Below are positions 1 through 64,000 of a stretch of DNA of 64,000 bases, one piece after another (within the stretch, counting starts at the first letter, position 1; every line of letters starts with the position of its first letter). The notes under the pieces were generated by a model. The model was not told the origin of the DNA and made no database searches. It worked only from the letters and a program-made list of their open reading frames with translations. The stretch covers positions 3,162,001 through 3,226,000 of the forward strand of contig NZ_JAIWJX010000002.1 in assembly GCF_023149135.1 (NCBI RefSeq), written 5' to 3'. The translations under genes were made by a program, and so were the position numbers. This DNA is from Fictibacillus marinisediminis (GTDB lineage: Bacteria > Bacillota > Bacilli > Bacillales > Fictibacillaceae).

Positions 1-634
1 TCCAGACACCGTCACCATCAGCGTTAACCCATTTAAACGTATGGCTGCCGAATCCATGCATGTGGCGGAAAGTTGCCGGGATGCCGCGGTCGGACATCAG
101 AATTGAAACCTGATGCAGTGATTCAGGGGAAAGTGACCAGAAATCCCAAACTGCGGTCGGGTTTTTCAGATGTGTTTTCGGATCTCTTTTTTGTGTATGG
201 ATGAAGTCAGGAAACTTAATCGCATCTCTGATGAAAAAGACAGGTGTATTGTTTCCGACAAGATCATAGTTCCCTTCTTCAGTATAGAATTTAACGGCAA
301 AGCCGCGTGGATCACGTACCGTATCTGCAGATCCATTTTCACCGGCAACGGTAGAAAAACGGACGAAAAGAGGAGTGCGTTTTCCAACTTCAGATAAGAA
401 ATCAGCTTTTGTATACTTTGAAATGTCTTTCGTTACCTCGAAATAACCGTGAGCTCCAGCACCTTTTGCATGAACCACACGCTCAGGCACACGTTCTCTG
501 TTAAAATGCGCCAGCTTCTCCAAAAGATGAACATCTTGGATCAATGTCGGTCCGCGAGAACCTGCTGTGATGGAATTTTGATTGTCTCCAACTGGCGCTC
601 CCCAGCTTGTCGTCAAATGATTCTTATTCGTCAA
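1..634 (-). CDS. katA: Catalase (KatA type), 5' part; gene runs off the left edge
   Basis: Reading leftward from a TTG start at 634 gives about 211 codons of a haem catalase, which breaks down hydrogen peroxide in the cytoplasm. Family landmarks visible are the catalytic His in RVVHAKG, the RFSTVAGE and [13 protein letters not shown] blocks, the distal Asn in [13 protein letters not shown], and [18 protein letters not shown] near the cut edge. The TTG start is chosen because GGGGTGAT lies just upstream and the next residues ([17 protein letters not shown]) match the usual catalase N-terminus. The C-terminal half lies outside the window. Two PerR-like boxes upstream suggest peroxide induction. 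Confidence 0.95.
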
Positions 635-655
635 TTTTATCACCCCATAAGTTAT

Positions 656-725
656 TTAGAATTATTATAAATACAATGATAACACCTATCAGTATAAAAT
701 CAATACTTTTTTATAATTATTATTA
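656..725 (-). promoter_or_regulatory. katA promoter with two PerR-like boxes
   Basis: Two 15-bp elements at 656-670 and 711-725 each match the PerR consensus TTATAATnATTATAA with a single mismatch (TTAGAATTATTATAA and TTATAATTATTATTA). Between them, on the minus strand, lies a sigma-A-like promoter: -35 TTGATT (703-698), 16-bp spacer, -10 TATCAT (681-676). The proximal box would cover the transcription start. Repression by metal-bound PerR, relieved by peroxide, is the known pattern for Bacillus katA; the regulation here is inferred from the sites. Confidence 0.75.
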
Positions 726-838
726 ATAAATAACAGGAATTATGTAGATTCTGTTAGAAACGAAAATCTTTAATGTTTCTCTTCTTTCGCTCATACATTA
801 ATTACAGCATACGATTTCAGCGGATGGGGGTTTGTTTT

Positions 839-1288
839 ATGAGTAAAAAAGTAAACTTCGACTGGGCGTCCATACAAGAAAAAGTAGATGGTGTTCTTGG
901 AAATGATTTTTGGCAGGACTTAAATCGTGTTGTTCCGAAACGGACGGCTTGTACCGATTTTTATGAAAACGAAACGGAAGGATACCTTGTCGTTGAACTG
1001 CCGGGTCTGCGGTCACAAGAAGACCTGAACATTGTACTTGAAGCCAATCAGCTTGTATTGGAAGGAAACATACCGTATACGTATCCGATTGAAAAAGAAG
1101 CACTGAAGATGAATGAAAGATTGTCCGGACCTTTCAAAAAAGTCATTCATATTCCCTTTCAATATTCACCTGACGAAGTGAAAGCCGAATACAGACATGG
1201 TCTGCTCGAAATCAGACTTGTAAAAATGAAAAAAACGAAACCCATTACGATTTCGTTTACGGAAGAAAATCAGAAGGATCCGTCGTAA
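839..1288 (+). CDS. Hsp20/alpha-crystallin family small heat-shock protein
   Basis: The 149-residue protein has an alpha-crystallin domain at about residues 35-135, from DFYENETEGYLVVELPG through AEYRHGLLEIRL, the usual A-x(4)-G-L-x-I-x-L signature of the last core strand. Such proteins are ATP-independent holdases that bind unfolding proteins in the cytoplasm. The ATG at 839 is preferred over an upstream in-frame ATG at 773 because GGATGGGGG sits at 822-830 and the extra 22 residues look like non-coding translation. No CIRCE element or HrcA operator is seen. It stands alone, divergent from katA. Confidence 0.88.
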   Translation: MSKKVNFDWASIQEKVDGVLGNDFWQDLNRVVPKRTACTDFYENETEGYLVVELPGLRSQEDLNIVLEANQLVLEGNIPYTYPIEKEALKMNERLSGPFKKVIHIPFQYSPDEVKAEYRHGLLEIRLVKMKKTKPITISFTEENQKDPS

Positions 1289-1369
1289 TATGAATCTCCC
1301 GGAATCATCACTCTAGAAAAGCTGATTCCTATTCTATTATTTTTTGCATTTGTAAAAAAAGATATTTAC

Positions 1370-1478
1370 GAACACTTGTTCCTGTGTTATTCTAAAAAAG
1401 AAGGCGCGGATGGTAGCCGCACCTCCCCCGAATAACTCTCTTTGGCCAGCTTGCTAACCTTGCTGGCCGCTTTTTTTT
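1370..1478 (+). ncRNA. Possible small RNA with C-rich stretch and intrinsic terminator
   Basis: No ORF is seen here. A promoter-like pair, TTTACG and TATTCT spaced 17 bp (about 1366-1394), is followed by roughly 75 nt ending in a strong terminator: GGCCAGC (1444-1450) pairing with GCTGGCC (1462-1468), then eight T. The body holds a small GCGG/CCGC hairpin and an unpaired CACCTCCCCC run, which is complementary to Shine-Dalgarno sequences. This layout resembles Gram-positive trans-acting sRNAs with C-rich seed regions. Alternatively it is only the terminator of the upstream hsp20 transcript. Confidence 0.45.
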
Positions 1479-1584
1479 GCTTAATTATTCAAAATTTCAA
1501 ACATATAAACATTCCATTTCCAAACCCGCACTCTTCCCTTTTTCTATCATAGAAATAATTATCAGAGTTTGTGGAGGTAAATGT

Positions 1585-2169
1585 GTGCCCATTGATCTAT
1601 ACATCCAGGGAATAAAAAGAGGAGTAATTTTACGAACAAATCTCCCGCACTATTTGCAATTTTTCAAGCAGTTGGGCTGTACTATAACTTGGAATCAAAA
1701 ACAACAAAGACTTGATATTACTCGTCCTTCTATCGTTTCACCGATAAGGATTCAAACACTTTTTCAAAATAATGAAACACCAAGCAGTTTTCATCAAAAA
1801 GCAATGCAGCTTTTTAAGGAACAATTAATCTCCTATGGAGTATCTTGTCCTATAGAAGGAATCCAAAAGGATTCAGAAGTTCTCATCCTAAACATCTCCT
1901 TTCAAGAAAGCAATAAGTTCAATCGTACAAATCTTACACTTTACAATTATGGACAAACCGGCCATCTGTCTAAAAAATGGGCGAGCTCCTTATGCTTACC
2001 AACCTTCCAAGTTAAAGCAAAAAAGCGATGGAGTCTCTTATCCTATCCCATATTGGAAATCCATTGTATCTTTCCAGAGAACTACGATCCTGACTGCCTC
2101 AAGAGGCAAATTGGTATACTCGCTCTTACCCTGGCCGTCATTCACCTTGATTTTTATAACTCAAATTAA
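1585..2169 (+). CDS. Hypothetical protein, weakly amidase_3-like
   Basis: A 194-residue protein, start GTG at 1585 chosen for GGAGG at 1573-1577; longer in-frame starts lack a ribosome site. I do not recognise the family with confidence. The spacing of a hydrophobic strand (VLILNISF), a later SKKWASSL helix, and the end section PILEIHCIFPENYD...LALTLAVIHLDFY vaguely recalls the fold of N-acetylmuramoyl-L-alanine amidases (amidase_3), but the zinc ligands (GHGG His, Glu, His) are absent. If related, it would be a non-catalytic derivative. There is no signal peptide. Confidence 0.6.
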   Translation: MPIDLYIQGIKRGVILRTNLPHYLQFFKQLGCTITWNQKQQRLDITRPSIVSPIRIQTLFQNNETPSSFHQKAMQLFKEQLISYGVSCPIEGIQKDSEVLILNISFQESNKFNRTNLTLYNYGQTGHLSKKWASSLCLPTFQVKAKKRWSLLSYPILEIHCIFPENYDPDCLKRQIGILALTLAVIHLDFYNSN

Positions 2170-2175
2170 TAATAA

Positions 2176-2206
2176 AAATCCCTCTCTATTTAAAAGAGAG
2201 GGATTT
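2176..2206 (-). terminator. Intrinsic terminator between convergent genes
   Basis: AAATCCCTCTC pairs with GAGAGGGATTT across a 9-nt loop. The T-rich tail is on the minus strand, so it mainly serves the luciferase-like gene ending at 2217 and can also stop the gene ending at 2169. Confidence 0.85.
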
Positions 2207-2216
2207 GCTGATTTAT

Positions 2217-3245
2217 CTATCTTTTGAAAACTTCTGATACAATTTCATAGGAACGCAATCTTTCCTGATGATCAAAGATCTGAGCGTTGACAATCATTTC
2301 ATCCGCTTGTGTTTCATCAAGGAAAGCCTGAAGTTTTGTTTTAACTGTTTCCGGTGTGCCGATGATGGTTGTTCGAAGTGACTGTTCAACGGAAGCTCTT
2401 TCATAATTGGACCAGATTCCTTCCATCGTTTCTACAGGTGGCTTGAGCTTGGATGGAATGCCTCTGACAAGATTCAGGAACTGCTGCTGCATGGAAGTTG
2501 CCAAATAGGCAGCTTTTTCTGCTGTATCCGCAGCAATCACGTTAACTCCCACCATAGCATACGGCTTGTCCAATACCTCTGATGGTTTAAAGTTTCTGCG
2601 GTACACATCAAGAGCAGGCAATGTGTTGTCAGGAGAGAAGTGGCTTGCGAAAGAGAACGGCAGGCCGAGCTCTGCTGCAAGCCGTGCACTGAATCCGCTT
2701 GAACCGAGCAGCCAAATCGGAATATCAAGTCCTTCACCCGGAATGGCTCTTACAGGATTGCCTGATCCGTCTGGTTTTAAATACGCACGGAGTTCGTCCA
2801 CCTGTTCCGGGAAATCTTCCCCATTGCTCATATTTTCCCTCCTAAGAGCTTTAGCTGTCACTTGGTCGGTTCCTGGAGCTCTTCCTAAACCAAGATCTAT
2901 TCTGCCCGGGAACAACGATTCAAGAGTTCCGAACTGCTCAGCGATGACCAAAGGAGCATGGTTAGGCAGCATAATCCCTCCGGACCCTACACGGATTTTC
3001 TCCGTTCCTCTTGCTACATGGCCAATAACAACGGCGGTTGCAGAGCTGGCAATGCCAGGCATACTATGGTGTTCAGCCAGCCAGAAGCGGTTATAATCCC
3101 ACTTTTCGGCGTGCTGTGCTAAATCAAGGGTGTTTTGAAGCGATTCTGTAGCGTTTCCTCCTATTACGATCGGAGATAGATCCAATACAGAAAACGGGAT
3201 ATCTTGGAGCTGCTTTTTAGCAGATGATTGATTTTGCTGGGACAT
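2217..3245 (-). CDS. LLM-class (luciferase-like) flavin-dependent monooxygenase
   Basis: The 342-residue protein belongs to the bacterial luciferase superfamily (TIM barrel, uses reduced FMN). Visible family blocks are [63 protein letters not shown] and [25 protein letters not shown]; the last two are typical of the MsnO8/YceB-like subgroup in Bacillus. AAGGAGGACAATT precedes the ATG. It lies downstream of a second paralogue (3367-4365) in the same orientation. Substrate unknown; there is no neighbouring flavin reductase. Confidence 0.9.
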
Positions 3246-3366
3246 TGTAATTGTCCTCCTTTCTAACGTCTTGCTATAAAAAATGATTTTAGAAAATGAT
3301 TTATTTAAACCTTACTTTTTATTGTAACAACTAAATTTAAAGTATCTAAATTTTATGCTCAGTCGA

Positions 3367-4365
3367 TCAGGCTATGCATTCATTGGCAATCAGTTCATAG
3401 GAACGAACACGATCCTTTATATCATGTGTAATCGTAACAATCATCATTTCGTCGGCTTGATAGTGTTCTCTCAGCTCCTCAAGACGCCGCTTAACATCAG
3501 AAGGACTTCCGATAATGGACCGTTTTTTCATCGAGTTCAGCATCTCTTTTTCTTCTGGAGTCAATGAATAATGCTTCGCTTCTCCAAGGGATGGGACTCC
3601 TTTTCTTCCCTCTCCTTTTGCCAGCTGGATCTTCCAAATTTGATTAGGCAGTGCTAAATCTTCAGCTTCTTCTTTTGTCTCCGCACAAAGAACGGATACG
3701 GCTGCAATCGTGTTTGGTACCGGGGACCAATTATTCGCTCTAAACTCAGATTTGTACTGATCAATAATATCGGTAACATCCTGATCGCTCATAAATTGGC
3801 CGAATGCATAAGACAACCCGTGTTTGGCAGCAAGAATGGCACTCTTTTTGCTCGTTCCGAGAATCCAAGGCTCTGGAAGGCTGTCAGGAACCGGTGATGG
3901 AGTGATCTTAGAAAACATGTCATCTGAAGGAAAATCATTTTTGAAAAAATGCAGCAACGTGTCTACTGACTCAGCCATCTTTCGGACTTGTTCCAAATAG
4001 TTATCCGAGAGTGCCATCGTGGCTTCTGCCGATCCGCCGGGTGCCCTGCCGATGCCTACATCTATTCTCCCAGGAAATAAAGTAGCGAGGAGATTATACG
4101 TTTCTGCCACTTTATATGGCTTATAATGCGGCAAGAGAACCGCTCCGCATCCTAATCGGATCTTATCTGTCTGCCCGCCGATATACCCGAGCATCACTTC
4201 CGGAGCCGGACAGGTCAGTCCAGGAAAATCATGATGCTCGGCGATCCAGTATCGCGTGAAGCCTAGTTTCTCTCCTGCCTGTGCCAGACTCAGTGAGTCA
4301 TAAAGAGCCTGCTGAGCGGTTTTTCCGCTTGAGGCGGGAGATTGATCAAGAATGCTTAATTTCAA
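3367..4365 (-). CDS. LLM-class flavin-dependent monooxygenase, second paralogue
   Basis: A 332-residue luciferase-family protein. It shares YWIAEHHDFPGLTCPAPEV, IRLGCGAVLLPHYKPYKVAE and LFPGRIDVGIGRAPGG with the next gene, so the two probably arose by duplication. The start is TTG at 4365, with AAGGAACCG just upstream, giving the expected MKLSILDQSP N-terminus. The 121-bp gap to the downstream paralogue has no terminator, so cotranscription is possible, though an AT-rich stretch there could hold a second promoter. Substrate unknown. Confidence 0.9.
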   Translation of the reverse strand: MKLSILDQSPASSGKTAQQALYDSLSLAQAGEKLGFTRYWIAEHHDFPGLTCPAPEVMLGYIGGQTDKIRLGCGAVLLPHYKPYKVAETYNLLATLFPGRIDVGIGRAPGGSAEATMALSDNYLEQVRKMAESVDTLLHFFKNDFPSDDMFSKITPSPVPDSLPEPWILGTSKKSAILAAKHGLSYAFGQFMSDQDVTDIIDQYKSEFRANNWSPVPNTIAAVSVLCAETKEEAEDLALPNQIWKIQLAKGEGRKGVPSLGEAKHYSLTPEEKEMLNSMKKRSIIGSPSDVKRRLEELREHYQADEMMIVTITHDIKDRVRSYELIANECIA

Positions 4366-4464
4366 TTACGGTTCCTTCTTTCTGCAAAGAACGTTCTTTG
4401 CTTATCCTTGCCCCTATTTTATCCAATTCATGTGATTCATTAAAATAAAATGAACTGACAAAAG

Positions 4465-4496
4465 AAAAGCATGCCCAATGAGTCCGACATGCTTTT
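4465..4496 (-). terminator. Intrinsic terminator downstream of ycsI-like gene
   Basis: AAAAGCATG pairs with CATGCTTTT, and the minus strand then reads TTTTCTTTTG. It separates the ycsI-like gene from the luciferase-like genes. Confidence 0.8.
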
Positions 4497-4548
4497 TCAC
4501 AGAATGAATGGTTGTTGTTTTGTTTTTCGAAAGCTACTTATCCCCATT

Positions 4549-5340
4549 TTACAATATTCCAAATTTTTCATCTGTCCAATCCGTAATAAACATATGGCCG
4601 GGAGAATGGGTGATCACAAGTTCCGGCTTTACATTCATGGCTACCGCTTGAGGTGTAACCCCGCAGGCCCAAAAGACTGGAACTTCTCCCTCTTTTATCG
4701 TCACGCGATCGCCAAAGTCCGGAGAGTCCAGATTACCTATACCGATCGCTTCAGGATGACCTATATGAACAGGCGCACCATGTACGGATGGGAAACGAGA
4801 AGTAACCTGCACCGCACGCACTACATCCTTTTCTGGAATCGGGCGCATGCTGACTACCATAGGACCTTCAAAACGGCCGGCTTTTACACAATCGATGTTT
4901 GTTTTGTACATAGGCACGTTACATTTTTCTTCGATGTGGCGTACTGTTATGTTATTTTGCAGCAGGGCTTTTTCAAATGAAAAACTGCAGCCGAGTAAAA
5001 AAGCAACCATATCGTTCTTCCAGTAAGAAGTAATTTCCCGTACCTCCTCGGCCAGCTTGCCCTCACGATAAATTCGGTACCCTGGCAGGTCGGTTCTTAG
5101 ATCGGCTGAAGGAGCGGCTAGCTCAGGAATTGGGCTCCCAGGTTCAGTAACATCCAATACAGGACAGGGCTTGGGATTCCTCTGGCAAAATAACAAAAAT
5201 TCAAAAGCCAGTTCCTTCGGCAGAATCACAAGATTTGCCTGCGTGTAGCCATTGGCAACTCCGGATGTAGGCTTGTTCCATCGGTTAGACCGGATCATTT
5301 CTCGTGCTTCTTCTGGCTTAATATGGCTATGTGCCAACAA
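4549..5340 (-). CDS. YcsI/DUF1445 family protein (putative hydro-lyase)
   Basis: The 263-residue protein matches the YcsI (DUF1445) family: [14 protein letters not shown]-like [45 protein letters not shown], the central SCS-containing [13 protein letters not shown], and [12 protein letters not shown] near the end. The family is annotated as putative hydro-lyases related to D-glutamate cyclase; the reaction here is not known. The TTG at 5340 is preferred to an upstream GTG at 5364 because a GGAGGG (5347-5352) lies between the two and is correctly spaced for TTG. It has its own terminator. Confidence 0.88.
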
Positions 5341-5432
5341 GTCAATCCCTCCTAAGAATTTCACATACTATTCTAACATCTACTTAAACGATTCTCCTGC
5401 GAAAATGCTTTTTTGTCCTTTTAAATTAGATT

Positions 5433-5475
5433 AAAAAGAGACCCTAGCCGGTAAACTGCCGGCTTATAGAGTCTC
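5433..5475 (-). terminator. Intrinsic terminator of the GH18 lipoprotein gene
   Basis: A two-part hairpin (GAGAC/GTCTC outer, AGCCGG/CCGGCT inner), then TTTTT on the minus strand. Confidence 0.85.
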
Positions 5476-5485
5476 CCTGCTTTTT

Positions 5486-6655
5486 TTATTTTGCTTTTCT
5501 TACGTTAAATTGATCTTCAAGCATGCTCCAGTTATGAGGGAAGGGTTCACCAAGCACCCAATAGGCAATGCCACGAAGGTTATAATATTTTACCTGATTG
5601 AATTTTGCTTGAGCGCTTTCTTCGTTCTCATACCAAACCACGTGTTTTTTACCTTTGTCATCTGTGTAGTTAAAATATGGAGAATGAGCTTTGTTGTCGT
5701 ATTTAATGTCTGCGCCTTCCTTGATGGCAAGTTCCGTGGCTTCCTGCGGAGCGATCCGTTTGGCGAAAGGATTGCCCTTCTTATATGGAAGTATCCAATC
5801 ATAGCCATATAACGGAGCGCCCATAACGATTTTTTTGCGCGGGATGACCGAGGCAGCATAATCGATAACTTTGCGAACTTGCGGAACAGGAGAAACAGCC
5901 ATCGGCGGACCTCCGGACCAACCCCATTCGTACGTCATTAAAATGACAAAGTCTGCAAGCTCCCCATGTCTTTTATAATCATGGGCACCGTGCCACGGTC
6001 CTGACTGTTCATCACTCGTTTTAGGTGCAAGCGCCGTTGAAGTGATAAATCCTTCTTTTTTCACTCTTGGCAAAATCGTTCCAAGGAATCCGTTGTATAA
6101 ATCTCTGTCTTTAGCGCGAATGTGTTCAAAATCGATGTTGAGTGCTTTGTATCCTTTTGTTTTCATCGTTTGGATAACGTTTTTGATCAATCGCTCGGAT
6201 ACCGTTTTGTCCGTAAAAATTTTATGTGCTACGTCAGGAGAGAAATTCCCTTCTGTAAAATTGGTCAGCACAAGCATCGGAACGGCCCCTTGTTTCCTTG
6301 TCGCAGCCAGTGCCTGATCATCCTTGATGCCGATTAAATTACCGTCAGCTTTTACACGATAGCTGAAAAAAGCAACATATGATAAATGCCTGCCCACATT
6401 TTTAACTTCTTTGACCGCTGCCCGTTGGTCAACAGGTTCTAAAAAACCAATGGTCGTGATTTTTGTTTTTTTATGAGCTGTCTGTGACGGTGTTATATCT
6501 TTTTGTTTGCTGCCATTGTATTTTACTTGCTGCAGCCTTGGGTGTTCTTTCCCTGTCTTGTCTGCATCAGCAGCACCTTGTTCTTGCCCCTTTATACTGC
6601 CGCAGCCTGCCAGGGTCAGCGTTAGGGCAAATGTTATTGCGAGAATTTTCTTCAA
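5486..6655 (-). CDS. GH18-family glycoside hydrolase lipoprotein
   Basis: A 390-residue exported lipoprotein. The N-terminus from TTG 6655 reads as a lipoprotein signal ending LTLAGC (lipobox). GGAGG at 6663-6667 fixes this start; a longer reading frame upstream is not supported. After a polar linker comes a GH18 TIM barrel with ALNIDFEHI in place of the DxxDxDxE motif, keeping the last Asp and the catalytic Glu, then FVILMTYEWGWSGGPP and IVMGAPLYGYDW. It resembles Bacillus spore and cell-wall GH18 proteins such as YdhD/YaaH, but no LysM repeat is present. The likely substrate is peptidoglycan or chitin-like glycan. Confidence 0.88.
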   Translation of the reverse strand: MKKILAITFALTLTLAGCGSIKGQEQGAADADKTGKEHPRLQQVKYNGSKQKDITPSQTAHKKTKITTIGFLEPVDQRAAVKEVKNVGRHLSYVAFFSYRVKADGNLIGIKDDQALAATRKQGAVPMLVLTNFTEGNFSPDVAHKIFTDKTVSERLIKNVIQTMKTKGYKALNIDFEHIRAKDRDLYNGFLGTILPRVKKEGFITSTALAPKTSDEQSGPWHGAHDYKRHGELADFVILMTYEWGWSGGPPMAVSPVPQVRKVIDYAASVIPRKKIVMGAPLYGYDWILPYKKGNPFAKRIAPQEATELAIKEGADIKYDNKAHSPYFNYTDDKGKKHVVWYENEESAQAKFNQVKYYNLRGIAYWVLGEPFPHNWSMLEDQFNVRKAK

Positions 6656-6860
6656 AGCTGTACCTCCTTTTTTCCTTATGCTTCCTTTCTGAAAAGGCGG
6701 ATATACGAGTATGCAGGGAGCAATTTTTGGAAGGGGTCCAGCAAGTCCGGACAATCATACGTCTTCCTTGTTTTTCAGCCGATTCTATACAGGGTCTTCA
6801 AAAATGGATTGAATTGCGATACGCTTGAAAAAAGATGAGGAGAAACGAGGTGGGCAATGA

Positions 6861-7766
6861 ATGAAATGGCCCTATATATGGATTGCAAGCGGTGCGGCTC
6901 TATGGGGAACAATAGGTATATTCATTAAGGAACTGTCTTCATTAGGGTTTACCCCGATTCAGATTGTAGTATTGCGTGCATTAGGAGCGGCTATTGCGTT
7001 TATCATCATCACGCTTTTTACGGACCGCTCACTGCTAAGGATAAAATTAAGAGATACTCATTATTTTATTGGGACCGGCTTGCTCAGTATCGCGTTTTTT
7101 AACTGGTGCTATTTTCAAGCGATGGAAAAAATGTCTCTGTCAGTAGCAGCCGTCTTGTTGTATACAGCACCTGCATTTGTACTGATCTTGTCACGTATCT
7201 TTTTCAATGACTTGATCACAGGTAAGAAATTAACAGCTCTTGGTGTCACGTTCCTCGGCTGTCTGTTCGTTGTCGGTTACATGCCATCTACTAAGGCAGG
7301 CATTACTTTGTCAGGGCTTCTTACGGGTTTAGGAGCTGGACTGGGTTATTCTTTGTACAGTATTTTTGGCAAAGCCGCATCTGCCAAATACCAGACACTT
7401 ACGATTACGACATTTACTTTTATTTTTGCAGGACTGGCTCTGTTTCCTGTTAGCGGGCTGGCTTCATCCATACATTTACTCGAGAATGGAAAAGCATTGC
7501 TTTATATTTCAGGACTTGGAATTATTCCGACTGTCTTCGCCTATATCCTCTACACCGTAGGACTCCGACAGGTCGAACCGAGCCGGGCTGCCATCGTTTC
7601 AACCATTGAGCCCGTTGTTGCTACACTCACCGGGTTCTTCCTTTTCAAGGAAGAACTGACTCTCTTGCAGACCATCGGTATTCTGCTGGTTATCTCTGCT
7701 GCAGTTCTTGTGCAGGACAAAAAAACATCGCCATCCCTTCATCAGAAGACCACCAACGTTTCATGA
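6861..7766 (+). CDS. EamA/DMT-superfamily transporter
   Basis: A 301-residue membrane protein with about ten hydrophobic segments in two EamA halves. Each half begins with the typical pattern (WIASGAALWGTIGIFIKEL; LTGLGAGLGYSLYSIFGKAA), and the second ends with EPVVATLTGFFLFKEELTLLQTIGILLVISAAV. Members export amino acids or other metabolites; the substrate cannot be read from the sequence. GAGGTGGG precedes the ATG at 6861. Confidence 0.9.
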   Translation: MKWPYIWIASGAALWGTIGIFIKELSSLGFTPIQIVVLRALGAAIAFIIITLFTDRSLLRIKLRDTHYFIGTGLLSIAFFNWCYFQAMEKMSLSVAAVLLYTAPAFVLILSRIFFNDLITGKKLTALGVTFLGCLFVVGYMPSTKAGITLSGLLTGLGAGLGYSLYSIFGKAASAKYQTLTITTFTFIFAGLALFPVSGLASSIHLLENGKALLYISGLGIIPTVFAYILYTVGLRQVEPSRAAIVSTIEPVVATLTGFFLFKEELTLLQTIGILLVISAAVLVQDKKTSPSLHQKTTNVS

Positions 7767-7777
7767 AAAAAGGCATA

Positions 7778-7825
7778 AAAAAGAGGCAGGATTCCATTCC
7801 ATTGAATGAATTCAGCCTCTTTTTC
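7778..7825. terminator. Bidirectional terminator between DMT gene and cytochrome gene
   Basis: AGAGGC (7782-7787) pairs with GCCTCT (7815-7820), flanked by A and T runs, between two convergent genes. Confidence 0.8.
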
Positions 7826-7828
7826 CCT

Positions 7829-8146
7829 TTATTTCTTCTTGGCCAGCCATCGAGCAACGTTCTCCGCTTCCTTGCCCTGGATTAATCCAGCAGGCATACC
7901 TCCACCTCCGTTTTTGATCTGTTTCAGAATATCTGCCTTGCTGTCTTCTTTTCCGATGTGCTTTAAGGCAGGCCCTGTGCCGCCTTCAAGATTATTCCCA
8001 TGGCAGCTTGCGCAGTTTTGCTTAAAGGTTTTCTCCGCAGAAGCGGTATCCATTGTGCCGCTTTTTTCTCCTTCACTGTCCCCGCCTGAGGAGCAGGCTG
8101 TTAGAGCCATAACGATTCCTAAAACGAACGTAATCTTTTTTATCAT
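7829..8146 (-). CDS. cccB: Cytochrome c-551 lipoprotein
   Basis: A 105-residue lipoprotein: signal ending LTACSS, a short acidic/Ser/Gly linker, then a single haem-c domain with CASCH as the covalent haem site and GGGMPAGLI carrying the Met axial ligand. Size and layout match CccB of B. subtilis, a small membrane-tethered electron carrier delivering electrons to terminal oxidases. GGGAGGTC precedes the ATG. It is monocistronic here. Confidence 0.88.
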   Translation of the reverse strand: MIKKITFVLGIVMALTACSSGGDSEGEKSGTMDTASAEKTFKQNCASCHGNNLEGGTGPALKHIGKEDSKADILKQIKNGGGGMPAGLIQGKEAENVARWLAKKK

Positions 8147-8313
8147 GCAAATGACCTCCCAAGTAAAATAGATAAATATTCCATTACAACCACAGTTTCC
8201 ACAACATTTAACGATTTAAACCTTTTTCCTGTTTAATTATCTTTTCTAGTGAAACTGCTCCATTTTGTTTACAATGATAGTATGACTACTACTTGAAATG
8301 AGGAATACAAACG

Positions 8314-9282
8314 ATGAAGGCTTTAACATTTAATGAATTTGGGGGACCGGATGTCTTACAATATCAGGACGTTCCGGATCCAGTGCTGCAAAAGAATGAA
8401 ATACTTGTTCGCATGAAAGCGATCGGGCTAAACTTTGCGGATGTGTACCGGAGAAAAGGGAACTATCACTTGAAGGGCACCCCTCCGTATATTGCCGGTT
8501 ATGAAGGCGCTGGATTCGTGGAAAGAATCGGAGAAGGGGTAAATGGGGTGATGCCTGGAGACCGGGTGGCCTTTGCCGATGTTCCGTATGCTAATGCTGA
8601 ACTTGTCGCTGTACCAGAGGATCACCTGATTCCTTTGCCCGATGACATTTCATTTGAAACCGCGTCCTCTTTGCTGCTGCAAGGTTTAACGGCTCAATAC
8701 CTGACTCGTGACAGCTATCCCGTAAAACCCGGAACACTTCTTGTTGTTCATGCTGCGGCAGGCGGTGTAGGCCAGCTTCTCATCCAAATTTCCAAGGCAC
8801 TGGGCGGAACGGTAATTGGGCTGACATCTTCTGAGGCGAAGAAAGAAGCTGCTTTGTCCGCTGGAGCCGATCATGTTTTTCTTTATGATGTAGACTGGAT
8901 GAATAAAGTAAAAGAAGTTTCTCCTGAAAATAAAGGAGCAGATGTCATTTATGATTCTGTAGGCAGTACCCTTATGGATAGCTTTGAAGCGGTAAGAATC
9001 GGCGGAACGGCTGTATTTTATGGAATGGCAGGCGGAGATCCGCTGCCGGTTGATCCACGAATGCTGATGGACACTTCAAAAACACTGACAGGCGGTGATC
9101 TCTGGAATGTTATCACCTCCCATTCCGAAAGGGTGTCCAGGTCTCATCAGTTGTTTGATATGATTCGTTCAGGCTCTGTTAAGATACCAGAAACTACTTC
9201 ATTTAAGCTTGAAGATGGGAAAGAAGCCCACCGTTTTCTGGAAAGCCGGAAAAGCACAGGAAAACTCCTGCTTATTCCTTAA
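8314..9282 (+). CDS. Zinc-independent quinone oxidoreductase (MDR family)
   Basis: The 322-residue medium-chain dehydrogenase/reductase lacks the catalytic and structural zinc Cys residues, as in quinone reductase/zeta-crystallin members. It has MKALTFNEFGGPDVL at the N-terminus, the substrate-lobe block GLNFADVYRRKG, and the NADPH-binding VVHAAAGGVGQLLIQISKALGG (AAxGGVG). The likely reaction is NADPH-dependent reduction of quinones or enones. It is followed by its own terminator. Confidence 0.9.
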   Translation: MKALTFNEFGGPDVLQYQDVPDPVLQKNEILVRMKAIGLNFADVYRRKGNYHLKGTPPYIAGYEGAGFVERIGEGVNGVMPGDRVAFADVPYANAELVAVPEDHLIPLPDDISFETASSLLLQGLTAQYLTRDSYPVKPGTLLVVHAAAGGVGQLLIQISKALGGTVIGLTSSEAKKEAALSAGADHVFLYDVDWMNKVKEVSPENKGADVIYDSVGSTLMDSFEAVRIGGTAVFYGMAGGDPLPVDPRMLMDTSKTLTGGDLWNVITSHSERVSRSHQLFDMIRSGSVKIPETTSFKLEDGKEAHRFLESRKSTGKLLLIP

Positions 9283-9286
9283 ATGT

Positions 9287-9327
9287 AAAAGCGAGTGGAT
9301 CAATTTCGTTGATTCCACTCGCTTTTT
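9287..9327. terminator. Bidirectional terminator
   Basis: AAAAGCGAGTGGATCAA pairs with TTGATTCCACTCGCTTTT between convergent genes; both strands have T runs. Confidence 0.9.
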
Positions 9328-9793
9328 AATATTTATATAAAAGATTCAATGCCTTCATCCGTTCTTTCGTCATGGATAGCAGCAATTGATTATTGAGTGT
9401 CCTTGCCATTTTGTAAGTCAGTCTTAGAAACTTTTCCAATCCTGATTTATATCCTTTCGTGAAAGCCAGTTCATCACATTTCGTTTCTGAATGCAGATCA
9501 ATCTTCCCTTCCAAAACAGGATATTGCGCATGGCCGATCTCATGCCAGATGATAGCTTGCTTTATGTCCTGATCTTTGCAGAACAGCGAATAATCGTACA
9601 CTACGATAAACCGGTCAATCTCGGGATCCAGGGAGGAAAAACACAATGTTAAAATTCTATTATCAATATTCCAAAGGCGGAGCCACTGTTCATTTTCCAG
9701 GCCAAAGGTCCTCATGATCTCTTGTTTATCCTCTATAATCGCTATACGCTCATGATATGTTTCTTCTTTTAAAACTTCACATAAACAGATCAC
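9326..9793 (-). CDS. HEIGH-motif putative metalloprotease-like protein
   Basis: A 155-residue protein with IIWHEIGHAQYP, the HExxH zinc motif, followed by SETKCDELAFTKGY, whose acidic residues could supply the third ligand. This resembles the ImmA/IrrE (M78) and related small zincins, but no DNA-binding partner gene is adjacent, so the target is unknown. GTG at 9793 is preferred: AAGGAG is 8 nt upstream of it but only 2 nt upstream of the ATG at 9799. Confidence 0.7.
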   Translation of the reverse strand: MICLCEVLKEETYHERIAIIEDKQEIMRTFGLENEQWLRLWNIDNRILTLCFSSLDPEIDRFIVVYDYSLFCKDQDIKQAIIWHEIGHAQYPVLEGKIDLHSETKCDELAFTKGYKSGLEKFLRLTYKMARTLNNQLLLSMTKERMKALNLLYKY

Positions 9794-9885
9794 AGCCATT
9801 TCTCCTTTTCCCTATCATTTCACCTCTCTCATTTAACTTATGTGACAACTTTTTTAAGTATTCTGCGAGTTTTTTTTCACACAGC

Positions 9886-9918
9886 AAAAAAGCAAATTCT
9901 TCTCAGAATATGCTTTTT
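9886..9918 (-). terminator. Intrinsic terminator downstream of kinase remnant
   Basis: AAAAGCA...ATTCT pairs with AAGAAT...TGCTTTTTT on the minus strand; it follows the short kinase-like fragment ending at 9920. Confidence 0.8.
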
Positions 9919-9919
9919 A

Positions 9920-10030
9920 CTACTCTATCCTTTTTTGCAGCTGCTCTGCTTTTTTTGCGACAGGCAGCAAGATGGTTACTGTTGTTCCTTCATTAATTTT
10001 ACTGGAGAATGTAATGGCTTCTTTAAAATC
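9920..10030 (-). pseudogene. Remnant of a histidine kinase C-terminus
   Basis: The last 35 or so codons read DFKEAITFSSKINEGTTV then TILLPVAKK, which fits the G3-box end of a HATPase_c domain (S-x-x-G-x-GT-x-x-x-x-LP). Nothing upstream on this strand looks like the rest of a kinase: no N, G1 or F box is seen. A proper terminator follows. I read it as the surviving 3' end of a deleted sensor kinase gene. The exact left end of the homology cannot be placed by eye. Confidence 0.45.
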
Positions 10031-10221
10031 AACCTTAACTAAACTTATAAGTTTTCTCTTTATTTTCCATCCATCATAGCATAATCTCTCTTTTGCATAA
10101 ATTGTCTTCATTCCTATATTTTTAAAAAGTGCTTAACAGCGCCTTTTTTTCGTAAAAGAGGTTCTTGTCCCTTTCTAGCAACACACGAAATGAATACAGT
10201 ATCTCGAAAGGGGTGAAATAA

Positions 10222-10872
10222 ATGCCAAGAAGAAGTGAATCCCCGCGCAGGAGAAGTGAATCCTCGCGCAGGAGAAATGAATCCTCGCGCAGAAGAAGTG
10301 AATCCTCAAGAAGAAGTGGATCCCAGCGCAGGAGAAGTGAATCCTCAAGAAGAAGTCGACGAAGCGAGTCCAGCTCAAGCTCATTAATAATGAGATTTGA
10401 ATCATCTTCAAGCAGTTCCAGTAGCTCCAGCTCTAGCTCTAGCTCCAGCTCTAGCAGCTCTAGCTCCAGCAGCAGTTCATTTAGAATGCGGTTTCCTGTA
10501 CAGATGCCTGTACAAGGTGCTCAACAAAACCGGAACCGAAACCAGCGGCCGATCCAGGTCGTCCAGAACTGTAACTGCGGACGACAGTCCACTGAAAACC
10601 CGGTGATGGGTGCAATGGAGAATAACCAGCAGCCTTCTCTAGCACGGCCTAGATGCCGTCGATTCTGCCAAAACGTATGCCGTTCCTTGTTTGGAAGGAA
10701 CAGAGAACAGTGTATTGCAGATTGTTTGGCGTGCCGCGGCAACCAGGGCAATACCATGGGCAGCATGGACGACAATGATGATTGCAGTTGGAGATCTTCC
10801 GGTCCAAGAGGCGATGTATTTAGTGTCCAGAGTGATATGAATGACGGACATTATTGGGATTATGAAGACTAA
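10222..10872 (+). CDS. Ser/Arg-repeat and poly-Ser protein, probable spore coat protein
   Basis: A 216-residue low-complexity protein. Residues 1-50 are repeats of the type RRRSESSR; about 53-95 are nearly all serine broken by MRFE and FRMRF; the middle is Gln/Asn-rich; the C-terminus has clustered cysteines (CRRFCQNVC, REQCIADCLAC) and an acidic tail. The composition resembles CotG/CotB-type substrates of the coat kinase CotH, whose gene lies 13 kb away here, but it is not one of the standard coat proteins I recognise. GAAAGGGGTGAAATAA precedes the ATG, and a terminator follows. Confidence 0.75.
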   Translation: MPRRSESPRRRSESSRRRNESSRRRSESSRRSGSQRRRSESSRRSRRSESSSSSLIMRFESSSSSSSSSSSSSSSSSSSSSSSSSSFRMRFPVQMPVQGAQQNRNRNQRPIQVVQNCNCGRQSTENPVMGAMENNQQPSLARPRCRRFCQNVCRSLFGRNREQCIADCLACRGNQGNTMGSMDDNDDCSWRSSGPRGDVFSVQSDMNDGHYWDYED

Positions 10873-10893
10873 GGTCCAAGTGCTCCCATAATG

Positions 10894-10930
10894 AAAGACC
10901 CCTTGTCTCAAAGTGGACAGGGGGTCTTTT
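10894..10930 (+). terminator. Intrinsic terminator
   Basis: AAAGACCCC...GTC pairs with GAC...GGGGTCTTTT downstream of the Ser/Arg-rich gene. Confidence 0.9.
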
Positions 10931-10993
10931 ACATATTCGGGATAAAACGTTATACACTAGGGAACTCTTTTATTAGAGATGGAGGTGGATGAA

Positions 10994-11140
10994 TTGAAAC
11001 AGTTTGATTTGGCGCAATTAACGAGTGAGCAAAAAGCTAAATTGGATCATATGGAGAAAGAATTGGATGTCGTACTCATTGCTTGGGACAAGCAGGGTAA
11101 TACAGACAGCACACAGCAAAGCAATAATTTTGATATCTAA
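10994..11140 (+). CDS. Small hypothetical protein, 48 residues
   Basis: TTG at 10994 follows GGAGGTG (10981-10987) and opens a 48-codon frame, MKQFDLAQLTSEQKAKLDHM onward, with an acidic amphipathic helix and an Asn/Gln/Ser-rich tail. A terminator follows directly after the stop. The ribosome site and terminator make it a credible gene, but I do not recognise the family. Confidence 0.65.
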   Translation: MKQFDLAQLTSEQKAKLDHMEKELDVVLIAWDKQGNTDSTQQSNNFDI

Positions 11141-11165
11141 AAAACCCTTCAGCGAAGGGTTTTTC
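11141..11165 (+). terminator. Intrinsic terminator
   Basis: AAAACCCTTCAGCGAAGGGTTTTT, next to the stop codon of the small ORF. Confidence 0.85.
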
Positions 11166-11211
11166 TTACGTTTTGTTCTTATTTATGCAAAAAGCAAGGA
11201 TCTTAAGCGGG

Positions 11212-11517
11212 CTAAAGATCACATGTACTCTCCACGGTATGAATCAGTTGCTTCAATAAGCCAATGGAAGGCTCAAGTGCCAATGAATAGAAGCGCTGTG
11301 TTCCTTTTTGCTCAATCGTCACCAGCTGTATGTCCCTTAAAATCTTCAAATGGTGAGAAATAGCCGGTCTTGATAAAGTAGAATGCTCTGTAATTTCATT
11401 GACCGTCAGCCGGTCATGCTTAGCAAGCAATAAAATAATATCTTGTCTTGCGGGATCACTTAATGCCTGCAAGAGCGGAATACAGGAACGAAAAACGTCT
11501 ATTGCCTGCTGTCCCAT
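11212..11517 (-). CDS. ArsR-family winged-helix repressor
   Basis: A 101-residue regulator with a winged HTH: LLQALSDPARQDIILLLAKHDRLTVNEITEHSTLSRPAISHHLKILRD is the ArsR pattern (recognition helix SRPAISHHLKIL). No metal-binding ELCVC-type motif is present, so it is probably one of the non-metal or cofactor-independent ArsR proteins. The ATG at 11517 is used: GGGGG ends 6 nt before it, while an ATG at 11523 directly abuts the ribosome site. It is the second gene of an operon with the short-chain dehydrogenase upstream and probably controls that operon. Confidence 0.88.
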   Translation of the reverse strand: MGQQAIDVFRSCIPLLQALSDPARQDIILLLAKHDRLTVNEITEHSTLSRPAISHHLKILRDIQLVTIEQKGTQRFYSLALEPSIGLLKQLIHTVESTCDL

Positions 11518-11603
11518 ATCCATCCCCCTCTGCGTCTATTTGTTTAATCTCATAAACCTATACATGCTTATGATAGATAACTTCGTGTTCTTTTTCAAGT
11601 GGA

Positions 11604-12380
11604 TCATGATTTTCCCTGGACATTTCTCACAGTTGCCGTTACCCACTTCCTCGGTATAAACCGGATGGAGTTAGCGAGCAGCCTGTTTTTAAAACCGGGG
11701 ATCACGATGGATTTCCCTTTCATTAATCCTTCATAGCCAATGTTTGCTACACGTTCTACATCCATTACGCCGCTCTTAAAGAGCTTTGACTGTCCCAGAT
11801 TTGCACGTGATTCAAAACCTGTTTTTGTTGGACCTGGACATAATGCCGTAACGGTCACCCCACTGCCCTTCATTTCATTTTCGAGAGCTTCTGAAAATGA
11901 CAAAACATAGGCTTTTGTTGCATAATATACAGCCATTAAAGGTCCTGGCTGAAAAGCGGCCGTAGAAGCGACATTTAATATTTTCCCATTCTCCCTCTGC
12001 TTCATTCCCGGGAGGAATAATTTAGTTAGGGTCGTGAGGGCTTTTATATTAATGTCGATCATGGATAACTCATCCTGTAGATCCGTCTCCGTAAATTCTC
12101 CAAATAAGCCATATCCAGCGTTATTCACTAAAAAATCGACTGTGGTCTGCTGTTGCTGCAGTTCTTGAAATAATGCTTCTGCCTCACTGTACGTAGACAA
12201 GTCCTTTACATGTACAGTGCATTGAACTTGAAATTGGGCGAGTTCCTGTTTGAGGGTTTGCAGTCTTTGCTCGTTCCTCGCCACTAGCACCACATTATAG
12301 CCATCTCTTGCAAAACGCTTTGCAAGTTCTAAACCTATACCAGAAGAGGCTCCGGTAATCAAAGCTGTTTGCTGTTTCAT
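11604..12380 (-). CDS. Short-chain dehydrogenase/reductase (SDR)
   Basis: A 258-residue classical SDR with the Rossmann motif TGASSGIG (residues 8-15), NNAGYG after strand 4, catalytic Ser in NVASTAAF and the YxxxK of YYATKAYVLSFSEAL. It resembles the YqjQ/DltE-like oxidoreductases of Bacillus; the substrate is unknown. The ArsR-type regulator lies 86 bp downstream in the same direction. The 120 bp upstream contain repeated AAACGTT and GTTTAAA blocks that could be the regulator's operator. Confidence 0.9.
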   Translation of the reverse strand: MKQQTALITGASSGIGLELAKRFARDGYNVVLVARNEQRLQTLKQELAQFQVQCTVHVKDLSTYSEAEALFQELQQQQTTVDFLVNNAGYGLFGEFTETDLQDELSMIDINIKALTTLTKLFLPGMKQRENGKILNVASTAAFQPGPLMAVYYATKAYVLSFSEALENEMKGSGVTVTALCPGPTKTGFESRANLGQSKLFKSGVMDVERVANIGYEGLMKGKSIVIPGFKNRLLANSIRFIPRKWVTATVRNVQGKS

Positions 12381-12422
12381 ACTGATCTGCCTGCCTTTAC
12401 GTTATATTTTACAAGTATGTCC

Positions 12423-12462
12423 AAACGTTCAAGATATCAAACGTTTAAACTTTTAAACATAT
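12423..12462 (-). promoter_or_regulatory. Possible operator for the SDR/ArsR operon
   Basis: AAACGTT occurs twice (12423-12429 and 12439-12445) and is followed by GTTTAAAC and TTTTAAAC, giving overlapping inverted repeats just upstream of the SDR start. ArsR proteins usually bind such AT-rich dyads. No protection data, so this is only a candidate. Confidence 0.35.
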
Positions 12463-12503
12463 TGTAAGGTATCTCGCCGTGTCAAGGTAGCGAAAATAAA
12501 ATT

Positions 12504-12553
12504 GGTGCCAGGCACCGCGATTACACAAGTGTGTAAAGGCGGTGCCTGGCACC
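12504..12553. repeat. 50-bp nested palindromic repeat, copy 1
   Basis: The element begins GGTGCCAGGCACC and ends GGTGCCTGGCACC, each a near-palindrome, with a central TTACACAAGTGTGTAA dyad; the whole is also an inverted repeat. Copies with the same 50-bp length are at 18413-18462 and 32654-32703. It sits between the SDR operon and the deacetylase gene, where it could also terminate transcription. Confidence 0.9.
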
Positions 12554-12563
12554 AAATCTTAAA

Positions 12564-13649
12564 TTATTTGCAATGGAAAGTGACTGGCTGCATATCAGGT
12601 TCAATTCGTTTGAACTGGTAGCCATTTTCCCGAAGATATTCCAGAAGCTTCGGCAGGCTCTCCAATGTTTCTTTTCGTTCGTGCATAAGAATTACGATAG
12701 GCCCTTTCCGATGAGCTATTTTCTTTAGTTGGTTTATGGAATTCTCCACATATTTCGGGCTTCGAAACGACCAGTCCATACTGTCGATCGTCCAATCCCA
12801 TAGCTCGTAACCATGGTCTTTTACCGCTTTCTGATAAGGAGGTTTCATATAAGGCGCGCTGCCATATGGAGTCCGGATGAGGACCGTTTTTTTGCCTGTC
12901 ACCTTTTGCAGCGCTACATTATCTTGATCCATCTCCTGAACCACGGTTTCTTTTGTTCGGTAAATCTTTTTTGGATCGTGGGTAACACCATGAAGCCCAA
13001 GCGCATGGCCTTCTTGATCCATCTGTTTAACCGCTTCCGGAAATCTTAAAATATTTGGTTCCAGCATAAAGAACGTTGCTTTGGCATTATAGCTGCTGAG
13101 CACGTCCATGAGGCCTCCGGATACATTGGATGGACCATCATCAAACGTTAAATAGACCGTTTTCGTCTCGGCGGCACCTTTTTTTTGTGGTGGTATAGAT
13201 TTATGTATAGCAGGGTGCGAAATAGCTTTGGTTGGTTCTTTGTTCTCATTCTTAGGTGATATTTGAACAGATTTGACTGCTGGTTGATGTTTTGCTGCAA
13301 CCTTGTTTTTTTCTTTTGGAGATTGTTCTGAAGCGGATGGCTGGGAAGGTGGCTGCCTGGTTGATTTCTTTTCCACCTCTGCAATCGAACTGGATGTTTT
13401 CACTTTTTTCAGGCTCTTATTCTTACTTGCAGTTTTTTGTTGTGATGTATGGGATGCCGAAGTTTTTGGAGAAAAGGATTTCTTCTGAGTTTCTTCTTTA
13501 TGATACTGCCCAACCACGGCGGTTGCCTTTATTTTATTGACATGCCATGTTCCAAAAATCACAAACAAAGTAAATAATGACAAAACTAATACAACCGCAG
13601 CTTCTCTTTTGACGGCCCTTTTTCTTGCTTCCCCTAAAGATCCTCTCAC
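12564..13649 (-). CDS. Membrane-anchored polysaccharide deacetylase (NodB/CE4)
   Basis: A 361-residue protein with a basic N-terminus, one membrane segment (about residues 18-35, VLVLSLFTLFVIFGTWHV), a long Lys/Ser/Pro linker, and a C-terminal CE4 domain: LTFDDGPS (metal Asp pair), LHGVTHDP in place of the SHxxxH motif, RTPYGSAP, WTIDSMDW and VILMHE. It would remove N-acetyl groups from cell-wall peptidoglycan or another surface glycan outside the membrane. The GTG start at 13649 has a weak GGAG upstream. It resembles YheN/PgdA-type enzymes. Confidence 0.88.
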   Translation of the reverse strand: MRGSLGEARKRAVKREAAVVLVLSLFTLFVIFGTWHVNKIKATAVVGQYHKEETQKKSFSPKTSASHTSQQKTASKNKSLKKVKTSSSIAEVEKKSTRQPPSQPSASEQSPKEKNKVAAKHQPAVKSVQISPKNENKEPTKAISHPAIHKSIPPQKKGAAETKTVYLTFDDGPSNVSGGLMDVLSSYNAKATFFMLEPNILRFPEAVKQMDQEGHALGLHGVTHDPKKIYRTKETVVQEMDQDNVALQKVTGKKTVLIRTPYGSAPYMKPPYQKAVKDHGYELWDWTIDSMDWSFRSPKYVENSINQLKKIAHRKGPIVILMHERKETLESLPKLLEYLRENGYQFKRIEPDMQPVTFHCK

Positions 13650-13678
13650 CGCTCCATCACCTTATCTTTACATAACTT

Positions 13679-13697
13679 TTATACTCTCTCAGTATAA
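13679..13697. promoter_or_regulatory. Dyad TTATACT-N5-AGTATAA upstream of the deacetylase gene
   Basis: A perfect 7-bp inverted repeat with a 5-nt spacer, 30 bp upstream of the deacetylase start. It may be an operator or a promoter element. Confidence 0.3.
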
Positions 13698-13780
13698 AGG
13701 TTTTTTGTAAGAAAAGGTAAAAAAATAGAAGAATTTATGAAAATGGTAAGAACTTCCTCGATGAATGACAGATCATGCGT

Positions 13781-14050
13781 CTAGTCCTTTTTCACTTGGT
13801 CTGCCAGCGGTTCATCAATTGGAAGAAAAGACAAAACTTCTTTTACGATAGCATTGATCTTGCCGTCTATAAAAGATGAACCATACTTCTTTTTCGCCTT
13901 CTCGATCTCCTCTTGCACTCCCTTTTCAAAATTGATCAAAGGGATATCTTCTTCCGCTTCATTATAGAGATCAATCATGGCTTCAAGCCCTTCTTGCATG
14001 CTGTCGATGGCATCGCTGTAGAGTTTTCTGCTTTTTTTATTAAGCTTCAT
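13781..14050 (-). CDS. Small hypothetical acidic protein
   Basis: An 89-residue, helix-rich charged protein (MKLNKKSRKLYSDAIDSMQE onward, ending in an acidic/Lys tail) without a signal or membrane segment. Two starts are possible: ATG 14050 after AGGTGAT, and ATG 14068 after AAGGA; the former has the more canonical ribosome site. I do not recognise the family. Confidence 0.65.
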   Translation of the reverse strand: MKLNKKSRKLYSDAIDSMQEGLEAMIDLYNEAEEDIPLINFEKGVQEEIEKAKKKYGSSFIDGKINAIVKEVLSFLPIDEPLADQVKKD

Positions 14051-14188
14051 ATTATCACCTGTTCTCATTATTTCCTTTTTTTTATGCCTAAATCATTTTT
14101 TATAGTCAAGTACCCTGACCGTTTCCGGCAAAGTTCATAAATTAAAAAGTGAAGTAATGGTTAATCTCAAACAAAGGAGAGATCGTTA

Positions 14189-14416
14189 ATGTATTACGGT
14201 TATGGCTGTCATCATCCGCGTGTCGTTGTTCACCCTACACAGTGCTGTGTTCAGCAGTATTATCACACTGAAGAGGTTATTCACGTCCATCCTGTTCAGA
14301 TTCAGCATGTGAATCACATGCTGTACCAGCATGTCCATGAGTATCCTGTCTCTGAATATCAAACCTGCCAAGAGCATCACCAAAACATTTCATGCGGCGC
14401 ACCTCCTTGCTGCTGA
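14189..14416 (+). CDS. cotD: CotD-like inner spore coat protein
   Basis: A 75-residue His/Tyr/Cys/Val-rich protein. It has the CotD layout: HPRVVVHPTQCC near the N-terminus, repeated H-V-H and VNHMLYQHVHEYP in the middle, and a final PPCC. CotD is an inner-coat protein made in the mother cell under sigma-K and GerE. AAAGGAGAGATCGTTA precedes the ATG and a terminator follows. Confidence 0.85.
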   Translation: MYYGYGCHHPRVVVHPTQCCVQQYYHTEEVIHVHPVQIQHVNHMLYQHVHEYPVSEYQTCQEHHQNISCGAPPCC

Positions 14417-14426
14417 TCACATTTAT

Positions 14427-14467
14427 GGCCTGTATAACCAAATGTTAATGGTATACAGGCTTTTTTA
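14427..14467 (+). terminator. Intrinsic terminator after cotD-like gene
   Basis: GCCTGTATAACC pairs with GGTATACAGGC, then TTTTTT. Confidence 0.9.
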
Positions 14468-14653
14468 CATAAATCATAAACAAAGACGAACAAATCTTGA
14501 AACTCCTTTAAAGCCGTGGTATATTGATTTCTTGTATAAGCAGGGCAGCCTACTAGGCCTGCAAGCCCTGCTAAAATGGACGCAAAAATAAAGCCAGCCC
14601 TTGTGGTTGGTTTATTTGAATGAATTTTTATTGTCAATAAAAGGGGGATTAAC

Positions 14654-15499
14654 ATGAAAAGCTATATGAAAGAGTTGATCCTGATTATTATTGGCTCATT
14701 CTTTTTCGCGCTTGGTGTAAACTGTTTCGCTATCCCAAATGAACTGGGAGAAGGCGGAGTTACCGGTATTTCTATGATCTTGTATTATCTCTTCTCCTGG
14801 TCGCCAAGTTATACGAACTTAATTATGAACGGCATTCTTTTGATTATAGGGTACAAGCTCCTTAACAAACGAGTGACACTGTACACGATTTTCTGCATTG
14901 TTTTCACCTCGGTTTTCCTTCATATGACAGAAGGATTAGGAACACCTGTTAAGGATACAATTCTTGGTACCGTGTTTGCCGGTATTTTCATCGGAATTGG
15001 TTTAGGACTTGTTCTACGTTCTGGCGGAACGACTGGAGGATCGACCATTTTGGCGCGAATGGCAAATCAGTATTTGGGCTGGAGCATCAGTGGGGCCATG
15101 CTTGGATTTGACCTGTTGGTCGTGCTCAGTTCCTATTTTGTTATCGGGGCTCAAAACACCATGTACACCGTTATTTCTATCTATATCTCTACAAAAGTCC
15201 TCGATTACATTATTGAAGGCTTTGATACCCGAAAAGCTGTCACGATCATCTCTCAGCATGCCGAGGAGATCTCCAAAAAGGTAAACGACGACATGGACAG
15301 AGGTGTGACGGTGTTTTCCGCCCATGGCAGCTATACGAAGGAATCGAAAGAAATTTTATATGTAGTCATTAATAAACAGGAATTATTTGAACTGAAAAAA
15401 ATCGTACATCGCATAGACGAAAAAGCATTTGTGGTCATCCATGATGTTCGGGATGTTTTCGGGGAAGGATTCACATTTCCTAAGACAGAGGTCTCCTGA
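14654..15499 (+). CDS. YitT/DUF2179 family membrane protein
   Basis: A 281-residue protein with five or six hydrophobic segments in the first 190 residues, the motif PNELGEGGVTGISMILYYLF, and LVLRSGGTTGGSTILARM, both standard for the YitT family. The last 75 residues form the soluble DUF2179 domain (RGVTVFSAHGSYTKE, YVVINKQEL). Function is not established; members are conserved in spore formers. AAGGGGGATTAAC precedes the ATG. Confidence 0.9.
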   Translation: MKSYMKELILIIIGSFFFALGVNCFAIPNELGEGGVTGISMILYYLFSWSPSYTNLIMNGILLIIGYKLLNKRVTLYTIFCIVFTSVFLHMTEGLGTPVKDTILGTVFAGIFIGIGLGLVLRSGGTTGGSTILARMANQYLGWSISGAMLGFDLLVVLSSYFVIGAQNTMYTVISIYISTKVLDYIIEGFDTRKAVTIISQHAEEISKKVNDDMDRGVTVFSAHGSYTKESKEILYVVINKQELFELKKIVHRIDEKAFVVIHDVRDVFGEGFTFPKTEVS

Positions 15500-15514
15500 C
15501 TCTAGTCTGCATGC

Positions 15515-15565
15515 TAAAAAAGGTCTGCCGTTACGCCCAAGTGGTTACGCCGGCAGGCCTTTTTT
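15515..15565. terminator. Bidirectional terminator
   Basis: AAAAGGTCTGCCG pairs imperfectly with CGGCAGGCCTTTTTT between convergent genes. Confidence 0.85.
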
Positions 15566-15569
15566 GTAT

Positions 15570-16433
15570 TTATACTGCTTGTTTAAGAATAAATTCCCTG
15601 ATGGCATGAGCTACACCATGCTCATCGTTTTCCAATGTAGTAAAATGGCAGATTTCTTTAATTTCAGGGAGCGCGTTGCCCATTGCAATACTCGTGCCCG
15701 CAAACTTCATCATCGGCCAGTCATTCATATTGTCGCCAATGGCCACAGTATCTTGATAAGGTATTCTAAGATGATCAGCCATCCCTTTTAATCCATTTCC
15801 CTTGTTGGCATTTTCATGATTGATCTCAAGGTTATGATCCGCTGAACTCGTAATGGAAAGCCCTTCAAATGCTGAAGCTGATTGCCGGATTTCCGCAAGC
15901 TTTTCTAATGAATAAGAAAACGGAAGAATTTTATTGATCACCAGATCTTCTGTCCATATGGATTGAAAGGAAGAAATCGAAATTTGCCCAAATTGTTTCA
16001 GATACCCCTGAGCGGCTTTCCACAATTCTTCTGAGTCTATCTCTGGGTTTGCTGATTTTACGATATCAATTTCAACCTGGATTCCATTTTTGCCAAAATC
16101 AGGCGTATAGATGCCCTTATTCGTATGAAGATGGTAAAAGACGTTCATGTCCTCCAGTTGGGTAAGGATGTGGGAAGCATGTTCTTTCTGCAGAGGATGG
16201 CATTGTACAATTTTCCCTTCATCATAGAGTACCGCTCCGTTCGCCCCGATCACAGGACATTGGATCCCGGCATTATCGAGCAGATTCAGTACATCCTCCA
16301 CCGCACGTCCCGTACAGATCGCTACTGTATTCCCCTGAGCTTGAGCCTCTTTTATAGCCATAGCATTTTCTTTGCTGATCGTCCCCTGTTTCATCAATAG
16401 TGTTCCATCCAAATCAATTGCGATTAATTTCAT
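15570..16433 (-). CDS. HAD-superfamily Cof-type phosphatase
   Basis: A 287-residue Cof/YidA-like hydrolase. It has DLDGTLLM (motif I nucleophile Asp), ICTGRAVEDV (motif II), and AIGDNMNDWPMM (motif IV), with the C2-type cap between. Such enzymes dephosphorylate sugar phosphates or related metabolites. It is 12 bp downstream of a DeoR-family regulator in one operon, suggesting its substrate is tied to the regulator's sugar phosphate effector. Confidence 0.92.
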   Translation of the reverse strand: MKLIAIDLDGTLLMKQGTISKENAMAIKEAQAQGNTVAICTGRAVEDVLNLLDNAGIQCPVIGANGAVLYDEGKIVQCHPLQKEHASHILTQLEDMNVFYHLHTNKGIYTPDFGKNGIQVEIDIVKSANPEIDSEELWKAAQGYLKQFGQISISSFQSIWTEDLVINKILPFSYSLEKLAEIRQSASAFEGLSITSSADHNLEINHENANKGNGLKGMADHLRIPYQDTVAIGDNMNDWPMMKFAGTSIAMGNALPEIKEICHFTTLENDEHGVAHAIREFILKQAV

Positions 16434-16445
16434 GTTTTCCTCCTC

Positions 16446-17201
16446 TTACAGAATGATCGTTTCTACCCCATACTGCTCTAATATTGTGGTTAAATGTGAA
16501 TCCACTTCCTGATCTGTAACTAAAATGTCAATGTCCTCCAACCCGCATACCTTCTGAAAGTAACTGCGATTAAATTTCGTAGAATCAGCCAGTACGATGA
16601 CTTGATCAGAACGCTTGATCATTTCCTTCAATAAAAAGCCTTCTTCCTCAAAAGGTATGGTCAGCCCGTTAGATGAGATGCCGCAGGCTCCAAGAAAGAG
16701 CTTGTTGACTCTGAAGTCCGACAGATGCTGGATCGTTCTTGCTCCATAAATCGACCGGTGTTCATTGTTCAGCAATCCTCCAAGCAGATGGATCGATACC
16801 TTTTCTTTACGTGACAGGATTCCAGCAATGTCGATAGAGTTGGTTACGACAACATTCCGCTCTGTTTTCAAGTTCTCAGCCAAAAACTGTACAGTTGTAG
16901 ATACATCCAGAAGCAGATGATCTCCATCCTGAATCAATCCAGCTGCAAAGCTGCCAATTCGCTTTTTTGCATCAGAATCCTTTTTCAGGCGCTGGTCATA
17001 GTTAAACACTTCATGATAAAAGGTCGGAAATTTAGCACCGCCCCTCGTTCGGACGATCTTCCCTTCCTCTTCAAGCTTCACCAAGTCTCTTCTGGCTGTA
17101 TCACGGGATACGTTATTCATTTTGCAGATGGTTTCCACATCTACCCGGTCATGCTGCTTTATATAGTTAACAATTGCTTCCATCCGTTCATCCTGATACA
17201 T
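16446..17201 (-). CDS. DeoR/GlpR-family transcriptional regulator
   Basis: A 251-residue regulator: N-terminal HTH (CKMNNVSRDTARRDLVKLEEEGKIVRTRGGA, the DeoR signature) and a C-terminal DeoRC sensor domain (DGDHLLLDVSTTVQFLA, NVVVTNSIDIA, FLGACGISSNGLT, VIVLADSTKF). The family senses phosphorylated sugars. GAGGGGTGAAAAAGGC precedes the ATG. It is the first gene of an operon with the HAD phosphatase; no sugar kinase or PTS gene is next to it, so the regulated pathway is unknown. Confidence 0.92.
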   Translation of the reverse strand: MYQDERMEAIVNYIKQHDRVDVETICKMNNVSRDTARRDLVKLEEEGKIVRTRGGAKFPTFYHEVFNYDQRLKKDSDAKKRIGSFAAGLIQDGDHLLLDVSTTVQFLAENLKTERNVVVTNSIDIAGILSRKEKVSIHLLGGLLNNEHRSIYGARTIQHLSDFRVNKLFLGACGISSNGLTIPFEEEGFLLKEMIKRSDQVIVLADSTKFNRSYFQKVCGLEDIDILVTDQEVDSHLTTILEQYGVETIIL

Positions 17202-17273
17202 GCCTTTTTCACCCCTCGCTAAGTAATTATAAGTAAACTTAAGTATTTTCGCAATATTATATGCAGAATTTCA

Positions 17274-17315
17274 TAAAAAATAAGCAAAAGCGGGCAAAAA
17301 ACCTCACTTTTGCTT
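17274..17315 (-). terminator. Intrinsic terminator of the FMN reductase-like gene
   Basis: On the minus strand AAGCAAAAG pairs with CTTTTGCTT, then ATTTTTTAT; it lies 90 bp past the stop at 17406. Confidence 0.65.
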
Positions 17316-17405
17316 AGGTGGGGAAAAAGACTTTAGGGCCTCTTTTAAGCATAGTATGCGATGCCTAATATGATAGAAAATCACCAATATGCTTTAACAA
17401 AGCCT

Positions 17406-17951
17406 TTATTTAAGAGAAGAAAACGTTTCATTCCAACGCTTAGCTTCTGCAATCGCCTGTTCATCTTTTAAAATGTCATGGGGTGCGTTGGCTGTTCCGA
17501 TAATATATTCCTGAAAGGACATTCCTATAAATTCAAAAATATGCTGAAATTGCTGAATCAGCGGCAATGCCTTAATCTTTGGCTGATCGCCGCCACACGT
17601 GACCACATAGGCTTTCTTTTGGCTCATTTTCCTTTTAAATTCAAAACGGCTGTCCCGAAGGCTCTGTGACCAGCGATCTACAAAGTTTTTCATAAGTCCT
17701 GACATGCCATACCAATATACCGGGGTAGCAAAGATCAGAATATCATGCTCAAGCACCATATCGATCACCCGGTCATAGTCATCTGCAACCGGCTGAAAAC
17801 CGCCATCCGCGTGCCTCAAATCATCAATTGGCGTAATCTGCTTTTCTTTTAAAATGATCGGCGTGTATTCTAAACCTTCCAGCGCCATTTCCGTCAACTG
17901 TTGTGTATTTCCATCCACTCTGGAGCTTCCTATGATTGCTGCAATCTTCAT
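17406..17951 (-). CDS. NADPH-dependent FMN reductase/flavodoxin-fold quinone reductase
   Basis: A 181-residue flavodoxin-like protein. GSSRVDGNTQQL is the FMN phosphate loop, FATPVYWYGMSGLMKNFVDRW is the block typical of the NADPH-dependent FMN reductase/iron-sulfur flavoprotein group, and TCGGDQP lies near the dimer interface. It probably reduces FMN, quinones or azo compounds. ATG 17951 is used because GGTGGGATTGGA lies just upstream; an upstream in-frame start adds 13 unlikely residues. Confidence 0.88.
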   Translation of the reverse strand: MKIAAIIGSSRVDGNTQQLTEMALEGLEYTPIILKEKQITPIDDLRHADGGFQPVADDYDRVIDMVLEHDILIFATPVYWYGMSGLMKNFVDRWSQSLRDSRFEFKRKMSQKKAYVVTCGGDQPKIKALPLIQQFQHIFEFIGMSFQEYIIGTANAPHDILKDEQAIAEAKRWNETFSSLK

Positions 17952-18032
17952 TCCAATCCCACCTAAATAAATAGTTTCTTCCTGTATCATACAAGAGAAC
18001 TAATCTTTCTGCCCAGCAACTGGACTTCCCGA

Positions 18033-18332
18033 TCAGCGGAAATGCTCTTTTTTACGCAATTTCGCTTTGAACGCACACCACGAGTTTCTGGAAGCCGCAT
18101 AGCTTCCAATGGCAGCATAGCCGTAAAAAAAGCCCATAAAGATTCCAGCGATCAGATGGTGGCGGTGGCTGTACAGGATGGAAAGCAAAAGGCCGATTAA
18201 AAGCGCTGTCGTGGGAATGAACGCCCGCGGTACAGGTGTAAACAGTTTAATCAGCTGCGTCAGGATAAGGACAATCGGGACAGCCAATACTCCGTCCCAG
18301 AAATTTGTATGAATAACTGGAAATACTTCCAT
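18033..18332 (-). CDS. Small membrane protein, holin-like layout
   Basis: A 99-residue protein with two or three hydrophobic stretches (WDGVLAVPIVLILTQLIKLF; ALLIGLLLSILYS; LIAGIFMGFFYGYAAIGSYAAS) and a basic C-terminus. The layout resembles small holin-like or phage-derived membrane proteins of Bacillus, but there is no adjacent lysin, so no function is assigned. GAGAGGAACTCTTA precedes the ATG. Confidence 0.7.
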   Translation of the reverse strand: MEVFPVIHTNFWDGVLAVPIVLILTQLIKLFTPVPRAFIPTTALLIGLLLSILYSHRHHLIAGIFMGFFYGYAAIGSYAASRNSWCAFKAKLRKKEHFR

Positions 18333-18412
18333 TAAGAGTTCCTCTCTTTTATTAAAGTACCCACAGTATCACCATAGCTGAAAGGATTTAAAAGGCATTT
18401 TTAAAAAAGAGA

Positions 18413-18462
18413 GGTGCCAGGCACCACGATTACACAAGTGTGTAATGGCGGTGCCTGGCACC
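18413..18462. repeat. 50-bp nested palindromic repeat, copy 2
   Basis: Same length and layout as the copies at 12504 and 32654: GGTGCCAGGCACC, central TTACACAAGTGTGTAA, GGTGCCTGGCACC. It differs from copy 1 at only a few bases and lies just downstream of the MerR gene. Confidence 0.9.
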
Positions 18463-18467
18463 CCAAG

Positions 18468-18884
18468 TTAGACATTCAGCAGGTTTTCGACTTTTTGGAT
18501 TAAATCTTTCAATTCATCCTGGAAGGACTTCATCTTTTCCATTTTTTCCTCAAGCATATCCCGCTGTTCTATAAGCCCGACTGCAATCTCCTCTAATTCA
18601 GAGTGCTGAAAGGTCTTGTCCCTTGACGTTTCGTACTGTTCCTTATGTTCCAATATGCGTTCTTTAATCCTTAGAAAATGCTGAAGCTCCTGTAAAGAAA
18701 ACCCTAGCACTTCTTTCGCATCAACTACTCTTTTTATCTGCTGAACATCCTTTTCAGTGTATAAACGGACCTGTCCGTCACTGCGTTCTGGCGGCTGTAT
18801 GAGCCCAATCTCCTCATAATAGCGGATTGCCCTTTTGGTAATCCCGGTAATCTTTGCAACTTCGTCGATCTTAATCCAGTTCAC
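18468..18884 (-). CDS. MerR-family transcriptional regulator
   Basis: A 138-residue regulator: N-terminal MerR HTH (IDEVAKITGITKRAIRYYEEIGLIQPPERSDGQVRLYTEKDV), then a long coiled coil (about residues 75-138). No effector-binding cysteines are visible. The GTG at 18884 (MNWIKIDEV) is chosen because AAGGGAG is 8 nt upstream; an in-frame GTG at 18893 abuts it. It resembles YfmP-type MerR regulators. A perfect 28-bp palindrome overlaps its -35 region, so autoregulation is likely. Confidence 0.9.
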   Translation of the reverse strand: MNWIKIDEVAKITGITKRAIRYYEEIGLIQPPERSDGQVRLYTEKDVQQIKRVVDAKEVLGFSLQELQHFLRIKERILEHKEQYETSRDKTFQHSELEEIAVGLIEQRDMLEEKMEKMKSFQDELKDLIQKVENLLNV

Positions 18885-18904
18885 CCGTATCACTCCCTTA
18901 AAAA

Positions 18905-18943
18905 AGTATACATTTCGTGTTACGTTGACGTCAACGTAACACG
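18905..18943 (-). promoter_or_regulatory. merR promoter with 28-bp perfect palindrome
   Basis: The palindrome at 18916-18943 has half-site CGTGTTACGTTGAC. On the minus strand its centre supplies a -35 TTGACG (18934-18929), followed 18 bp later by -10 TATACT (18910-18905). A MerR-type dimer bound here would overlap its own promoter. GACGTCAACG-type dyads are known for MerR regulators of the LiuR/YfmP kind. Confidence 0.7.
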
Positions 18944-19093
18944 TTACCTTTAGGACCTTTTAAGTGGCAAGGCGCCGCAGATCACGAGTAAATAGTTCGA
19001 ATTTTCAACGGTTCAATTCACGGGATTAAGGCTCAATAAACATCTGTTTCCGCTCAAATTCCTCACCACAAACTCCCAATCCCCGCAACAACT

Positions 19094-19130
19094 AAAGAAC
19101 CGCCAAAAAAGGGCGGTTCTTCTTTTAATT
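19094..19130. terminator. Hairpin terminator downstream of the serine hydrolase gene
   Basis: AAAGAACCGCC pairs with GGCGGTTCTT. The stronger T run is on the plus strand; on the minus strand the tail is TTTAGTTGTT, so termination of the hydrolase may be partial. Confidence 0.6.
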
Positions 19131-19133
19131 CTA

Positions 19134-20795
19134 TTAATAGTTTCGCTGTGACCATTGGTTTTCTGTAATTTTGCTGTGAATTTCTCTGTCAGAGGTGCTC
19201 ATGGCTTTTAGATCTTTCACATACCAGCCTCGGCCATTGACAGAAGCATCTGTTTTATAGAGAAAACGGACAAATTTGCTGTTCGATGGAAGAACTGCAG
19301 TCTGCTGTTTCCATCCGGCGCTTTTTCCTGTAAATGTCGTTTCTGGCTTCTGCCAAGTCACACCGTCTGCCGATGCTTCAACAATTCCGTTGTCGCTTCC
19401 CTTCTCAATCTCATACCAGGTCTGGAAGCTTATGCTCGCTGCCGGTTCGCTTAGTTCATAAACTAGAGGACGGGAAAGGGAGTCACCATAGCCGGCAAAC
19501 CACGCTTTTTCGTTGCCTTTTAATGGAATTGAAATGGAGTCAGCGGCTGAACGTGCCACTTCCCTGCGGACAGGATTCAACGATGGTGTGCTTCTCGTCG
19601 GATGTACCCTGTTAGTCAGGGTCAGCACAATCATTTTGTTTTTCGGGCTGACGACCATTGTTGTTCCAGTAAAACCAGTATGCCCAAGGGTGGTGGCGTC
19701 AGAAAGAGCATCCATGTACCAGCCTTGATCCAGCTCCCAGCCTAGTCCATGTGAATCAGCCGGAAACTGCGGAAGCTGATTTTCTTCAAGCAGTTCGACA
19801 GTAGATGGCTTTAAGATAGTCTTATGTCCATGTTTTCCTTTTTGCAGAATCATATGAGCAAACACAGCCAAGTCATGTGCTGAGGAAAAGACGCCAGCAT
19901 GGCCAGCAACACCATCAAGTGACCATGCATTTTCATCATGTACCTCCCCCCACACAATGCCCCGGTTAATATACGGTTCATATTCGGTGGCGGCAATCCG
20001 CGGTTTTAAATATGCAGGAGGATTGTACATCGTGTCCCTCATTTTCAGCGGGTCTGTGATCACTTCTTTTACGTATTGATCCAATCGTTTGCCTGATAGT
20101 CTTTCCACAAGAACGCCCAGGGTGATCATATTCAAATCACTGTATGTATAGGTTGTACCGGGCGCGTTCTTTAAAGGATGTGTCAGCGCAATATGGAGAC
20201 GGTCCTCTCTGTTGCTTCCCATCTTATATAATGGAATAAACGGCTCAAAGCCCGAAGTATGAGTGAGGAGCTCACGGATGGTCACGCTTTCTTTTTCATT
20301 TTCCTTGAACTCAGGAAGATAATCAGCCACACGGTCATCCAATTTGAACTTCCCTTGTTCATACAGCTTCATAGCGGCTGTGGTCGTGAAAATTTTACTG
20401 ATGGATGCAAGATCAAAAATTGTATTCTTAGTCATTGAAACCGGATGTTCCATTTCTGTGAATTTATCATCGGTATAGCGGGCGGCATAGCCGTAAGCAT
20501 CCCATTTAGCAATTGCCCCTTTTCTGGCAACCAAAACAACTCCGCCAGGCAGCATCTTTGTTTCCATCGCTTTGTTCATGGTCGCATCGATGATGTTTAA
20601 CGATTCTGGGTGAAGCCCTGCACTTCTCGGAGTTCCATTATGGATGACTGGTGAAGAAGGGCCAGGATGGTTCCAGTCATTTTGCTGATGATTGTGCTTT
20701 GCACTTTGTTCCTTAGCCATCACTGGCCCCCCTGCAGATAGAGCAAGATTGATTCCCAACAGAACTGCTGCCGGCTGTTTCCATCTTCTTAACAT
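19134..20795 (-). CDS. Secreted beta-lactamase-fold serine hydrolase with C-terminal domain
   Basis: A 553-residue exported protein. A signal peptide ends near GGPVMA-KEQ. The class C beta-lactamase/esterase domain spans about residues 55-400, with the nucleophile in SISK (after TIFDLA), YSDLN as the YxN motif, and HTGFTGT as the third motif. A C-terminal beta-sandwich-like region (about 415-535, SISFQTWYEIEKGS and GWYVKDLKAMS) may bind a wall or carbohydrate ligand. The catalytic part resembles AmlB (YbbE) of B. subtilis, but the muropeptide genes nagZ and namZ are not adjacent. Confidence 0.88.
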   Translation of the reverse strand: MLRRWKQPAAVLLGINLALSAGGPVMAKEQSAKHNHQQNDWNHPGPSSPVIHNGTPRSAGLHPESLNIIDATMNKAMETKMLPGGVVLVARKGAIAKWDAYGYAARYTDDKFTEMEHPVSMTKNTIFDLASISKIFTTTAAMKLYEQGKFKLDDRVADYLPEFKENEKESVTIRELLTHTSGFEPFIPLYKMGSNREDRLHIALTHPLKNAPGTTYTYSDLNMITLGVLVERLSGKRLDQYVKEVITDPLKMRDTMYNPPAYLKPRIAATEYEPYINRGIVWGEVHDENAWSLDGVAGHAGVFSSAHDLAVFAHMILQKGKHGHKTILKPSTVELLEENQLPQFPADSHGLGWELDQGWYMDALSDATTLGHTGFTGTTMVVSPKNKMIVLTLTNRVHPTRSTPSLNPVRREVARSAADSISIPLKGNEKAWFAGYGDSLSRPLVYELSEPAASISFQTWYEIEKGSDNGIVEASADGVTWQKPETTFTGKSAGWKQQTAVLPSNSKFVRFLYKTDASVNGRGWYVKDLKAMSTSDREIHSKITENQWSQRNY

Positions 20796-21107
20796 TGTAA
20801 ATCCCCCATTTTCAGAATATTCACTTCTTTAAATAAAGGGTAGCAACGTTATACTAAAAAAGCCATGCCGCGAAGGTCCTGATCTATATTTTTCCATTTC
20901 CTATTTTCCCATAAATTTCTTGTTTAATAGCCTTTTAATCTACTAAATATATTAGACTTTATTCCCCCTCACAAATCAACAAAGCATGACTATTGTACCT
21001 GTTTTTTTCATGGTTTCCATACTATAATCTGATAGTTAATATTTTCTAAATATAGGTTTATAGACAAGAACAACAAATGTTAAGAATGGAGAAATGGAGG
21101 GTGGTTT
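20796..21107 (+). other. Gene-free AT-rich region before the sigma-I-like gene
   Basis: About 310 bp without a credible ORF. I looked for the missing N-terminal half of sigma-I in all three plus frames and saw no region-2-like sequence. A TATAAT at about 21022 may be the -10 of the sigI-like/rsgI operon; no well-spaced -35 is obvious. Confidence 0.5.
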
Positions 21108-21530
21108 ATGATCAGCTGGCTTAAAAGAAGGATATTCATTTCAAATACATACACATTGCCGGATAATGTCAATCCCATAACTACCAGATCTTCAGCGGCA
21201 ACTTGTCTTGAGCCCAAAACCATTTCACCTGACAAAGAAGTTGAACACTATAAAAGCAGGCTTTTGCAATTTGGGATTGATATATGCCAGATGCCGAAAT
21301 GGACACCCCAAACCAAGAATAGAAGAAAAGAAGCCTTCATCATCGCCTCATACATAGCTAACGACATCGAACTGCGATCATTTTTTCTTAATAAAAAAAG
21401 TCTGCCAACCTCCCAGCTTTTAAAAAATTTTCAAAAGAAGAGCATCACTCGATATGCTCCCTATATTATCGCTACGGCTCTTATTGTGATTGAAGACTAT
21501 CATTATCTTAAAGGCTATTTGCCAGAATAG
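21108..21530 (+). CDS. Sigma-I-like protein with only the C-terminal domain
   Basis: A 140-residue protein. Residues 43-140 (EVEHYKSRLLQFGIDICQMP, HH-like AFIIASYIANDIELRSFFLNKKSLP, TRYAPYIIATALIVIEDYHYLKGYL) match the C-terminal domain of SigI, which binds the -35 element and is the part held by RsgI. The N-terminal sigma region 2 that binds core polymerase and the -10 element, about 110 residues in SigI, is absent; residues 1-42 are unrelated. GGAGGGTGGTTT precedes the ATG. The stop overlaps the ribosome site of the RsgI gene, so the two are coupled. It is either a decayed sigma factor or half of a split one. Confidence 0.8.
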   Translation: MISWLKRRIFISNTYTLPDNVNPITTRSSAATCLEPKTISPDKEVEHYKSRLLQFGIDICQMPKWTPQTKNRRKEAFIIASYIANDIELRSFFLNKKSLPTSQLLKNFQKKSITRYAPYIIATALIVIEDYHYLKGYLPE

Positions 21531-21543
21531 GAGGCCCCTTTCG

Positions 21544-23292
21544 ATGACTAAGGGAATTGTGGTAGAAGTAAACCGTCGCCATTTGATCGTTCTGTCAGAA
21601 GGCGGCATATTTCGTAAAGTTAAAATTTCAAATAGGCAATATTCAGTAGGCAGTGATATTTACTTACCAAACGAACTGGAAAAACAACGGACGTTCCGGC
21701 TTCCCACAATTAGCTGGAAAACAACGACAGTGTTTATGATGACCTTAATCTTGTTATTTTTCCAATTTTCTCCTTATACAGGACAAGGAGTTTACGCGTA
21801 TGTAGGAATTGAAATGAATCCGAGCATCGAGCTTGAAATTGATGGTGACATGCTCGTTCAAAATATCACTGCTTATAATTCGGACGGGAAAAAGCTTCTT
21901 GCTATTCTTGAAGATTGGCAGAACCAGCCGATAGAAGAGGTTACCGAAAAAATATTCGAGATCTGCAGAGCAAAAGGCTTTATTAAACCCAATCAGGAAG
22001 TAATCGTCACGACCACGATCAATAAAGATGTTTCAAAAGAAACACAGCGAAAGATCGAACAAAAAATCAATTCTTTGATGGAAAAGAAAGCGCAGGAAAA
22101 TAAAATTGACATGACTTCATTAATCATGTCAAACCAAGAACGGAAACGCGCTAAGAAAATTGGCGTTTCACCAGGGAAATATGCGATCTTCATCGCTGCA
22201 AAAGAAGCAGGAATCGAGATTACAAAAGCGGATATCAAGCAAAAAAGCATTCAGGAACTGTCAGAAGCGGTAGGACCGATCAGTGATCTTCTTTCTAAAG
22301 CACAATCTCGTGAGTATCACCATGTTTCAGTTTTTGTTCATATTGAAACAATTGCAGGACAAGCGAAAGAGAATGCCGAGCCGGTCTATGCGAATTCCAT
22401 TCCCATTGCAGCTGCTCCAAACATAGTAAAAGTTCCAGTACCAGCAACGGCTGCAAGCCTTCCAGCTGCTTCATCTGGTGGAAGTTCAGATCAAAATCAG
22501 ACACCTGCAGCAATCAGCACGCCAGATCCTTCTGCAGGAAATGTTTCTACACCAACTGAGCAGCAAGTAACGGCAACGGCAGCACCTGAGCCTGCCAAAC
22601 CATTTGCACCTGCCGTAGAATCTTCCAAACTTACTGTTCCAGTGCCTGCTGCAAACTCTAAGCCGGATGTTATTCCTGCAGCACCTGAAAAAGAGGGAAC
22701 CAAAAACACAACACCTCAAGCGGACGTACCCAAGGTGAGAAAAATTGATTTTCCTTTACCAGCAGTACCTAAAGAAACAAAAGCTGAGTTTCCTCCAGCT
22801 GCCGGTCTTCCTAAAGAAGAACCTAAAACCGAGGTTCAATGTGATAAAGGCAAAAGCAGGGGTTCTGACTCAGCCATTGACCATCAAGAGTCAGCGCAAC
22901 CGAATCATGATTCTGAACCTGCCGCAGAACCTGATAAGCCTTATGCAGCATCAGGCTTATCAGGTTACAGAGCGCCAGCCCAAGAAGCAGAGCAAATAGA
23001 CAATCAAAATGAGCCATCTTCTTCAGCTGAGGAAGTAACTTCTTCACCAGAGGCCGATTCTCATGAAACAGCACCTGCAATAAAGGATACAGATACCGCT
23101 GTTCAAAAAGAACCGCCTGCAGCAACGGAAACACCAGCTGCGGAACAAGATAACAGCTTAGCTCCAGCTAATCCACCAGCCGTTCAAGAAGAACCGTCTG
23201 CAGATGCTGAAACTTCAGAGCATAGCGATGAAACTCTAAATCAAGAATCAGCTGAAACGGCAGCCCCTCTCGTAACTGAGGCTGCTGCTTAA
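21544..23292 (+). CDS. rsgI: RsgI-like membrane anti-sigma factor
   Basis: A 582-residue protein. The N-terminal RsgI_N domain (residues 2-50, KGIVVEVNRRHLIVLSEGG) binds the sigma-I C-domain in the cytoplasm. A single membrane helix spans about 59-77. The following extracellular domain carries the conserved EMNPSIELEID block; autocleavage between the Asn and Pro of this block is reported for RsgI proteins. From about residue 280 the protein is Pro/Ala/Glu/Thr-rich and disordered, a likely wall-spanning stalk. No carbohydrate-binding module is seen. ATG 21544 follows GGAGG at 21530-21534. Confidence 0.88.
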   Translation: MTKGIVVEVNRRHLIVLSEGGIFRKVKISNRQYSVGSDIYLPNELEKQRTFRLPTISWKTTTVFMMTLILLFFQFSPYTGQGVYAYVGIEMNPSIELEIDGDMLVQNITAYNSDGKKLLAILEDWQNQPIEEVTEKIFEICRAKGFIKPNQEVIVTTTINKDVSKETQRKIEQKINSLMEKKAQENKIDMTSLIMSNQERKRAKKIGVSPGKYAIFIAAKEAGIEITKADIKQKSIQELSEAVGPISDLLSKAQSREYHHVSVFVHIETIAGQAKENAEPVYANSIPIAAAPNIVKVPVPATAASLPAASSGGSSDQNQTPAAISTPDPSAGNVSTPTEQQVTATAAPEPAKPFAPAVESSKLTVPVPAANSKPDVIPAAPEKEGTKNTTPQADVPKVRKIDFPLPAVPKETKAEFPPAAGLPKEEPKTEVQCDKGKSRGSDSAIDHQESAQPNHDSEPAAEPDKPYAASGLSGYRAPAQEAEQIDNQNEPSSSAEEVTSSPEADSHETAPAIKDTDTAVQKEPPAATETPAAEQDNSLAPANPPAVQEEPSADAETSEHSDETLNQESAETAAPLVTEAAA

Positions 23293-23333
23293 AAAAATCC
23301 TGTCTGAACATTATTGTTCAGCAGGATTTTTTT
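23291..23333. terminator. Bidirectional terminator between rsgI and cotH
   Basis: AAATCCTG and CTGAACA pair with TGTTCAG and CAGGATTT, with A and T runs on either side. Confidence 0.9.
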
Positions 23334-24420
23334 ATTGCAGACGCGTAAGCCGTTTCTTTAAATATTTATTTCTGTTTTTGATAAAGGCTAGAATAAATTC
23401 CGGCTCTTCATCAAAAATGGACAAAGACCGGTGTTTATATGGGTCTTTCACGAGATGCGGACGCAAAGACTGGTGTAAAGCAAGGATTTTTTGTTCCAAA
23501 GCCCTGCAAGTAAAGGCATCGTCGAGTATCTCTTCCATGATCCTTTTATACTGGCGTTTATAAGGCTTATGAAGCAAGAGCCGTGCTGTCAGTGTGTTAT
23601 AGCCTTCAATCGGTACATACTTATTTCCCATGACATCACCGTGGATGTCTCTTCCCCACGTTGCATCATAATCCCAAGGCAGGATTTCAAAGCGTTTGCT
23701 CTCTCCATTTTTATATAACGCGTAATTATGGATAAAGCCGTCAAAATTTTGTGTACAGACCGCACCTGCAAGCCACCTGAAATATTGATCGATATCCAGG
23801 AGGGGTTCAATTCGCGAAGGAAACTCTTTTTCAGATGAATTTAGAATACAATGCATAAGTTCACGGAGGCTGTTGAACGATTTGTTTGGATCAAATTTTA
23901 TCTCATAACCTGCTGTTACTGATCTCTTTTCTTTTCCAGTCGTCGGATTATACTTCGAAAAGTTTGCGTTTTCAGAGATCGCATAATAAATACTTCCTGC
24001 AGGCAATCCCCGTTTCTTTAAGAATTTCTGATCAACTGACTCAAGCTGAAGATAAACTCCTTGATAAAGCCCATTAATATACAATGTAACGTGCTGTGCT
24101 TCTGGTGACAGGACCCCGATATCACGAAAAAAATCCAAAGAAAGCTTATTTCTTATGAGAGACGGGTCATTGTATTCTGCATTCAAATGAATCCTTCTTG
24201 CTCCAAAAAAGGATTGAGATTTCATAAACAAAAGATCATAGGATTTTTTTGGAAATGAGCGAATATGGGCACCTCTGTACTTAATCAGCATTTCATATGG
24301 TTTATCCCCTGCTTTAATGACACCAGCAACAGCCTCGTTTGCCCATTTCCCTTTCTGAATCCATTTTACTCCCTTAAAGGGAACAGAAATGTTGTACTCT
24401 GGTATAGCATTATTTTGCAT
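23332..24420 (-). CDS. cotH: CotH-family spore coat protein kinase
   Basis: A 362-residue protein, the same length as B. subtilis CotH. CotH is an atypical kinase that phosphorylates serines in CotB and CotG and is needed for coat assembly. Family landmarks: GVIKAGDKPYEMLIKYRGAH, KKSYDLLF, NLLA-like HLNAEYNDPSLIRNKLS, QNFDGFIHNYALY (Asp228) and PWDYDATWGRD (Asp250/Asp252), the metal-binding and catalytic segment. ATG 24420 is used (GGGGAG upstream); a longer frame to 24507 has no ribosome site. It is divergent from cotG-like and cotB-like genes, the arrangement found in B. subtilis. Confidence 0.93.
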   Translation of the reverse strand: MQNNAIPEYNISVPFKGVKWIQKGKWANEAVAGVIKAGDKPYEMLIKYRGAHIRSFPKKSYDLLFMKSQSFFGARRIHLNAEYNDPSLIRNKLSLDFFRDIGVLSPEAQHVTLYINGLYQGVYLQLESVDQKFLKKRGLPAGSIYYAISENANFSKYNPTTGKEKRSVTAGYEIKFDPNKSFNSLRELMHCILNSSEKEFPSRIEPLLDIDQYFRWLAGAVCTQNFDGFIHNYALYKNGESKRFEILPWDYDATWGRDIHGDVMGNKYVPIEGYNTLTARLLLHKPYKRQYKRIMEEILDDAFTCRALEQKILALHQSLRPHLVKDPYKHRSLSIFDEEPEFILAFIKNRNKYLKKRLTRLQ

Positions 24421-24614
24421 TTCTTCATTCTCCCCATCGTTGATACTTATCTCTATGATGAAGAGAATGCATGCGCTACATTCCAAGGTTAAAATGGGGC
24501 TGGTCAATTGTACTAACGCCCAAGCACTAATAAAAAATCAACGTACACTATGTTTGAAAAGAGATTGCTAAGTTATTTTCTTTTCGCCTACCAAAGGATA
24601 TAGGAGGTTCAAGC

Positions 24615-24989
24615 ATGAGCGTATGGCGTAATGATCCGTCTGAAAGTTCAAGTGGAAGGAGCAGTAAGCGTTCTGGAAAAAAATCCAGCAAAAGGTCTGG
24701 AAAACGTTCCGGAAAACGTCCCGGGAAGCGTTCTGGGAAACGTTCTGGGAAAAGATCAAGCAAAAGATCAAGCAAGAGATCCAGCAAAAGATCAAGCAAG
24801 AGATCACACAAGAGATCACACAAGAGATCAAAGAAAAGAAGTTCATCTTCTTCCAAACACTGTTGCAAGCGCAGCTCTTCCAAAAAGCGTTCTTCTCATA
24901 AGAAGACCTGCAAACAAAGCTCGTCTTCTTTCGTTTTAGATTGCAAAAAAGTGAAGAAAAAAAAGAAGCGTTCAAGTTCCTGCCACTAA
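24615..24989 (+). CDS. cotG: CotG-like Ser/Lys/Arg-repeat spore coat protein
   Basis: A 124-residue protein made almost wholly of short repeats (SGKRSGKR, SSKRSSKR, SHKRSHKR) followed by CCKRSSSKKRS and a Cys/Lys-rich tail. Composition and position, divergent to cotH and directly before cotB, match CotG, a CotH substrate of the outer coat. The repeat unit differs from the 13-residue tandem repeat of B. subtilis CotG, so this is a CotG-like protein by context rather than by close similarity. AGGAGG lies 8 bp before the ATG. Confidence 0.82.
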   Translation: MSVWRNDPSESSSGRSSKRSGKKSSKRSGKRSGKRPGKRSGKRSGKRSSKRSSKRSSKRSSKRSHKRSHKRSKKRSSSSSKHCCKRSSSKKRSSHKKTCKQSSSSFVLDCKKVKKKKKRSSSCH

Positions 24990-25009
24990 ATATACTATTA
25001 ATTTTAACG

Positions 25010-25039
25010 GATAGAGCTTTGAGCTCTATCTTTCTTTTT
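25010..25039 (+). terminator. Intrinsic terminator after cotG-like gene
   Basis: GATAGAGCT and AGCTCTATC form the stem, followed by TTTCTTTTTA. Confidence 0.85.
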
Positions 25040-25174
25040 ATCCCGGGAATAGTAGGCAAATGTTTCTTTTTCATAGAAAGAGGCGCTTGTACCAGCGCCG
25101 AATGATGCTTGTTTACATATATACATACTATGCAACAACAAAAATGAATCTAAAGTTCTGAAAGGAGAACATGA

Positions 25175-26008
25175 ATGTCTGACTATTATATCCAATCGTT
25201 GGTTGGCAGAAGGATAAATGTTAATAAAGGGGGTCCAGAAGCCAAAGCAGGGGAATTGCTTTATAGCGGCTATAACTATGTTGTTGTAGGTACAGATAAG
25301 GATGGCGTGGTTTACTATGCGACGCGTCACTTAAAGAGCTTTGGAGAGGTAGTCCAAAGTGACAATGAAACAGGAAACGGCGATGAAAATGCCCTTCGCA
25401 CATGGGATTATTTCAAACCTTCCTGCTTTTCAGCCATTTTGGATAACATGCTTGGCGAGAACATCCAGATTAACCGAGGCGGTCCTGAATCAAGACAAGG
25501 GAAACTTCTTTTAAGCACTTATGATTATATCGTCCTGTCAACTGAAAAAGAAGGGGCTGTATATTATAAGACCGAACATGTAAAAAGCGTGAGTGTCGTT
25601 CAACGGAAAGCGGACGGAGAAGGAGATACTGAATCCAGCAATGAAAGCGGTAGAAAGACCAGCAGAGCTTCTGGAAAGTCTACTGGAAAAGCAAGCGGCA
25701 GAGCTTCTGGTGGAAAAACTGGAAAAGCGAGCGGAAAACAATCTGGCAAGCAATCTGGCAAGCAACGTTGCGAGAGCAGCAGCCAATCCGCTAACACAAT
25801 CGCTCCAGATCCAGAGTTTTATCAAGAGTATGGATTCAACGATCTTTTTGACCGCTTAAAACTAAGAAAAGTCAAAATCAACCGTGGCGGTCCAGATGCT
25901 ATTGAAGGTATGCTAACAGAGTATGTCGGCGGCTATGTCGTTGTGTATGGTGAAAAAGAAATTCACCGCATTCTTCCTAAGCATATTAAAAGCCTCAGCT
26001 CACTGTAA
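25175..26008 (+). CDS. cotB: CotB-like spore coat protein
   Basis: A 277-residue protein with three copies of the CotB core repeat, each with a G-G-P motif: NVNKGGPEAKAGELL, QINRGGPESRQGKLL and KINRGGPDAIEGML, at about residues 10, 95 and 235. A Ser/Gly/Lys-rich stretch (about 155-205, SGKSTGKASGRASGG and SGKQSGKQ) lies between repeats 2 and 3. In B. subtilis CotB the Ser/Lys/Arg region, phosphorylated by CotH, is C-terminal instead. AAAGGAGAACATGA precedes ATG 25175. Confidence 0.9.
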   Translation: MSDYYIQSLVGRRINVNKGGPEAKAGELLYSGYNYVVVGTDKDGVVYYATRHLKSFGEVVQSDNETGNGDENALRTWDYFKPSCFSAILDNMLGENIQINRGGPESRQGKLLLSTYDYIVLSTEKEGAVYYKTEHVKSVSVVQRKADGEGDTESSNESGRKTSRASGKSTGKASGRASGGKTGKASGKQSGKQSGKQRCESSSQSANTIAPDPEFYQEYGFNDLFDRLKLRKVKINRGGPDAIEGMLTEYVGGYVVVYGEKEIHRILPKHIKSLSSL

Positions 26009-26027
26009 TTTAGCAGCTTAAGATAAA

Positions 26028-26062
26028 GAAAGTCAATTTGGAAATTTCCGATTGGCTTTTTT
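26028..26062 (+). terminator. Intrinsic terminator after cotB-like gene
   Basis: AAAGTCAAT pairs with ATTGGCTTT (one G-T), loop GGAAATTTCC, then TTTT. Confidence 0.75.
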
Positions 26063-26158
26063 GTCTTTTATCATTTTTCGGCAGCATACTGGGCCAGCTT
26101 GGTTTTCCCTTACTTATTCTGGGACATACTTGTACTATCTTGCTCAAGGATGTGCTCC

Positions 26159-26947
26159 ATGAAATTCGAGGATTTCTTTTTTTCATACTTGCGTCTTCCA
26201 ATGCTGATTCGCTTGTTCAGCATCATCGGCTCACTGATGATTTTGTTTGGTGTTCTCATCCATTTTTTAGAGCCGAAAAATTTCCCTACTGTATTTGAGG
26301 GAATCTATTGGTCCGTCATGACAGCGGCAACTGTAGGATTTGGAGATTATGTTCCAAAGTCATTTATAGGCAGGTTTATGGCCATCCTCCTTGTTTTTTT
26401 GGGCGGTTCTTTTATCGCCTTTTTCACTGTCCACGCCGCTTCAGCTGTAATTAAAAGGCAAAATAAATACAAAGAAGGGAAATTAATGTTTAACGGAAAC
26501 GGACATTTATGTATTGTCGGATGGAATGAGCGGGCTAAGCAGACCATCAGCACCCTTGCCAAAGAACCGACAAGACTCACGATTATTCTTATAGATTCAT
26601 CGCTGAACGAAAATCCCTTATCGAATCAGGGTGTTCTTTTTATAAAAGGCAGCCCGGCGCAAGACCAAACATGGGAGATGGCCAACATTAAACAGGCAAA
26701 AGCTGTCCTTCTGACCGCCGACCAAAACATGAAAGAAGCAGAAGCCGACATGCACACCATTCTTTCCATTATTACGGTCAAAGGACTCAACCCTACTGTA
26801 CATGTTATGGCTGAAATATTGACGCCTGAGCAGCAGAACAACAGCCTGAGAGCCGGTGCTGATGAATTAATTAATACGACATCTCTTGCCAGTGACTGTA
26901 TGGCCCAGATTAGTCTTCAATCTCTTCAATCCATAAGAGAAGGGTAA
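26159..26947 (+). CDS. yugO: Two-TM potassium channel with TrkA-N domain (YugO-like)
   Basis: A 262-residue ion channel subunit: two membrane helices flank the pore loop with the K+ filter TVGFGD, followed by a cytoplasmic RCK/TrkA-N domain (HLCIVGWNERAKQTI, IIDS-like ILIDSSLNENP, KAVLLTADQN). It resembles YugO of B. subtilis, a K+ channel used in electrical signalling in biofilms. ATG 26159 has AAGGA 8 nt upstream; the upstream ATGs do not. The preceding 36 bp of open frame are not counted. It is convergent with yugN, as in B. subtilis. Confidence 0.9.
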   Translation: MKFEDFFFSYLRLPMLIRLFSIIGSLMILFGVLIHFLEPKNFPTVFEGIYWSVMTAATVGFGDYVPKSFIGRFMAILLVFLGGSFIAFFTVHAASAVIKRQNKYKEGKLMFNGNGHLCIVGWNERAKQTISTLAKEPTRLTIILIDSSLNENPLSNQGVLFIKGSPAQDQTWEMANIKQAKAVLLTADQNMKEAEADMHTILSIITVKGLNPTVHVMAEILTPEQQNNSLRAGADELINTTSLASDCMAQISLQSLQSIREG

Positions 26948-26968
26948 GGAACATGTCCTTACCCTTCT
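26938..26968. terminator. Bidirectional terminator, 13-bp perfect stem
   Basis: AGAAGGGTAAGGA pairs with TCCTTACCCTTCT across a 5-nt loop; it includes the end of the channel gene. Confidence 0.9.
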
Positions 26969-27374
26969 AATCAGCCAACAATTGAGACTCTGTTTTTTCA
27001 ATAAGCTTTTTGCCAATCCCAATCCATTTGTCATCGATCGACGCATCAGGGTCCTGGGGTTCTGAAAACTGATTTAAGCTTCCCGACAGATTCCCTACAC
27101 TGACATTGTCATCGAGTCCAATCTGATATTTATGAGCCAGAAGAAATGGTTCTCCCAAGGTCACCATTGCCCCTTGGTCCCCGATTTCTTTTTCATAAGC
27201 GGTAAATGGAACTCTGACAAACGTATATCCGACTTCATCATCCAGTTTATAGTCAAAATATCCGTGATCATAATCCCAGTTGCCTCCAATGGTATACCCG
27301 AGTTGTTTGAGCTTGTCCTCCAGTTCATTAAAAGCAAACACTTCATTCTCAAGCTTACTTTGTAATGGAATCAT
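26967..27374 (-). CDS. yugN: YugN-like family protein
   Basis: A 135-residue soluble protein matching the YugN family (MIPLQSKLENEVFAFNELEDKL, NWDYDHGYFDYKLDDEVGYTFVRVPF, GEPFLLAHKYQIGLDDN). The function is unknown. Neighbours yugO and pgi are as in B. subtilis, where yugM lies between pgi and yugN; that gene is missing here. GGAGATAAGC precedes the ATG. Confidence 0.88.
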   Translation of the reverse strand: MIPLQSKLENEVFAFNELEDKLKQLGYTIGGNWDYDHGYFDYKLDDEVGYTFVRVPFTAYEKEIGDQGAMVTLGEPFLLAHKYQIGLDDNVSVGNLSGSLNQFSEPQDPDASIDDKWIGIGKKLIEKTESQLLAD

Positions 27375-27429
27375 GCTTATCTCCTTTAGAGTAACGGTTT
27401 ACCTTTTATCATCTCCAAAAGTATAAAAA

Positions 27430-27462
27430 ATAAAGCTCCTGTCTGGGTAACAGGAGCTTTAT
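27430..27462 (-). terminator. Intrinsic terminator of pgi
   Basis: AAAGCTCCTGT pairs with ACAGGAGCTTT; T run follows on the minus strand. Confidence 0.9.
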
Positions 27463-27465
27463 GGA

Positions 27466-28815
27466 TTAAAGGCGTTTTTCCAATTCTTCTTTTTCTTTTT
27501 CAAAGCCTGGCTTGCCGAGAAGCGCAAACATGTTTTTCTTATAGGCTTCCACCCCAGGCTGATCAAACGGGTTCACTCCGAGAAGATAGCCGCTGATGGC
27601 ACATGCTTTTTCAAAGAAATACACAAGGTAGCCAAAATGATATGGTGTTAATTCTGGAATAGTAACAATTAAATTCGGTACTCCGCCGTCGGTATGTGCA
27701 AGCAAAGTTCCCTGGAATGCTTTTTTGTTGACGAAGTCCATTGTTTGTCCAGCAAGGAAATTCAATTTATCAAGGTTTTGATCGTCTTCCTCAATCTTAA
27801 TTTCTTCGCGTGTATTCTCTACATTCAGTACAGTCTCGAACAGATCACGGCGTCCTTCCTGAACATATTGTCCCATAGAGTGAAGGTCAGTGGAAAAGTC
27901 TACAGACGCAGGATAGATCCCCTTGTTGTCTTTGCCTTCACTTTCACCAAACAGCTGTTTCCACCATTCAGAAACATAATGTAATCCTGGCTCATAGTTC
28001 ACCATCAATTCAATGGTTTTCCCTTTGTTATACAGAGCATTTCGTGCAGCTGCATACTGGTATGCTTCATTTTCAGCAAGGTTCGGATTGGAATAATCCT
28101 TGCTTGCTTCTGCTGCTCCATTCATCATTTCATCAATGTTTACTCCGCTTACTGCGATTGGAAGAAGACCTACAGCTGTTAATACAGAATAGCGTCCTCC
28201 AACGTCGTCAGGAATAACAAAGCTCTCATAGCCTTCTTCATCCGCCAGCGTTTTCAGTGCACCTTTTGCACGGTCGGTTGTTGCATATATACGTTTGCGT
28301 GCTTCTTCTTTTCCATATTTCTCTTCAAGGAACTTGCGGAAAATACGGAACGCGATTGCAGGTTCTGTTGTTGTTCCAGATTTTGAAATGACGTTCACGG
28401 AAACATCCTTGCCTTCTAGTACTTGGAACAAGTCTTTAACATAAGTAGAAGAGATGTTTTGGCCTGCAAAAATAACCTGAGGAGTTTTGCGGTCTTCTTT
28501 AGAAAGCATATTGTAGAACGAGTGATTGAGCATTTCAATTGCTGCCCTTGCTCCAAGATAAGATCCGCCGATCCCAATAACGATCAATACATCAGAATCA
28601 CTTTTGATCTTTTCAGCACTTTTTTGAATACGGGCGAACTCTTCTTTATCATATGCGGTCGGAAGGTCAACCCATCCCAAAAAGTCGCTTCCCGCTCCAG
28701 TCCTATCATGGATTTGCTCGTGTGATGCTTTTACTAATGCAGATAAATTTGATACTTCTTGCTCACCTAAGAAAGGCAAAGCTTTGCTGTAATCAAAATG
28801 CAGTTTATTAGCCAT
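27466..28815 (-). CDS. pgi: Glucose-6-phosphate isomerase
   Basis: A 449-residue PGI of the Gram-positive type, converting glucose 6-phosphate to fructose 6-phosphate in glycolysis and gluconeogenesis. Visible blocks are [35 protein letters not shown] (phosphate-binding SGTT), [22 protein letters not shown] and the C-terminal [10 protein letters not shown] with the catalytic Lys. GGAGGAGTTTAAGAC precedes the ATG. It sits between yugJ-like and yugN as in B. subtilis. Confidence 0.97.
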
Positions 28816-28942
28816 GTCTTAAACTCCTCCGTTTTTTGTTCTGGTTTCTTTTACTTTAACCAAATAAAAAATGTTAATCAAGAAAACGGCCGCTTGAAAA
28901 CGCTTACTCCAAGTAGTCGGAATGTTCTTACTTATTGCAAAT

Positions 28943-28972
28943 AAAAAAGAGGGGAAGCTCCCCTCTTTTTTT
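28943..28972 (-). terminator. Intrinsic terminator of yugJ-like gene
   Basis: AAAAAAGAGGGG pairs with CCCCTCTTTTTTT. Confidence 0.9.
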
Positions 28973-30134
28973 ATAGAGACATGCGAAGGATTTCTAAAAC
29001 ATCCTCTTTGTTAAGCTTTTTAAAGTTGCCAAACTCGCCATTTGCCATCGCTTTATCCGCGATCAGGTCAAGTTTGGAATCATCGATGTCATAATCAGCA
29101 AGACGGTTTGGTGCACCTAAAGATGTCCAGAAAGCAGACAGCTTGTCGATCCCTTCAAGTGCCACTTCACGATCTGATTTCCCTTCTGTATCCACGTTAA
29201 ATACGCGAACAGCCAGTTGCTTCAAGCGCTCTGGCCCTTGATCAAGTACATGGCGAAGCAAGTTCGGGAACAGGATTGCCAGACCGCCGGCATGAGGAAT
29301 GTCATAAACGGCTGAAACAGCATGTTCAAGGTTATGAGTAGCCCAATCGCCTTGTACACCCATTGCAATAGTTCCGTTCAATGCCATTGTCCCATTATAT
29401 AGAATGGTCTCGCGAAGGTCATAATTCTCAAGATCTTCTACTAATTTTGGAGCTGCATCCATTACTGTTAATAGAATAGATTCTGCGAAACGGTCTTGAA
29501 GATGAGCATTTTCAGTATGGTTCAAGTACGTTTCTAGCACGTGCGACATCATGTCTACCATGCCATAAATCGTATGGTCTTTTGGCACAGTAAACGTATT
29601 GACCGGATCAAGAATAGAAAACTTAGGGAACACAAGCGGACTTCCCCAGCCATACTTTTCATTGGTCTCCCAGTTGGTAATAACAGAACCGGCGTTCATT
29701 TCAGAACCTGTTGCTGCAAGAGTAAGAACTGTACCGAACGGAATGGCTTCTTTAGGAGTGCTTTTTTTAGTTACAAAATCCCAAACATCTCCGTCATATT
29801 TTGCTCCTGCCGCCACAGCTTTTGTACAGTCGATAACACTTCCGCCTCCAACTGCAAGAATGAAATCAATATTGTGCTCCTTACAGATTTCCACACCTTT
29901 TTTTACCGTAGTTAATCTCGGATTCGGTTCAACTCCTGATAATTCATGAACGTCTGCACCGATCTTGTTGAGCTCGGCTACTACTTGATCATATAGACCG
30001 CTGCGTTTAATGCTTCCACCGCCATAAACAAGCAATACCTTCTTGCCAAACGGCTTCATTTCCGCAGACAGCTGGCTAAGTTGCCCTTTCCCGAACACTA
30101 AACGGGTTGGATTATAATACGTAAATGAATTCAT
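28971..30134 (-). CDS. yugJ: Iron-containing alcohol dehydrogenase (YugJ/butanol dehydrogenase type)
   Basis: A 387-residue group III alcohol dehydrogenase. [16 protein letters not shown] and [15 protein letters not shown] bind NAD(P)H; the metal ligands lie in [34 protein letters not shown]. It probably reduces aldehydes such as butyraldehyde. Its position next to pgi matches yugJ/yugK of B. subtilis, where two paralogues occur; only one is here. AGGAGGGTAAATAA precedes the ATG. Confidence 0.9.
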
Positions 30135-30377
30135 TTATTTACCCTCCTTGATGTTCCAATACTTTCGTTAGTATTATCTATCAGGGTGAAATTAAAAGTA
30201 AAGAAATCGGCTCTAAACATTTTTAGGATGTACAATTATTAAACAAAATATTGTACAAATATTTAATTTAATTCAATGTAATGTTTATATTCGCCTTGAA
30301 GGTGGAAATGTATAATCGTAACAGAAAGAAGTCATCCTAATACTGCTATCTATCTAATCCCCTTAGGAGGTAATACC

Positions 30378-30614
30378 ATGAATGGATTACAGCGCACTGC
30401 CTTAGCACTAGTTATTATTGGTGCCATTAACTGGGGTCTTATTGGATTCTTCCAATTTGACTTAGTGGCAGCTATCTTCGGCGGTCAGGATGCAGCTCTT
30501 TCCCGCATCGTTTACGGATTGGTTGGTTTATCCGGTTTATATTGCCTGACTCTTCTTTTTGCTCCAGCACATGAAGTTGAACGTGAGGACCGCATCGAAA
30601 CAAATCGTGTTTAA
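30378..30614 (+). CDS. yuzA: YuzA/DUF378 small membrane protein
   Basis: A 78-residue protein with two membrane helices. ALALVIIGAINWGLIGFFQFDLVAAIFGG is the DUF378 signature, and the second helix (IVYGLVGLSGLYCL) precedes an acidic tail. The role is unknown. TTAGGAGGTAATACC precedes the ATG; a TATAAT at 30311-30316 is a likely -10. In B. subtilis yuzA also lies between yugI and yugJ. Confidence 0.9.
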   Translation: MNGLQRTALALVIIGAINWGLIGFFQFDLVAAIFGGQDAALSRIVYGLVGLSGLYCLTLLFAPAHEVEREDRIETNRV

Positions 30615-30628
30615 TGAAATTAAAAAAT

Positions 30629-30664
30629 AAAAAAGGTTCTTCCTCATAGGAAGAACCTTTTTTT
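30629..30664. terminator. Bidirectional terminator between yuzA and yugI
   Basis: AAAAAGGTTCTTCCT pairs with AGGAAGAACCTTTTT. Confidence 0.95.
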
Positions 30665-30666
30665 AT

Positions 30667-31065
30667 TTACTTCTTAAGACGTTTGTTCAGTTGAGCTTGA
30701 CGGTCAGTTGACTCTTTCAACCACTCTTTAAGCTTTGCTTCAAGTGTGTTGAAACCTTTGGAAGAGTCTTGAGCCGCTTGCTTCTTAGGTGCAGGACGGC
30801 GTTCCTTTTTAGGGGCTTGGGCCGGAGCTTCTTGAGTTTGACGAATGGATAAAGAGATCTTTTTAGAATCTTCGTCAACAGAAAGAATTTTAACCTGAAC
30901 AACATCTCCCACTTTTAATACGTCATTAATATCTTTAACAAAGCTATGAGAAACCTCAGAGATATGAACTAATCCCTGAACTTCGTCGTTTAAAGCGACG
31001 AAAGCACCAAACGGTTTAATTCCTGTTACTTTTCCTTCAACGATGCTACCTACTTCAAAATTCAT
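30667..31065 (-). CDS. yugI: S1-domain RNA-binding protein (YugI, general stress protein 13)
   Basis: A 132-residue protein: one S1 OB-fold (residues 1-72; GSIVEGKVTGIKPFGAFVAL, GLVHISEVSHSFVKDI, VKILSVDEDSKKISLSIR) and a basic Ala/Pro/Lys tail. YugI of B. subtilis is ribosome-associated and stress-induced. Neighbours match that genome. Confidence 0.92.
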   Translation of the reverse strand: MNFEVGSIVEGKVTGIKPFGAFVALNDEVQGLVHISEVSHSFVKDINDVLKVGDVVQVKILSVDEDSKKISLSIRQTQEAPAQAPKKERRPAPKKQAAQDSSKGFNTLEAKLKEWLKESTDRQAQLNKRLKK

Positions 31066-31248
31066 GAAAACACTCCTAACTATTTTTTAACCTATTAAGT
31101 ATAACACATACAGAAAATAAAATAAAACGTATGAAACAGTATAAAACGTCCTGACCATACTCATTTTCGTGCAAATGGGGCATAAGAATGACATTTGCAT
31201 CCTTCCCATACCCAATTTTGCATGAAATGGAAACTTTTTTCTGTAAAA

Positions 31249-32631
31249 TCAGACCAGTTTTTCTGGATTTAACAAGGAATCCGCTTCTTCTACCGTAACA
31301 TATCCCTTTTCCACAGCCACTTCTTTTACCGTCTTACCCGATTTATAGCTTTCTTTTGCTACCTCGGCTGCTTTTTCGTAGCCCGTTTTTGGATTTAGTG
31401 CTGTGGCAATCGCAAGGCTCTGTTCCATCAGTTCTCTGATTCTGCCTTCATTGGCCTCCAGTCCATTGATACAACGGTCGGTAAACACGCTCAACCCCGA
31501 AGACAGGATGGTGATGGAGTGAAGAAGGTTTAAGCCAATGACCGGCATCATCACGTTTATCTCAAGCTGGGAGCCGATTCCGGCAGTGGTGATGCATGTA
31601 TCATTGCCGATGACCTGCGCACAGATCATGTACATGTTTTCAAGGATGACCGGATTTACTTTCCCCGGCATGATGGAAGAACCTGGCTGTACAGCGGGTA
31701 AAATGAGTTCCGAGATTCCTGTTCTCGGACCTGAACTGAGCAGGCGGAGGTCGGACGATATTTTTATAAGATGAATGGCAAGTTCCTTTAAATGGCCGCT
31801 GATCTGGATAGCTGCCCCGTTATTCTGCATAAAGCGGAAGCGGTCAGTCGGTGCTTTAAATGGAAGGCCCGATCTGTCGGCAACCTCATTGATGGCTCTT
31901 TCAGCATATTCCGGATGGGCGTTGATTCCCGTACCCACAGCATTTCCCCCAAGTCCGATCTCAAAGAGGAACGGCTCACTCTGTTTTAATGCATCATAAA
32001 CTTTTTGCAGACTTTCCGCATACCCTCCAAAGGAATGGCCAAGCCGCATGGGAACCGCGTCCTGGAGGTGGGTTCTGCCTGATTTGATAATGTGGTGAAA
32101 TTCGTTCTGTTTGTTTCTGAGCGCTTTAATCGTTTTTTCGAGTGCCGGGTATAAATTTTGATACAGCTCTTGTGCTGCGGCAATATTGATGGCCACATGG
32201 ATCGTATCATTTGTTGACTGTGCCATGTTCACATGATCGTTCGGATGGACCTTGCTCCAGTCCCCTTTCGAACCGCCAAGAAGCTCTGAAGCCCTGCTGG
32301 CGATGACTTCATTGGCATTCATGTTCTGAGAGGTTCCTGCTCCCGCCTGATACGCATCAACGACAAATTGATCCTTCAGCCTGCCCTCCATAATCTCCTC
32401 TGCTGCCTGGATAATCGCGTTTGCCTGTTTTTCCTCAAGTTCACCGCAATCTCTATTTGCTGCAGCTGCACTCGCTTTAATAATCGCCTGCGCTTTTACA
32501 AAAGCGAACGGCAGCCTTTGCCCGCTGATCGGAAAGTTCTCGACCGCCCGCTGCGTTTGTGCTCCGTAATATGCCTCCTTGGGCACCTTTACTTCTCCGA
32601 GTGTATCCTTTGCAATCCGATATTCCGTCAT
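31249..32631 (-). CDS. Class II fumarase/aspartase superfamily lyase
   Basis: A 460-residue lyase of the fumarase C/aspartase family. GSSIMPGKVNPV is the family signature with the mobile catalytic Ser; VHPNDHVNMAQSTNDT and GRTHLQDAVPMRLG line the active site. Features point both ways: QAGAGTSQNMNANEV is like aspartase, while EYRIAKDTLGEVKVP and NAHPEYA are like fumarase. The substrate, L-aspartate or fumarate/malate, cannot be settled by eye. ATG 32631 is used, with GAGGAG 8 nt upstream; a GTG at 32637 is too close. Confidence 0.88.
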   Translation of the reverse strand: MTEYRIAKDTLGEVKVPKEAYYGAQTQRAVENFPISGQRLPFAFVKAQAIIKASAAAANRDCGELEEKQANAIIQAAEEIMEGRLKDQFVVDAYQAGAGTSQNMNANEVIASRASELLGGSKGDWSKVHPNDHVNMAQSTNDTIHVAINIAAAQELYQNLYPALEKTIKALRNKQNEFHHIIKSGRTHLQDAVPMRLGHSFGGYAESLQKVYDALKQSEPFLFEIGLGGNAVGTGINAHPEYAERAINEVADRSGLPFKAPTDRFRFMQNNGAAIQISGHLKELAIHLIKISSDLRLLSSGPRTGISELILPAVQPGSSIMPGKVNPVILENMYMICAQVIGNDTCITTAGIGSQLEINVMMPVIGLNLLHSITILSSGLSVFTDRCINGLEANEGRIRELMEQSLAIATALNPKTGYEKAAEVAKESYKSGKTVKEVAVEKGYVTVEEADSLLNPEKLV

Positions 32632-32653
32632 GACCACATCTCCTCTCTATCGC

Positions 32654-32703
32654 GGTGCCAGGCACCGCAATTACACACATGTCAAAGAGCGGTGCCTGGC
32701 ACC
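32654..32703. repeat. 50-bp nested palindromic repeat, copy 3
   Basis: Same outer palindromes as copies 1 and 2, but the central dyad is altered (TTACACACATGTCAAAG), so the middle has diverged while the ends are kept. It lies just upstream of the lyase gene. Confidence 0.9.
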
Positions 32704-33310
32704 CGCTTTTTGACCCTTTATTACACATTCTCTGTATTCCCTTTTTTTCTTTTTTTTATGGTTTATCTTTTGGGGGAGCTGTCCATAATGATAAGACAGC
32801 ATTCAATATTCCCCCTTTTTCTTTTGGCAGGCATGCCACCACATGCCTGTTCTTTTTTGTCCATTTCTTATTCGGGCAGATTTCCCGCGCATACACGATG
32901 CAAACAAAAAAAGCCTCCCATGTGCAGAGACCTTGTACATCAATAGTATTATTCAGAAGATGCCCGGTTCGTCCTTTTTTTATGTAAGGCGATCACCCTG
33001 GCTGGAGATTTTTTAATTTTTCGGTGTTCCGTCCGGAAGCCTGCCTTTTTTTGTTTCATGAACGTTGCTTTGGAAATGGGACGGGGACGGGACCACGAAA
33101 TAGACTCCGGATTTTTCCAGGAATCATGGGTGATCAGCTCGGTTTTGTAATAATAACAATTCCCGCTTAAGTATTCTTCACATATATATAATACGGTGTG
33201 TTTGCTATGCATCCGCTTTTCGCTCCATTTTTTGATACATTATCCCCTTTTTGATCCGCTTTATTCATGGAAAGAGCCTGAAGCTTAAGATCTTCAAGCC
33301 CTTCACTTCC
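32704..33310. other. Largely gene-free region between the lyase gene and the YjcZ-like gene
   Basis: A hairpin at about 32773-32818 (GGGGGA-GCTGTC with GACAGC and TCCCCC) is followed by TTTTTCTTTT on the plus strand and looks like a terminator with no clear gene before it. The only ORF worth noting is the 87-codon minus-strand frame at 32949-33212. The rest shows nothing I can name. Confidence 0.4.
32949..33212 (-). CDS. Doubtful small basic hypothetical protein
   Basis: An 87-codon frame, MHSKHTVLYICEEYLSGNCY onward, ending in a Lys/Arg-rich tail. GGAGCG is 10 bp upstream of the ATG. It is not recognised, has no conserved neighbour and could be chance; it is listed because the surrounding 600 bp contain nothing better. 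Confidence 0.3.
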   Translation of the reverse strand: MHSKHTVLYICEEYLSGNCYYYKTELITHDSWKNPESISWSRPRPISKATFMKQKKAGFRTEHRKIKKSPARVIALHKKRTNRASSE

Positions 33311-33478
33311 TTATCTAAAGAACCACCATAAAGCTCCAACGATAAGGAGAAGTATAAATATGATAATCAAGACAGCCCATATCCAGCCCCAACCAAATCC
33401 AACGCCGCCACCGCCGCCAACACCATAGCCGTAGCCATAGCCATAGTACGGATAGCCGCCACCATAAGGATATGCCAT
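33311..33478 (-). CDS. YjcZ-like Tyr/Gly-rich sporulation peptide
   Basis: A 55-residue protein: Gly/Tyr-rich first half (AYPYGGGYPYYGYGYGYG) and a C-terminal membrane helix (WAVLIIIFILLLIVGALWWF). This is the YjcZ/YtpI-type small sporulation protein layout, often seen in spore coat or forespore membrane. GAAGGAGGTTTGTAAT precedes ATG 33478. The longer frame upstream lacks a ribosome site and overlaps the divergent gene. Confidence 0.8.
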   Translation of the reverse strand: MAYPYGGGYPYYGYGYGYGVGGGGGVGFGWGWIWAVLIIIFILLLIVGALWWFFR

Positions 33479-33652
33479 ATTACAAACCTCCTTCATCTGT
33501 TGCGTCCTACACACTAATAAAATATGTAAGTCCAGGGTAAAAAGGAATAGAGGCAAATGCGGATTTTGTGCCTGTTCAAGGAAATTATTTCTTTTGTAAA
33601 CGAAATAAGATTGGACAAAATAAACGAGACGTAAAGATGATGGAGGAATGCA

Positions 33653-34525
33653 ATGGAAACGAAAACTCAGCCGCTGCTTACTCCGGCATATCGGAAAAGA
33701 ATAGGCGAACTCGACCTTTATTATGAAGATTACCCACACAGGAATCCTGACGCCCAAGTTTTGATCCTGATACACGGGTTTCTTTCTTCAACCATCAGTT
33801 TTCGGAAGCTAATCCCGCATTTAGCTGAAGATTATCATGTAGTTGCCATTGATCTGCCGGGATTCGGTAAGAGCGAAAAGTCAAAAACATTTACGTATTC
33901 ACTGGCAAGCTACGGCAAGCTCGTTCTATCATTCATAAAAGAAATGGGCTGGAGAGATGTCATACTGATCGGTCATTCCATGGGCGGCCAGGTGGCTCTT
34001 CATGCATCGCGGCAGGATGGAAAACTGATCAGTAAACTCGTGCTCCTCGGCTGCTGCGGTTACATCAAACGGGCGCGGTCTACCATGATCTGCTGCTCCT
34101 ATCTCCCTTTTTTCTCCTGGGGATTAAAGAGATGGGTTCTAAAAAAAGATCTTCGCAATAATTTAAGCGGTGTCCTTCACAACATTGATCTCGTAACAGA
34201 AGACATGATCAAGGAATACCGGGCACAATTTTTAGAAGACGGTTTTTTTGACAGCTTGATTCGCCTGCTCCGACACCGTGAAGGAGATTTAAAACCATTT
34301 GAACTGAATACAATTGTCCATCCCATTCTGCTCATTCACGGCAATGATGATAAAGTCATCCCCCTTACTACGGGAAAAAGACTTCACAGTGATTTAAAAA
34401 ATTCAAGACTCATCGTCTATAAAGATGCCGGACACCTCATTATGGAGGAAAAACCGTTAGACTTGGCAAGAGACATCAAACAATTTATCTCCAGCGAAAA
34501 AGAAGCGCTTCAGACCTCCGTCTGA
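33653..34525 (+). CDS. yugF: Alpha/beta hydrolase (YugF-like)
   Basis: A 290-residue alpha/beta-hydrolase. LILIHGFLSSTISFRKLIP holds the oxyanion HG, IGHSMGGQVALHAS the nucleophile Ser, LIHGNDDKVIPLTTGKRLH the acid Asp and DAGHLIMEEKP the His. Similarity to B. subtilis YugF is strong in all blocks (SFRK, LDLPGFGKSEKS, RFIRHREGDLKP-like). The substrate is unknown. GGAGGAATGCA precedes the ATG. Confidence 0.92.
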   Translation: METKTQPLLTPAYRKRIGELDLYYEDYPHRNPDAQVLILIHGFLSSTISFRKLIPHLAEDYHVVAIDLPGFGKSEKSKTFTYSLASYGKLVLSFIKEMGWRDVILIGHSMGGQVALHASRQDGKLISKLVLLGCCGYIKRARSTMICCSYLPFFSWGLKRWVLKKDLRNNLSGVLHNIDLVTEDMIKEYRAQFLEDGFFDSLIRLLRHREGDLKPFELNTIVHPILLIHGNDDKVIPLTTGKRLHSDLKNSRLIVYKDAGHLIMEEKPLDLARDIKQFISSEKEALQTSV

Positions 34526-34538
34526 GCGCTTCTCGTTT
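34501..34538. terminator. Bidirectional terminator
   Basis: AGAAGCGCTTCAGAC pairs with GTCTGAGCGCTTCT between convergent genes; it covers the end of the yugF-like gene. Confidence 0.85.
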
Positions 34539-35686
34539 TATTCGTTGTTTTCCCTGCTTTTCATCATCTGCTGCCAGACCGAGCCTGCAGCTTCTTCCCC
34601 GCTCTGAATGCGTTCAAGCGCAATCTTTGCCTGGAGCCGGACTTCAAACTCTGGATCGTCTTCTGCGTCTTCCAATGCCGGTATGGCCGTTTCGTCCCCT
34701 ACTTCAAACAAGAATCGTGCAGCGCGCCAGCGGACTAGTTTATTTTTGTCATTGAGTGCTTCACACATGGCAGGAATCGCACTCGGATTCCCAAGGTCGG
34801 ATAAACAGTCTCCTGCCGTTCGGCGAACCGCGACATTTTTATCTTTTAACCCGGCATAAAGCAGCGGAAGAACCGCTTCATCTTCAATCATGCCAAGATA
34901 AACGACAGCCAGGCGCCGGATCGAAGGCTTCGGATCCTTCAAAGCCTGCTTTAACACCATAATATCGTTGACCGTCGGGTTCATGCGTTCTAAAGCCGCA
35001 TAACGGGTCTGCCAATCTTCATCCTGCATCTTTTCGGCAACTTCAGTTGTAGATACTTCTTCTTTCGGCGCTTCTTTCCCGGATTCGATGGAGAAAGCCT
35101 GCTTCACAAGCTTTTGAATCCGTTCTTCATCATAAGCGGCGGAGATTTCCTCGACAACTTCTTGTCCGATCTGTTCAAATGTTCCGTAACGAACACCCTG
35201 CTCTTCCCATTTCCGTTCCATGACCAGGTTATCTGATGCTTTTTGAGCTTCGAGTGCCGCATTCATAAACCGCTCTGGAAGGCCTGCGCGCCGTTCTTCA
35301 TTTTCGGTTTTCAGTTTTACCTGCATCGGCAAGCCTCTGAACATTTGAATGAAAACTGTAATTTCCAGGTATTCGTCATCCTTTTTCTCCTGTCCGGCCG
35401 CTTCAGAGGGCTGGTCGTCCGAATCCCCGAATACTTCACGGACGCCTGCCAATACATCTTCCCAATCTGCTCTTGGATGACGGTCAAGTGCAATAAAATC
35501 TGCCACATGGTAAACGCTTTTCACGCCCTCCACCTTAAAGATTTCTTTAATATAGTCAGGTGCATCATCAAGGTTTTCCCTCGTGTAGTTGTAGCGCTCG
35601 TTACCCGGCAGCGCTTCGTCCATATTAATTTTCATGGAGTTCGGACTTGGTGTCGGTTCAATCCCTTTAATTTTCAATACACTCAC
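34538..35686 (-). CDS. CvfC/YpgR-like protein: NifU-N domain plus HEAT repeats
   Basis: A 382-residue protein. Residues 1-90 match the Nfu/NifU N-terminal domain (IEPTPSPNSMKINMDEALP, VKSVYHVADFIALDR); from about 215 there are HEAT-like repeats (RYAALERMNPTVNDIMVLKQAL, IRRLAVVYLGMIEDEAVLPLL, VRRTAGDCLSDLGNPSAIPAM, VRWRAARFLFEVGDETAIPAL). The layout is that of 'conserved virulence factor C' of staphylococci and YpgR of Bacillus. Possible role in Fe-S or protein assembly, not proven. It starts 3 bp after the upstream small gene ends. Confidence 0.88.
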   Translation of the reverse strand: MSVLKIKGIEPTPSPNSMKINMDEALPGNERYNYTRENLDDAPDYIKEIFKVEGVKSVYHVADFIALDRHPRADWEDVLAGVREVFGDSDDQPSEAAGQEKKDDEYLEITVFIQMFRGLPMQVKLKTENEERRAGLPERFMNAALEAQKASDNLVMERKWEEQGVRYGTFEQIGQEVVEEISAAYDEERIQKLVKQAFSIESGKEAPKEEVSTTEVAEKMQDEDWQTRYAALERMNPTVNDIMVLKQALKDPKPSIRRLAVVYLGMIEDEAVLPLLYAGLKDKNVAVRRTAGDCLSDLGNPSAIPAMCEALNDKNKLVRWRAARFLFEVGDETAIPALEDAEDDPEFEVRLQAKIALERIQSGEEAAGSVWQQMMKSRENNE

Positions 35687-35689
35687 CCC

Positions 35690-35977
35690 TTATATCAGAT
35701 CGTGTTCTTTTATATACGAAAGCATTTTCTCTTTCTCCCGGTCGGTAAACTTGTATTCACAGTCAACCCCTTCGTCATGAACAATAAAATCCTGTACCTC
35801 GCCCTCACGATCGAACACAACGAGTGCACTCGGATCATATAGATCACCAGGGAGTTTCGTCTCCGCTGACAAATCAAAATTCAGGTACACATTGATCCAA
35901 TGCTCACCCTTCATTACTTCCGGATAAAAAGCGGTAAAATCCGCTTCAAAATAATTTTGAAATCCATACTTATACAT
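35690..35977 (-). CDS. Small hypothetical protein cotranscribed with cvfC-like gene
   Basis: A 95-residue acidic protein (MYKYGFQNYFEADFTAFYPE onward), no signal or membrane segment. ATG 35977 follows GGGGGAACATT; the upstream open frame to 36073 has no ribosome site. Separated by 3 bp from the CvfC-like gene, so the two form an operon. The family is not recognised. Confidence 0.78.
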   Translation of the reverse strand: MYKYGFQNYFEADFTAFYPEVMKGEHWINVYLNFDLSAETKLPGDLYDPSALVVFDREGEVQDFIVHDEGVDCEYKFTDREKEKMLSYIKEHDLI

Positions 35978-36080
35978 AATGTTCCCCCGTATTGGCTCTA
36001 GCTTCTTTTTTATTATAAACAATCGGAGGAAAGGAAACAAAGATGGCGGTTTCTTTGGTGTTCGAGTTGACATAATTAGG

Positions 36081-36155
36081 TTTTGGCGGGTATTTAGGAG
36101 AATTTGGCGGGTAAACTCTCTGTTTTGGCGGGTATTTTTTTATTTTGGCGGGTAA
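36081..36155. repeat. Tandem TTTTGGCGGGTA array, 20-21 bp period
   Basis: Four copies of TTTTGGCGGG start at 36081, 36102 (first T replaced by A), 36123 and 36143, each followed by TA. A fifth, decayed one may be at about 36164. The spacing of about two helical turns puts every copy on one DNA face. Read on the minus strand the 21-bp unit gives short YPPK-like peptides, but no real gene is apparent. It lies upstream of the two-gene operon at 35977. Confidence 0.8.
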
Positions 36156-36213
36156 TTGCTTCATTCCGGCTTGTAAATGAATTCCGAGTCCTCGATCTGA
36201 ATTGAAAAAACGT

Positions 36214-36263
36214 AAAAAGAGACGATTTCAGCCCGAAAATCATTCGGCTCAACCATCATCTCT
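36214..36263 (-). terminator. Intrinsic terminator of kynB
   Basis: On the minus strand AGAGATGAT...AGCCGAA pairs with TTCGGGCT...ATCGTCTCT, then TTTTTACG. Confidence 0.7.
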
Positions 36264-36272
36264 TCATTCACA

Positions 36273-36899
36273 TTATATTTCTCTCAATACCGCGCGCACA
36301 GGACTGCCATCCGCATCCTTTAACGGCAGCGGCAGCGCGATCAGCTCATATTCTCCTGGCTCCACATCATCAAGGACGATACCTTCCAGGATATTAATGC
36401 CGTTTTGAAGCAAGGCATGGTGTGCAGGAAGCGCTTTGCTGTCGAGGACATCTACAGACGGCACATCAACTCCGATAAGCCTCACACCTTTTTCTGATAA
36501 AAAAGCAGCCAGCTCTTCATCTAGATAGGTGATCTTTTCCGGAAACACGGTTCTGTCCTGCCAAGAGCCTGTTTTCAGCAGCACACGCTCCGCTCCATCC
36601 AGCGGTTGATCTGCCAAATCCTCTGGAGCGATGACCTCTTTGCCCGTAACATCTACCACTATTGCTCTGCCGGCATAGAGCTCAAGATCCAGCTCCAGTA
36701 CCCGTTTTCCTTCACTATCAAAGTGATACGGCGCATCAATATGGGTGCCGGTGTGCGTGCTCATTTCCACTTTACCGACATTCACGGATCCTGATTCTGC
36801 TTTCGTCCAGGCTAAATCAAACGAGTACGGGGTGTCCCCCGGCCAGGTCGGAACGGACGAGGTCAAAGGCATGGAGATATCGATCAGTTTTCCAGCCAT
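36273..36899 (-). CDS. kynB: Kynurenine formamidase
   Basis: A 208-residue cyclase-fold enzyme hydrolysing N-formylkynurenine to kynurenine and formate. STHTGTHIDAPYHF carries the metal-binding HxGTHxDxPxH motif, and VDVPSVDVLDSKALPAHHALL is typical of bacterial KynB. Its start overlaps the end of kynU at 36899, so the genes are translationally coupled. No tryptophan dioxygenase gene (kynA) lies in the operon. Confidence 0.93.
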   Translation of the reverse strand: MAGKLIDISMPLTSSVPTWPGDTPYSFDLAWTKAESGSVNVGKVEMSTHTGTHIDAPYHFDSEGKRVLELDLELYAGRAIVVDVTGKEVIAPEDLADQPLDGAERVLLKTGSWQDRTVFPEKITYLDEELAAFLSEKGVRLIGVDVPSVDVLDSKALPAHHALLQNGINILEGIVLDDVEPGEYELIALPLPLKDADGSPVRAVLREI

Positions 36900-38167
36900 T
36901 ACGCAATCACCTCTCTTACGTTTGAAAACTTTTCATACTGCTTCTCACCCATGATTTTTTTTAGCCGCTGAACCGCTTCATGTACATCTTCAAAAGAGGT
37001 ATAAAGTGCAACAGGAGCAAGGCGGATCACATTCGGTGCACGAAAATCCGGCACGATGCCGTTCTCTTTTAAACTTTTGCAGATTCTCGCTGCTTCATCA
37101 TGCTCCAGGCAAACATGGCCACCGCGACGTATATCATCCCTCGGATTTCCGATCGTAAATCCAAAGCCAGCAAGTTCGGTCTCAATCAGCTCCATCATAT
37201 AGCGTGTCAGATTAAGAGATTTTTCTCTTAGCCGGTCCATTCCCGCTTCCTCAAAAATTTCAAGCGAACCGATTAATGGGGCCGTGCTTAACACGTGCGG
37301 AGTGCCGATCTGAAAGGCTCCCGCAGTATCTGCCGCCACGAAGTCATGATTCATGTCAAACTGTTTATCTTTATTGGAACCGAACCAGCCTGCTAGTCCA
37401 GGCTCTTTTCCAAAATGTTTCGCATTAATATAGAGTCCCGCAACACTGCCCGGTCCCGCGTTCAAATATTTATAGTTGCACCAGAAAGCAAAGTCAACAT
37501 TCCATTCCGAAAGTTGATGAGGCACTGCCCCAATGGAATGGCATAAATCAAAACCGATCAATATTCCGCGCTTGTGGGCCTCATCCGTTAAGCGTTTCAT
37601 ATCGAGCAGCTGCCCGCTTCGGTAGAGCACGGAGGGCAGCACAATAAGAGCTGCTTCATCCGTCATGGCCTTGATGATGTCTTCTTCCTCAATCATCCTG
37701 CCATCACGGCTTTTCACTCTGATCAGATGCTGGCCAGGGTCCAAGCTTCTTAAAGCCAGCTGGCTTTTCAGTGCATAAATATCTGAGGGAAAGGTCAGCT
37801 CATCGGCTAAAATTTTCGTTTTTGATCCTGAAGGTTTAAAAAAAGTGGATGTGAGCTGATGGAGGTTTCCAGTGGTGGATCCAGTAATAATGACTTCCTC
37901 CGGGTTTGCTCCAATTAGTGGCGACAATTTCTTCCCTAGTTCCTCGCTAAGTGTATACCATGGATGCTTTCCGTCCATCCAGCCGTCAATACCGCATTCC
38001 TTCCAATCATTTAGCGACTCCAACAGTGATTTCTCAGCTCTTTTCGACAAAAGCCCCAGCGAATTGCCGTCCAAATACAACACGCCTTCTTTTAAATAGA
38101 ATTCGTTCTTAAAGTTTTTCAGAAAATCTTTTTCGTCCAGTTCTTTCCATTTCCCTAATTCCATCAC
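36899..38167 (-). CDS. kynU: Kynureninase
   Basis: A 422-residue PLP enzyme cleaving kynurenine to anthranilate and alanine. [12 protein letters not shown] at the N-terminus, [12 protein letters not shown] (phosphate site), [13 protein letters not shown] and [15 protein letters not shown] with the PLP Lys are the kynureninase blocks. The start at 38167 is GTG, immediately followed by ATG; AAGGGG is 7 nt before the GTG, so either may be used. First gene of a kynU-kynB operon. Confidence 0.94.
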
Positions 38168-38375
38168 TCATTCGCCCCTTTTTTGCTCTCTCTGTTTATC
38201 TTAAACAATTCAAGGGAAAGCATCAATGAAAACGCTTACTTTACAATAATATTACAATTATGTAACGGCCAAATTACGACAGATTCCTAAAGAATAAGAT
38301 ACTATAATAAAATTGTGTATTAAGCACTAGTAATTGGTTAAAATTGTATGAATTAAGTGACTGTCGGGAATGCCA

Positions 38376-38486
38376 CCCTCCAGTTAAAGGGCAAACATCG
38401 CTGAAAAGCATGGACGCAAAATCACAGGTCTAAGGTGACTTACTATGATGGCTGGATTACCTGGAAAACCACCAATTTCAGGAGGG
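38376..38486 (+). promoter_or_regulatory. Possible riboswitch expression platform: anti-SD CCCTCC and SD GGAGGG
   Basis: CCCTCC at 38376-38381 is complementary to the sinI ribosome site GGAGGG at 38481-38486 and overlaps the first two bases of P1. Pairing with the ribosome site and P1 formation compete, so ligand binding could release the site and raise SinI synthesis. This is inferred from base pairing only. Confidence 0.45.
38380..38464 (+). ncRNA. Cyclic-di-GMP-I (GEMM-I) riboswitch upstream of sinI
   Basis: The sequence carries the GEMM-I core in order: AAAGGGCAAAC, a short hairpin with GAAA loop (GCT-GAAA-AGC), GGACGCAAA, ACAGGTCTAAGG (receptor side) and TATGATGGCTGG. Stem P1 forms between CCAGTTAA (38380-38387) and TTACCTGG (38457-38464) with one mismatch. 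The A, C and G positions that contact c-di-GMP in known structures (GGGCAAAC, GGACGCAAA) are kept. No U-tract terminator precedes the next gene, so control is likely at translation. Confidence 0.9.
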
Positions 38487-38490
38487 AAAC

Positions 38491-38646
38491 ATGGAAACCG
38501 TAAAAAAAACAGAGCTTGATCGTGAATGGGTAGCCTTACTATTACAAGCCAAAAAGCAAGGTTTAAGCATGGAGGAAGTTCGTAGCTATCTTCAAAAAAC
38601 GTACATACCATCAAATGAGCGAATATTTAAAGCGACATCAATGTGA
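38491..38646 (+). CDS. sinI: SinI-like antirepressor, 51 residues
   Basis: A 51-residue protein, MET...ELDREWVALLLQAKKQGL then SMEEVRSYL, which is the SinI dimerisation helix-turn-helix pair (in SinI: ELDQEWVELMVEAKEANISPEEIRKYL). SinI binds SinR and lifts its repression of biofilm matrix genes. The ribosome site is AGGAGGG at 38480-38486, ATG at 38491. Its stop codon lies within the terminator hairpin. sinR follows 80 bp downstream, as in B. subtilis. A c-di-GMP riboswitch forms its leader. Confidence 0.9.
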   Translation: METVKKTELDREWVALLLQAKKQGLSMEEVRSYLQKTYIPSNERIFKATSM

Positions 38647-38656
38647 TGTCGCTTTT
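38629..38656 (+). terminator. Intrinsic terminator between sinI and sinR
   Basis: AAAGCGACATCA pairs with TGATGTCGCTTT around the sinI stop codon. It would separate riboswitch-controlled sinI from sinR, which then needs its own promoter. Confidence 0.85.
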
Positions 38657-38727
38657 GGTCTATTTACAGCCTATCGTCCCTAAATGTATAATAGAAGCAA
38701 AAATTGTAGTAAAAAAGAGGGATTAAC

Positions 38728-39057
38728 GTGATTGGTGAACTTGTAAAAAAATATCGCAAAGAAAAAGGTCTATCTCTATCCTCACTAGCAGAACGAGCAG
38801 GTATCGCCAAATCCTATCTCAGCTCCCTTGAGCGAAATATACAAACAAATCCTTCTGTACAGCTGCTTGAAAAGCTGGCAGCTGTCCTGGATATTCCTGT
38901 TGAAAAATTGCTGAATGAAAAAGCTGAGATCAATGAGGCGGAGCTGGATTATGAATGGGCAGAGCTCGTAAAAGAAGCTATGGAGTCTGGTGTCAGCAAA
39001 GACCAGTTTAAAGAATTTCTTGAATTCAACAAATGGAAAAATAAAAATCAAAGCTAA
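38728..39057 (+). CDS. sinR: SinR-family master regulator of biofilm formation
   Basis: A 109-residue regulator: N-terminal Cro/CI HTH (IGELVKKYRKEKGLSLSSLAERAGIAKSYLSSLERNIQTNPSVQ) and a C-terminal SinI-binding/oligomerisation region (LDYEWAELVKEAMESGVSKDQFKEFLEFNKW). The match to B. subtilis SinR runs the full length. The GTG start at 38728 has AGAGGGA upstream. Likely targets are the SinR-type boxes before the tapA-like operon at 43.2-43.4 kb. Confidence 0.95.
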   Translation: MIGELVKKYRKEKGLSLSSLAERAGIAKSYLSSLERNIQTNPSVQLLEKLAAVLDIPVEKLLNEKAEINEAELDYEWAELVKEAMESGVSKDQFKEFLEFNKWKNKNQS

Positions 39058-39088
39058 ACCGGCACCCTTTAGCGGCGCCGGTTTTTTT
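39056..39088 (+). terminator. Intrinsic terminator after sinR
   Basis: AAACCGGC pairs with GCCGGTTT, then TTTT. Confidence 0.85.
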
Positions 39089-39327
39089 CATACTGAGATA
39101 TCGATGATCGGAACAAGTTCTTTAAATTGATAATGTCCGATATAGGCAGTGGATAGAGGTTCTCTCTTCTCCCACTTCAGAATTTGTTTTTTTACATAAT
39201 CAAATGGGGCTCTTCCTCTTAGCTCATCATTAATAAAAATTTCACAGATGTTGCGGCCCATGTACACGACCTTTACTTTATTCCCCGCTACTTCACATAA
39301 ATAGACTCCATTGCCAAGGCGGATCAT
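39088..39327 (-). CDS. Small hypothetical protein, last gene of the matrix operon
   Basis: A 79-residue protein (MIRLGNGVYLCEVAGNKVKV onward, with FINDELRGRAPFDYVKKQI) predicted as mostly beta with one helix. Its start overlaps the stop of the second SinR-like gene by 4 bp, so it is translationally coupled to it and probably functionally linked. The family is not recognised. Confidence 0.75.
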   Translation of the reverse strand: MIRLGNGVYLCEVAGNKVKVVYMGRNICEIFINDELRGRAPFDYVKKQILKWEKREPLSTAYIGHYQFKELVPIIDISV

Positions 39328-39662
39328 TTCGCTTCATCATCCTTTGTCTGCTGTTTCCAGCTTTCATACCGTATAAACGTTCGGATTTCCTCCTGATTAA
39401 TTCCCATTTCCTTTGCCTGAATGACGAGTTCCATCCACTCCTGGTCCAATATATCTGCTTCTAGATTAATGACCTTTTCCACAGGCACCTCCAGGGCTTT
39501 CGCCAGCTTTTTAATCATATGTGCGGACGGGTTATTTTTATGATTTTCTATGCTGCTCAAGTATCCTTTAGAGATTCCAGCCATCTCAGCAAGCCTTGTC
39601 ACACTGAGGCCTTTCTCCATCCGGATCCTCTTAATCTGTGTTCCTAATTTCCTCACGATCAC
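39324..39662 (-). CDS. Second SinR/SlrR-like repressor inside the matrix operon
   Basis: A 112-residue protein with both SinR parts: HTH (LGTQIKRIRMEKGLSVTRLAEMAGISKGYLSSIENHKNNPSAH) and a SinI/SinR-type dimerisation region (LDQEWMELVIQAKEMGINQEEIRTFIRYESWKQQ). B. subtilis SlrR has the same layout and forms a mutual-inhibition switch with SinR. Here the gene is the sixth of the tapA-like operon, overlapping the sortase stop by 4 bp. GTG at 39662 with AAGGAA upstream. Confidence 0.9.
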   Translation of the reverse strand: MIVRKLGTQIKRIRMEKGLSVTRLAEMAGISKGYLSSIENHKNNPSAHMIKKLAKALEVPVEKVINLEADILDQEWMELVIQAKEMGINQEEIRTFIRYESWKQQTKDDEAK

Positions 39663-40303
39663 CGACTTCCTTTGCTGGTTAACAACCTTTCCTCAATTAA
39701 CTTGGCCTTCACAATATACCGGTGTGTCGGATGTTTGAACGGGTGACAGGTAATTAACGTGATGATATTTTCATTTTTACTGCTATGTAAGACTGATAGG
39801 TCTGCTGGTTTGACGATTTTTTTGGCGATCATCCGGTAGATCAGCTTTTCTTTTTTGGTTTCAATCGTGATAAGGTCTCCGGTTTTCACTTCTGTCAGCC
39901 GATTGAATTGCTTGCCGTACGTATAGCTTCGGTGGGCTGCGATCGCTGCATTTCCTTCTTTACCAATCGGCGAAGTGCCGGAAACGTGTCCAGCTGCAAC
40001 CTTCAGGTTGGACAGGCTGGCACCTTCTACAATCGGCAAGCGGAGATGGATCCGCTTGATCTCAAGAGTTCCGAGCATACTGTTCGGTAAAGGATCTTTC
40101 CTGACCGGTTTGGTTTCATTTTTCGTTTCAGTAAGAACAGGACCCAGCTTTTTATAGCTGCTGACTGCCTGTTTGGTTGGCGGGTGATCCCATGATTGAA
40201 GTAAGTGGTTTTCCTTGTTCGTATAATAGTAGTTTATTAGTTTTGGGTAACACATCGTTATGATGCCTGTGAGTATAAGTAGATATGCGATCCACTTCAT
40301 CAC
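39659..40303 (-). CDS. Class D-type sortase in the matrix operon
   Basis: A 214-residue membrane-anchored transpeptidase: N-terminal helix (WIAYLLILTGIITMCYPKL), sortase fold from about residue 74 (NSMLGTLEIKRIHLRLPIVEG), catalytic His124 (AAHRSY), Cys186 (TLITCHP) and Arg195 (THRYIV). It begins at the base after the stop codon of the LPXTG protein, so that protein is the obvious substrate. It would join the LPKTG threonine to cell-wall peptide. Confidence 0.92.
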   Translation of the reverse strand: MMKWIAYLLILTGIITMCYPKLINYYYTNKENHLLQSWDHPPTKQAVSSYKKLGPVLTETKNETKPVRKDPLPNSMLGTLEIKRIHLRLPIVEGASLSNLKVAAGHVSGTSPIGKEGNAAIAAHRSYTYGKQFNRLTEVKTGDLITIETKKEKLIYRMIAKKIVKPADLSVLHSSKNENIITLITCHPFKHPTHRYIVKAKLIEERLLTSKGSR

Positions 40304-41008
40304 TCAGTCCTTTTGAAAAGGATTGGGAATGATGGAGTTCTTCATGAGGAGCAAAATAAGACCGGATGAAAAGATAAAGAATCCTAGAATGATAGTTGGA
40401 TAAGGACTGGTTTCACCCGTTTTCGGTAAAGTAGATATGTCTGGGTTGTTTGATGGCGGATCAGTATGTTTTGACGGCGGTGTATTGTTGTCTGTTGTGG
40501 TATCATCTTGATCGGTTGGTGGACTCGTATCAGAATCACCTGTTAACAAGACAAGTTCAAATTCTGTTTTCAGCCCCTGAAATTCATTGCCGGATTCCCA
40601 GGGAAATGAGATGGTTGCAGTCAATTCTTCTTCTGAATGAGAGTCCAGTTTACGCGGTGCAAGCTTTTGAAACTGGCTCAGCTGTCCATCAAATAGTATT
40701 TTGGATTTGTCTTGGATTTTTATATGAAACTTGTTAAATAATCTTTTCGAACCGCTTTTAAAATGAGATTTAGAGCTATACGTAAAAGGAGCGTCCCCTT
40801 TATTTTTCACAACTAATGTTCGAGTGGCCCAGTCTCCCGGTTTCATATTGTTAACGTTGAAGAATTCTTCGGTGGGAGAGACGGCGAGGTCGATTTTAGC
40901 GGGTACGCTTGAAGCACCGGTGCTGCCTGATGGATAAAAAGTAACGAGTGTCAGCAAAATAATGCAATAAATAGAAACTAGCTTAAATGCAGTTGATTTA
41001 TGGCTCAT
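40304..41008 (-). CDS. LPXTG-anchored protein with TasA/camelysin-like domain
   Basis: A 234-residue surface protein: signal peptide (residues 1-31), a domain containing NMKPGDWATRTLVVKNKGDAPF, close to the KIKPGDWMTRSFQLKNDGN block of the neighbouring TasA-like protein, a Thr/Pro/Asp linker (158-192), the sorting signal LPKTG (194-198), a membrane helix and a KD-terminated tail. It looks like a TasA-family member adapted for covalent wall attachment. GGGGGAAAAATA precedes the ATG. A terminator-like hairpin separates it from tasA. Confidence 0.9.
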   Translation of the reverse strand: MSHKSTAFKLVSIYCIILLTLVTFYPSGSTGASSVPAKIDLAVSPTEEFFNVNNMKPGDWATRTLVVKNKGDAPFTYSSKSHFKSGSKRLFNKFHIKIQDKSKILFDGQLSQFQKLAPRKLDSHSEEELTATISFPWESGNEFQGLKTEFELVLLTGDSDTSPPTDQDDTTTDNNTPPSKHTDPPSNNPDISTLPKTGETSPYPTIILGFFIFSSGLILLLMKNSIIPNPFQKD

Positions 41009-41061
41009 TATTTTTCCCCCGCACTAGGCATTAATTGATGCGTTCAACCTTCTTGAATGTA

Positions 41062-41094
41062 TTTATAAAAAGAAAGGTGGGGATATCCCCACCT
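41062..41094 (-). terminator. Hairpin after tasA-like gene, inside the operon
   Basis: AGGTGGGGATATCCCCACCT is a perfect 20-base dyad, followed on the minus strand by TTCTTTTTATAAAT. It probably lets most transcripts stop after tasA, with a fraction reading on into the LPXTG, sortase and regulator genes. Confidence 0.8.
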
Positions 41095-41107
41095 CCCATT
41101 GAAAAAG

Positions 41108-41704
41108 TTACCTTTCAACACCTGCGCCTTGTTTGCCTTCAAAAGTCCATTTAAGTTCTAGTTTATCACCTTGGAATTTATTTTGGTCTTGGCCGTTGTC
41201 TACAAATTCATATTGAACGTAAAGAGTATCGGATGTCCCTGCTGCAAGTTTTCCGCCTCTTTCATCTAACCAAGGGATGAATACTTGGTTTTCAATAGCA
41301 TCTGGTGTCATATTTTTTAGTTGATCCAATGTAGTGTAGAAAATAACTCCATCAGTCTTATCCGCGTTTACTAAGAAATTAACACGGATATGTTTACCAA
41401 AATCTTCACCGGCATTATTACCGTTAGCATCAGTTACTGTATAAGAAGTTTTCAAGAGAACCTTTGCAATATCTAGATTCCCATCATTCTTAAGTTGGAA
41501 CGAACGTGTCATCCAATCACCTGGTTTAATTTTGTCAACATTAATGATAGTAGTAGGAGCGGCGTTTAAGTCTAAAGTACCAGCTGCAAATGTTGCATTT
41601 GTATCTACGCTGTCACTAAAGTACGCATAAGTCCCCCCACCTACTAAAGACAATCCTAATGCTGCTGAAGCTACCCCTAGACCTAATTTCTTTTTCAAAC
41701 TCAT
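41108..41704 (-). CDS. tasA: TasA/CalY-family amyloid matrix fibre protein
   Basis: A 198-residue secreted protein. KKKLGLGVASAALGLSLVGGGTYA is nearly the same signal peptide as B. subtilis TasA; processing by the adjacent SipW is expected. The mature part has YFSDSVDTNATFAAGTLDL and KIKPGDWMTRSFQLKNDG, the TasA/camelysin (Peptidase_M73) pattern. The length is nearer to B. cereus CalY (about 197) than to B. subtilis TasA (261). ATG 41704 follows GGGAGGAAAATTAAA; the ORF's earlier start is not supported. The product forms biofilm fibres. Confidence 0.93.
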   Translation of the reverse strand: MSLKKKLGLGVASAALGLSLVGGGTYAYFSDSVDTNATFAAGTLDLNAAPTTIINVDKIKPGDWMTRSFQLKNDGNLDIAKVLLKTSYTVTDANGNNAGEDFGKHIRVNFLVNADKTDGVIFYTTLDQLKNMTPDAIENQVFIPWLDERGGKLAAGTSDTLYVQYEFVDNGQDQNKFQGDKLELKWTFEGKQGAGVER

Positions 41705-41792
41705 TTTAATTTTCCTCCCTATCCCCATTTCAATGGGTATGTAGTTTTTTATATTGAACCTGCAAAGATTTTTCTCTGCAGAGTTGCAACCA

Positions 41793-42368
41793 TTAATTGC
41801 TTGCTGGCGGTGTATCTTCTTTCTTTGTTACTTCCACTTCCCTTATGGCTTTCCAGATGGTGAGCACAGAGTAGATGAGAAGAAGAATTCCGGGAACGAT
41901 CATCAATAAAGTGGTTCCTTTTTTGGATTGAGCAAATTCCATCCCGTATCCTACATAAGGAACGGTGAAGCCTTTGTACTGAGCGACTACATTGTTGGCA
42001 AGCACTGGCTCCAAGTCAGGGGCATCATTGTTATCGCCCTTTGTTACATAACTTGTGTTTGCCCCGCTGCCTTTTACTTTGTAAATTCTGTGGGTAATCA
42101 ATTTATCTTCAGAAGCCTTGAAGGTGATGACGTCGCCTTTTTTGAAGCGGGTCATGTCTCCTCCTGGCTTAACTGCTATGATTGAGCCTGTATGGATACC
42201 TGGTTCCATGGATCCTGATAAGACTGTTTTTAGTTGATATCCCAGAAAGTTAGGAGTTCCTCCTGATGCTTTTGACGAGATGACTACAAATCCCATAAAC
42301 AATAGAGTTGCAAATAATACAGTTGTAACAATATTACTTAGCCATTTTTTAATTTTGATTGTCTTCAT
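41793..42368 (-). CDS. sipW: Signal peptidase I, SipW (ER-type)
   Basis: A 191-residue membrane signal peptidase of the archaeal/ER type: catalytic Ser53 in LSGSMEP, His93 in ITHRIYKV in place of the usual Lys, TKGDNNDAPD further on, and membrane helices at both ends. In B. subtilis SipW processes TasA and TapA. ATG 42368 follows AAGGTGATC; its first codons overlap the 3' end of the tapA-like gene, indicating coupling. Confidence 0.94.
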   Translation of the reverse strand: MKTIKIKKWLSNIVTTVLFATLLFMGFVVISSKASGGTPNFLGYQLKTVLSGSMEPGIHTGSIIAVKPGGDMTRFKKGDVITFKASEDKLITHRIYKVKGSGANTSYVTKGDNNDAPDLEPVLANNVVAQYKGFTVPYVGYGMEFAQSKKGTTLLMIVPGILLLIYSVLTIWKAIREVEVTKKEDTPPASN

Positions 42369-43182
42369 TACGATCACCTTCCTTTGGTTCTGGAACTTCC
42401 ACTTTTTGATCTATCGATTTTTGCTCGGCATCTTTATTTACATTTTCTTTGTCCTGTTCAGCTTCATTGGTGTTACTATCTGTTGCTGGGTCAGGTTCTT
42501 TCGTTTCATCCTTAACTTCCGCGGGCTTTTCAGCTGGTTTTTCCTCTGTTTTGTCTTTTCCTGAATCGTCAGATGCCGGTTTTTGTTCCTTTTCTGTCTC
42601 GTTCTCTACATTTTCTTTTTTGGCATCTTTATTTTCATCTTTACTTTTATCTTCATCAGTATTTTGTTCACTACATCCAGTTACAGTAATGCCATCACTC
42701 CAAAGTTCTCCGTTACCAGGATGTCCTGGTCTCTGGAACGCTTTAAACATATAAACGCCATTTTTCGTTGGTAAATATGTAAGGGTTTCTTTTTGGTTCT
42801 TCGTTAGGGCATCCATTTGTCCGGTGTCGACTTTACTGCCACCCTTTGGATTTCCTTTTTCAGCCCACCAAACTTCATATTTAACGGGGCCTTGCATTAT
42901 TTCACCCTTATTTACTATTACAGCGCTAATGTTGCTGCATGAAGAATCTTTAGAGGCAGATAGAAACTCCAGTGAGCTTTTATCCCACTTTCCATCCTCG
43001 GTCTCCCAGGTCCCGGCCTGTATCGTTCCGCTAACATTTGATGTATCATTAAAGTAGGCATTTGTAGTTCCGGTCAGGCCGTAAAGGGAGTACATGAGTG
43101 AATAAAAAATAATGCCAACTTGTAAACTTAGAACAAATACCCAATTCTTTTTTCTGAATTTCCTCAGCCGTTTGCTTCTGAT
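42349..43182 (-). CDS. tapA: TapA-like matrix fibre assembly/anchoring protein, apparent ATC start
   Basis: A 277-codon frame. The N-terminal signal (RSKRLRKFRKKNWVFVLSLQ then VGIIFYSLMYSLYGLTG) is followed by NAYFNDTSN, a domain with two Cys (SSCSNISAVIVNKG...GITVTGCSE) and a long Lys/Glu/Asp-rich tail, as in TapA. GGAGGG lies 7-8 nt before an in-frame ATC at 43182, while the first ATG (43095) falls inside the signal peptide and has no ribosome site. No ATG, GTG or TTG is available near the ribosome site, so a rare ATC start is proposed. TapA promotes TasA fibre assembly and wall attachment. Confidence 0.82.
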   Translation of the reverse strand: MRSKRLRKFRKKNWVFVLSLQVGIIFYSLMYSLYGLTGTTNAYFNDTSNVSGTIQAGTWETEDGKWDKSSLEFLSASKDSSCSNISAVIVNKGEIMQGPVKYEVWWAEKGNPKGGSKVDTGQMDALTKNQKETLTYLPTKNGVYMFKAFQRPGHPGNGELWSDGITVTGCSEQNTDEDKSKDENKDAKKENVENETEKEQKPASDDSGKDKTEEKPAEKPAEVKDETKEPDPATDSNTNEAEQDKENVNKDAEQKSIDQKVEVPEPKEGDRNEDNQN

Positions 43183-43232
43183 GTTGTCTCCCTCCTTTTC
43201 CTAAGGACTTAGACGTTTCTGAGAATCTTGCG

Positions 43233-43408
43233 GTTCTTTTTAACGAACAACTCGTGTTCAGTATAGAACGAATTTACCATTTAAAAAACCTGTGAATTTG
43301 GTTATTTTTGTTCTTTTTAACGTACAAATGACCTAGTTATCTTCTTAAATCGCTCGTTTTCTTAATCTTTCGTTATTTTTAAAGAACGATTCGTTCATTT
43401 TATAGAAC
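43233..43408. promoter_or_regulatory. Cluster of SinR-type operator motifs
   Basis: The 293-bp gap between the tapA-like and capA-like genes holds several matches to the SinR consensus GTTCTYT or its complement: GTTCTTT at 43233-43239 and 43310-43316, ATAGAAC at 43263-43269, AAAGAAC at 43381-43387 and ATAGAAC at 43402-43408. Two pairs form inverted repeats, GTTC-N6-GAAC (43256-43269) and GTTC-N8-GAAC (43393-43408). SinR repression of both flanking genes is inferred. Confidence 0.7.
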
Positions 43409-43475
43409 GAATGTGATTTTGCTCTTGAAATCCCTGCTCAATCGCCTAGTATGGAGGGAGGAGGAAACGCTTACT

Positions 43476-44642
43476 ATGAAAAAAATAACCATCATTTCAA
43501 GTATCTGTGTTGTCATCTTGCTGCTGGTCCTTATTCCTGTTCTAAAAAACAAACCGGCTCAGGAAAGAAAAACGGAGCCTGCAAGCAGCGAGAGGCAAAA
43601 TAAGGACAACATTAAAAAAACAACGGATAAACCGCCAAAAAAGAAGGAACCTCAAGAGACCGTCCACACGGCAACGGTCGGGGCGGTTGGGGATATTCTC
43701 ATTCATGACCGGGTATACAATAAAGCAAAAAAACGTGACGGGTCCTATGACTTTAATCCGATGCTGAAAGAGGTAAAACCCTATTTGGAGAAGCCGGATA
43801 TTACGGTGGCCAATCAGGAGACGATGATTGGCGGGGAAAGGATCGGATTATCCTCCTATCCTTCCTTCAATTCACCTCAGGAAGTCGGGGATGCGCTGAA
43901 GAAGAACGGTGTGGATCTGGTCACGATTGCGAACAACCATACGCTGGATCGAGGAGAGAAAGCCATTTTAAGCGCGATCAACCATTGGAATGAGATTGGC
44001 ATGCCGTATACAGGTGCTTTTCAATCATCCAAGGATCAAAGGATCATCCGTATTCTGAAGCGAAATCAGATCACCTTCTCTTTTTTGAGCTATACCTTTG
44101 GAACGAATGGCATCCCTGTACCTAAGGGCAAACCGTATCTTGTTAACCTGATCGATGTGAAAAAGATGAAAGCAGACCTTCATCAGGCAGAAAAAATTTC
44201 TGATGTTGTGGTGATCAGTCTCCACTTTGGGAACGAATACGAGCGGATGCCAAATGAGGCACAAAAAGAACTTGTCCATATGGCAGCGGATTCAGGTGCG
44301 GATATCATCATCGGGCATCATCCTCACGTGCTTCAGCCGGTTTCCTGGATAAAGAAAAAGAACGGAGAGCGGGCATTCGCAGCATATTCTCTTGGCAACT
44401 TCTTTTCCGGACAGACAGGCCCTTATAAAAACATCGGGGGAATGATGGATATCAAGGTGAAGAAGATTCAAAGAGGAAATAACGTTAAAATCGAGCTTGA
44501 AAACCCTGCATTTCTCCCAACCTGGGTTGACCGATCATGGCATGTTCATCCGATGCAGGACGTAAAAACGCAAAAAAAACAGTATCGTGAAATAAAAAAA
44601 CATATGAACCAATATGTGCCTGAACTGCAGTTTTCATTTTAA
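43476..44642 (+). CDS. CapA-family (PGA_cap) metallophosphatase-like membrane protein
   Basis: A 388-residue protein: N-terminal membrane helix (ITIISSICVVILLLVLIPVL), charged linker, and a PGA_cap domain (VGAVGDILIHDRVY, VANQETMIGGE, LVTIANNHTLDRGE, ISLHFGNEYERMP, IIIGHHPHVLQPV). The domain is a calcineurin-like fold found in PgsA/CapA, which is needed for poly-gamma-glutamate capsule export. pgsB and pgsC are not present here. GGAGGAGGAAACGC precedes ATG 43476. It shares its upstream region with the matrix operon. Confidence 0.88.
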   Translation: MKKITIISSICVVILLLVLIPVLKNKPAQERKTEPASSERQNKDNIKKTTDKPPKKKEPQETVHTATVGAVGDILIHDRVYNKAKKRDGSYDFNPMLKEVKPYLEKPDITVANQETMIGGERIGLSSYPSFNSPQEVGDALKKNGVDLVTIANNHTLDRGEKAILSAINHWNEIGMPYTGAFQSSKDQRIIRILKRNQITFSFLSYTFGTNGIPVPKGKPYLVNLIDVKKMKADLHQAEKISDVVVISLHFGNEYERMPNEAQKELVHMAADSGADIIIGHHPHVLQPVSWIKKKNGERAFAAYSLGNFFSGQTGPYKNIGGMMDIKVKKIQRGNNVKIELENPAFLPTWVDRSWHVHPMQDVKTQKKQYREIKKHMNQYVPELQFSF

Positions 44643-44650
44643 TAAGAGAA

Positions 44651-44719
44651 GGAGACCCGGTCTGATCTTAACTTCACCCCGATACAATTGGGGGAAGATC
44701 AGGCTAGGGTCTCCTTTTT
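44651..44719 (+). terminator. Intrinsic terminator of the capA-like gene
   Basis: GGAGACCC (44651-44658) and CTGATCTT-type inner pairs close with GGGTCTCC, followed by TTTTT. Confidence 0.85.
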
Positions 44720-44870
44720 ATGCTTCGCCTTTTGATTTCGGGCTTTTTGTATCGCGCTTTGGAATATCATCTGCGAACTTATCGTCAGAGAACTCTACGT
44801 CTGTCATGCTTTCTGTCGGGGTTTGATTGTTCTTGGCGGCAGCATCTTTGGAATGTTTTCTTTTAGCCAT
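44718..44870 (-). CDS. Small charged hypothetical protein, 50 residues
   Basis: A 50-codon gene, MAKRKHSKDAAAKNNQTPTE onward, ending SPKSKGEA, highly charged and probably disordered. AAAGGAGGAACGATACCAG precedes the ATG. It ends at the terminator shared with capA. Small charged proteins of this sort are common in Bacillus spores, but I cannot place it in a family. Confidence 0.6.
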   Translation of the reverse strand: MAKRKHSKDAAAKNNQTPTESMTDVEFSDDKFADDIPKRDTKSPKSKGEA

Positions 44871-44929
44871 CTGGTATCGTTCCTCCTTTTAAATTCCTAT
44901 ATAGTGTGTGAAGAAATGAAGGATCTGAT

Positions 44930-44961
44930 TCCAAAAGAAAAAGCATTCCGAGTAGGAACGC
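44930..44961 (-). terminator. Intrinsic terminator of the 49-residue zinc protein gene
   Basis: GCGTTCC pairs with GGAATGC (one G-T), then TTTTTCTTTT on the minus strand. Confidence 0.65.
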
Positions 44962-45110
44962 TAATCGCCAATGGCTTTGCTGACACAATGGTCGCAAACG
45001 GCTATTTGTCTTTCTTCCCAGCTGATAAGCTCATTGTTGCAAACCATGCAATGCTCGGACTGCATAGCCCGTTGATCTCCTTGCTGGTTTTCTTCGTTCA
45101 CAAAGTCCAT
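44961..45110 (-). CDS. Small putative zinc-binding protein, 49 residues
   Basis: A 49-codon frame, MDFVNEENQQ then SEHCMVCNNELISWEERQIAVCDHCVSK: two CxxC knuckles 14 residues apart, a typical zinc-ribbon spacing. AAGGAGG lies about 11 bp before the ATG. The knuckle layout recalls small sporulation regulators such as Gin (CsfB), but the sequence is not close enough to assign one. Confidence 0.7.
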   Translation of the reverse strand: MDFVNEENQQGDQRAMQSEHCMVCNNELISWEERQIAVCDHCVSKAIGD

Positions 45111-45310
45111 GATGGAATCCGCCTCCTTCTCCCTAGTATATTCAAAAAAGAAGACTGCTTATTCTATACTATTGTTTGATATTTCCGACAAAAATCCTGC
45201 TTCCTCTAACATTATTTTTAAAAAGTAAGCTATGTTTGCTGCCTCTGTTCAATAAAGGAGAAGCTCCCCTTTTTGCAGAATGTTTTGTTCTTATACAGGA
45301 GGAATAGGAT

Positions 45311-46648
45311 ATGACCCGACTTATAAACAAAACAACATTAAAAGCAAGACTGAAAAATTATATGACGGCGTATGACCGATTAGGCTATTTTAATGGCTCT
45401 GTGCTTGCAGCATATAAAGGAGAAATTTTGATTCATGAAGGATATGGTTCGGCCAGCCGGACGTTCAACATACCAAATTCACCCCAAACCCGCTTTCCGA
45501 TCGCTTCCCTGACCAAAAACTTTACGGCAGCGGCTATCCTTTTGCTTGAGGAGCAAGGTTTAATGAAACTCGAGGATACCGGAGCACTTTTTATAGAGGG
45601 ACTCACCTATGCTAAACAAGTGACCATTCATCAGCTTCTTTCCAACACATCTGGAGTATCCGATTTTACCTCCATGCAGAATTATTGGACAAAAGAGATG
45701 AGGCTTCCCGCAGATATTACTGGACTGATCCATAGAATCAAAGACAAACCTCTTGAATTTGAGCCTGGTTCTCAATACAGTTATTGCAACTCAAATTACA
45801 TTTTACTGACAGCAATTATAGAAAAGGTTTCAGGACAATCCTATACCCATTTTCTTCAGGAAAATCTTCTAAAACCCTTTGGCCTTATGAATACCGGTGT
45901 ATTGGACGGAAGAACCATAGTTCAAAATTTGGCAGCAGGTTATACGGTAAATAAAGACTTTGTGAATCCTGATTATATTGATATGAGTTTTCCGCTTGGG
46001 GCATATGGTATGTATTCTACTACTGAAGATCTGTTTAGGTGGACGGAAGCGTTGTTTTCCGGAAAGGTATTGAATAAAAGGTCGCTAAAAAAAATGCTCA
46101 CACCCTGCCAAGGCAATTATGGATATGGCTGGGGTTTTGATAATATTGGTGAAACTGCGGCTGCCTGTCATTTTGGTGATGTGAACGGATATTGTGCTGA
46201 AATGCTGAAAAGCCTGGATGGAGAGATCACGGTGATCGTCATGAGCAATTTTAATTTAACCCCTGTTACAAAAATCAATCGTGACCTGGCAAAAATATTA
46301 CTGCATGAAGAAGTACGAAGTCCAGTATTTTACGAAGAACGAATTAGGGAGACTGAGATTTCTGCAACTGTACAAGGAACGTATTCTTCTAAAACGAATG
46401 ATGTCTCTTTAACGCTTGAACAGGATGGAAGGACATGGCTCCTAACCATTCCAAAAAGGTATGGAGTTCCTTATACAATCCCGTTACTTCTTGTATCTAA
46501 AACAGATGCTGATTATGAATTCATCTCCAGCTTCACACCTGAAAGAGTGAAAGTGATAATGAATGAGGAGAACAAAGAAATCATCGTAATCCACGAGGAC
46601 ACGGACGGAATACAAACTCATTATACAAAAATAGAAAGAAGCAGCTGA
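45311..46648 (+). CDS. Cytoplasmic beta-lactamase-fold serine hydrolase
   Basis: A 445-residue class C-type penicillin-binding/esterase protein without signal peptide. SLTK (after TRFPIA) carries the nucleophile Ser and Lys, YCNSNY is the YxN motif, and the third motif is replaced by CHFGDVNGY. The C-terminal 110 residues form an extra beta domain (TVQGTYSSKTNDVSL). Peptide or ester hydrolysis is likely; the substrate is unknown. AGGAGGAATAGG precedes the ATG. Confidence 0.88.
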   Translation: MTRLINKTTLKARLKNYMTAYDRLGYFNGSVLAAYKGEILIHEGYGSASRTFNIPNSPQTRFPIASLTKNFTAAAILLLEEQGLMKLEDTGALFIEGLTYAKQVTIHQLLSNTSGVSDFTSMQNYWTKEMRLPADITGLIHRIKDKPLEFEPGSQYSYCNSNYILLTAIIEKVSGQSYTHFLQENLLKPFGLMNTGVLDGRTIVQNLAAGYTVNKDFVNPDYIDMSFPLGAYGMYSTTEDLFRWTEALFSGKVLNKRSLKKMLTPCQGNYGYGWGFDNIGETAAACHFGDVNGYCAEMLKSLDGEITVIVMSNFNLTPVTKINRDLAKILLHEEVRSPVFYEERIRETEISATVQGTYSSKTNDVSLTLEQDGRTWLLTIPKRYGVPYTIPLLLVSKTDADYEFISSFTPERVKVIMNEENKEIIVIHEDTDGIQTHYTKIERSS

Positions 46649-46669
46649 CAAACCAGCTGCTTCCTTTTG
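46638..46669 (+). terminator. Intrinsic terminator
   Basis: GAAGCAGCTG pairs with CAGCTGCTTC, then CTTTTG; it spans the stop codon of the hydrolase gene. Confidence 0.85.
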
Positions 46670-46674
46670 TTATG

Positions 46675-46854
46675 TTATTTATAGGTTGGTTTCAATTGTC
46701 GTTGATAAAGAGTGATCAGTTCATCAAGCTCTTGGCTGATTTTTACGATGGCAGGGTCTGAGTAACTGTTTGCCGATCGGCATGACTGATGTAACTTTTC
46801 CTTAACTTTCTCCATCTGGTCGCAGACGGATTGAAGATTACAATTCACGGGCAC
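46675..46854 (-). CDS. Spo0E-like aspartyl-phosphate phosphatase
   Basis: A 59-residue protein (MPVNCNLQSVCDQMEKVKEK onward) with the Spo0E family signature SQELDELITLY near the C-terminus. Family members dephosphorylate Spo0A~P and delay sporulation. GTG 46854 follows AAAGGAAAGAA; a GTG two codons on (46848) is also possible. It is convergent with the serine hydrolase gene. Confidence 0.82.
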   Translation of the reverse strand: MPVNCNLQSVCDQMEKVKEKLHQSCRSANSYSDPAIVKISQELDELITLYQRQLKPTYK

Positions 46855-46988
46855 TTCTTTCCTTTCCTTACCGAATAGAGTATAAACTACCCTTAACTAT
46901 AGTATCGGTCCATCTGGGAAAATTTACATGTACTTTTTAAGGTTTTTATAAATATTTTTGATTTTTTTCCTTACATGATCATTGTTTC

Positions 46989-47585
46989 TTAGTCCCAGCT
47001 AAAGCGCTCTTCCTTCCAAGGATCTCCATACATATGATAGCCATTTTTCTCCCAAAAACCTGGCGTTTCCATCGGCAGAAATTCAATGGCACGGAGCCAC
47101 TTCGCACTTTTCCAGAAATAGAGATGCGGAACCACTGCACGGAGTGGATACCCATGCTCCGGCGTTAACGATTGTCCATTGTGTGTATGAGCCAGCAAGC
47201 TGGTCTCCTTTAAAAAATCATCCAAAGGAAGATTGGTTGTCCATCCTTCTTCTGCATGCAGAAGGACGTACTTGGCCAAGGGATGAATACCGATGTCTTT
47301 TACAACTTCTTTAACAGCTACTCCTTCCCATGCGTTATCCAATCTGGACCAGCCGGTGACACAATGGATATCATTCGTGGGCGATGATTTCGGAAGTGCC
47401 ATAAGCTCCTCGTAAGTAAAAGTTGCCGGGTTCTCCACCATTCCGTAGATTTTCAGATCCCATTCACTTAAATCCTTGTAGTAAGGAACATTACCATAAT
47501 GAAGAACAGGCCAGCGGGTGGTAACATTCTGATTCGGCGGCACCCTCTCATTATCCTTTTTCTTCGTTATTTTTCCAAAAAACAT
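46989..47585 (-). CDS. yuiH: YuiH-like sulfite oxidase-fold molybdopterin protein
   Basis: A 198-residue protein of the SUOX/MsrP fold without a signal peptide: WDLKIYGMVENPATFTYEELMALP, HCVTGWSRLDNAWEGVAV with the Cys that binds Mo, and GYPLRAVVPHLYFWKSAKW. The substrate is unknown. ATG 47585 follows GGAGGTGCATCAC. It is divergent from bioY, as yuiH and yuiG are in B. subtilis. Confidence 0.9.
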   Translation of the reverse strand: MFFGKITKKKDNERVPPNQNVTTRWPVLHYGNVPYYKDLSEWDLKIYGMVENPATFTYEELMALPKSSPTNDIHCVTGWSRLDNAWEGVAVKEVVKDIGIHPLAKYVLLHAEEGWTTNLPLDDFLKETSLLAHTHNGQSLTPEHGYPLRAVVPHLYFWKSAKWLRAIEFLPMETPGFWEKNGYHMYGDPWKEERFSWD

Positions 47586-47699
47586 GTGATGCACCTCCAA
47601 TAATATCAATATGTAAACCTTATTTAAAAATTAAGTTGACAATAGTCTGTCCTCTGAATTACCATCAATATAGATAAATTACCACATGAGGTGAACCTA

Positions 47700-48293
47700 A
47701 TGAAGTTTAGAGCGATTGATCTAACTCTGGCCGCCATGTTTGCGGCATTGATGGCAGTAGGAGGTAATATTACAGCATGGATTCCTGCCCTCGTCTTTGG
47801 GCAAGTGCCTGTCACCCTTCAAACCTTCTTTTGCATTTTGGCCGGCCTGCTGCTCGGAAGCCGTCTCGGCGCTGTATCGATGATCGTATATACACTTGTC
47901 GGACTGGCTGGTGCTCCTGTGTTCGCAGGATTCTCCGGGGGGCCTTCCATCATTTTCAAACCAACCTTCGGCTTTATTTTATCATTCATTCTTGCCGCTT
48001 ATGTAGCAGGAAAAATTCTTGAGATGGCGAAAAAACCAAGCCTGCCGGTTTTCTTTCTCGCTTCCTTTGCCGGTTTGATCGTCAACTATTTTGTCGGCAC
48101 TACTTTTCTCTATGCCGCACTGACAAACTGGGCAGCTGTTGAAGGTGTCACCTATCTTAGCACTTGGAAAGGAATGCTTCTGTTCCTCCCAAAAGACGTG
48201 ATCCTGACTGCAGTTACCGCTGTAATCTCACCGCGAATTTATAAGGCAGTCGCTAAAAATCGCCGCAGCACATCGAATTCAAACGCAGCTTAA
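47700..48293 (+). CDS. bioY: Biotin transporter substrate-binding subunit BioY
   Basis: A 197-residue membrane protein with six helices, the S component of an ECF biotin importer. ALMAVGGNITAWIPALVFGQVPVTLQTFFCILAGLLLG and VYTLVGLAGAPVFAGFSGGPSIIFKPTFGFILSF are the BioY signatures. ATG 47700 follows GAGGTG. I looked for a BirA operator before it and found no convincing TTGTTAAC dyad. It corresponds to yuiG. Confidence 0.94.
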   Translation: MKFRAIDLTLAAMFAALMAVGGNITAWIPALVFGQVPVTLQTFFCILAGLLLGSRLGAVSMIVYTLVGLAGAPVFAGFSGGPSIIFKPTFGFILSFILAAYVAGKILEMAKKPSLPVFFLASFAGLIVNYFVGTTFLYAALTNWAAVEGVTYLSTWKGMLLFLPKDVILTAVTAVISPRIYKAVAKNRRSTSNSNAA

Positions 48294-48297
48294 ATAC

Positions 48298-48336
48298 AAA
48301 GAGGTACCTCCTGAATGCAGGTGGTACCTCTTTTTT
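48298..48336 (+). terminator. Intrinsic terminator of bioY
   Basis: AGAGGTACC pairs with GGTACCTCT, then TTTTT. Confidence 0.9.
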
Positions 48337-48417
48337 ATGCTGCTTAACCCAACATCCAGTAAGAAAGTTTTATCGAACAAAAAATTTTGACAATTATAGG
48401 ATGAATCGAATATATTA

Positions 48418-48444
48418 TAACCAGTGGTTAGTAACCAATGGTTA
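48418..48444 (+). promoter_or_regulatory. Tandem palindromes, probable TetR operator
   Basis: Two 13-bp dyads, TAACCAGTGGTTA (48418-48430) and TAACCAATGGTTA (48432-48444), are separated by one base, directly in front of the TetR gene's ribosome site. This matches the two-dimer mode of many TetR repressors and points to autoregulation of the three-gene operon. Confidence 0.75.
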
Positions 48445-48457
48445 GGAGTGATGTTTT

Positions 48458-49102
48458 ATGGCAAACAAGCAAGAACTGCGTTCGGAAGAAACCAAGAAAA
48501 ACATCCTTGAAGCAGCTGGAAAACTTTTTGGCAAGCGTGGCTACGAAGTAGTAACGATAAGAGAGATCGCAAAAGAAGCCGGATGCTCGCACACAGCCAT
48601 CTACCTCTATTATAAAGACAAAGAATCGCTGCTCCACCATTTAGCGATGCCGCTCTTACAGGAGCTTAAACTGCAGCTGGAGGATATCTCTCATCGCCAG
48701 GATGCGGGAGGTTCTGCTAAATTAAAATCCATCTGCCGGACCTTTATTGAATTTTGTCTCCTGCATCAGAGTATGTACACCACATTTATCACTGCCGGCT
48801 CTTCCAGAGTGGATGAACAAAATCCAAAACTGCAGATCAACAAAGTCCGGATTGAGCTTTTTCAGCTGTTAATGCGTGTATTGAAAGATGTGCTCGGTAT
48901 TTCTGATAATGAACAATCCCTTGCCTTTGCCCGTATACTTTTCTACAACCTGCACGGCATTATTAGTACCTACCTCAATCATAAAGAGCCTCTTCAAGAG
49001 CTCCTTGTGCGTCTTTCACCCACCTTTGAACAAAGCGTAGAAGCCCTTTTTCTCGGTTTTCATGAAATCATAAAACAAGGAGCGAATAACCATGAAAGTT
49101 GA
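48458..49102 (+). CDS. TetR/AcrR-family transcriptional regulator
   Basis: A 214-residue regulator: N-terminal TetR HTH (NILEAAGKLFGKRGYEVVTIREIAKEAGCSHTAIYLYYKDKESLLHHL) and an all-helical ligand domain resembling TetR_C subfamilies with FIEFCLLHQSMYTTF. The ligand is unknown. It starts a tetR-MBL-yrdB operon and overlaps the next gene by 11 bp. A double palindrome lies just upstream. Confidence 0.93.
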   Translation: MANKQELRSEETKKNILEAAGKLFGKRGYEVVTIREIAKEAGCSHTAIYLYYKDKESLLHHLAMPLLQELKLQLEDISHRQDAGGSAKLKSICRTFIEFCLLHQSMYTTFITAGSSRVDEQNPKLQINKVRIELFQLLMRVLKDVLGISDNEQSLAFARILFYNLHGIISTYLNHKEPLQELLVRLSPTFEQSVEALFLGFHEIIKQGANNHES

Positions 49103-49763
49103 ACAGATTTCCCCTCATATTTGGAGCCTGAAAACATGGATGATCATACCGATCCATGTTTGGGCTGTTCGCGGTAAAGAAGGAATCACTCTTGTAGACG
49201 CAGGAATTCCGATGATGGCGAAAGGAATATTGAATACGATAAATCAGCTGAATGCCGGTCCTCTGCAAAGGATATTGCTGACACACGGCCATTCGGATCA
49301 TACCGGATCTATTTCAGCCATCCTGAAGGATCATGATATTCCGGTATTCGCCCATTCACTTGAAATTCCTTATCTGGAAGGTGACCTTGCCTATCCCCGC
49401 AGAAAGAAGCCTGTTGCATCGGTCTCAAAGGGCATTACCCAGCCCTTGTCTGCTGGAAACGAAGGTGAACTGGAACTCATTCATGGACTAAGACCCTACC
49501 TGACTCCAGGGCACTCTCCAGGCCACACCGTTTATTACCACGAAGAAGATCAGGTACTTCTCGCTGGTGATCTCTTCACGTCCAAGAATGGAAGACTGAA
49601 AAAGCCGATGCCCATGTTCACGGCAGATATGGAAGAAGCCTTCAAGAGCAGCTCCATTGTCAGCCAGCTCAACCCGAAACGTCTTGAGGTTTGCCACGGA
49701 GACACCGTTCTTCATCCCGAAGCACAGATGGCTGACTATCGTTTAAAGGCACGAATTCAATAA
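49092..49763 (+). CDS. Metallo-beta-lactamase fold hydrolase
   Basis: A 223-residue MBL protein. LTHGHSDHTGS is the HxHxDH zinc motif; PGHSPGHTVYY, LLAGDLFTS and VCHGD supply the other ligands. Members include lactonases, thioesterases and glyoxalase II; the substrate is not clear. It is translationally coupled to the TetR gene and likely derepressed by that regulator's ligand. Confidence 0.92.
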   Translation: MKVEQISPHIWSLKTWMIIPIHVWAVRGKEGITLVDAGIPMMAKGILNTINQLNAGPLQRILLTHGHSDHTGSISAILKDHDIPVFAHSLEIPYLEGDLAYPRRKKPVASVSKGITQPLSAGNEGELELIHGLRPYLTPGHSPGHTVYYHEEDQVLLAGDLFTSKNGRLKKPMPMFTADMEEAFKSSSIVSQLNPKRLEVCHGDTVLHPEAQMADYRLKARIQ

Positions 49764-49780
49764 GAAAGCGGGGAAGCATT

Positions 49781-50116
49781 ATGGCCATATTGGGGCCCTT
49801 TCTATTAGGTGTGCTTTTTTTATCAGAGCTCTTTGTATTGGGAGCCTTTGGATACTGGGGATTTCACATGGTCAGCGGATTTTCGAAATATGTTCTCTGC
49901 CTAGTTGCTCCGCTTCTGGTTGCAATCTTTTGGGGAATGCTTCTTTCTCCAAAAGCATCTATTCCGATCCCTATTTCTTTGCGTACCCTGCTTCAGCTCA
50001 CTGTTTTTGCTGCTGGTGCCTTTGCGCTTTATACCTCCGGACACTCTAAATCAGCCCTTATTTTTTTCCTGATCGCCAGCATTGATCTTTTGCTCATCCG
50101 GTTTTTTAGATTATAA
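49781..50116 (+). CDS. YrdB/DUF2568 family membrane protein
   Basis: A 111-residue protein with four hydrophobic helices (FLLGVLFLSELFVLGAFGYWGF; YVLCLVAPLLVAIFWGMLLSP; LLQLTVFAAGAFALYTSG; LIFFLIASIDLLLI), the DUF2568 pattern with ELFVLGAFGYWG and LVAIFWGMLLSPKA. The function is unknown. It is 17 bp after the MBL gene, third in the operon. Confidence 0.85.
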   Translation: MAILGPFLLGVLFLSELFVLGAFGYWGFHMVSGFSKYVLCLVAPLLVAIFWGMLLSPKASIPIPISLRTLLQLTVFAAGAFALYTSGHSKSALIFFLIASIDLLLIRFFRL

Positions 50117-50140
50117 ATTCTTTAGTCCCTATTTTCTTCA

Positions 50141-50188
50141 TAAAAAATCCCGAATAATGAACGTTTTTTAGTGTCCATCATTCGGGAT
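50141..50188 (-). terminator. Intrinsic terminator of the 36-residue membrane peptide gene
   Basis: ATCCCGAATAATG pairs with CATCATTCGGGAT; TTTTTTA follows on the minus strand. It can also stop the converging yrdB-like transcript. Confidence 0.8.
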
Positions 50189-50209
50189 ACAGTACATACC
50201 TAGGCTAGG

Positions 50210-50320
50210 TTAGAATACGTTTTTTAATAACGCTACGATAGTAAATACAATAATTAAAATAGGTATCGCTAAAATGATGTACCAAAAAATTCGTGCTGCC
50301 AATGATTTCTTTTCGCTCAT
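50210..50320 (-). CDS. Single-pass small membrane peptide, 36 residues
   Basis: A 36-codon gene, MSEKKSLAARIFWYIILAIP then one hydrophobic helix ending VALLKNVF. AAAGGGG precedes the ATG and a strong terminator follows, which together make it credible. The family is not recognised. Confidence 0.7.
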   Translation of the reverse strand: MSEKKSLAARIFWYIILAIPILIIVFTIVALLKNVF

Positions 50321-50406
50321 AAAGAAGAACCCCTTTACGGTTGTATCATAAGTATTGTCCTTATTTTAATCAATATGCAGCAGTTGTGTCCATTTCCTTG
50401 CACCCG

Positions 50407-50440
50407 AAAAAAAGAGCCCTTCACCATTTTGAAGAACTCA
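50407..50440 (-). terminator. Intrinsic terminator of the CDF transporter gene
   Basis: GAG..CTTCAC pairs with GTGAAG..CTC on the minus strand, then TTTTTTT. Confidence 0.75.
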
Positions 50441-50449
50441 AAAAGAAAT

Positions 50450-51388
50450 TTAGGATTTATGTGTTTCTAAAAACTGCTTGCCGTACTCTCCATGGTGATG
50501 GATGGTGGCGTGTTCAATCTGAACGGTTGTATGTTTGAGTTTGTATTTGTCCTTCAGCATCTCATTAATGGCAAGAATGACACAGAACGGCTGAATGTTT
50601 TCATTAATGAAAACATGGGCGGTAAGAGAATGGTGATCACTGGTCACTGTCCATAGATGCAGCTCATGAACATCTTCTACCCCTTCTACTTGATAAATAT
50701 CCGCTCGGATCGCTTCCAGATCCAAACCTTCTGGAACAGATTCCATAAGGATCATGTAGGATTCTTTTATAATCTTGTAGCCGCCTGTAAAGATAATTCC
50801 GCCGATGATCAAGCTGATCAGAGGATCAAAGAAATATAGATCGGTAAATTTAATGAGAACAGCAGAGATAATAACCCCGATAGAGCTCAGCAAATCTCCG
50901 ATAAAATGCCAGAGAGCACTTTTTACATTTAAGTTTTCCTCCTCCTTCATGCTTCGGCTTAGGACAATGGTCAGCACAAGGTTCACGGTGAAGCCGATTA
51001 CTGCGATGATCAGCATCAATTTAAAGTCGATTGTTTCCGGCTTGATAAAACGCTTGATGCCTTCAATAAAAATACCAATGGCAATGATGGCCAGGGCAAG
51101 CCCATTCAGAAAGGAAGCGATGATTTCAAAACGCAAAAAACCAAAAGTGAATCTGGCATTCGGCTGCCGGGTAGCGAGGTAAATCGCCAGCATGCTTAAA
51201 CTGAGTGCCAGCACATCAGAAACCATGTGGGCAGAATCCGATAATAGTGCAAGTGAGTTGGAGATCAGCCCGCCGATTACTTCAACGATCGTAAAAAACA
51301 GGGTCAGCAAGAGGGTAATCCACAACGTCTTCTTTGACCGACTCTGCACTTTTACATGTGGGAGATGGTGATAGTCGTAATCAGCCAT
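50450..51388 (-). CDS. czcD: Cation diffusion facilitator, CzcD type
   Basis: A 312-residue Zn2+/Co2+ efflux carrier with six helices. ALLSDSAHMVSDVLAL and ALWHFIGDLLSS hold the two halves of the HxxxD metal site in helices 2 and 5; the cytoplasmic C-domain (VEDVHELHLWTVTSDHHSLTAHV) and a His-rich tail (HATIHHHGE) follow. Length and sequence fit CzcD of B. subtilis. An AT-rich upstream tract may hold an operator, but no CzrA dyad is clear. Confidence 0.93.
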   Translation of the reverse strand: MADYDYHHLPHVKVQSRSKKTLWITLLLTLFFTIVEVIGGLISNSLALLSDSAHMVSDVLALSLSMLAIYLATRQPNARFTFGFLRFEIIASFLNGLALAIIAIGIFIEGIKRFIKPETIDFKLMLIIAVIGFTVNLVLTIVLSRSMKEEENLNVKSALWHFIGDLLSSIGVIISAVLIKFTDLYFFDPLISLIIGGIIFTGGYKIIKESYMILMESVPEGLDLEAIRADIYQVEGVEDVHELHLWTVTSDHHSLTAHVFINENIQPFCVILAINEMLKDKYKLKHTTVQIEHATIHHHGEYGKQFLETHKS

Positions 51389-51498
51389 TGAACAATCCCC
51401 TTTCCTTTATGTATTTTAAAATGATTATAAAGTAATAATAATTATATTATATTACAACTCCTGGAATTCTGCAATCCTCTTTTTCTTTTCAGAGTATG

Positions 51499-51528
51499 TA
51501 AAAAAAGCATGACAGGTGCCATGCTTTT
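51499..51528 (-). terminator. Intrinsic terminator of pepA
   Basis: AAAAAGCATG pairs with CATGCTTTTT; T run on the minus strand. Confidence 0.9.
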
Positions 51529-51538
51529 TCTTGCTGTA

Positions 51539-53026
51539 TTATTTGAAATTCATCGCCAGCCTGGCCAATGTCCGTACCATGACCCCGGTAGCTCCTTTTG
51601 GACCGAGGTTCGATGGCTTGGAGGAATATGCTGTACCCGCAATGTCCAGATGGACCCAAGGGGTCTTCCCAGCGAATTCCCCGACAAACAGCCCACCGGT
51701 AATCGCGTGGCCTAAACGTCCTGTGGAGTTATTCAGATCGGCTACATCACTCGACCTCAGCATATCCTTAAAGGGCTGATGGCTCGGCAGAAGCCAAAGG
51801 AGTTCTCCTTCATGTCCTGCAGACTGGCTCACCTGATTGAAAAACACTTCATCGTTCGTAAGAGCTCCAGTTGTACAATCTCCCAACGCAACTACGACAC
51901 CACCGGTTAATGTAGCCACATCCACCAGATAGTCAGCACCCATTTCTTTTGCATAGGTGATGGCATCCGCAAGAATCAGTCTTCCTTCTGCATCAGTATT
52001 ACGGACTTCAATCGTTTTCCCGCTGAGTGAAGTAAAAACATCTCCAGGCTTCATCGCCTTTCCGTTAATCAGGTTTTCACTGGACGGAATAACAAAAAGG
52101 ATGTTGGTCTTGGGTTTCAGCCGGCCCACTGCTTCCATCGCGCCAAGCACAGATCCGCTTCCTCCCATATCACTTTTCATTTCATGCATGTTGGCACCCG
52201 GCTTGATGGAATAGCCGCCTGAATCAAACGTCAGACCCTTGCCTACAAGGGCAAGAACATGATCCCACGTGTCCCTTCCTTTGTATTTCACTGTGATCAT
52301 TTTGGGGGGCTCATCGGAACCTTGTGACACGGCAAGGATCGCTCCCATGCCTAGCCGTTCCATATCCTCCCTCTCCAGAATCTCATATTCCATCCCGTAT
52401 TTGATGGCAATCTCCATCGCTGCCCGGGCGAGGTCTTTCGGAGTCAATAGGTTGCCGGGAGTGTTCACAAGATTGCGTGCTGTATTGATTCCTGCACCAA
52501 AAGCATGGCCTGTCGAAAGCCCTGTACCTGTCTGGCTGTCCGAACTGTATACCGTAATCTCTTTCAGCTTTTTATCTCTTTCATTGGAACGTTCCTTATA
52601 GTTTTCAAAGGCATAGCTGCCCGCCACGACTGCTTCTGCAAAGGCGTGGGCAAGTTTCTCAGAAGACAGTTTGCCGCTTTCAAAGGTTTCCAGAACGATG
52701 GCGGCTTTTTCCCGCTTTTCCCGCTTCAGCATCTGAACCGCTTTACCGAACGCCTCTCTTATGCTCTCATAATTTGCTTCCGACCTCCTTCCTAATCCGA
52801 TAAAATACAGCCGTTTGGCACCCACGATGCCAAACGTATGGAGCTTTGTGACTGATTTTGCAATCGCGGAAACATCTCCTTCCCGCAAAAGCTCGGTGAT
52901 ATGGCCATTAAAGGCCTCATCAAGTAAGGCAGCAATTCCATCCAGTTTTTTGTGATCGGACCAGATGCCGATCAACAACGCATCTTCCGCATTGTCTTTA
53001 TTCCAATTTGCCTTTACGGTGAACAT
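51539..53026 (-). CDS. pepA: Leucyl aminopeptidase (M17)
   Basis: A 495-residue M17 aminopeptidase: variable N-domain, then the di-zinc catalytic domain with VGKGLTFDSGGYSIKPG, MKSDMGGSGSVLGAM and the signature NTDAEGRLILADA. It removes N-terminal residues from peptides in the cytoplasm. ATG 53026 is used, with GGAGG 6 nt upstream; an ATG at 53032 abuts the ribosome site. It corresponds to YuiE of B. subtilis and keeps that gene order with yuiD. Confidence 0.95.
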   Translation of the reverse strand: MFTVKANWNKDNAEDALLIGIWSDHKKLDGIAALLDEAFNGHITELLREGDVSAIAKSVTKLHTFGIVGAKRLYFIGLGRRSEANYESIREAFGKAVQMLKREKREKAAIVLETFESGKLSSEKLAHAFAEAVVAGSYAFENYKERSNERDKKLKEITVYSSDSQTGTGLSTGHAFGAGINTARNLVNTPGNLLTPKDLARAAMEIAIKYGMEYEILEREDMERLGMGAILAVSQGSDEPPKMITVKYKGRDTWDHVLALVGKGLTFDSGGYSIKPGANMHEMKSDMGGSGSVLGAMEAVGRLKPKTNILFVIPSSENLINGKAMKPGDVFTSLSGKTIEVRNTDAEGRLILADAITYAKEMGADYLVDVATLTGGVVVALGDCTTGALTNDEVFFNQVSQSAGHEGELLWLLPSHQPFKDMLRSSDVADLNNSTGRLGHAITGGLFVGEFAGKTPWVHLDIAGTAYSSKPSNLGPKGATGVMVRTLARLAMNFK

Positions 53027-53062
53027 GCACATCCTCCTTTTGCACGGTATGTTAATGTCAGT

Positions 53063-53449
53063 TTATTCTTCCTCAAGGTCATTTAGTAGCAGGATCAATT
53101 CTGGAAAAGCCGGCAGTTTATCCGCATCCTCAAAAGCGACACTGTCCATCTCATGAGGTATTCTTTTCAAACAGGCTTCAATAAAACGATACACTTCTTC
53201 AAGATCTATTCCCCAATAAAAAGGCCGATACTCTTGGAGGTAGTTGTGGGCGGCCTGCATCATGGCTCTTGCTCCTTTTATATTTCCATACTCATAATGG
53301 TAGATCGCTACCGTCATCTGCAGCAGCCCTTTTAGAAAATAATTTCTCTTATCCGTCATCCACATTTCCTCCAGCAGATCATGGCACATATAATAATCTC
53401 CCTCATTGAACGAAATGAAAAACTCATAGTATTCCATCGGATAATCCAT
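53063..53449 (-). CDS. DUF309-family protein
   Basis: A 128-residue helical protein with the DUF309 motif: FISFNEGDYYMCHDLLEEMWM and LLQMTVAIYHYEYGNIKGARAMMQAAHNYL. The H-D-x-x-E segment could bind metal. The function is unknown (YpuF-like in B. subtilis). It lies just upstream of pepA in the same direction with a 36-bp gap, so cotranscription is likely. Confidence 0.85.
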   Translation of the reverse strand: MDYPMEYYEFFISFNEGDYYMCHDLLEEMWMTDKRNYFLKGLLQMTVAIYHYEYGNIKGARAMMQAAHNYLQEYRPFYWGIDLEEVYRFIEACLKRIPHEMDSVAFEDADKLPAFPELILLLNDLEEE

Positions 53450-53505
53450 CTGTTCTCCGCCATCCCTTCCCTATTATGATAACAGAAGGTACATTCTCTC
53501 CCTTC

Positions 53506-53519
53506 GAATGACGTCATTC
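53506..53519. promoter_or_regulatory. 14-bp perfect palindrome GAATGACGTCATTC
   Basis: It lies between the divergent DUF309 and yuiD genes and may be an operator. No regulator can be named from this sequence. Confidence 0.3.
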
Positions 53520-53624
53520 ATGGCAGAACAATAAGATTGCAAACAATAAAAAAAGGGTATTATGAAAGCATTAGAACAACCTTATCTCGATACATTGTAG
53601 AAAAAGGCTGCGAGGAGACGATCT

Positions 53625-54107
53625 ATGGACCTATTATTCAATTTTCCTTTACTTGCTTCCTTATTAGGAATATTAATGGCTCAATTCTTGAAAATACCGA
53701 TTACCTACCTGGAGACAAAACAAGTGAGATGGGATTTGTTTATCAGTACAGGAGGCATGCCTAGTTCTCACTCCGCTGCTGTTACAGGGCTTGCAACAGG
53801 AGTTGCTCTCAGAGAAGGCCTTGGCAGCTCTATTTTTGCCGTTGCTGCTATGTTTGCCATTATTGTTATGTATGATGCGAAAGGAATTCGATGGCATGCA
53901 GGAGAACAGGCTGCCGTATTGAATAAGTTAGTAACTGATTTCCGGGAACATGTGGAAGTCAGCCAAGCAATGAAAAAAACTGACGTGAAAGAAAAGCACA
54001 AACAATTAAAGGAGCTTCTGGGACACCAGCCGGATGAGGTATTCTATGGCGCACTGCTCGGAATTATCCAAACACTGATTGTATACTGGCTTTTCTTCGT
54101 TCTTTAA
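53625..54107 (+). CDS. yuiD: YuiD: divergent PAP2-family membrane protein
   Basis: A 160-residue membrane protein of the divergent PAP2 family: STGGMPSSHSAAVTGLATGVAL holds the PSSHS motif, and VMYDAKGIRWHAGEQAAVLN the RxxxxxH-like site. A phosphatase role on lipid phosphates is possible but unproven. GAGGAGACGATCT precedes the ATG. The gene order pepA, yuiD, yuiC, yuiB, yuiA matches B. subtilis. Confidence 0.92.
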   Translation: MDLLFNFPLLASLLGILMAQFLKIPITYLETKQVRWDLFISTGGMPSSHSAAVTGLATGVALREGLGSSIFAVAAMFAIIVMYDAKGIRWHAGEQAAVLNKLVTDFREHVEVSQAMKKTDVKEKHKQLKELLGHQPDEVFYGALLGIIQTLIVYWLFFVL

Positions 54108-54120
54108 GGGGTGACGATTC

Positions 54121-54909
54121 ATGAGATTGATATCTATTTGTCCGAGCAATACAGAGCTTGTTGATTATCTTGGGTTAACTGAACAGCTGGTGGGGGTTGA
54201 TGACTTTTCCGACTGGCCTGAACGGGTGCGTACCTTGCCTCGGCTCGGCCCTGATCTATCCATAAATATGGACATGGTCGAGGAACTTAAACCGGATCTC
54301 GTGATTGCCTCCTTAAGTGTTCCAGGTATGGAAAAGAATATAGAAGAACTGAAACGGCGCAATCTTCCGCATGTAGTTTACAACCCCAATACGCTTGAGG
54401 ATATCGCTGGGGATTTAAAAGATTTGGGCAGAAGGACCGGCGTGGAGAAGCGTGCCGACTATCTCGTTTCTCAATATAAAGAAACCATTAATGAATTTCA
54501 GGCGTTTGCAGCTGGAATAAAGGAGAAAAAAAGGCTGTACTGGGAATGGTGGCCCAAGCCCGTTTTCACACCAGGAAAGCTGAACTGGCTTACTCAGATC
54601 TCACACCTTGCCGGAGCTGAGAACGTGTTCGAAGACGTTGAACTGGCAAGTGTTCAAACAACCTGGGAGGATGTAATTAAACGTGATCCTGATGAGATCT
54701 GCATCGCTTGGGTGGGGGTAAGAAAACAGAAAGTAAAACCGGAGCTTCTGGAGAAACGCCCTGGCTGGGCCGATCTTAGAGCAGTAAAGGAGAACAAGGT
54801 ACATATCCTTGAGGAACATCTATTCTGCCGGCCATCACCAAGGCTGATTGACGGTTTGAAGAAACTGCATCAAGTGCTGTGGAAACAGCCAGCCCGTACA
54901 GCAAAGTAA
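54121..54909 (+). CDS. BtuF-like cobalamin/helical-backbone binding protein without signal peptide
   Basis: A 262-residue protein of the periplasmic-binding-protein-like (BtuF, helical backbone) family: LISICPSNTELVDYLGLTEQLVGVDDFSDWPERV, GPDLSINMDMVEELKPDLVIA and a late block ICIAWVGVRKQKVKPELL. Unlike transport SBPs it begins directly at MRLISICPSN, with no signal peptide or lipobox, so it should be cytoplasmic. No permease or ATPase gene is near. It starts 14 bp after yuiD. Confidence 0.85.
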   Translation: MRLISICPSNTELVDYLGLTEQLVGVDDFSDWPERVRTLPRLGPDLSINMDMVEELKPDLVIASLSVPGMEKNIEELKRRNLPHVVYNPNTLEDIAGDLKDLGRRTGVEKRADYLVSQYKETINEFQAFAAGIKEKKRLYWEWWPKPVFTPGKLNWLTQISHLAGAENVFEDVELASVQTTWEDVIKRDPDEICIAWVGVRKQKVKPELLEKRPGWADLRAVKENKVHILEEHLFCRPSPRLIDGLKKLHQVLWKQPARTAK

Positions 54910-54923
54910 TTCATAATACAATA

Positions 54924-54957
54924 TAAAAGCTTCAAGCCAGCGGGCTCGAAGCTTTTT
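54924..54957. terminator. Bidirectional terminator
   Basis: AAAAGCTTC..GCC pairs with GGCTC..GAAGCTTTTT between convergent genes. Confidence 0.85.
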
Positions 54958-55655
54958 CAATACAATTGTTTTCGATAGAACTGCATGGATTTTTTTTCAT
55001 TCCACGTTTTGAGCTCCTGCTCGGTCACTTTCCCTGATCCTTTTTGAATCACGTAGACCTTTAACGTCTTTTTGCCCCATTTTTCATAGACGTCTTTCGT
55101 GGTCTCATAGTATAGGTCTATTCTTTTTCCCTTAATGGCTGAACCCGTATCAGCCACTACACCAAACCCGTAATCGGGAATGAACAGAATCGTGCCGATG
55201 GGGAAAACAGCGGGATCTGCGGCAATCGTGGAATAAAGATCACGTTTTACCTTTAACCCCGATTTTGTGATCCCATAAGCGGGATGAGTTTTATTTTTTC
55301 CAGTGGACTCTATCCCTGCAGTATAGCCTGTAGCTGTAACCGTTACTGAGGGGTAGGGAGTTACATCAAAATGATCAAATGGGGATGCTGCGGTTTCTGC
55401 TTCCGGCTCTGTTGTTACAGTAAACTCCCTATCCCAGAATGATGGAACATTCTCAAGGGCTCCGGCAATATACTTTGCCAATTCAATGTTCAATGAACGC
55501 AACAATCCATCCTGCTTAACTTTCTGTTCGGAAGATGCCCAATCGGATACATCCTTAGCCTCAACACCTGAGATTGAGTGCAAGGTCGTAAGCAGAGCAA
55601 GGATAAACATAGCTGTCATCATAAGCCGTTTTATGGCAGTAGGTATAAAACGCAA
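54957..55655 (-). CDS. yuiC: YuiC: secreted 3D-domain protein
   Basis: A 232-residue exported protein with a signal peptide (residues 1-33, ending GVEA) and a C-terminal 3D (Sps) domain: [63 protein letters not shown]. The three conserved Asp (in AADP, ADTG and IDLY) define the family, related to lytic transglycosylases MltA/Rpf. It likely acts on peptidoglycan in stationary phase or germination. TTG start with GGAGTGAAAG upstream. Confidence 0.92.
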
Positions 55656-55774
55656 ACTTTCACTCCTCTCTAAAACGTAGTATTTTCCAAGAGAAGTGAG
55701 TTTTATACCGCAGAAGGGGCTTCAGCCCGGCAACGAGCATAAAAAAAAGAATCTTCCTTTAATCATAGAAGATT

Positions 55775-56092
55775 CTAGAACATTTGATAGCCTCTGACGC
55801 GCAGCATCTTGATGGCCATACCGGCAAAAATCGCTCCGATCATTCCGCTAACCAGGATGCAAATGTCTACAGCCTGAAGATGGATAAAGTCCTGGCCGAG
55901 TTCTGCAAAACTTTTTCCGGGACTTGAAAAGTATTTAAAAAATTTAACATGATCGATAATCATAATCACGACAACCGGATAAATAACAGCCATAATCCAT
56001 GTTGAACGCAGAAGCATGTTTAAAAGGAAACCGATTCCAAAGAAAAGAACGATAAATAATAGCATGGAAATAAATAATTGCGGTAAGTACAT
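55775..56092 (-). CDS. yuiB: YuiB family membrane protein
   Basis: A 105-residue protein with three hydrophobic helices (FISMLLFIVLFFGIGFLLNMLL; WIMAVIYPVVVIMIID; AVDICILVSGMIGAIFAGMAI). Length and sequence type match YuiB of B. subtilis; the function is unknown. GGGGGTGAAGGA precedes the ATG. Confidence 0.9.
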   Translation of the reverse strand: MYLPQLFISMLLFIVLFFGIGFLLNMLLRSTWIMAVIYPVVVIMIIDHVKFFKYFSSPGKSFAELGQDFIHLQAVDICILVSGMIGAIFAGMAIKMLRVRGYQMF

Positions 56093-56158
56093 TCCTTCAC
56101 CCCCATATTCAAAGCTAGTTTACTGAAATAGGGGATTAAAGTCAATATAAGGATAAAG

Positions 56159-56190
56159 AAAAAGGAGCACCGCATCGCAGTGCTCCTTCC
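56159..56190 (-). terminator. Intrinsic terminator of yuiA
   Basis: AAGGAGCAC pairs with GTGCTCCTT; TTTTTC on the minus strand. Confidence 0.85.
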
Positions 56191-56194
56191 TTCT

Positions 56195-56326
56195 TTATCT
56201 CTCTCTTTTTCCGCTTCCACAGCACTCTTCACAAGTTTCAGAGCCACCTAGAAGAAGCTGGAAATACCCCTTGCCTTCACAATATTGACACTTTTCCTGT
56301 GCTTTTGTTCTTGTTGACGATTTCAT
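56195..56326 (-). CDS. yuiA: YuiA: small zinc-finger-like protein, 43 residues
   Basis: A 43-codon gene, MKSSTRTKAQEKCQYCEGKG then YFQLLLGGSETCEECCGSGK. Two CxxCxGxG-type units as in the DnaJ cysteine-rich domain probably bind one zinc. Position between yuiB and yumB and size fit YuiA. GGAGAGTGTCATCTT precedes the ATG. Confidence 0.88.
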   Translation of the reverse strand: MKSSTRTKAQEKCQYCEGKGYFQLLLGGSETCEECCGSGKRER

Positions 56327-56468
56327 AAGATGACACTCTCCTTGTTTGAATTTTCTGATAATATATCAAGAATCCAAAAACTTGAAAAGTGAGCATTTCC
56401 GCCCATATCACCCATGTAAGCGTAAACATTTTAATTTATCATTAAATATGTCCAAATTCCATACAATT

Positions 56469-56951
56469 TCAACGATTATCAAAAATTTTATAAGAAGTAT
56501 AGCCGAAAATATCTCCAGGATTTAAATGCTCATTAACGGTTTCTTTTTTCTCATTGAGAAAATGGTGGACCATCATGGAAGTAACCGGATCATCCCTTAA
56601 TTCCTCCGGAGTGAGAAACCGTGCTTCTTCAATCTCTTCTTGCTGAGGACGGATTTCTCCTCCTATATGCTCCAGCAGAAAAACGACCATATTGTCACTG
56701 ATTTCGTTCTTTATGACACCGGTTCGTATACCGACCACGTTCACTGCCCTGCTCTGAATCCCTGTTTCTTCTTTCACTTCTCTAACAGCCGCCTCATCCA
56801 CCGTTTCACCCGGATTCACAAACCCTGCAGGAATGGACCACTTGCCTTTTAGCCCGCCATACTTCTTTTTTACAACGAGGCATTTGCCGTCATGGATGAC
56901 CATCCCTGCCGCTGCCAGCCAGACACTTCCTCTCTTTTTATTCGTACTCAT
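56469..56951 (-). CDS. NUDIX hydrolase
   Basis: A 160-residue NUDIX protein. GFVNPGETVDEAAVREVKEETGI is the Nudix box (G-x5-E-x7-RE-x2-EE-x-GI). LKGKWSIPAGF and the sequence around it resemble ADP-ribose or nucleoside diphosphate-X hydrolases; substrate unknown. AAAGGAGGTATTTT precedes the ATG. Confidence 0.93.
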   Translation of the reverse strand: MSTNKKRGSVWLAAAGMVIHDGKCLVVKKKYGGLKGKWSIPAGFVNPGETVDEAAVREVKEETGIQSRAVNVVGIRTGVIKNEISDNMVVFLLEHIGGEIRPQQEEIEEARFLTPEELRDDPVTSMMVHHFLNEKKETVNEHLNPGDIFGYTSYKIFDNR

Positions 56952-57092
56952 AAAATACCTCCTTTAAAAAAGCTTATATGGTTGATTTACATTCCTATCA
57001 TGCATCGCATACTGATGCTTGAAAGAGTCACTTTAGTATTTTCCACTCTTAAGAAGGGGTGTGATAGCTGGCGATTCAATCACTATTCCAAA

Positions 57093-57131
57093 CCAAAAAA
57101 AAGAGCAGACGCCCCGAAGGACTTCTGCTCT
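57093..57131 (-). terminator. Intrinsic terminator of yumB-like gene
   Basis: AGAGCAGA pairs with TCTGCTCT, with TTTTTTTT on the minus strand. Confidence 0.9.
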
Positions 57132-57153
57132 CATCATATCATGGTGTCATTTA

Positions 57154-58356
57154 TTAAAATAATTTAAGCTTTCCTTTTTTGATGACCATTGGTACTCCGC
57201 CAAGCAAGAAAAGGTAACGGTTATCGATGACTTTTTTCATCGCAGATGCTGTTGAACCAAATAGTTTTTTGTTTCCAACGACACCGATTGCTTCACCTTT
57301 ACCAAGAGAAGCTACAGTACCTTTAATATCCGGTTTGAACTCTTCCATCTGTCCTCCGCCATTAATGAGCGTTTTCAGGTTACGGCCGATTGTATAAGCC
57401 TGCTGAATAGCGATTTGAGCTGTTGGAGGGTAAGGACGGTTAATTTCTTCATTAATAATAAGAGCACAGTCTCCAGCTACAAAGATATAGTCATATCCTG
57501 GCATGCGAAGGTCTTTCTCTACTTTTACACGTCCGCGCATTGTTTCAAAGCCAGCTTCTTCTACTAAGTGGTTACCGCGTACTCCGCCAGTCCATACAAC
57601 AGTAGCTGCTTTAATTTCTTCACCGGAAGCAAGAAGAACTCCGTCTTCGTTACATTCTTTGATCGGTGTGTTTACAAGGAATTCAACACCGCGGCGTTCA
57701 AGATTATTGATTGCGTACTCAACGAGCTCTTCGTCAAAGCCTGGAAGAACATTAGGAGCCGCTTCAATATTAACGATACGGACTTTTTCACGGGGAATAT
57801 CGTATTCTTTGCAAAGTTCAGGAACACGGTCAGCCAGTTCACCGACAAACTCGATTCCTGTAAATCCAGCACCGCCGACAACGATGTTGATTAGTTCTTG
57901 TTTTTGTCCTTCGTTGTTGTAACGAGCAAAGTTATATTCGATGTGCTCACGGATTTCACGAACAGAGTTGATGCTGCGAATGCTGAACGCATTTTCTTTC
58001 AAACCCTGGATGCCGAATGTTTCTGGGTCTGAACCAAGAGCAATGATAAGGTAGTCGTACGTTAGCTCGCCATTTGCAAGAATCACACGCTTCTCGTCTT
58101 TCTTGATCTCAACGACTGTATCTTGTACAAAGTTGATTTTGTTCGTGTCGATAATGTCATCAATCATGATGCGTGTTTTATCGTGGTGCAGCGTACCTGC
58201 CGCATTTTCATGAAGCCATGTGGTTTGGTAGTGATAGTTGTGCTTGTTCACAAGCGTAACATCCGCATTGTTTAAACCAAGCTCTTTTTCCAGGCGGACA
58301 GCTGACATCATCCCGCCATATCCTCCACCAATAATTAATATTTTTGGCTTGCTCAT
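57154..58356 (-). CDS. yumB: Type II NADH dehydrogenase-like protein (YumB)
   Basis: A 400-residue FAD/NAD(P) oxidoreductase: [21 protein letters not shown] (FAD site), [22 protein letters not shown] (NADH site), VAGDCALI and [18 protein letters not shown]. The C-terminus ([26 protein letters not shown]) is the amphipathic membrane-binding part of NDH-2 enzymes. It passes electrons from NADH to menaquinone. The gene pair with yumC is divergent, as in B. subtilis. Confidence 0.93.
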
Positions 58357-58682
58357 ATGATCACTTCCAGTTCAGATTTTTTATAGTTTGACCTAACCAA
58401 TAAGGAAATATGATAGACAAAAAGTTTGTGACGTATTTCACGTAGTAGGATAAAAATAAAGACGAAAACTGTCACAATTCCCCCATGTTTTTTCCTATTT
58501 TATCTTAGTCCTTTTCTTCTTATATTTCAACCGTTTTTTGAAAAAAAGACATAATCAGTTGACACAGTCTCCTTACCTATTGTATAAATACAGCCCCTTA
58601 CAGAACAGCCATCGTCAAAGAAGGCACATTGGTGGTATTATTCTTTCCTTTCCCTCTTATTCTTACTATAATGGAGGGAAGA
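58357..58682. promoter_or_regulatory. Divergent yumB/yumC intergenic region with yumC promoter
   Basis: A plus-strand promoter is visible: -35 TTGACA (58559-58564), 18-bp spacer, -10 TATAAA (58583-58588), giving a leader of about 115 nt. That leader carries a short upstream ORF. The 58357-58550 part is AT-rich and holds the yumB promoter; I see no clear operator. Confidence 0.6.
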
Positions 58683-58712
58683 ATGAAAATATTCTCGGGG
58701 GTGGAAGTATGA
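58683..58712 (+). CDS. Possible 9-codon leader peptide overlapping the yumC start
   Basis: ATG at 58683 follows GGAGGGAAGA and opens [13 protein letters not shown]; its TGA (58710-58712) overlaps the yumC ATG (58709-58711). Such an overlap could couple yumC translation to the leader, or the strong upstream site may be incidental because the yumC site GGGGGTGG lies inside it. Confidence 0.35.
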
Positions 58713-59689
58713 CAGAAGAAAATCTGTATGATGTTACGATAATTGGCGGAGGTCCAACAGGATTGTTTGCAGCCTTCTATGGGGGAATGCGCCAAATGAA
58801 AGTAAAGATCATTGAAAGCATGCCACAGCTCGGAGGGCAGCTCGCTGCCTTATATCCCGAAAAATACATATATGATGTAGCCGGATTTCCAAAGATTCTC
58901 GCCCAGGAGCTTGTGAATAACCTAAAAGTCCAGGCAGAGCAGTTCAACCCTGAAATTGTGCTTGAAGAATCCGTTCAAAACGTTGAGAAAAAAGAAGAAC
59001 ATTTTGAACTGACAACAGATAAAAATAAACACTATTCCAAAGCGGTCATCATCACAGCCGGTGTAGGAGCTTTCCAGCCAAGACGGCTGGAGCTTGACGA
59101 TGCCAAAGCTTTTGAAGGAAAGAACCTTCATTATTTCGTGAATGATCTTCAGGCGTTTGCAGGTAAAAAAGTTTTGGTTGCAGGCGGCGGTGACTCTGCG
59201 GTTGATTGGGCACTTATGCTTGAGCCTGTTGCTGATGAAGTTATACTCACTCATCGGCGTCCCAAGTTCCGCGCACACGAACATAGTGTAGAACAGCTGC
59301 TGAGCTCAAACGTAAAAATCAAAACTCCATATCAGATCAAAGAACTCGTGAATGACGGCGAAAAGATAACCCATGTCATTCTGGAAAACGAAGAGGTGGA
59401 AGAAAAAGTTGAAGTCGATGCCGTTATCGTCAACTATGGATTCGTTTCTTCACTCGGGCCGATTAAAAATTGGGGACTTGAGATTCAACGCAACTCCATC
59501 GTCGTAAATTCAAGAATGGAGACGAACACCAAAGGAATTTATGCTGCAGGAGACATCTGTTCATATGATGGAAAAGTAAAACTGATCGCTGCAGGCTTTG
59601 GTGAAGCACCTACCGCTATTAACAATGCGAAAACTTATATAGACCCAAAAGCAAAAACCCAGCCACAGCACAGCACCAGCTTATTTTAA
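58709..59689 (+). CDS. yumC: Ferredoxin/flavodoxin-NADP+ reductase type 2
   Basis: A 326-residue thioredoxin-reductase-like FNR without the CxxC active site: [21 protein letters not shown] (FAD), [17 protein letters not shown] (NADPH), and [32 protein letters not shown] near the end. YumC is the essential ferredoxin-NADP reductase of B. subtilis. ATG 58709 with GGGGGTGG upstream; the open frame before it (from 58538) is not supported. Confidence 0.95.
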
Positions 59690-59731
59690 TGACTAAGAGC
59701 CGGCTGTTTAGTGAAACAAATGAAGCGCCAG

Positions 59732-59774
59732 AAAAGCAGATGGGAATAAGCTTGCTTATATCCTTCTGCTTTTT
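59732..59774 (+). terminator. Intrinsic terminator of yumC
   Basis: AAAAGCAGA and ATAAGC pair with GCTTAT and TCTGCTTTTT. Confidence 0.85.
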
Positions 59775-59818
59775 AAATTGACTAACAGAGCTAATTGTAA
59801 AAGGAGGAATAAACGTTT

Positions 59819-59989
59819 ATGAATCGCCAATGAACCGAAGATGAACTTTACGTTGCTGAACTGCTGCAGGATCTTCAGCGTAAGATCGGATCACTGCACA
59901 TAACAGATGAGGCGTTTCTTGAAAATGTTCAGGCAGCCCTCCCTGAGCTCAAGCAGCTCTTGGAAAAAGTCGAAGGATCACTGGAATAA
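59819..59989 (+). pseudogene. Small gene with in-frame TGA at codon 5
   Basis: GGAGGAATAAACGTTT precedes ATG 59819, which reads MNRQ then TGA (59831-59833), after which the same frame continues for 51 codons: TEDELYVAELLQDLQRKIGS, then ITDEAFLENVQAALPELKQL and a final acidic helix to TAA at 59989. The downstream part is a coherent amphipathic helical protein. No other start follows the TGA in this frame. It is either a pseudogene by point mutation or is expressed by UGA readthrough. Confidence 0.55.
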
Positions 59990-59997
59990 AGTGGTTC

Positions 59998-60098
59998 TTG
60001 GTTTTGCCGTGGTATGTATGCTACAATGACATCAGCAGACAAGTGCTGCTCATAAACCCATAAATATAACCCGGTGTCGGCACACCGGGTTTTTTTTC
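59998..60098 (+). ncRNA. Possible short RNA or leader with terminator
   Basis: A promoter-like pair, TTGGTT and TACAAT 18 bp apart (about 59999-60028, with an extended TATGC before the -10), is followed within 70 nt by a strong terminator. The intervening RNA can form GCAG-ACAAGTG-CTGC. It could be an sRNA or an attenuated leader for the next small gene. Confidence 0.35.
60068..60098 (+). terminator. Intrinsic terminator
   Basis: AACCCGGTGT pairs with ACACCGGGTT, then TTTTTT. Confidence 0.9.
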
Positions 60099-60120
60099 TA
60101 CATAAATAAGGAGATTACAA

Positions 60121-60282
60121 ATGAACACATTCATCATCATAGGAATTGTTTTCTTTATACTCGGTACCGGATTAATGATGGCAAGCAGCCGGAATGCCGG
60201 CAGAAAAAAGTGGATGTATATCGGGTTTTCCGTCTTATCTGACCTTATCGGCCTTTTCTTTCTTCTGTATTTGGGGAACTAA
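60121..60282 (+). CDS. Small two-helix membrane protein, 53 residues
   Basis: A 53-codon gene, MNTFIIIGIVFFILGTGLMM then SSRNAGRKKWMY and a second helix SVLSDLIGLFFLLYLGN. AAGGAGATTACAA precedes the ATG. A strong terminator lies between it and the preceding unit. Its stop overlaps the end of the converging gene at 60279. The family is not recognised. Confidence 0.75.
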   Translation: MNTFIIIGIVFFILGTGLMMASSRNAGRKKWMYIGFSVLSDLIGLFFLLYLGN

Positions 60283-60545
60283 AAATCTTTTATGAAGGTG
60301 GTTAGCAGCAAGCTAAACACCTTTTTTCCTTTTTCATCTCGTTTCCGGATCATTATTTCTTTTTGAAATAGTTCTTCATTGATTGTTATGGCTTCATAAT
60401 CCACTGTTGCTTCCTGACCTTTAACGTAATCTTCATATGTCTTTTGCAGATAGGCTTCCGCTTCTTCCTTTGTATTGAACTCAATCTCTACCGTAAGACC
60501 TGGCCTCCCTTTGGATTGCCTGCGTATTTCGATTACATACTTCAT
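60279..60545 (-). CDS. Small hypothetical protein
   Basis: An 88-residue alpha/beta protein (MKYVIEIRRQSKGRPGLTVE onward, with KEEAEAYLQKTYEDYVKGQ). Its ATG follows the stop codon of the upstream membrane peptide with no clear ribosome site of its own, so it probably depends on translational coupling. The family is not recognised. Confidence 0.65.
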   Translation of the reverse strand: MKYVIEIRRQSKGRPGLTVEIEFNTKEEAEAYLQKTYEDYVKGQEATVDYEAITINEELFQKEIMIRKRDEKGKKVFSLLLTTFIKDF

Positions 60546-60713
60546 TTATGACACACTGCAGTAAAGCAGCACCCACAGAATATTGATCAGCAAGATTCCG
60601 AGCCATCCCCCCATTGTATGACCCGCTGCCATAACGAACAGAACCGAAAAGCACGCCAGCAGCCACGACAATTTGTTTCCCATGAATCGTAAATGAAGGT
60701 TCATCATCTCCAC
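60546..60713 (-). CDS. Small membrane protein
   Basis: A 55-residue protein with two hydrophobic stretches (LSWLLACFSVLFVMAAGHTMG; WLGILLINILWVLLYCSV). GTG 60713 follows AAGGGAGAG; an ATG at 60707 is an alternative. The ORF's earlier ATG (60761) lacks a ribosome site. It is coupled to the next gene (60545). Not recognised. Confidence 0.6.
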   Translation of the reverse strand: MEMMNLHLRFMGNKLSWLLACFSVLFVMAAGHTMGGWLGILLINILWVLLYCSVS

Positions 60714-60780
60714 TTTTTTCTCTCCCTTTACTGGTTGATTTTTTTCAAGTGGTATAAACATATTCTTTGCTGCCGGTAAA

Positions 60781-60940
60781 ATTGCACACAGAAAAGCGAA
60801 AGTGCCCTGCTAAAGTCCGATAACGAAGACACGGCTCATGTTTTTATGAGCCAATGTCACACTTATGCCCTGTGGGTACAAGCGCTGGAACTCATACACA
60901 GCAAAACGTCATATGTGTTGAGTGTAAGAGTGAAGACAAA
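60781..60940. repeat. Structured intergenic element with two hairpins
   Basis: No ORF is seen. GGCTCAT/ATGAGCC (about 60834-60852) with an outer GACA/TGTC, and CTCATACACA/TGTGTTGAG (about 60892-60922) form hairpins in a GC-richer tract unlike its surroundings. It may be a dispersed Bacillus-type intergenic repeat or a structured RNA; only one copy is in the window. Confidence 0.4.
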
Positions 60941-60984
60941 AAAACCTCCCAGTCAGCCATCAACGGCTAACGGGGAGGTTTTTT
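60938..60984. terminator. Bidirectional terminator next to yutM-like gene
   Basis: AAAACCTCCC and GGGAGGTTTT close a hairpin with AGCC/GGCT inside; T runs on both strands. Confidence 0.9.
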
Positions 60985-60992
60985 CTGTATGA

Positions 60993-61349
60993 TTAGCACT
61001 CTTCAGGGGTACCAGTATTGGTTGCGGTTTTAAATGAAGAACCGCATCCGCATGAAGCGATAGCGTTCGGATTATTGATTGTAAATCCTCCGCCCATCAT
61101 GTTCTGCTTAAAATCAACCGTTGTACCATTTAAAATCTTGGCACTTTCATCATCTACAACAATCTTAAGGCCGTTAATCTCCTCTTTATGATCATTGCTC
61201 TGGGTTTCTTTATCAAAGCCCATGCCGTATGAGAGGCCGCTGCATCCGCCGCCTTTTACACCGACACGAAGAAAAAGTCCTGATTCCTCTTCAGCTGCAA
61301 GCATCTCTTTAATTCTGCCTACAGCAGCATCTGTAAAGTTTACGATCAT
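60993..61349 (-). CDS. yutM: IscA/SufA-type iron-sulfur cluster protein (YutM-like)
   Basis: A 118-residue A-type carrier: FTDAAVGRIKEMLAAE, VGVKGGGCSGLSYGMGFD and SCGCGSSF, giving the three conserved Cys that bind the cluster. It delivers Fe-S clusters to target proteins. Size and the short C-terminal tail fit YutM, which is near yumC in B. subtilis too. Confidence 0.93.
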   Translation of the reverse strand: MIVNFTDAAVGRIKEMLAAEEESGLFLRVGVKGGGCSGLSYGMGFDKETQSNDHKEEINGLKIVVDDESAKILNGTTVDFKQNMMGGGFTINNPNAIASCGCGSSFKTATNTGTPEEC

Positions 61350-61432
61350 CTCTGTACACTCTCCTTCATTGAAGGTTTTATAACTATATTATACAAGTGC
61401 AAACCTAAACTCTCAAGGTTTAGGCTTACTCC

Positions 61433-61618
61433 TTAAAATGAATTTTCTCTTTCAATCTTTAATATGAGGTTATGGGTTTCATCAATTTTACGGCTATAGC
61501 TCAATACATGGGGATGATTCAGACCAAATAGATCAGCCGTTTTAATCATCTTTTGGCGGAGCACTTCTATCTGCTCATTATATTGGATTAGCCGTTCGCA
61601 ATCAGCTACATTCATCAC
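61433..61618 (-). CDS. Spo0E-like phosphatase, second copy
   Basis: A 61-residue protein (MMNVADCERLIQYNEQIEVL onward) with IEVLRQKMIKTADLFGLNHPHVLSYSRKIDETHNLIL, the Spo0E family layout: R-x-x-M, then a loop and S-x-x-[LI]-D. The Asp of SRKID would be catalytic-site adjacent. GTG 61618 is used, 8 nt after GGGAG. Likely substrate is Spo0A~P. Confidence 0.82.
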   Translation of the reverse strand: MMNVADCERLIQYNEQIEVLRQKMIKTADLFGLNHPHVLSYSRKIDETHNLILKIERENSF

Positions 61619-61969
61619 GTGCAACACTCCCTGGTTCAATACCTGGTGGTTCCATTATTCTACTTCATCTTCAATTTTTTTACAATATAAGACGCTCAAT
61701 ATTATGTATTCTGCTATATTTCCACCCTTTTGTCTTTATTATTTTTAAAAAGTAAACAATCCTTAACGTTTGTTACATGAACGTGACATTGAAGGTAAAT
61801 TGTTCCTTCCTTGTCCTCCCATATAAATGAGCGTATAATAGACTGCGTATTCTTCGGGCGTTTTTCCTAGCCCAAGAAAAAAAGCTTTTAATCAAAAAGT
61901 TTGATTTCGCGGGATTCTTTCCTGCACAATAGAACGTATATACATATTAATTGAAACGGGGGAAAAGTA
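61619..61969 (+). promoter_or_regulatory. Promoter and leader of mqnE
   Basis: -35 TTGTCC (61811-61816), 17-bp spacer and -10 TATAAT (61834-61839) form a good sigma-A promoter. The leader is about 125 nt, with a small GGGC/GCCC hairpin near 61857-61874 but no riboswitch I recognise. The part before 61800 is AT-rich and shows nothing else. Confidence 0.65.
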
Positions 61970-63064
61970 ATGGCAATCATTACACAAGAAGCAAAAATTC
62001 ATGACATTGCTGAAAAAATCCGTAACGGTGAACGACTTTCAATTGAGGACGGCCTTTTTTTATATGAAACCAACGATATACTAGGTGTCGCTCAACTGGC
62101 GAATGAAGTGAATTCGAAGAAAAACGGCGATAATGTTTATTTTATTGAAAATATGTACATTAACCCAACCAATGTATGCGAAGCAACTTGCAGCTTCTGC
62201 GGTTTCAAGCGGAAACCTGGTGAAGAAGGCGCCTACACAATGAACGAAGAACAGCTGCTTGAGTATGTTGAAAAGCGATGGAATGATAATATCCGCGAAT
62301 TCCATATTGTCGGGGGCCATAATAATGAAGTGCCTTTTGACTACTATCTGGACACTATTCGTGTTCTGAAAAAACATTATCCAAATGCTGCAATCAAAGC
62401 CTATACAGGGGCAGAAATTGAATTTTTCGCACGCATATCCGGTTTGTCCATGAAAGAAGTATTAGAGGAGCTTGTTAAAGCAGGACTGGACACAATGCCA
62501 GGAGGCGGTGCAGAAATTCTGACTGAACGCTATCGTGAAAAAATGAGTCCGGATAAAGCTTCTACCGATCAATGGCTGGAAGCCCATGAGATTGCTCACG
62601 GTCTTGGACTTCGCACTCATGCAACCATGCTGTACGGATCTATTGAATCAAAAGAAGAACGTTTGATTCATATGGACAGACTTCGAAAGCTTCAAGATCA
62701 AACAAACGGATTTATGGTGTTCATTCCGCTTGCGATGCAGCCAAGAACAGCTTCCATGGGGCTTACCCGCCGTACGTCAGCTTTTGATGACATGCGCACG
62801 ATCGCTATCAGCCGCTTGATGCTCGATAATTTTGACCATGTTAAAGCGTACTGGATCAACATCGGTGTACAATTAACACAGATGGCCTTGACTTTTGGTG
62901 CTGATGACATTCACGGAACTTTGATTGAAGAAAGAATTTCTCACTCTGTTGGTGCCCTCACTTCTCAAGGCATTACGCGTAAAGAATTGGTGCATTTAAT
63001 AAAAACAGCCAACAAGAAACCTGTTGAACGCGATACATTCTATAACATCATCAAAGAATATTAA
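61970..63064 (+). CDS. mqnE: Aminofutalosine synthase MqnE (radical SAM)
   Basis: A 364-residue radical SAM enzyme. Cys70, Cys74 and Cys77 (CEATCSFC) hold the 4Fe-4S cluster; FHIVGGHNNEVPFDYYLDTIR fits MqnE better than MqnC, which usually has LQGGxNP here. MqnE adds the SAM adenosyl group to 3-(1-carboxyvinyloxy)benzoate in the futalosine route to menaquinone. B. subtilis uses the Men route instead. No other mqn gene is in the window. AACGGGGGAAAAGTA precedes the ATG. Confidence 0.92.
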   Translation: MAIITQEAKIHDIAEKIRNGERLSIEDGLFLYETNDILGVAQLANEVNSKKNGDNVYFIENMYINPTNVCEATCSFCGFKRKPGEEGAYTMNEEQLLEYVEKRWNDNIREFHIVGGHNNEVPFDYYLDTIRVLKKHYPNAAIKAYTGAEIEFFARISGLSMKEVLEELVKAGLDTMPGGGAEILTERYREKMSPDKASTDQWLEAHEIAHGLGLRTHATMLYGSIESKEERLIHMDRLRKLQDQTNGFMVFIPLAMQPRTASMGLTRRTSAFDDMRTIAISRLMLDNFDHVKAYWINIGVQLTQMALTFGADDIHGTLIEERISHSVGALTSQGITRKELVHLIKTANKKPVERDTFYNIIKEY

Positions 63065-63066
63065 AC

Positions 63067-63097
63067 AAAAACTGCCGGAAGCTTCCGGCAGTTTTTG
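63067..63097 (+). terminator. Intrinsic terminator of mqnE
   Basis: AAAACTGCCGGAAG pairs with CTTCCGGCAGTTTT. Confidence 0.95.
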
Positions 63098-63120
63098 TTT
63101 AAAGTAAATTCACGGAAGTA

Positions 63121-63166
63121 ATGTCTAGCTTCAGCGCCCCAGTCCTTGAGGGCGCTTGAGCTTTTC
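63121..63166. repeat. Fragment of a dispersed Bacillaceae intergenic repeat
   Basis: TGTCTAGCTTCAGCGCCCCA and GGGCGCTTGAGC resemble the 'gtctagct(c/a)cagcgcc' element found between genes in many Bacillus-type genomes. AGCGCCC pairs with GGGCGCT. From memory of the pattern only. Confidence 0.5.
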
Positions 63167-63169
63167 TTC

Positions 63170-63430
63170 CTATCTTAATTTTTCTTCTGTCCAGAAGTAA
63201 TCATCATCTGCGTTTAAAATGGTCAGCTTGCTGTGGCAGCATGGCATGACCAGCAGCTGCTTGATGCCTTCCTTTGCACTGTTCAGCTTTTCTTCAGAAA
63301 ATGCCGTCAGCACATTGGACTTATGGCAGAACGGGCATTCATTTATATAGATATCGTCCATCATTTTATCGTAAGGCCAAGAATTCTCAAATGTCAGCAT
63401 AACCACTGGCTTCTTTCTCAGAACAGCCAG
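63170..63430 (-). CDS. Small putative zinc-binding protein, possible CTG start
   Basis: An 86-codon frame: AVLRKKPVVMLTFENSWPYDK, then NECPFCHKSNVLTAF and VMPCCHSKLTIL, giving CxxC and CCH clusters that could bind zinc. AAGGAGGGG is well spaced for an in-frame CTG at 63430; the first ordinary starts (GTG 63406, ATG 63400) have no ribosome site. The shorter form would be 78 residues. The family is not recognised. Confidence 0.7.
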   Translation of the reverse strand: MAVLRKKPVVMLTFENSWPYDKMMDDIYINECPFCHKSNVLTAFSEEKLNSAKEGIKQLLVMPCCHSKLTILNADDDYFWTEEKLR

Positions 63431-63595
63431 GTTTCCCCTCCTTGCATATAGTATTTCCTACCTATTGTATACCAGAAGGCCAAGCATCTGTGTGATTTCT
63501 TTTACCCCGCTCTTTCCAAACCGTAACCTTTTCCCTCTCTGTTTGATCCACTAAACTTTTGTAAGTCAAAATGGTTCCCAAATTCCTTTTTATGC

Positions 63596-63799
63596 AGTAT
63601 AATAAGCAATGTATTCTACAAAAAAATAGCGATCCATCTTCGGGGCAGGGTGAAATTCCCGACCGGCGGTATTTGAAGATTCCCTCTTCATCAGCCCGTG
63701 AGCTCATGAGAAGAACTGAAACGCATCGTTTCGTTGCTTCTTGTCTGCTGATCTGGTGTAATTCCAGAGCCGACAGTAAAGTCTGGATGGGAGAAGATG
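63596..63799 (+). ncRNA. FMN riboswitch (RFN element)
   Basis: The aptamer spans about 63635-63799: P1 from ATCTTC with GAAGAT, then GGGGCAGGGTGAAATTCCCG, ACCGGCGGTA, AGCCCGTGAGC, TCTGGTGTAATTCCAGAGCCGACAGTAAAGTCTGGATG, all RFN landmarks. A TATAAT at about 63597 with TTCCCA 17 bp before is the likely promoter. FMN binding would favour the terminator at 63923-63955 and reduce expression of the downstream gene. Confidence 0.95.
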
Positions 63800-63922
63800 A
63801 CGGTGCATCGTTCAGTTCTTTTACAATAAAGAGATCTATTGTAAAACGACTGAGCCCTCGCTCAGCTGCATTCTAAGGACATACCGTTCTTAAAATGTTT
63901 ATTTGATGATGCCTGACACACT

Positions 63923-63955
63923 CCCTTAGCTTCTATAAAAAGCTAAGGGTTTTCT
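63923..63955 (+). terminator. Terminator of the FMN riboswitch leader
   Basis: CCCTTAGCTT pairs with AAGCTAAGGG, then TTTTCTATTG; the regulated terminator of the RFN leader. Confidence 0.85.
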
Positions 63956-63979
63956 ATTGTTGTCAGGGGTGCACTGCAT

Positions 63980-64000
63980 TTGAAATCAGAGATGGCGCAA
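63980..64000 (+). CDS. Start of a riboflavin biosynthesis or transport gene, cut by the window
   Basis: TTG at 63980 follows AGGGGTG and gives MKSEMAQ before the window ends. The gene is controlled by the FMN riboswitch, so it should be in riboflavin synthesis (rib) or uptake (ribU); seven codons do not allow a choice. Confidence 0.35.

Follow-up and report, generated by a model that had tools for sequence, protein, structure and literature searches.

The SinI/SinR pair is the textbook biofilm switch, and cyclic di-GMP (c-di-GMP) is the textbook messenger of sessile life, high levels of which do not usually go with less matrix. In B. subtilis, the known input into sinI is Spo0A, which acts at transcription. 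The window, by which is meant the whole 64-kb stretch of DNA analyzed, carries a sin locus of the B. subtilis type, in which sinI is followed by sinR and matrix-type genes lie nearby. It resembles the sinI-sinR locus of B. subtilis (1b0n) in its adjoining SinI and SinR homologues and has a Spo0A-box-like sequence upstream; B. subtilis, however, gives no match to the class I c-di-GMP riboswitch family GEMM-I (Rfam RF01051), whereas the sinI of the window has one.

Among described c-di-GMP riboswitches, the cbpA element of B. thuringiensis turns its gene on in response to c-di-GMP and favours sessile life, as is proposed here for the window, yet its target is a surface adhesin and that of the window is a regulator (PMC7793685, in its available part). 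The same text reports a rise in sinI transcripts when the cyclase CdgF is overexpressed in B. thuringiensis. For B. methanolicus MGA3, an RNA-seq study (BMC Genomics 2015, PMC4342826) lists in its Table 4, as "(c-di-GMP)-sinI", a putative c-di-GMP riboswitch before sinI BMMGA3_08510. Ligand class and target gene are those of the window, and the host is likewise a Bacillus; in the available part of that paper the entry comprises one table line and one sentence, with no platform, direction, distribution or test. An earlier note on this DNA, whose author knew of no described case, is corrected by this entry. No further report of a c-di-GMP riboswitch before sinI was found in the open-licence literature, and none is described in the available parts of PMC7793685, PMC10240345, PMC7423583, PMC6192195, PMC5864091, PMC9495176 and PMC8876208. 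The pairing has been recorded once before, in a table, but is apparently widespread, and its mechanism can apparently be read.

The aptamer and the sin locus

The GEMM-I riboswitch and the 51-codon sinI-like gene proposed in the earlier note were both recovered (Table 1). In the Rfam covariance-model scan of the 64-kb window, the aptamer scored 63.9 bits against a gathering score of 35 (E 3.4e-10), the alignment covering the whole model (1-87), and it shares sequence and fold with GEMM-I (RF01051; variant RF03167). The P2 and P3 helices, the GAAA-type loop and its receptor, GGACGCAAA and the CTAAGG core are all present, and 22 of 22 aligned base pairs are standard, although the pair 38438:38440, which encloses a one-base loop, is an artefact of the short P3 loop. 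At the presumed ligand-binding position, which we take to be G20 of Vc2, the core AAAGGGCAAAC has a G, where variants that sense cGAMP have an A. A chance match is ruled out by the score and by the recurrence of the arrangement. With c-di-GMP as its predicted ligand, the sinI aptamer is a member of a known riboswitch class, GEMM-I.

The P1 helix was originally drawn with eight pairs (38380-38387/38457-38464). Its outer four, CCAG with CTGG, stand on covariation among leaders; position 38384 would face 38460 as T-C, and the Rfam alignment gives 38457 and 38458 to P3, where their partners are 38421 and 38420. The eight-pair helix was rejected because its inner positions fall to P3 or stay unpaired.

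The host genome (G000) holds five GEMM-I elements, of which the sinI aptamer is the lowest-scoring. The other four precede other genes; the window element differs from them in its antirepressor target and its proposed platform, which would hide the Shine-Dalgarno sequence (SD). One of the four (L001 1501-1587; G000:C2:1581191-1581277) lies before an open reading frame (ORF) with a GGDEF domain, where feedback on c-di-GMP synthesis is possible. Apart from the sinI aptamer, one element of the window scores above its Rfam cut-off, an FMN riboswitch (63632-63802, +; 114 bits).

Table 1. Features of the sin region, in window coordinates
Feature	Position	Strand	Evidence
Spo0A-box-like TGTCGTA, one mismatch to TGTCGAA	38275..38281	-	sequence
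-10 TATAAT of presumed sinI promoter, poor -35	38303..38308	+	read by eye
anti-SD CCCTCC, two-base overlap with P1 5' strand	38376..38381	+	pairs with 38481-38486
class I c-di-GMP riboswitch aptamer (GEMM-I)	38380..38464	+	RF01051 63.9 bits
P1 5' strand CCAG	38380..38383	+	covariation of P1 across 70 leaders
P1 3' strand CTGG, alternative partner the SD flank	38461..38464	+	pairing models, P1 covariation
Shine-Dalgarno AGGAGGG of sinI	38480..38486	+	sequence
sinI, 51 aa	38491..38646	+	Pfam SinI 46 bits (cut-off 31.4); B. subtilis SinI 1b0n_B E 2.5e-5
terminator-like hairpin over 3' end of sinI	38629..38655	+	terminator scan
sinR promoter-like sequence TTTACA-18-TATAAT, 11/12	38663..38692	+	promoter scan
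sinR-like repressor gene, 109 aa, presumed SinI target	38728..39057	+	1b0n_A E 1.9e-40; HTH_3, SinI domains
second SinR-like gene, 112 aa	39324..39662	-	HTH_3 60.3 bits, SinI 37.9 bits
sortase-domain protein	39659..40303	-	Pfam Sortase 110.9 bits
CalY/TasA-type protein, presumed matrix gene	41108..41728	-	Pfam Peptidase_M73 303.5 bits
SipW-like signal peptidase, weak label	41793..42377	-	Peptidase_S24, S26 below cut-off; gene order; relatives' neighbours

Only 26 nt separate the end of the aptamer from the ATG of sinI. The product of the gene is small, has a Pfam SinI domain over the cut-off and no HTH, and is by homology to 1b0n a putative SinR antagonist. The sinR-like gene aligns with B. 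subtilis SinR (1b0n_A) over residues 1-106. Between the two genes lie a terminator-like hairpin, which overlaps the last sinI codons, and a promoter-like sequence, and the aptamer therefore probably acts on sinI alone, with the limit that shuffles are nearly as rich in such sites: two terminator-like sites occur in the stretch scanned against 0.8 expected in shuffles, and the three promoter-like sites against 2.8 in shuffles make that of sinR weak evidence alone. The hairpin recurs with a changed loop in L007, a locus of the same genus, and is likewise retained, with altered loops, by relatives within the genus. Upstream of sinI, a kynureninase-type gene (36899-38167, -) keeps its place in the genus.

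The Spo0A-box-like site lies in CAAATTACGACA, which is identical in six aligned genomes of the genus, and the TATAAT -10 is invariant in six genus members; the consensus promoter scan did not report this presumed promoter. An exact copy of TGTCGAA, which we take to be the Spo0A box consensus, precedes the aptamer on either strand in 16 of 75 loci (mean 1.13 and maximum 4 in 200 shuffles), and a copy with at most one mismatch does so in 49 of 75 (mean 23, maximum 33); the window itself has a one-mismatch box only. This set comprises 75 of 77 loci, two being short or containing N, with L119, L152, L126 and L165 excluded. Because Spo0A boxes are enriched upstream, control by c-di-GMP probably comes on top of Spo0A control and does not take its place, and sinI may integrate both Spo0A~P and c-di-GMP.

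Leader designs and the proposed mechanism

Pairing statistics, like those on the Spo0A box, cover the first 80 stretches of the pattern scan described below and the window, L166-L197 lying outside them. The hairpin set began with 79 leaders (78 named ones, without L119 and L152, and the window) and came to 73 on removal of four with no P3 end, one with no GGAGG and one duplicate; the core could be placed in 70 of these, which form the P1 set, and 58 of the 70, with three or all four P1 pairs present, form the accessibility set.

The sinI leaders share two designs. The more frequent design extends the P1 3' strand into a hairpin whose other arm is the SD flank, of the form CCTGAAATAC-loop-GTATTTTAGG and then AGG; in the other, to which the window belongs, an anti-SD lies at the 5' strand of P1. 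At least eight of the ten pairs of the SD-flank hairpin form in a single ungapped register in 43 of 73 leaders, against 0-3 if one of the two strands is slid by 1-3 positions. This hairpin is conserved, yet covariation gives it little support, since re-dealt strands reach 42 of 73. P1 does covary: across 70 leaders, 223 of its 280 pairs are standard, the maximum of 5000 permutations being 207, and its second position is C-G in 34 leaders and T-A in 13, with the pair counts of both P1 and hairpin inflated by kinship among the sequences. Fewer than three of the four P1 pairs are found in 12 of 70 leaders, and L007 has a C-A mismatch in P1.

The competition between P1 and sequestration of the SD is a matter of pairings and accessibility shifts in models. 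When P1 was enforced, SD accessibility rose in 55 of 58 leaders and fell in three, the median going from 0.27 to 0.61; the mean change of 0.33 compares with 0.18 for shuffled platforms (p 1.7e-6). In the window, the anti-SD pairing 38376-38381:38481-38486 has a probability of 0.95 in the free ensemble and of 0.10 with core and P1 enforced, while the mean unpaired probability of the SD goes from 0.13 to 0.46. The anti-SD is kept in L007 and L093. It stands above shuffles (fraction at most 0.05) in only seven of the 28 leaders that lack the hairpin design, that of the window included, and in three of the 42 that have it, so that this test was a weak one; the whole window leader is no stabler than its shuffles (z 0.16). 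Energy is where the proposal is weakest: P1 itself has a probability of 0.00 in the modelled free ensemble of the window, and its state costs 5.0 kcal/mol relative to core plus anti-SD and 7.3 relative to the free ensemble, in a model without ligand or tertiary contacts, which would have to make up this gap of 5-7 kcal/mol. A terminator-type platform was considered and is unsupported, the terminator scan having found no terminator-like site between the aptamer and the sinI ORF. For both designs, the models make an ON switch at translation most likely.

The scheme put forward starts from what was computed, namely the aptamer, the gene, the recurrence, the competing pairings and the element's absence or decay in genomes with few or no c-di-GMP enzymes. 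Transcription of sinI would start from a promoter probably activated by Spo0A~P. In the absence of c-di-GMP, the ribosome-binding site would be hidden, in the window by the CCCUCC that lies just 5' of and overlaps P1, and in the larger group of relatives by the hairpin of the P1 3' strand with the SD flank. Binding of c-di-GMP would stabilize aptamer and P1, P1 would take up the competing strands, and the SD would be freed for the synthesis of SinI. SinI would then bind SinR and derepress matrix genes, for example those of the CalY/TasA-type cluster close by. As sinR has its own promoter-like sequence, c-di-GMP would shift the SinI:SinR ratio. Ligand binding, the ON direction, the Spo0A input, SinR antagonism and the matrix output are steps that we infer, and a probability of roughly 70% is given, from sequence and models, to the whole scheme in which a class I c-di-GMP riboswitch in the leader turns on translation of sinI.

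Recurrence and decay among relatives

A protein search for SinI in 120 relatives and the host genome gave 129 matches by our own count. Of these, 109 were examined, three being SinR-like, which leaves 106 SinI genes without HTH that were counted; the other 20 comprise 19 with open frames of at least 100 aa, probably SinR-like, and one that was overlooked (G027:C1:385779-385889). In 50 of the 106 SinI genes, from 46 genomes, a c-di-GMP riboswitch of the same orientation precedes the first aligned SinI residue by 19-60 nt, against a chance expectation that we estimate at about 0.01 for some five elements per genome; in the Rfam scans, the other 56 have no such riboswitch upstream. Forty-nine of the 50 are class I (RF01051 or the variant RF03167).

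The remaining one is class II (RF01786, 63 bits, cut-off 53.5) and precedes a SinI-like ORF in L240 (G082:C1:4366154-4366237; L240 1-400, -). It has the same ligand and type of target as the window element and an unrelated fold, and was found once: class II matches occur in 55 of the 120 genomes, and comparison by eye placed no other next to SinI. A pattern of class II before SinI gave no match in 397 genomes, a result that carries no weight since the pattern also missed the known G082 case. G037, which by its label belongs to the same genus as G082, has class I before SinI (L035).

A strict pattern of aptamer letters, SD and SinI DxxEW codons, run over a species-level genome collection, gave 112 stretches (L086-L197) from 28 named genera. 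These include Peribacillus, Fictibacillus, Oceanobacillus, Metabacillus, Mesobacillus, Neobacillus, Rossellomorea, Halobacillus, Salipaludibacillus, Alkalihalobacillus and Alicyclobacillus. A Pfam SinI domain is encoded by 111 of the 112, the exception by sequence being L119; the tally consists of 78 of the 79 first stretches with a start chosen by rule and all 33 of the remaining ones, L152 being read from a non-standard start. Since some genomes are in both collections, the 50 genes and the 112 stretches are not independent counts. No record title among the 112 stretches from this strict pattern names B. subtilis or B. cereus, and RF01051 has no match in 14 control genomes, B. subtilis included. 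Within Fictibacillus, the SinI of L093 (Fictibacillus terranigra) equals that of L007, which keeps its sinI aptamer at 61.5 bits, and the SinI of L174 (Fictibacillus sp. FJAT-27399) is nearly identical to that of the window. The aptamer core reads AGCAAAC rather than GGCAAAC in L109, L114 and L157; an A at this position marks variants of altered specificity (cGAMP). In L020, a GEMM-I element (492-583) followed by a SinI-like ORF lies about 900 nt upstream of a second SinI gene that has no direct riboswitch, the two SinI genes adjoining each other.

The neighbourhood was tallied in the 65 named loci of the first 80 stretches with at least 700 nt downstream. A SinR-like ORF begins 100-700 nt after the sinI start in 39 (23 tandem, 16 convergent) and in none of the other 26, and CalY/TasA or SipW is matched within the available stretch in 11.

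Genomes with few or no enzymes of c-di-GMP were also found in which the element is absent or decayed. Five of the 120 relatives have no GGDEF match and all five are without class I elements, which are missing in 15 of the 120 under stricter filters that lose weak matches; the chance of this coincidence is about 1.6e-5 if relatedness is ignored. Three of the genomes without GGDEF (G002-G004) belong to the genus of the window and have sinI between the same neighbours and behind the same promoter block, with the riboswitch absent; a single weak EAL match remains in each of G003 and G004, and PilZ is missing from all three. The riboswitch is kept in G000 and G005, with seven and four GGDEF, four and three EAL (some of them fragments) and one PilZ match each.

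G001, with two GGDEF matches and one EAL match, is intermediate: its sinI leader (L011, about 115 nt) aligns with the window aptamer better than 500 of 500 shuffles, while 4 of 500 shuffles do as well against a second reference, L007. The Rfam scan finds no match in this leader, such relics going unrecognized even at E up to 10, and the alignments point to an apparent riboswitch relic. The P1 letters CCAG/CTGG are kept in L011 and core letters are changed. Leader alignment revealed no relic in L008-L010 (G004, G003 and G002). An intact element, a relic and no element within one genus offer a natural comparison. In another genus, the leader of G055, which has no GGDEF, EAL or PilZ, resembles the aptamer found in its sister G098 (equalled by 1 of 500 shuffles) and has no Rfam match; the two loci, L018 and L019, set a scoring element in G098 beside a resembling leader in G055. 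G098 itself has an above-cut-off element although its GGDEF matches number one, a weak one, and neither EAL nor PilZ is matched, a pattern that fits a recent loss but could alternatively count against the coupling of riboswitch and c-di-GMP.

Control of sinI by c-di-GMP appears well supported by comparison: by recurrence, by conserved platforms involving the SD, by the class II case and by the pattern of loss and decay. The recurrence of the arrangement in many relatives of Bacillus suggests a direct and widespread link.

Alternative readings and the meaning of the link

SinI may be controlled as proposed with an output that is not mainly matrix, acting instead on the second SinR-like protein, or in processes like motility or sporulation. 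The window has two SinR-like genes, 26 of the 65 loci show no SinR-like ORF within the set distance and CalY/TasA or SipW appears in 11; this reading is nonetheless unlikely, with SinR adjoining sinI in 39 of 65 loci and a CalY/TasA-type cluster beside the sinI of the window. Distinctly unlikely, too, is an OFF switch, in which c-di-GMP would lower SinI synthesis and high levels would keep SinR active. The class I riboswitches of C. difficile reportedly all act as OFF switches (PMC9495176, in its available part), the modelled SD of the window is still partly paired under enforced P1 (0.46 unpaired), and accessibility fell with P1 in 3 of 58 leaders. Against it, P1 raises accessibility in 55 of 58, beyond shuffled platforms, and high c-di-GMP with less matrix contradicts the usual sense of the signal.

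The gap of about 26 nt between aptamer and ORF would also suit a route other than ribosome binding, by which the aptamer would act, for example, on Rho-dependent termination or RNA stability. Such a route is improbable, given that this gap contains no terminator-like site and that the conserved alternative pairings include the SD itself. It is very improbable that the window element is a relic that no longer binds c-di-GMP. Its score is the lowest of the five in its genome, and loss has occurred in the genus; yet the aligned pairs are all standard, the core motifs are whole, the genome has seven GGDEF matches, and L007 of the same genus retains the element at 61.5 bits.

The translational ON switch remains the preferred reading of the sinI leader. 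On a wider and more tentative reading, which we hold with somewhat less than even confidence, sinI across the Bacillaceae in the wide sense would be a two-input gate, in which Spo0A~P makes the message, c-di-GMP licenses its translation and matrix needs both. Control by c-di-GMP would on this view be the rule for the group and B. subtilis, whose sinI has no riboswitch, an exception, under a selection strong enough to have recruited a class II stand-in at least once and to let the element decay where c-di-GMP synthesis was lost. SinI/SinR and c-di-GMP, which in B. subtilis are not joined by a riboswitch, would have a conserved direct link in many other genera. If true, this link would explain a route by which c-di-GMP reaches matrix genes in Bacillaceae, and the sin switch would become a gate with two inputs.
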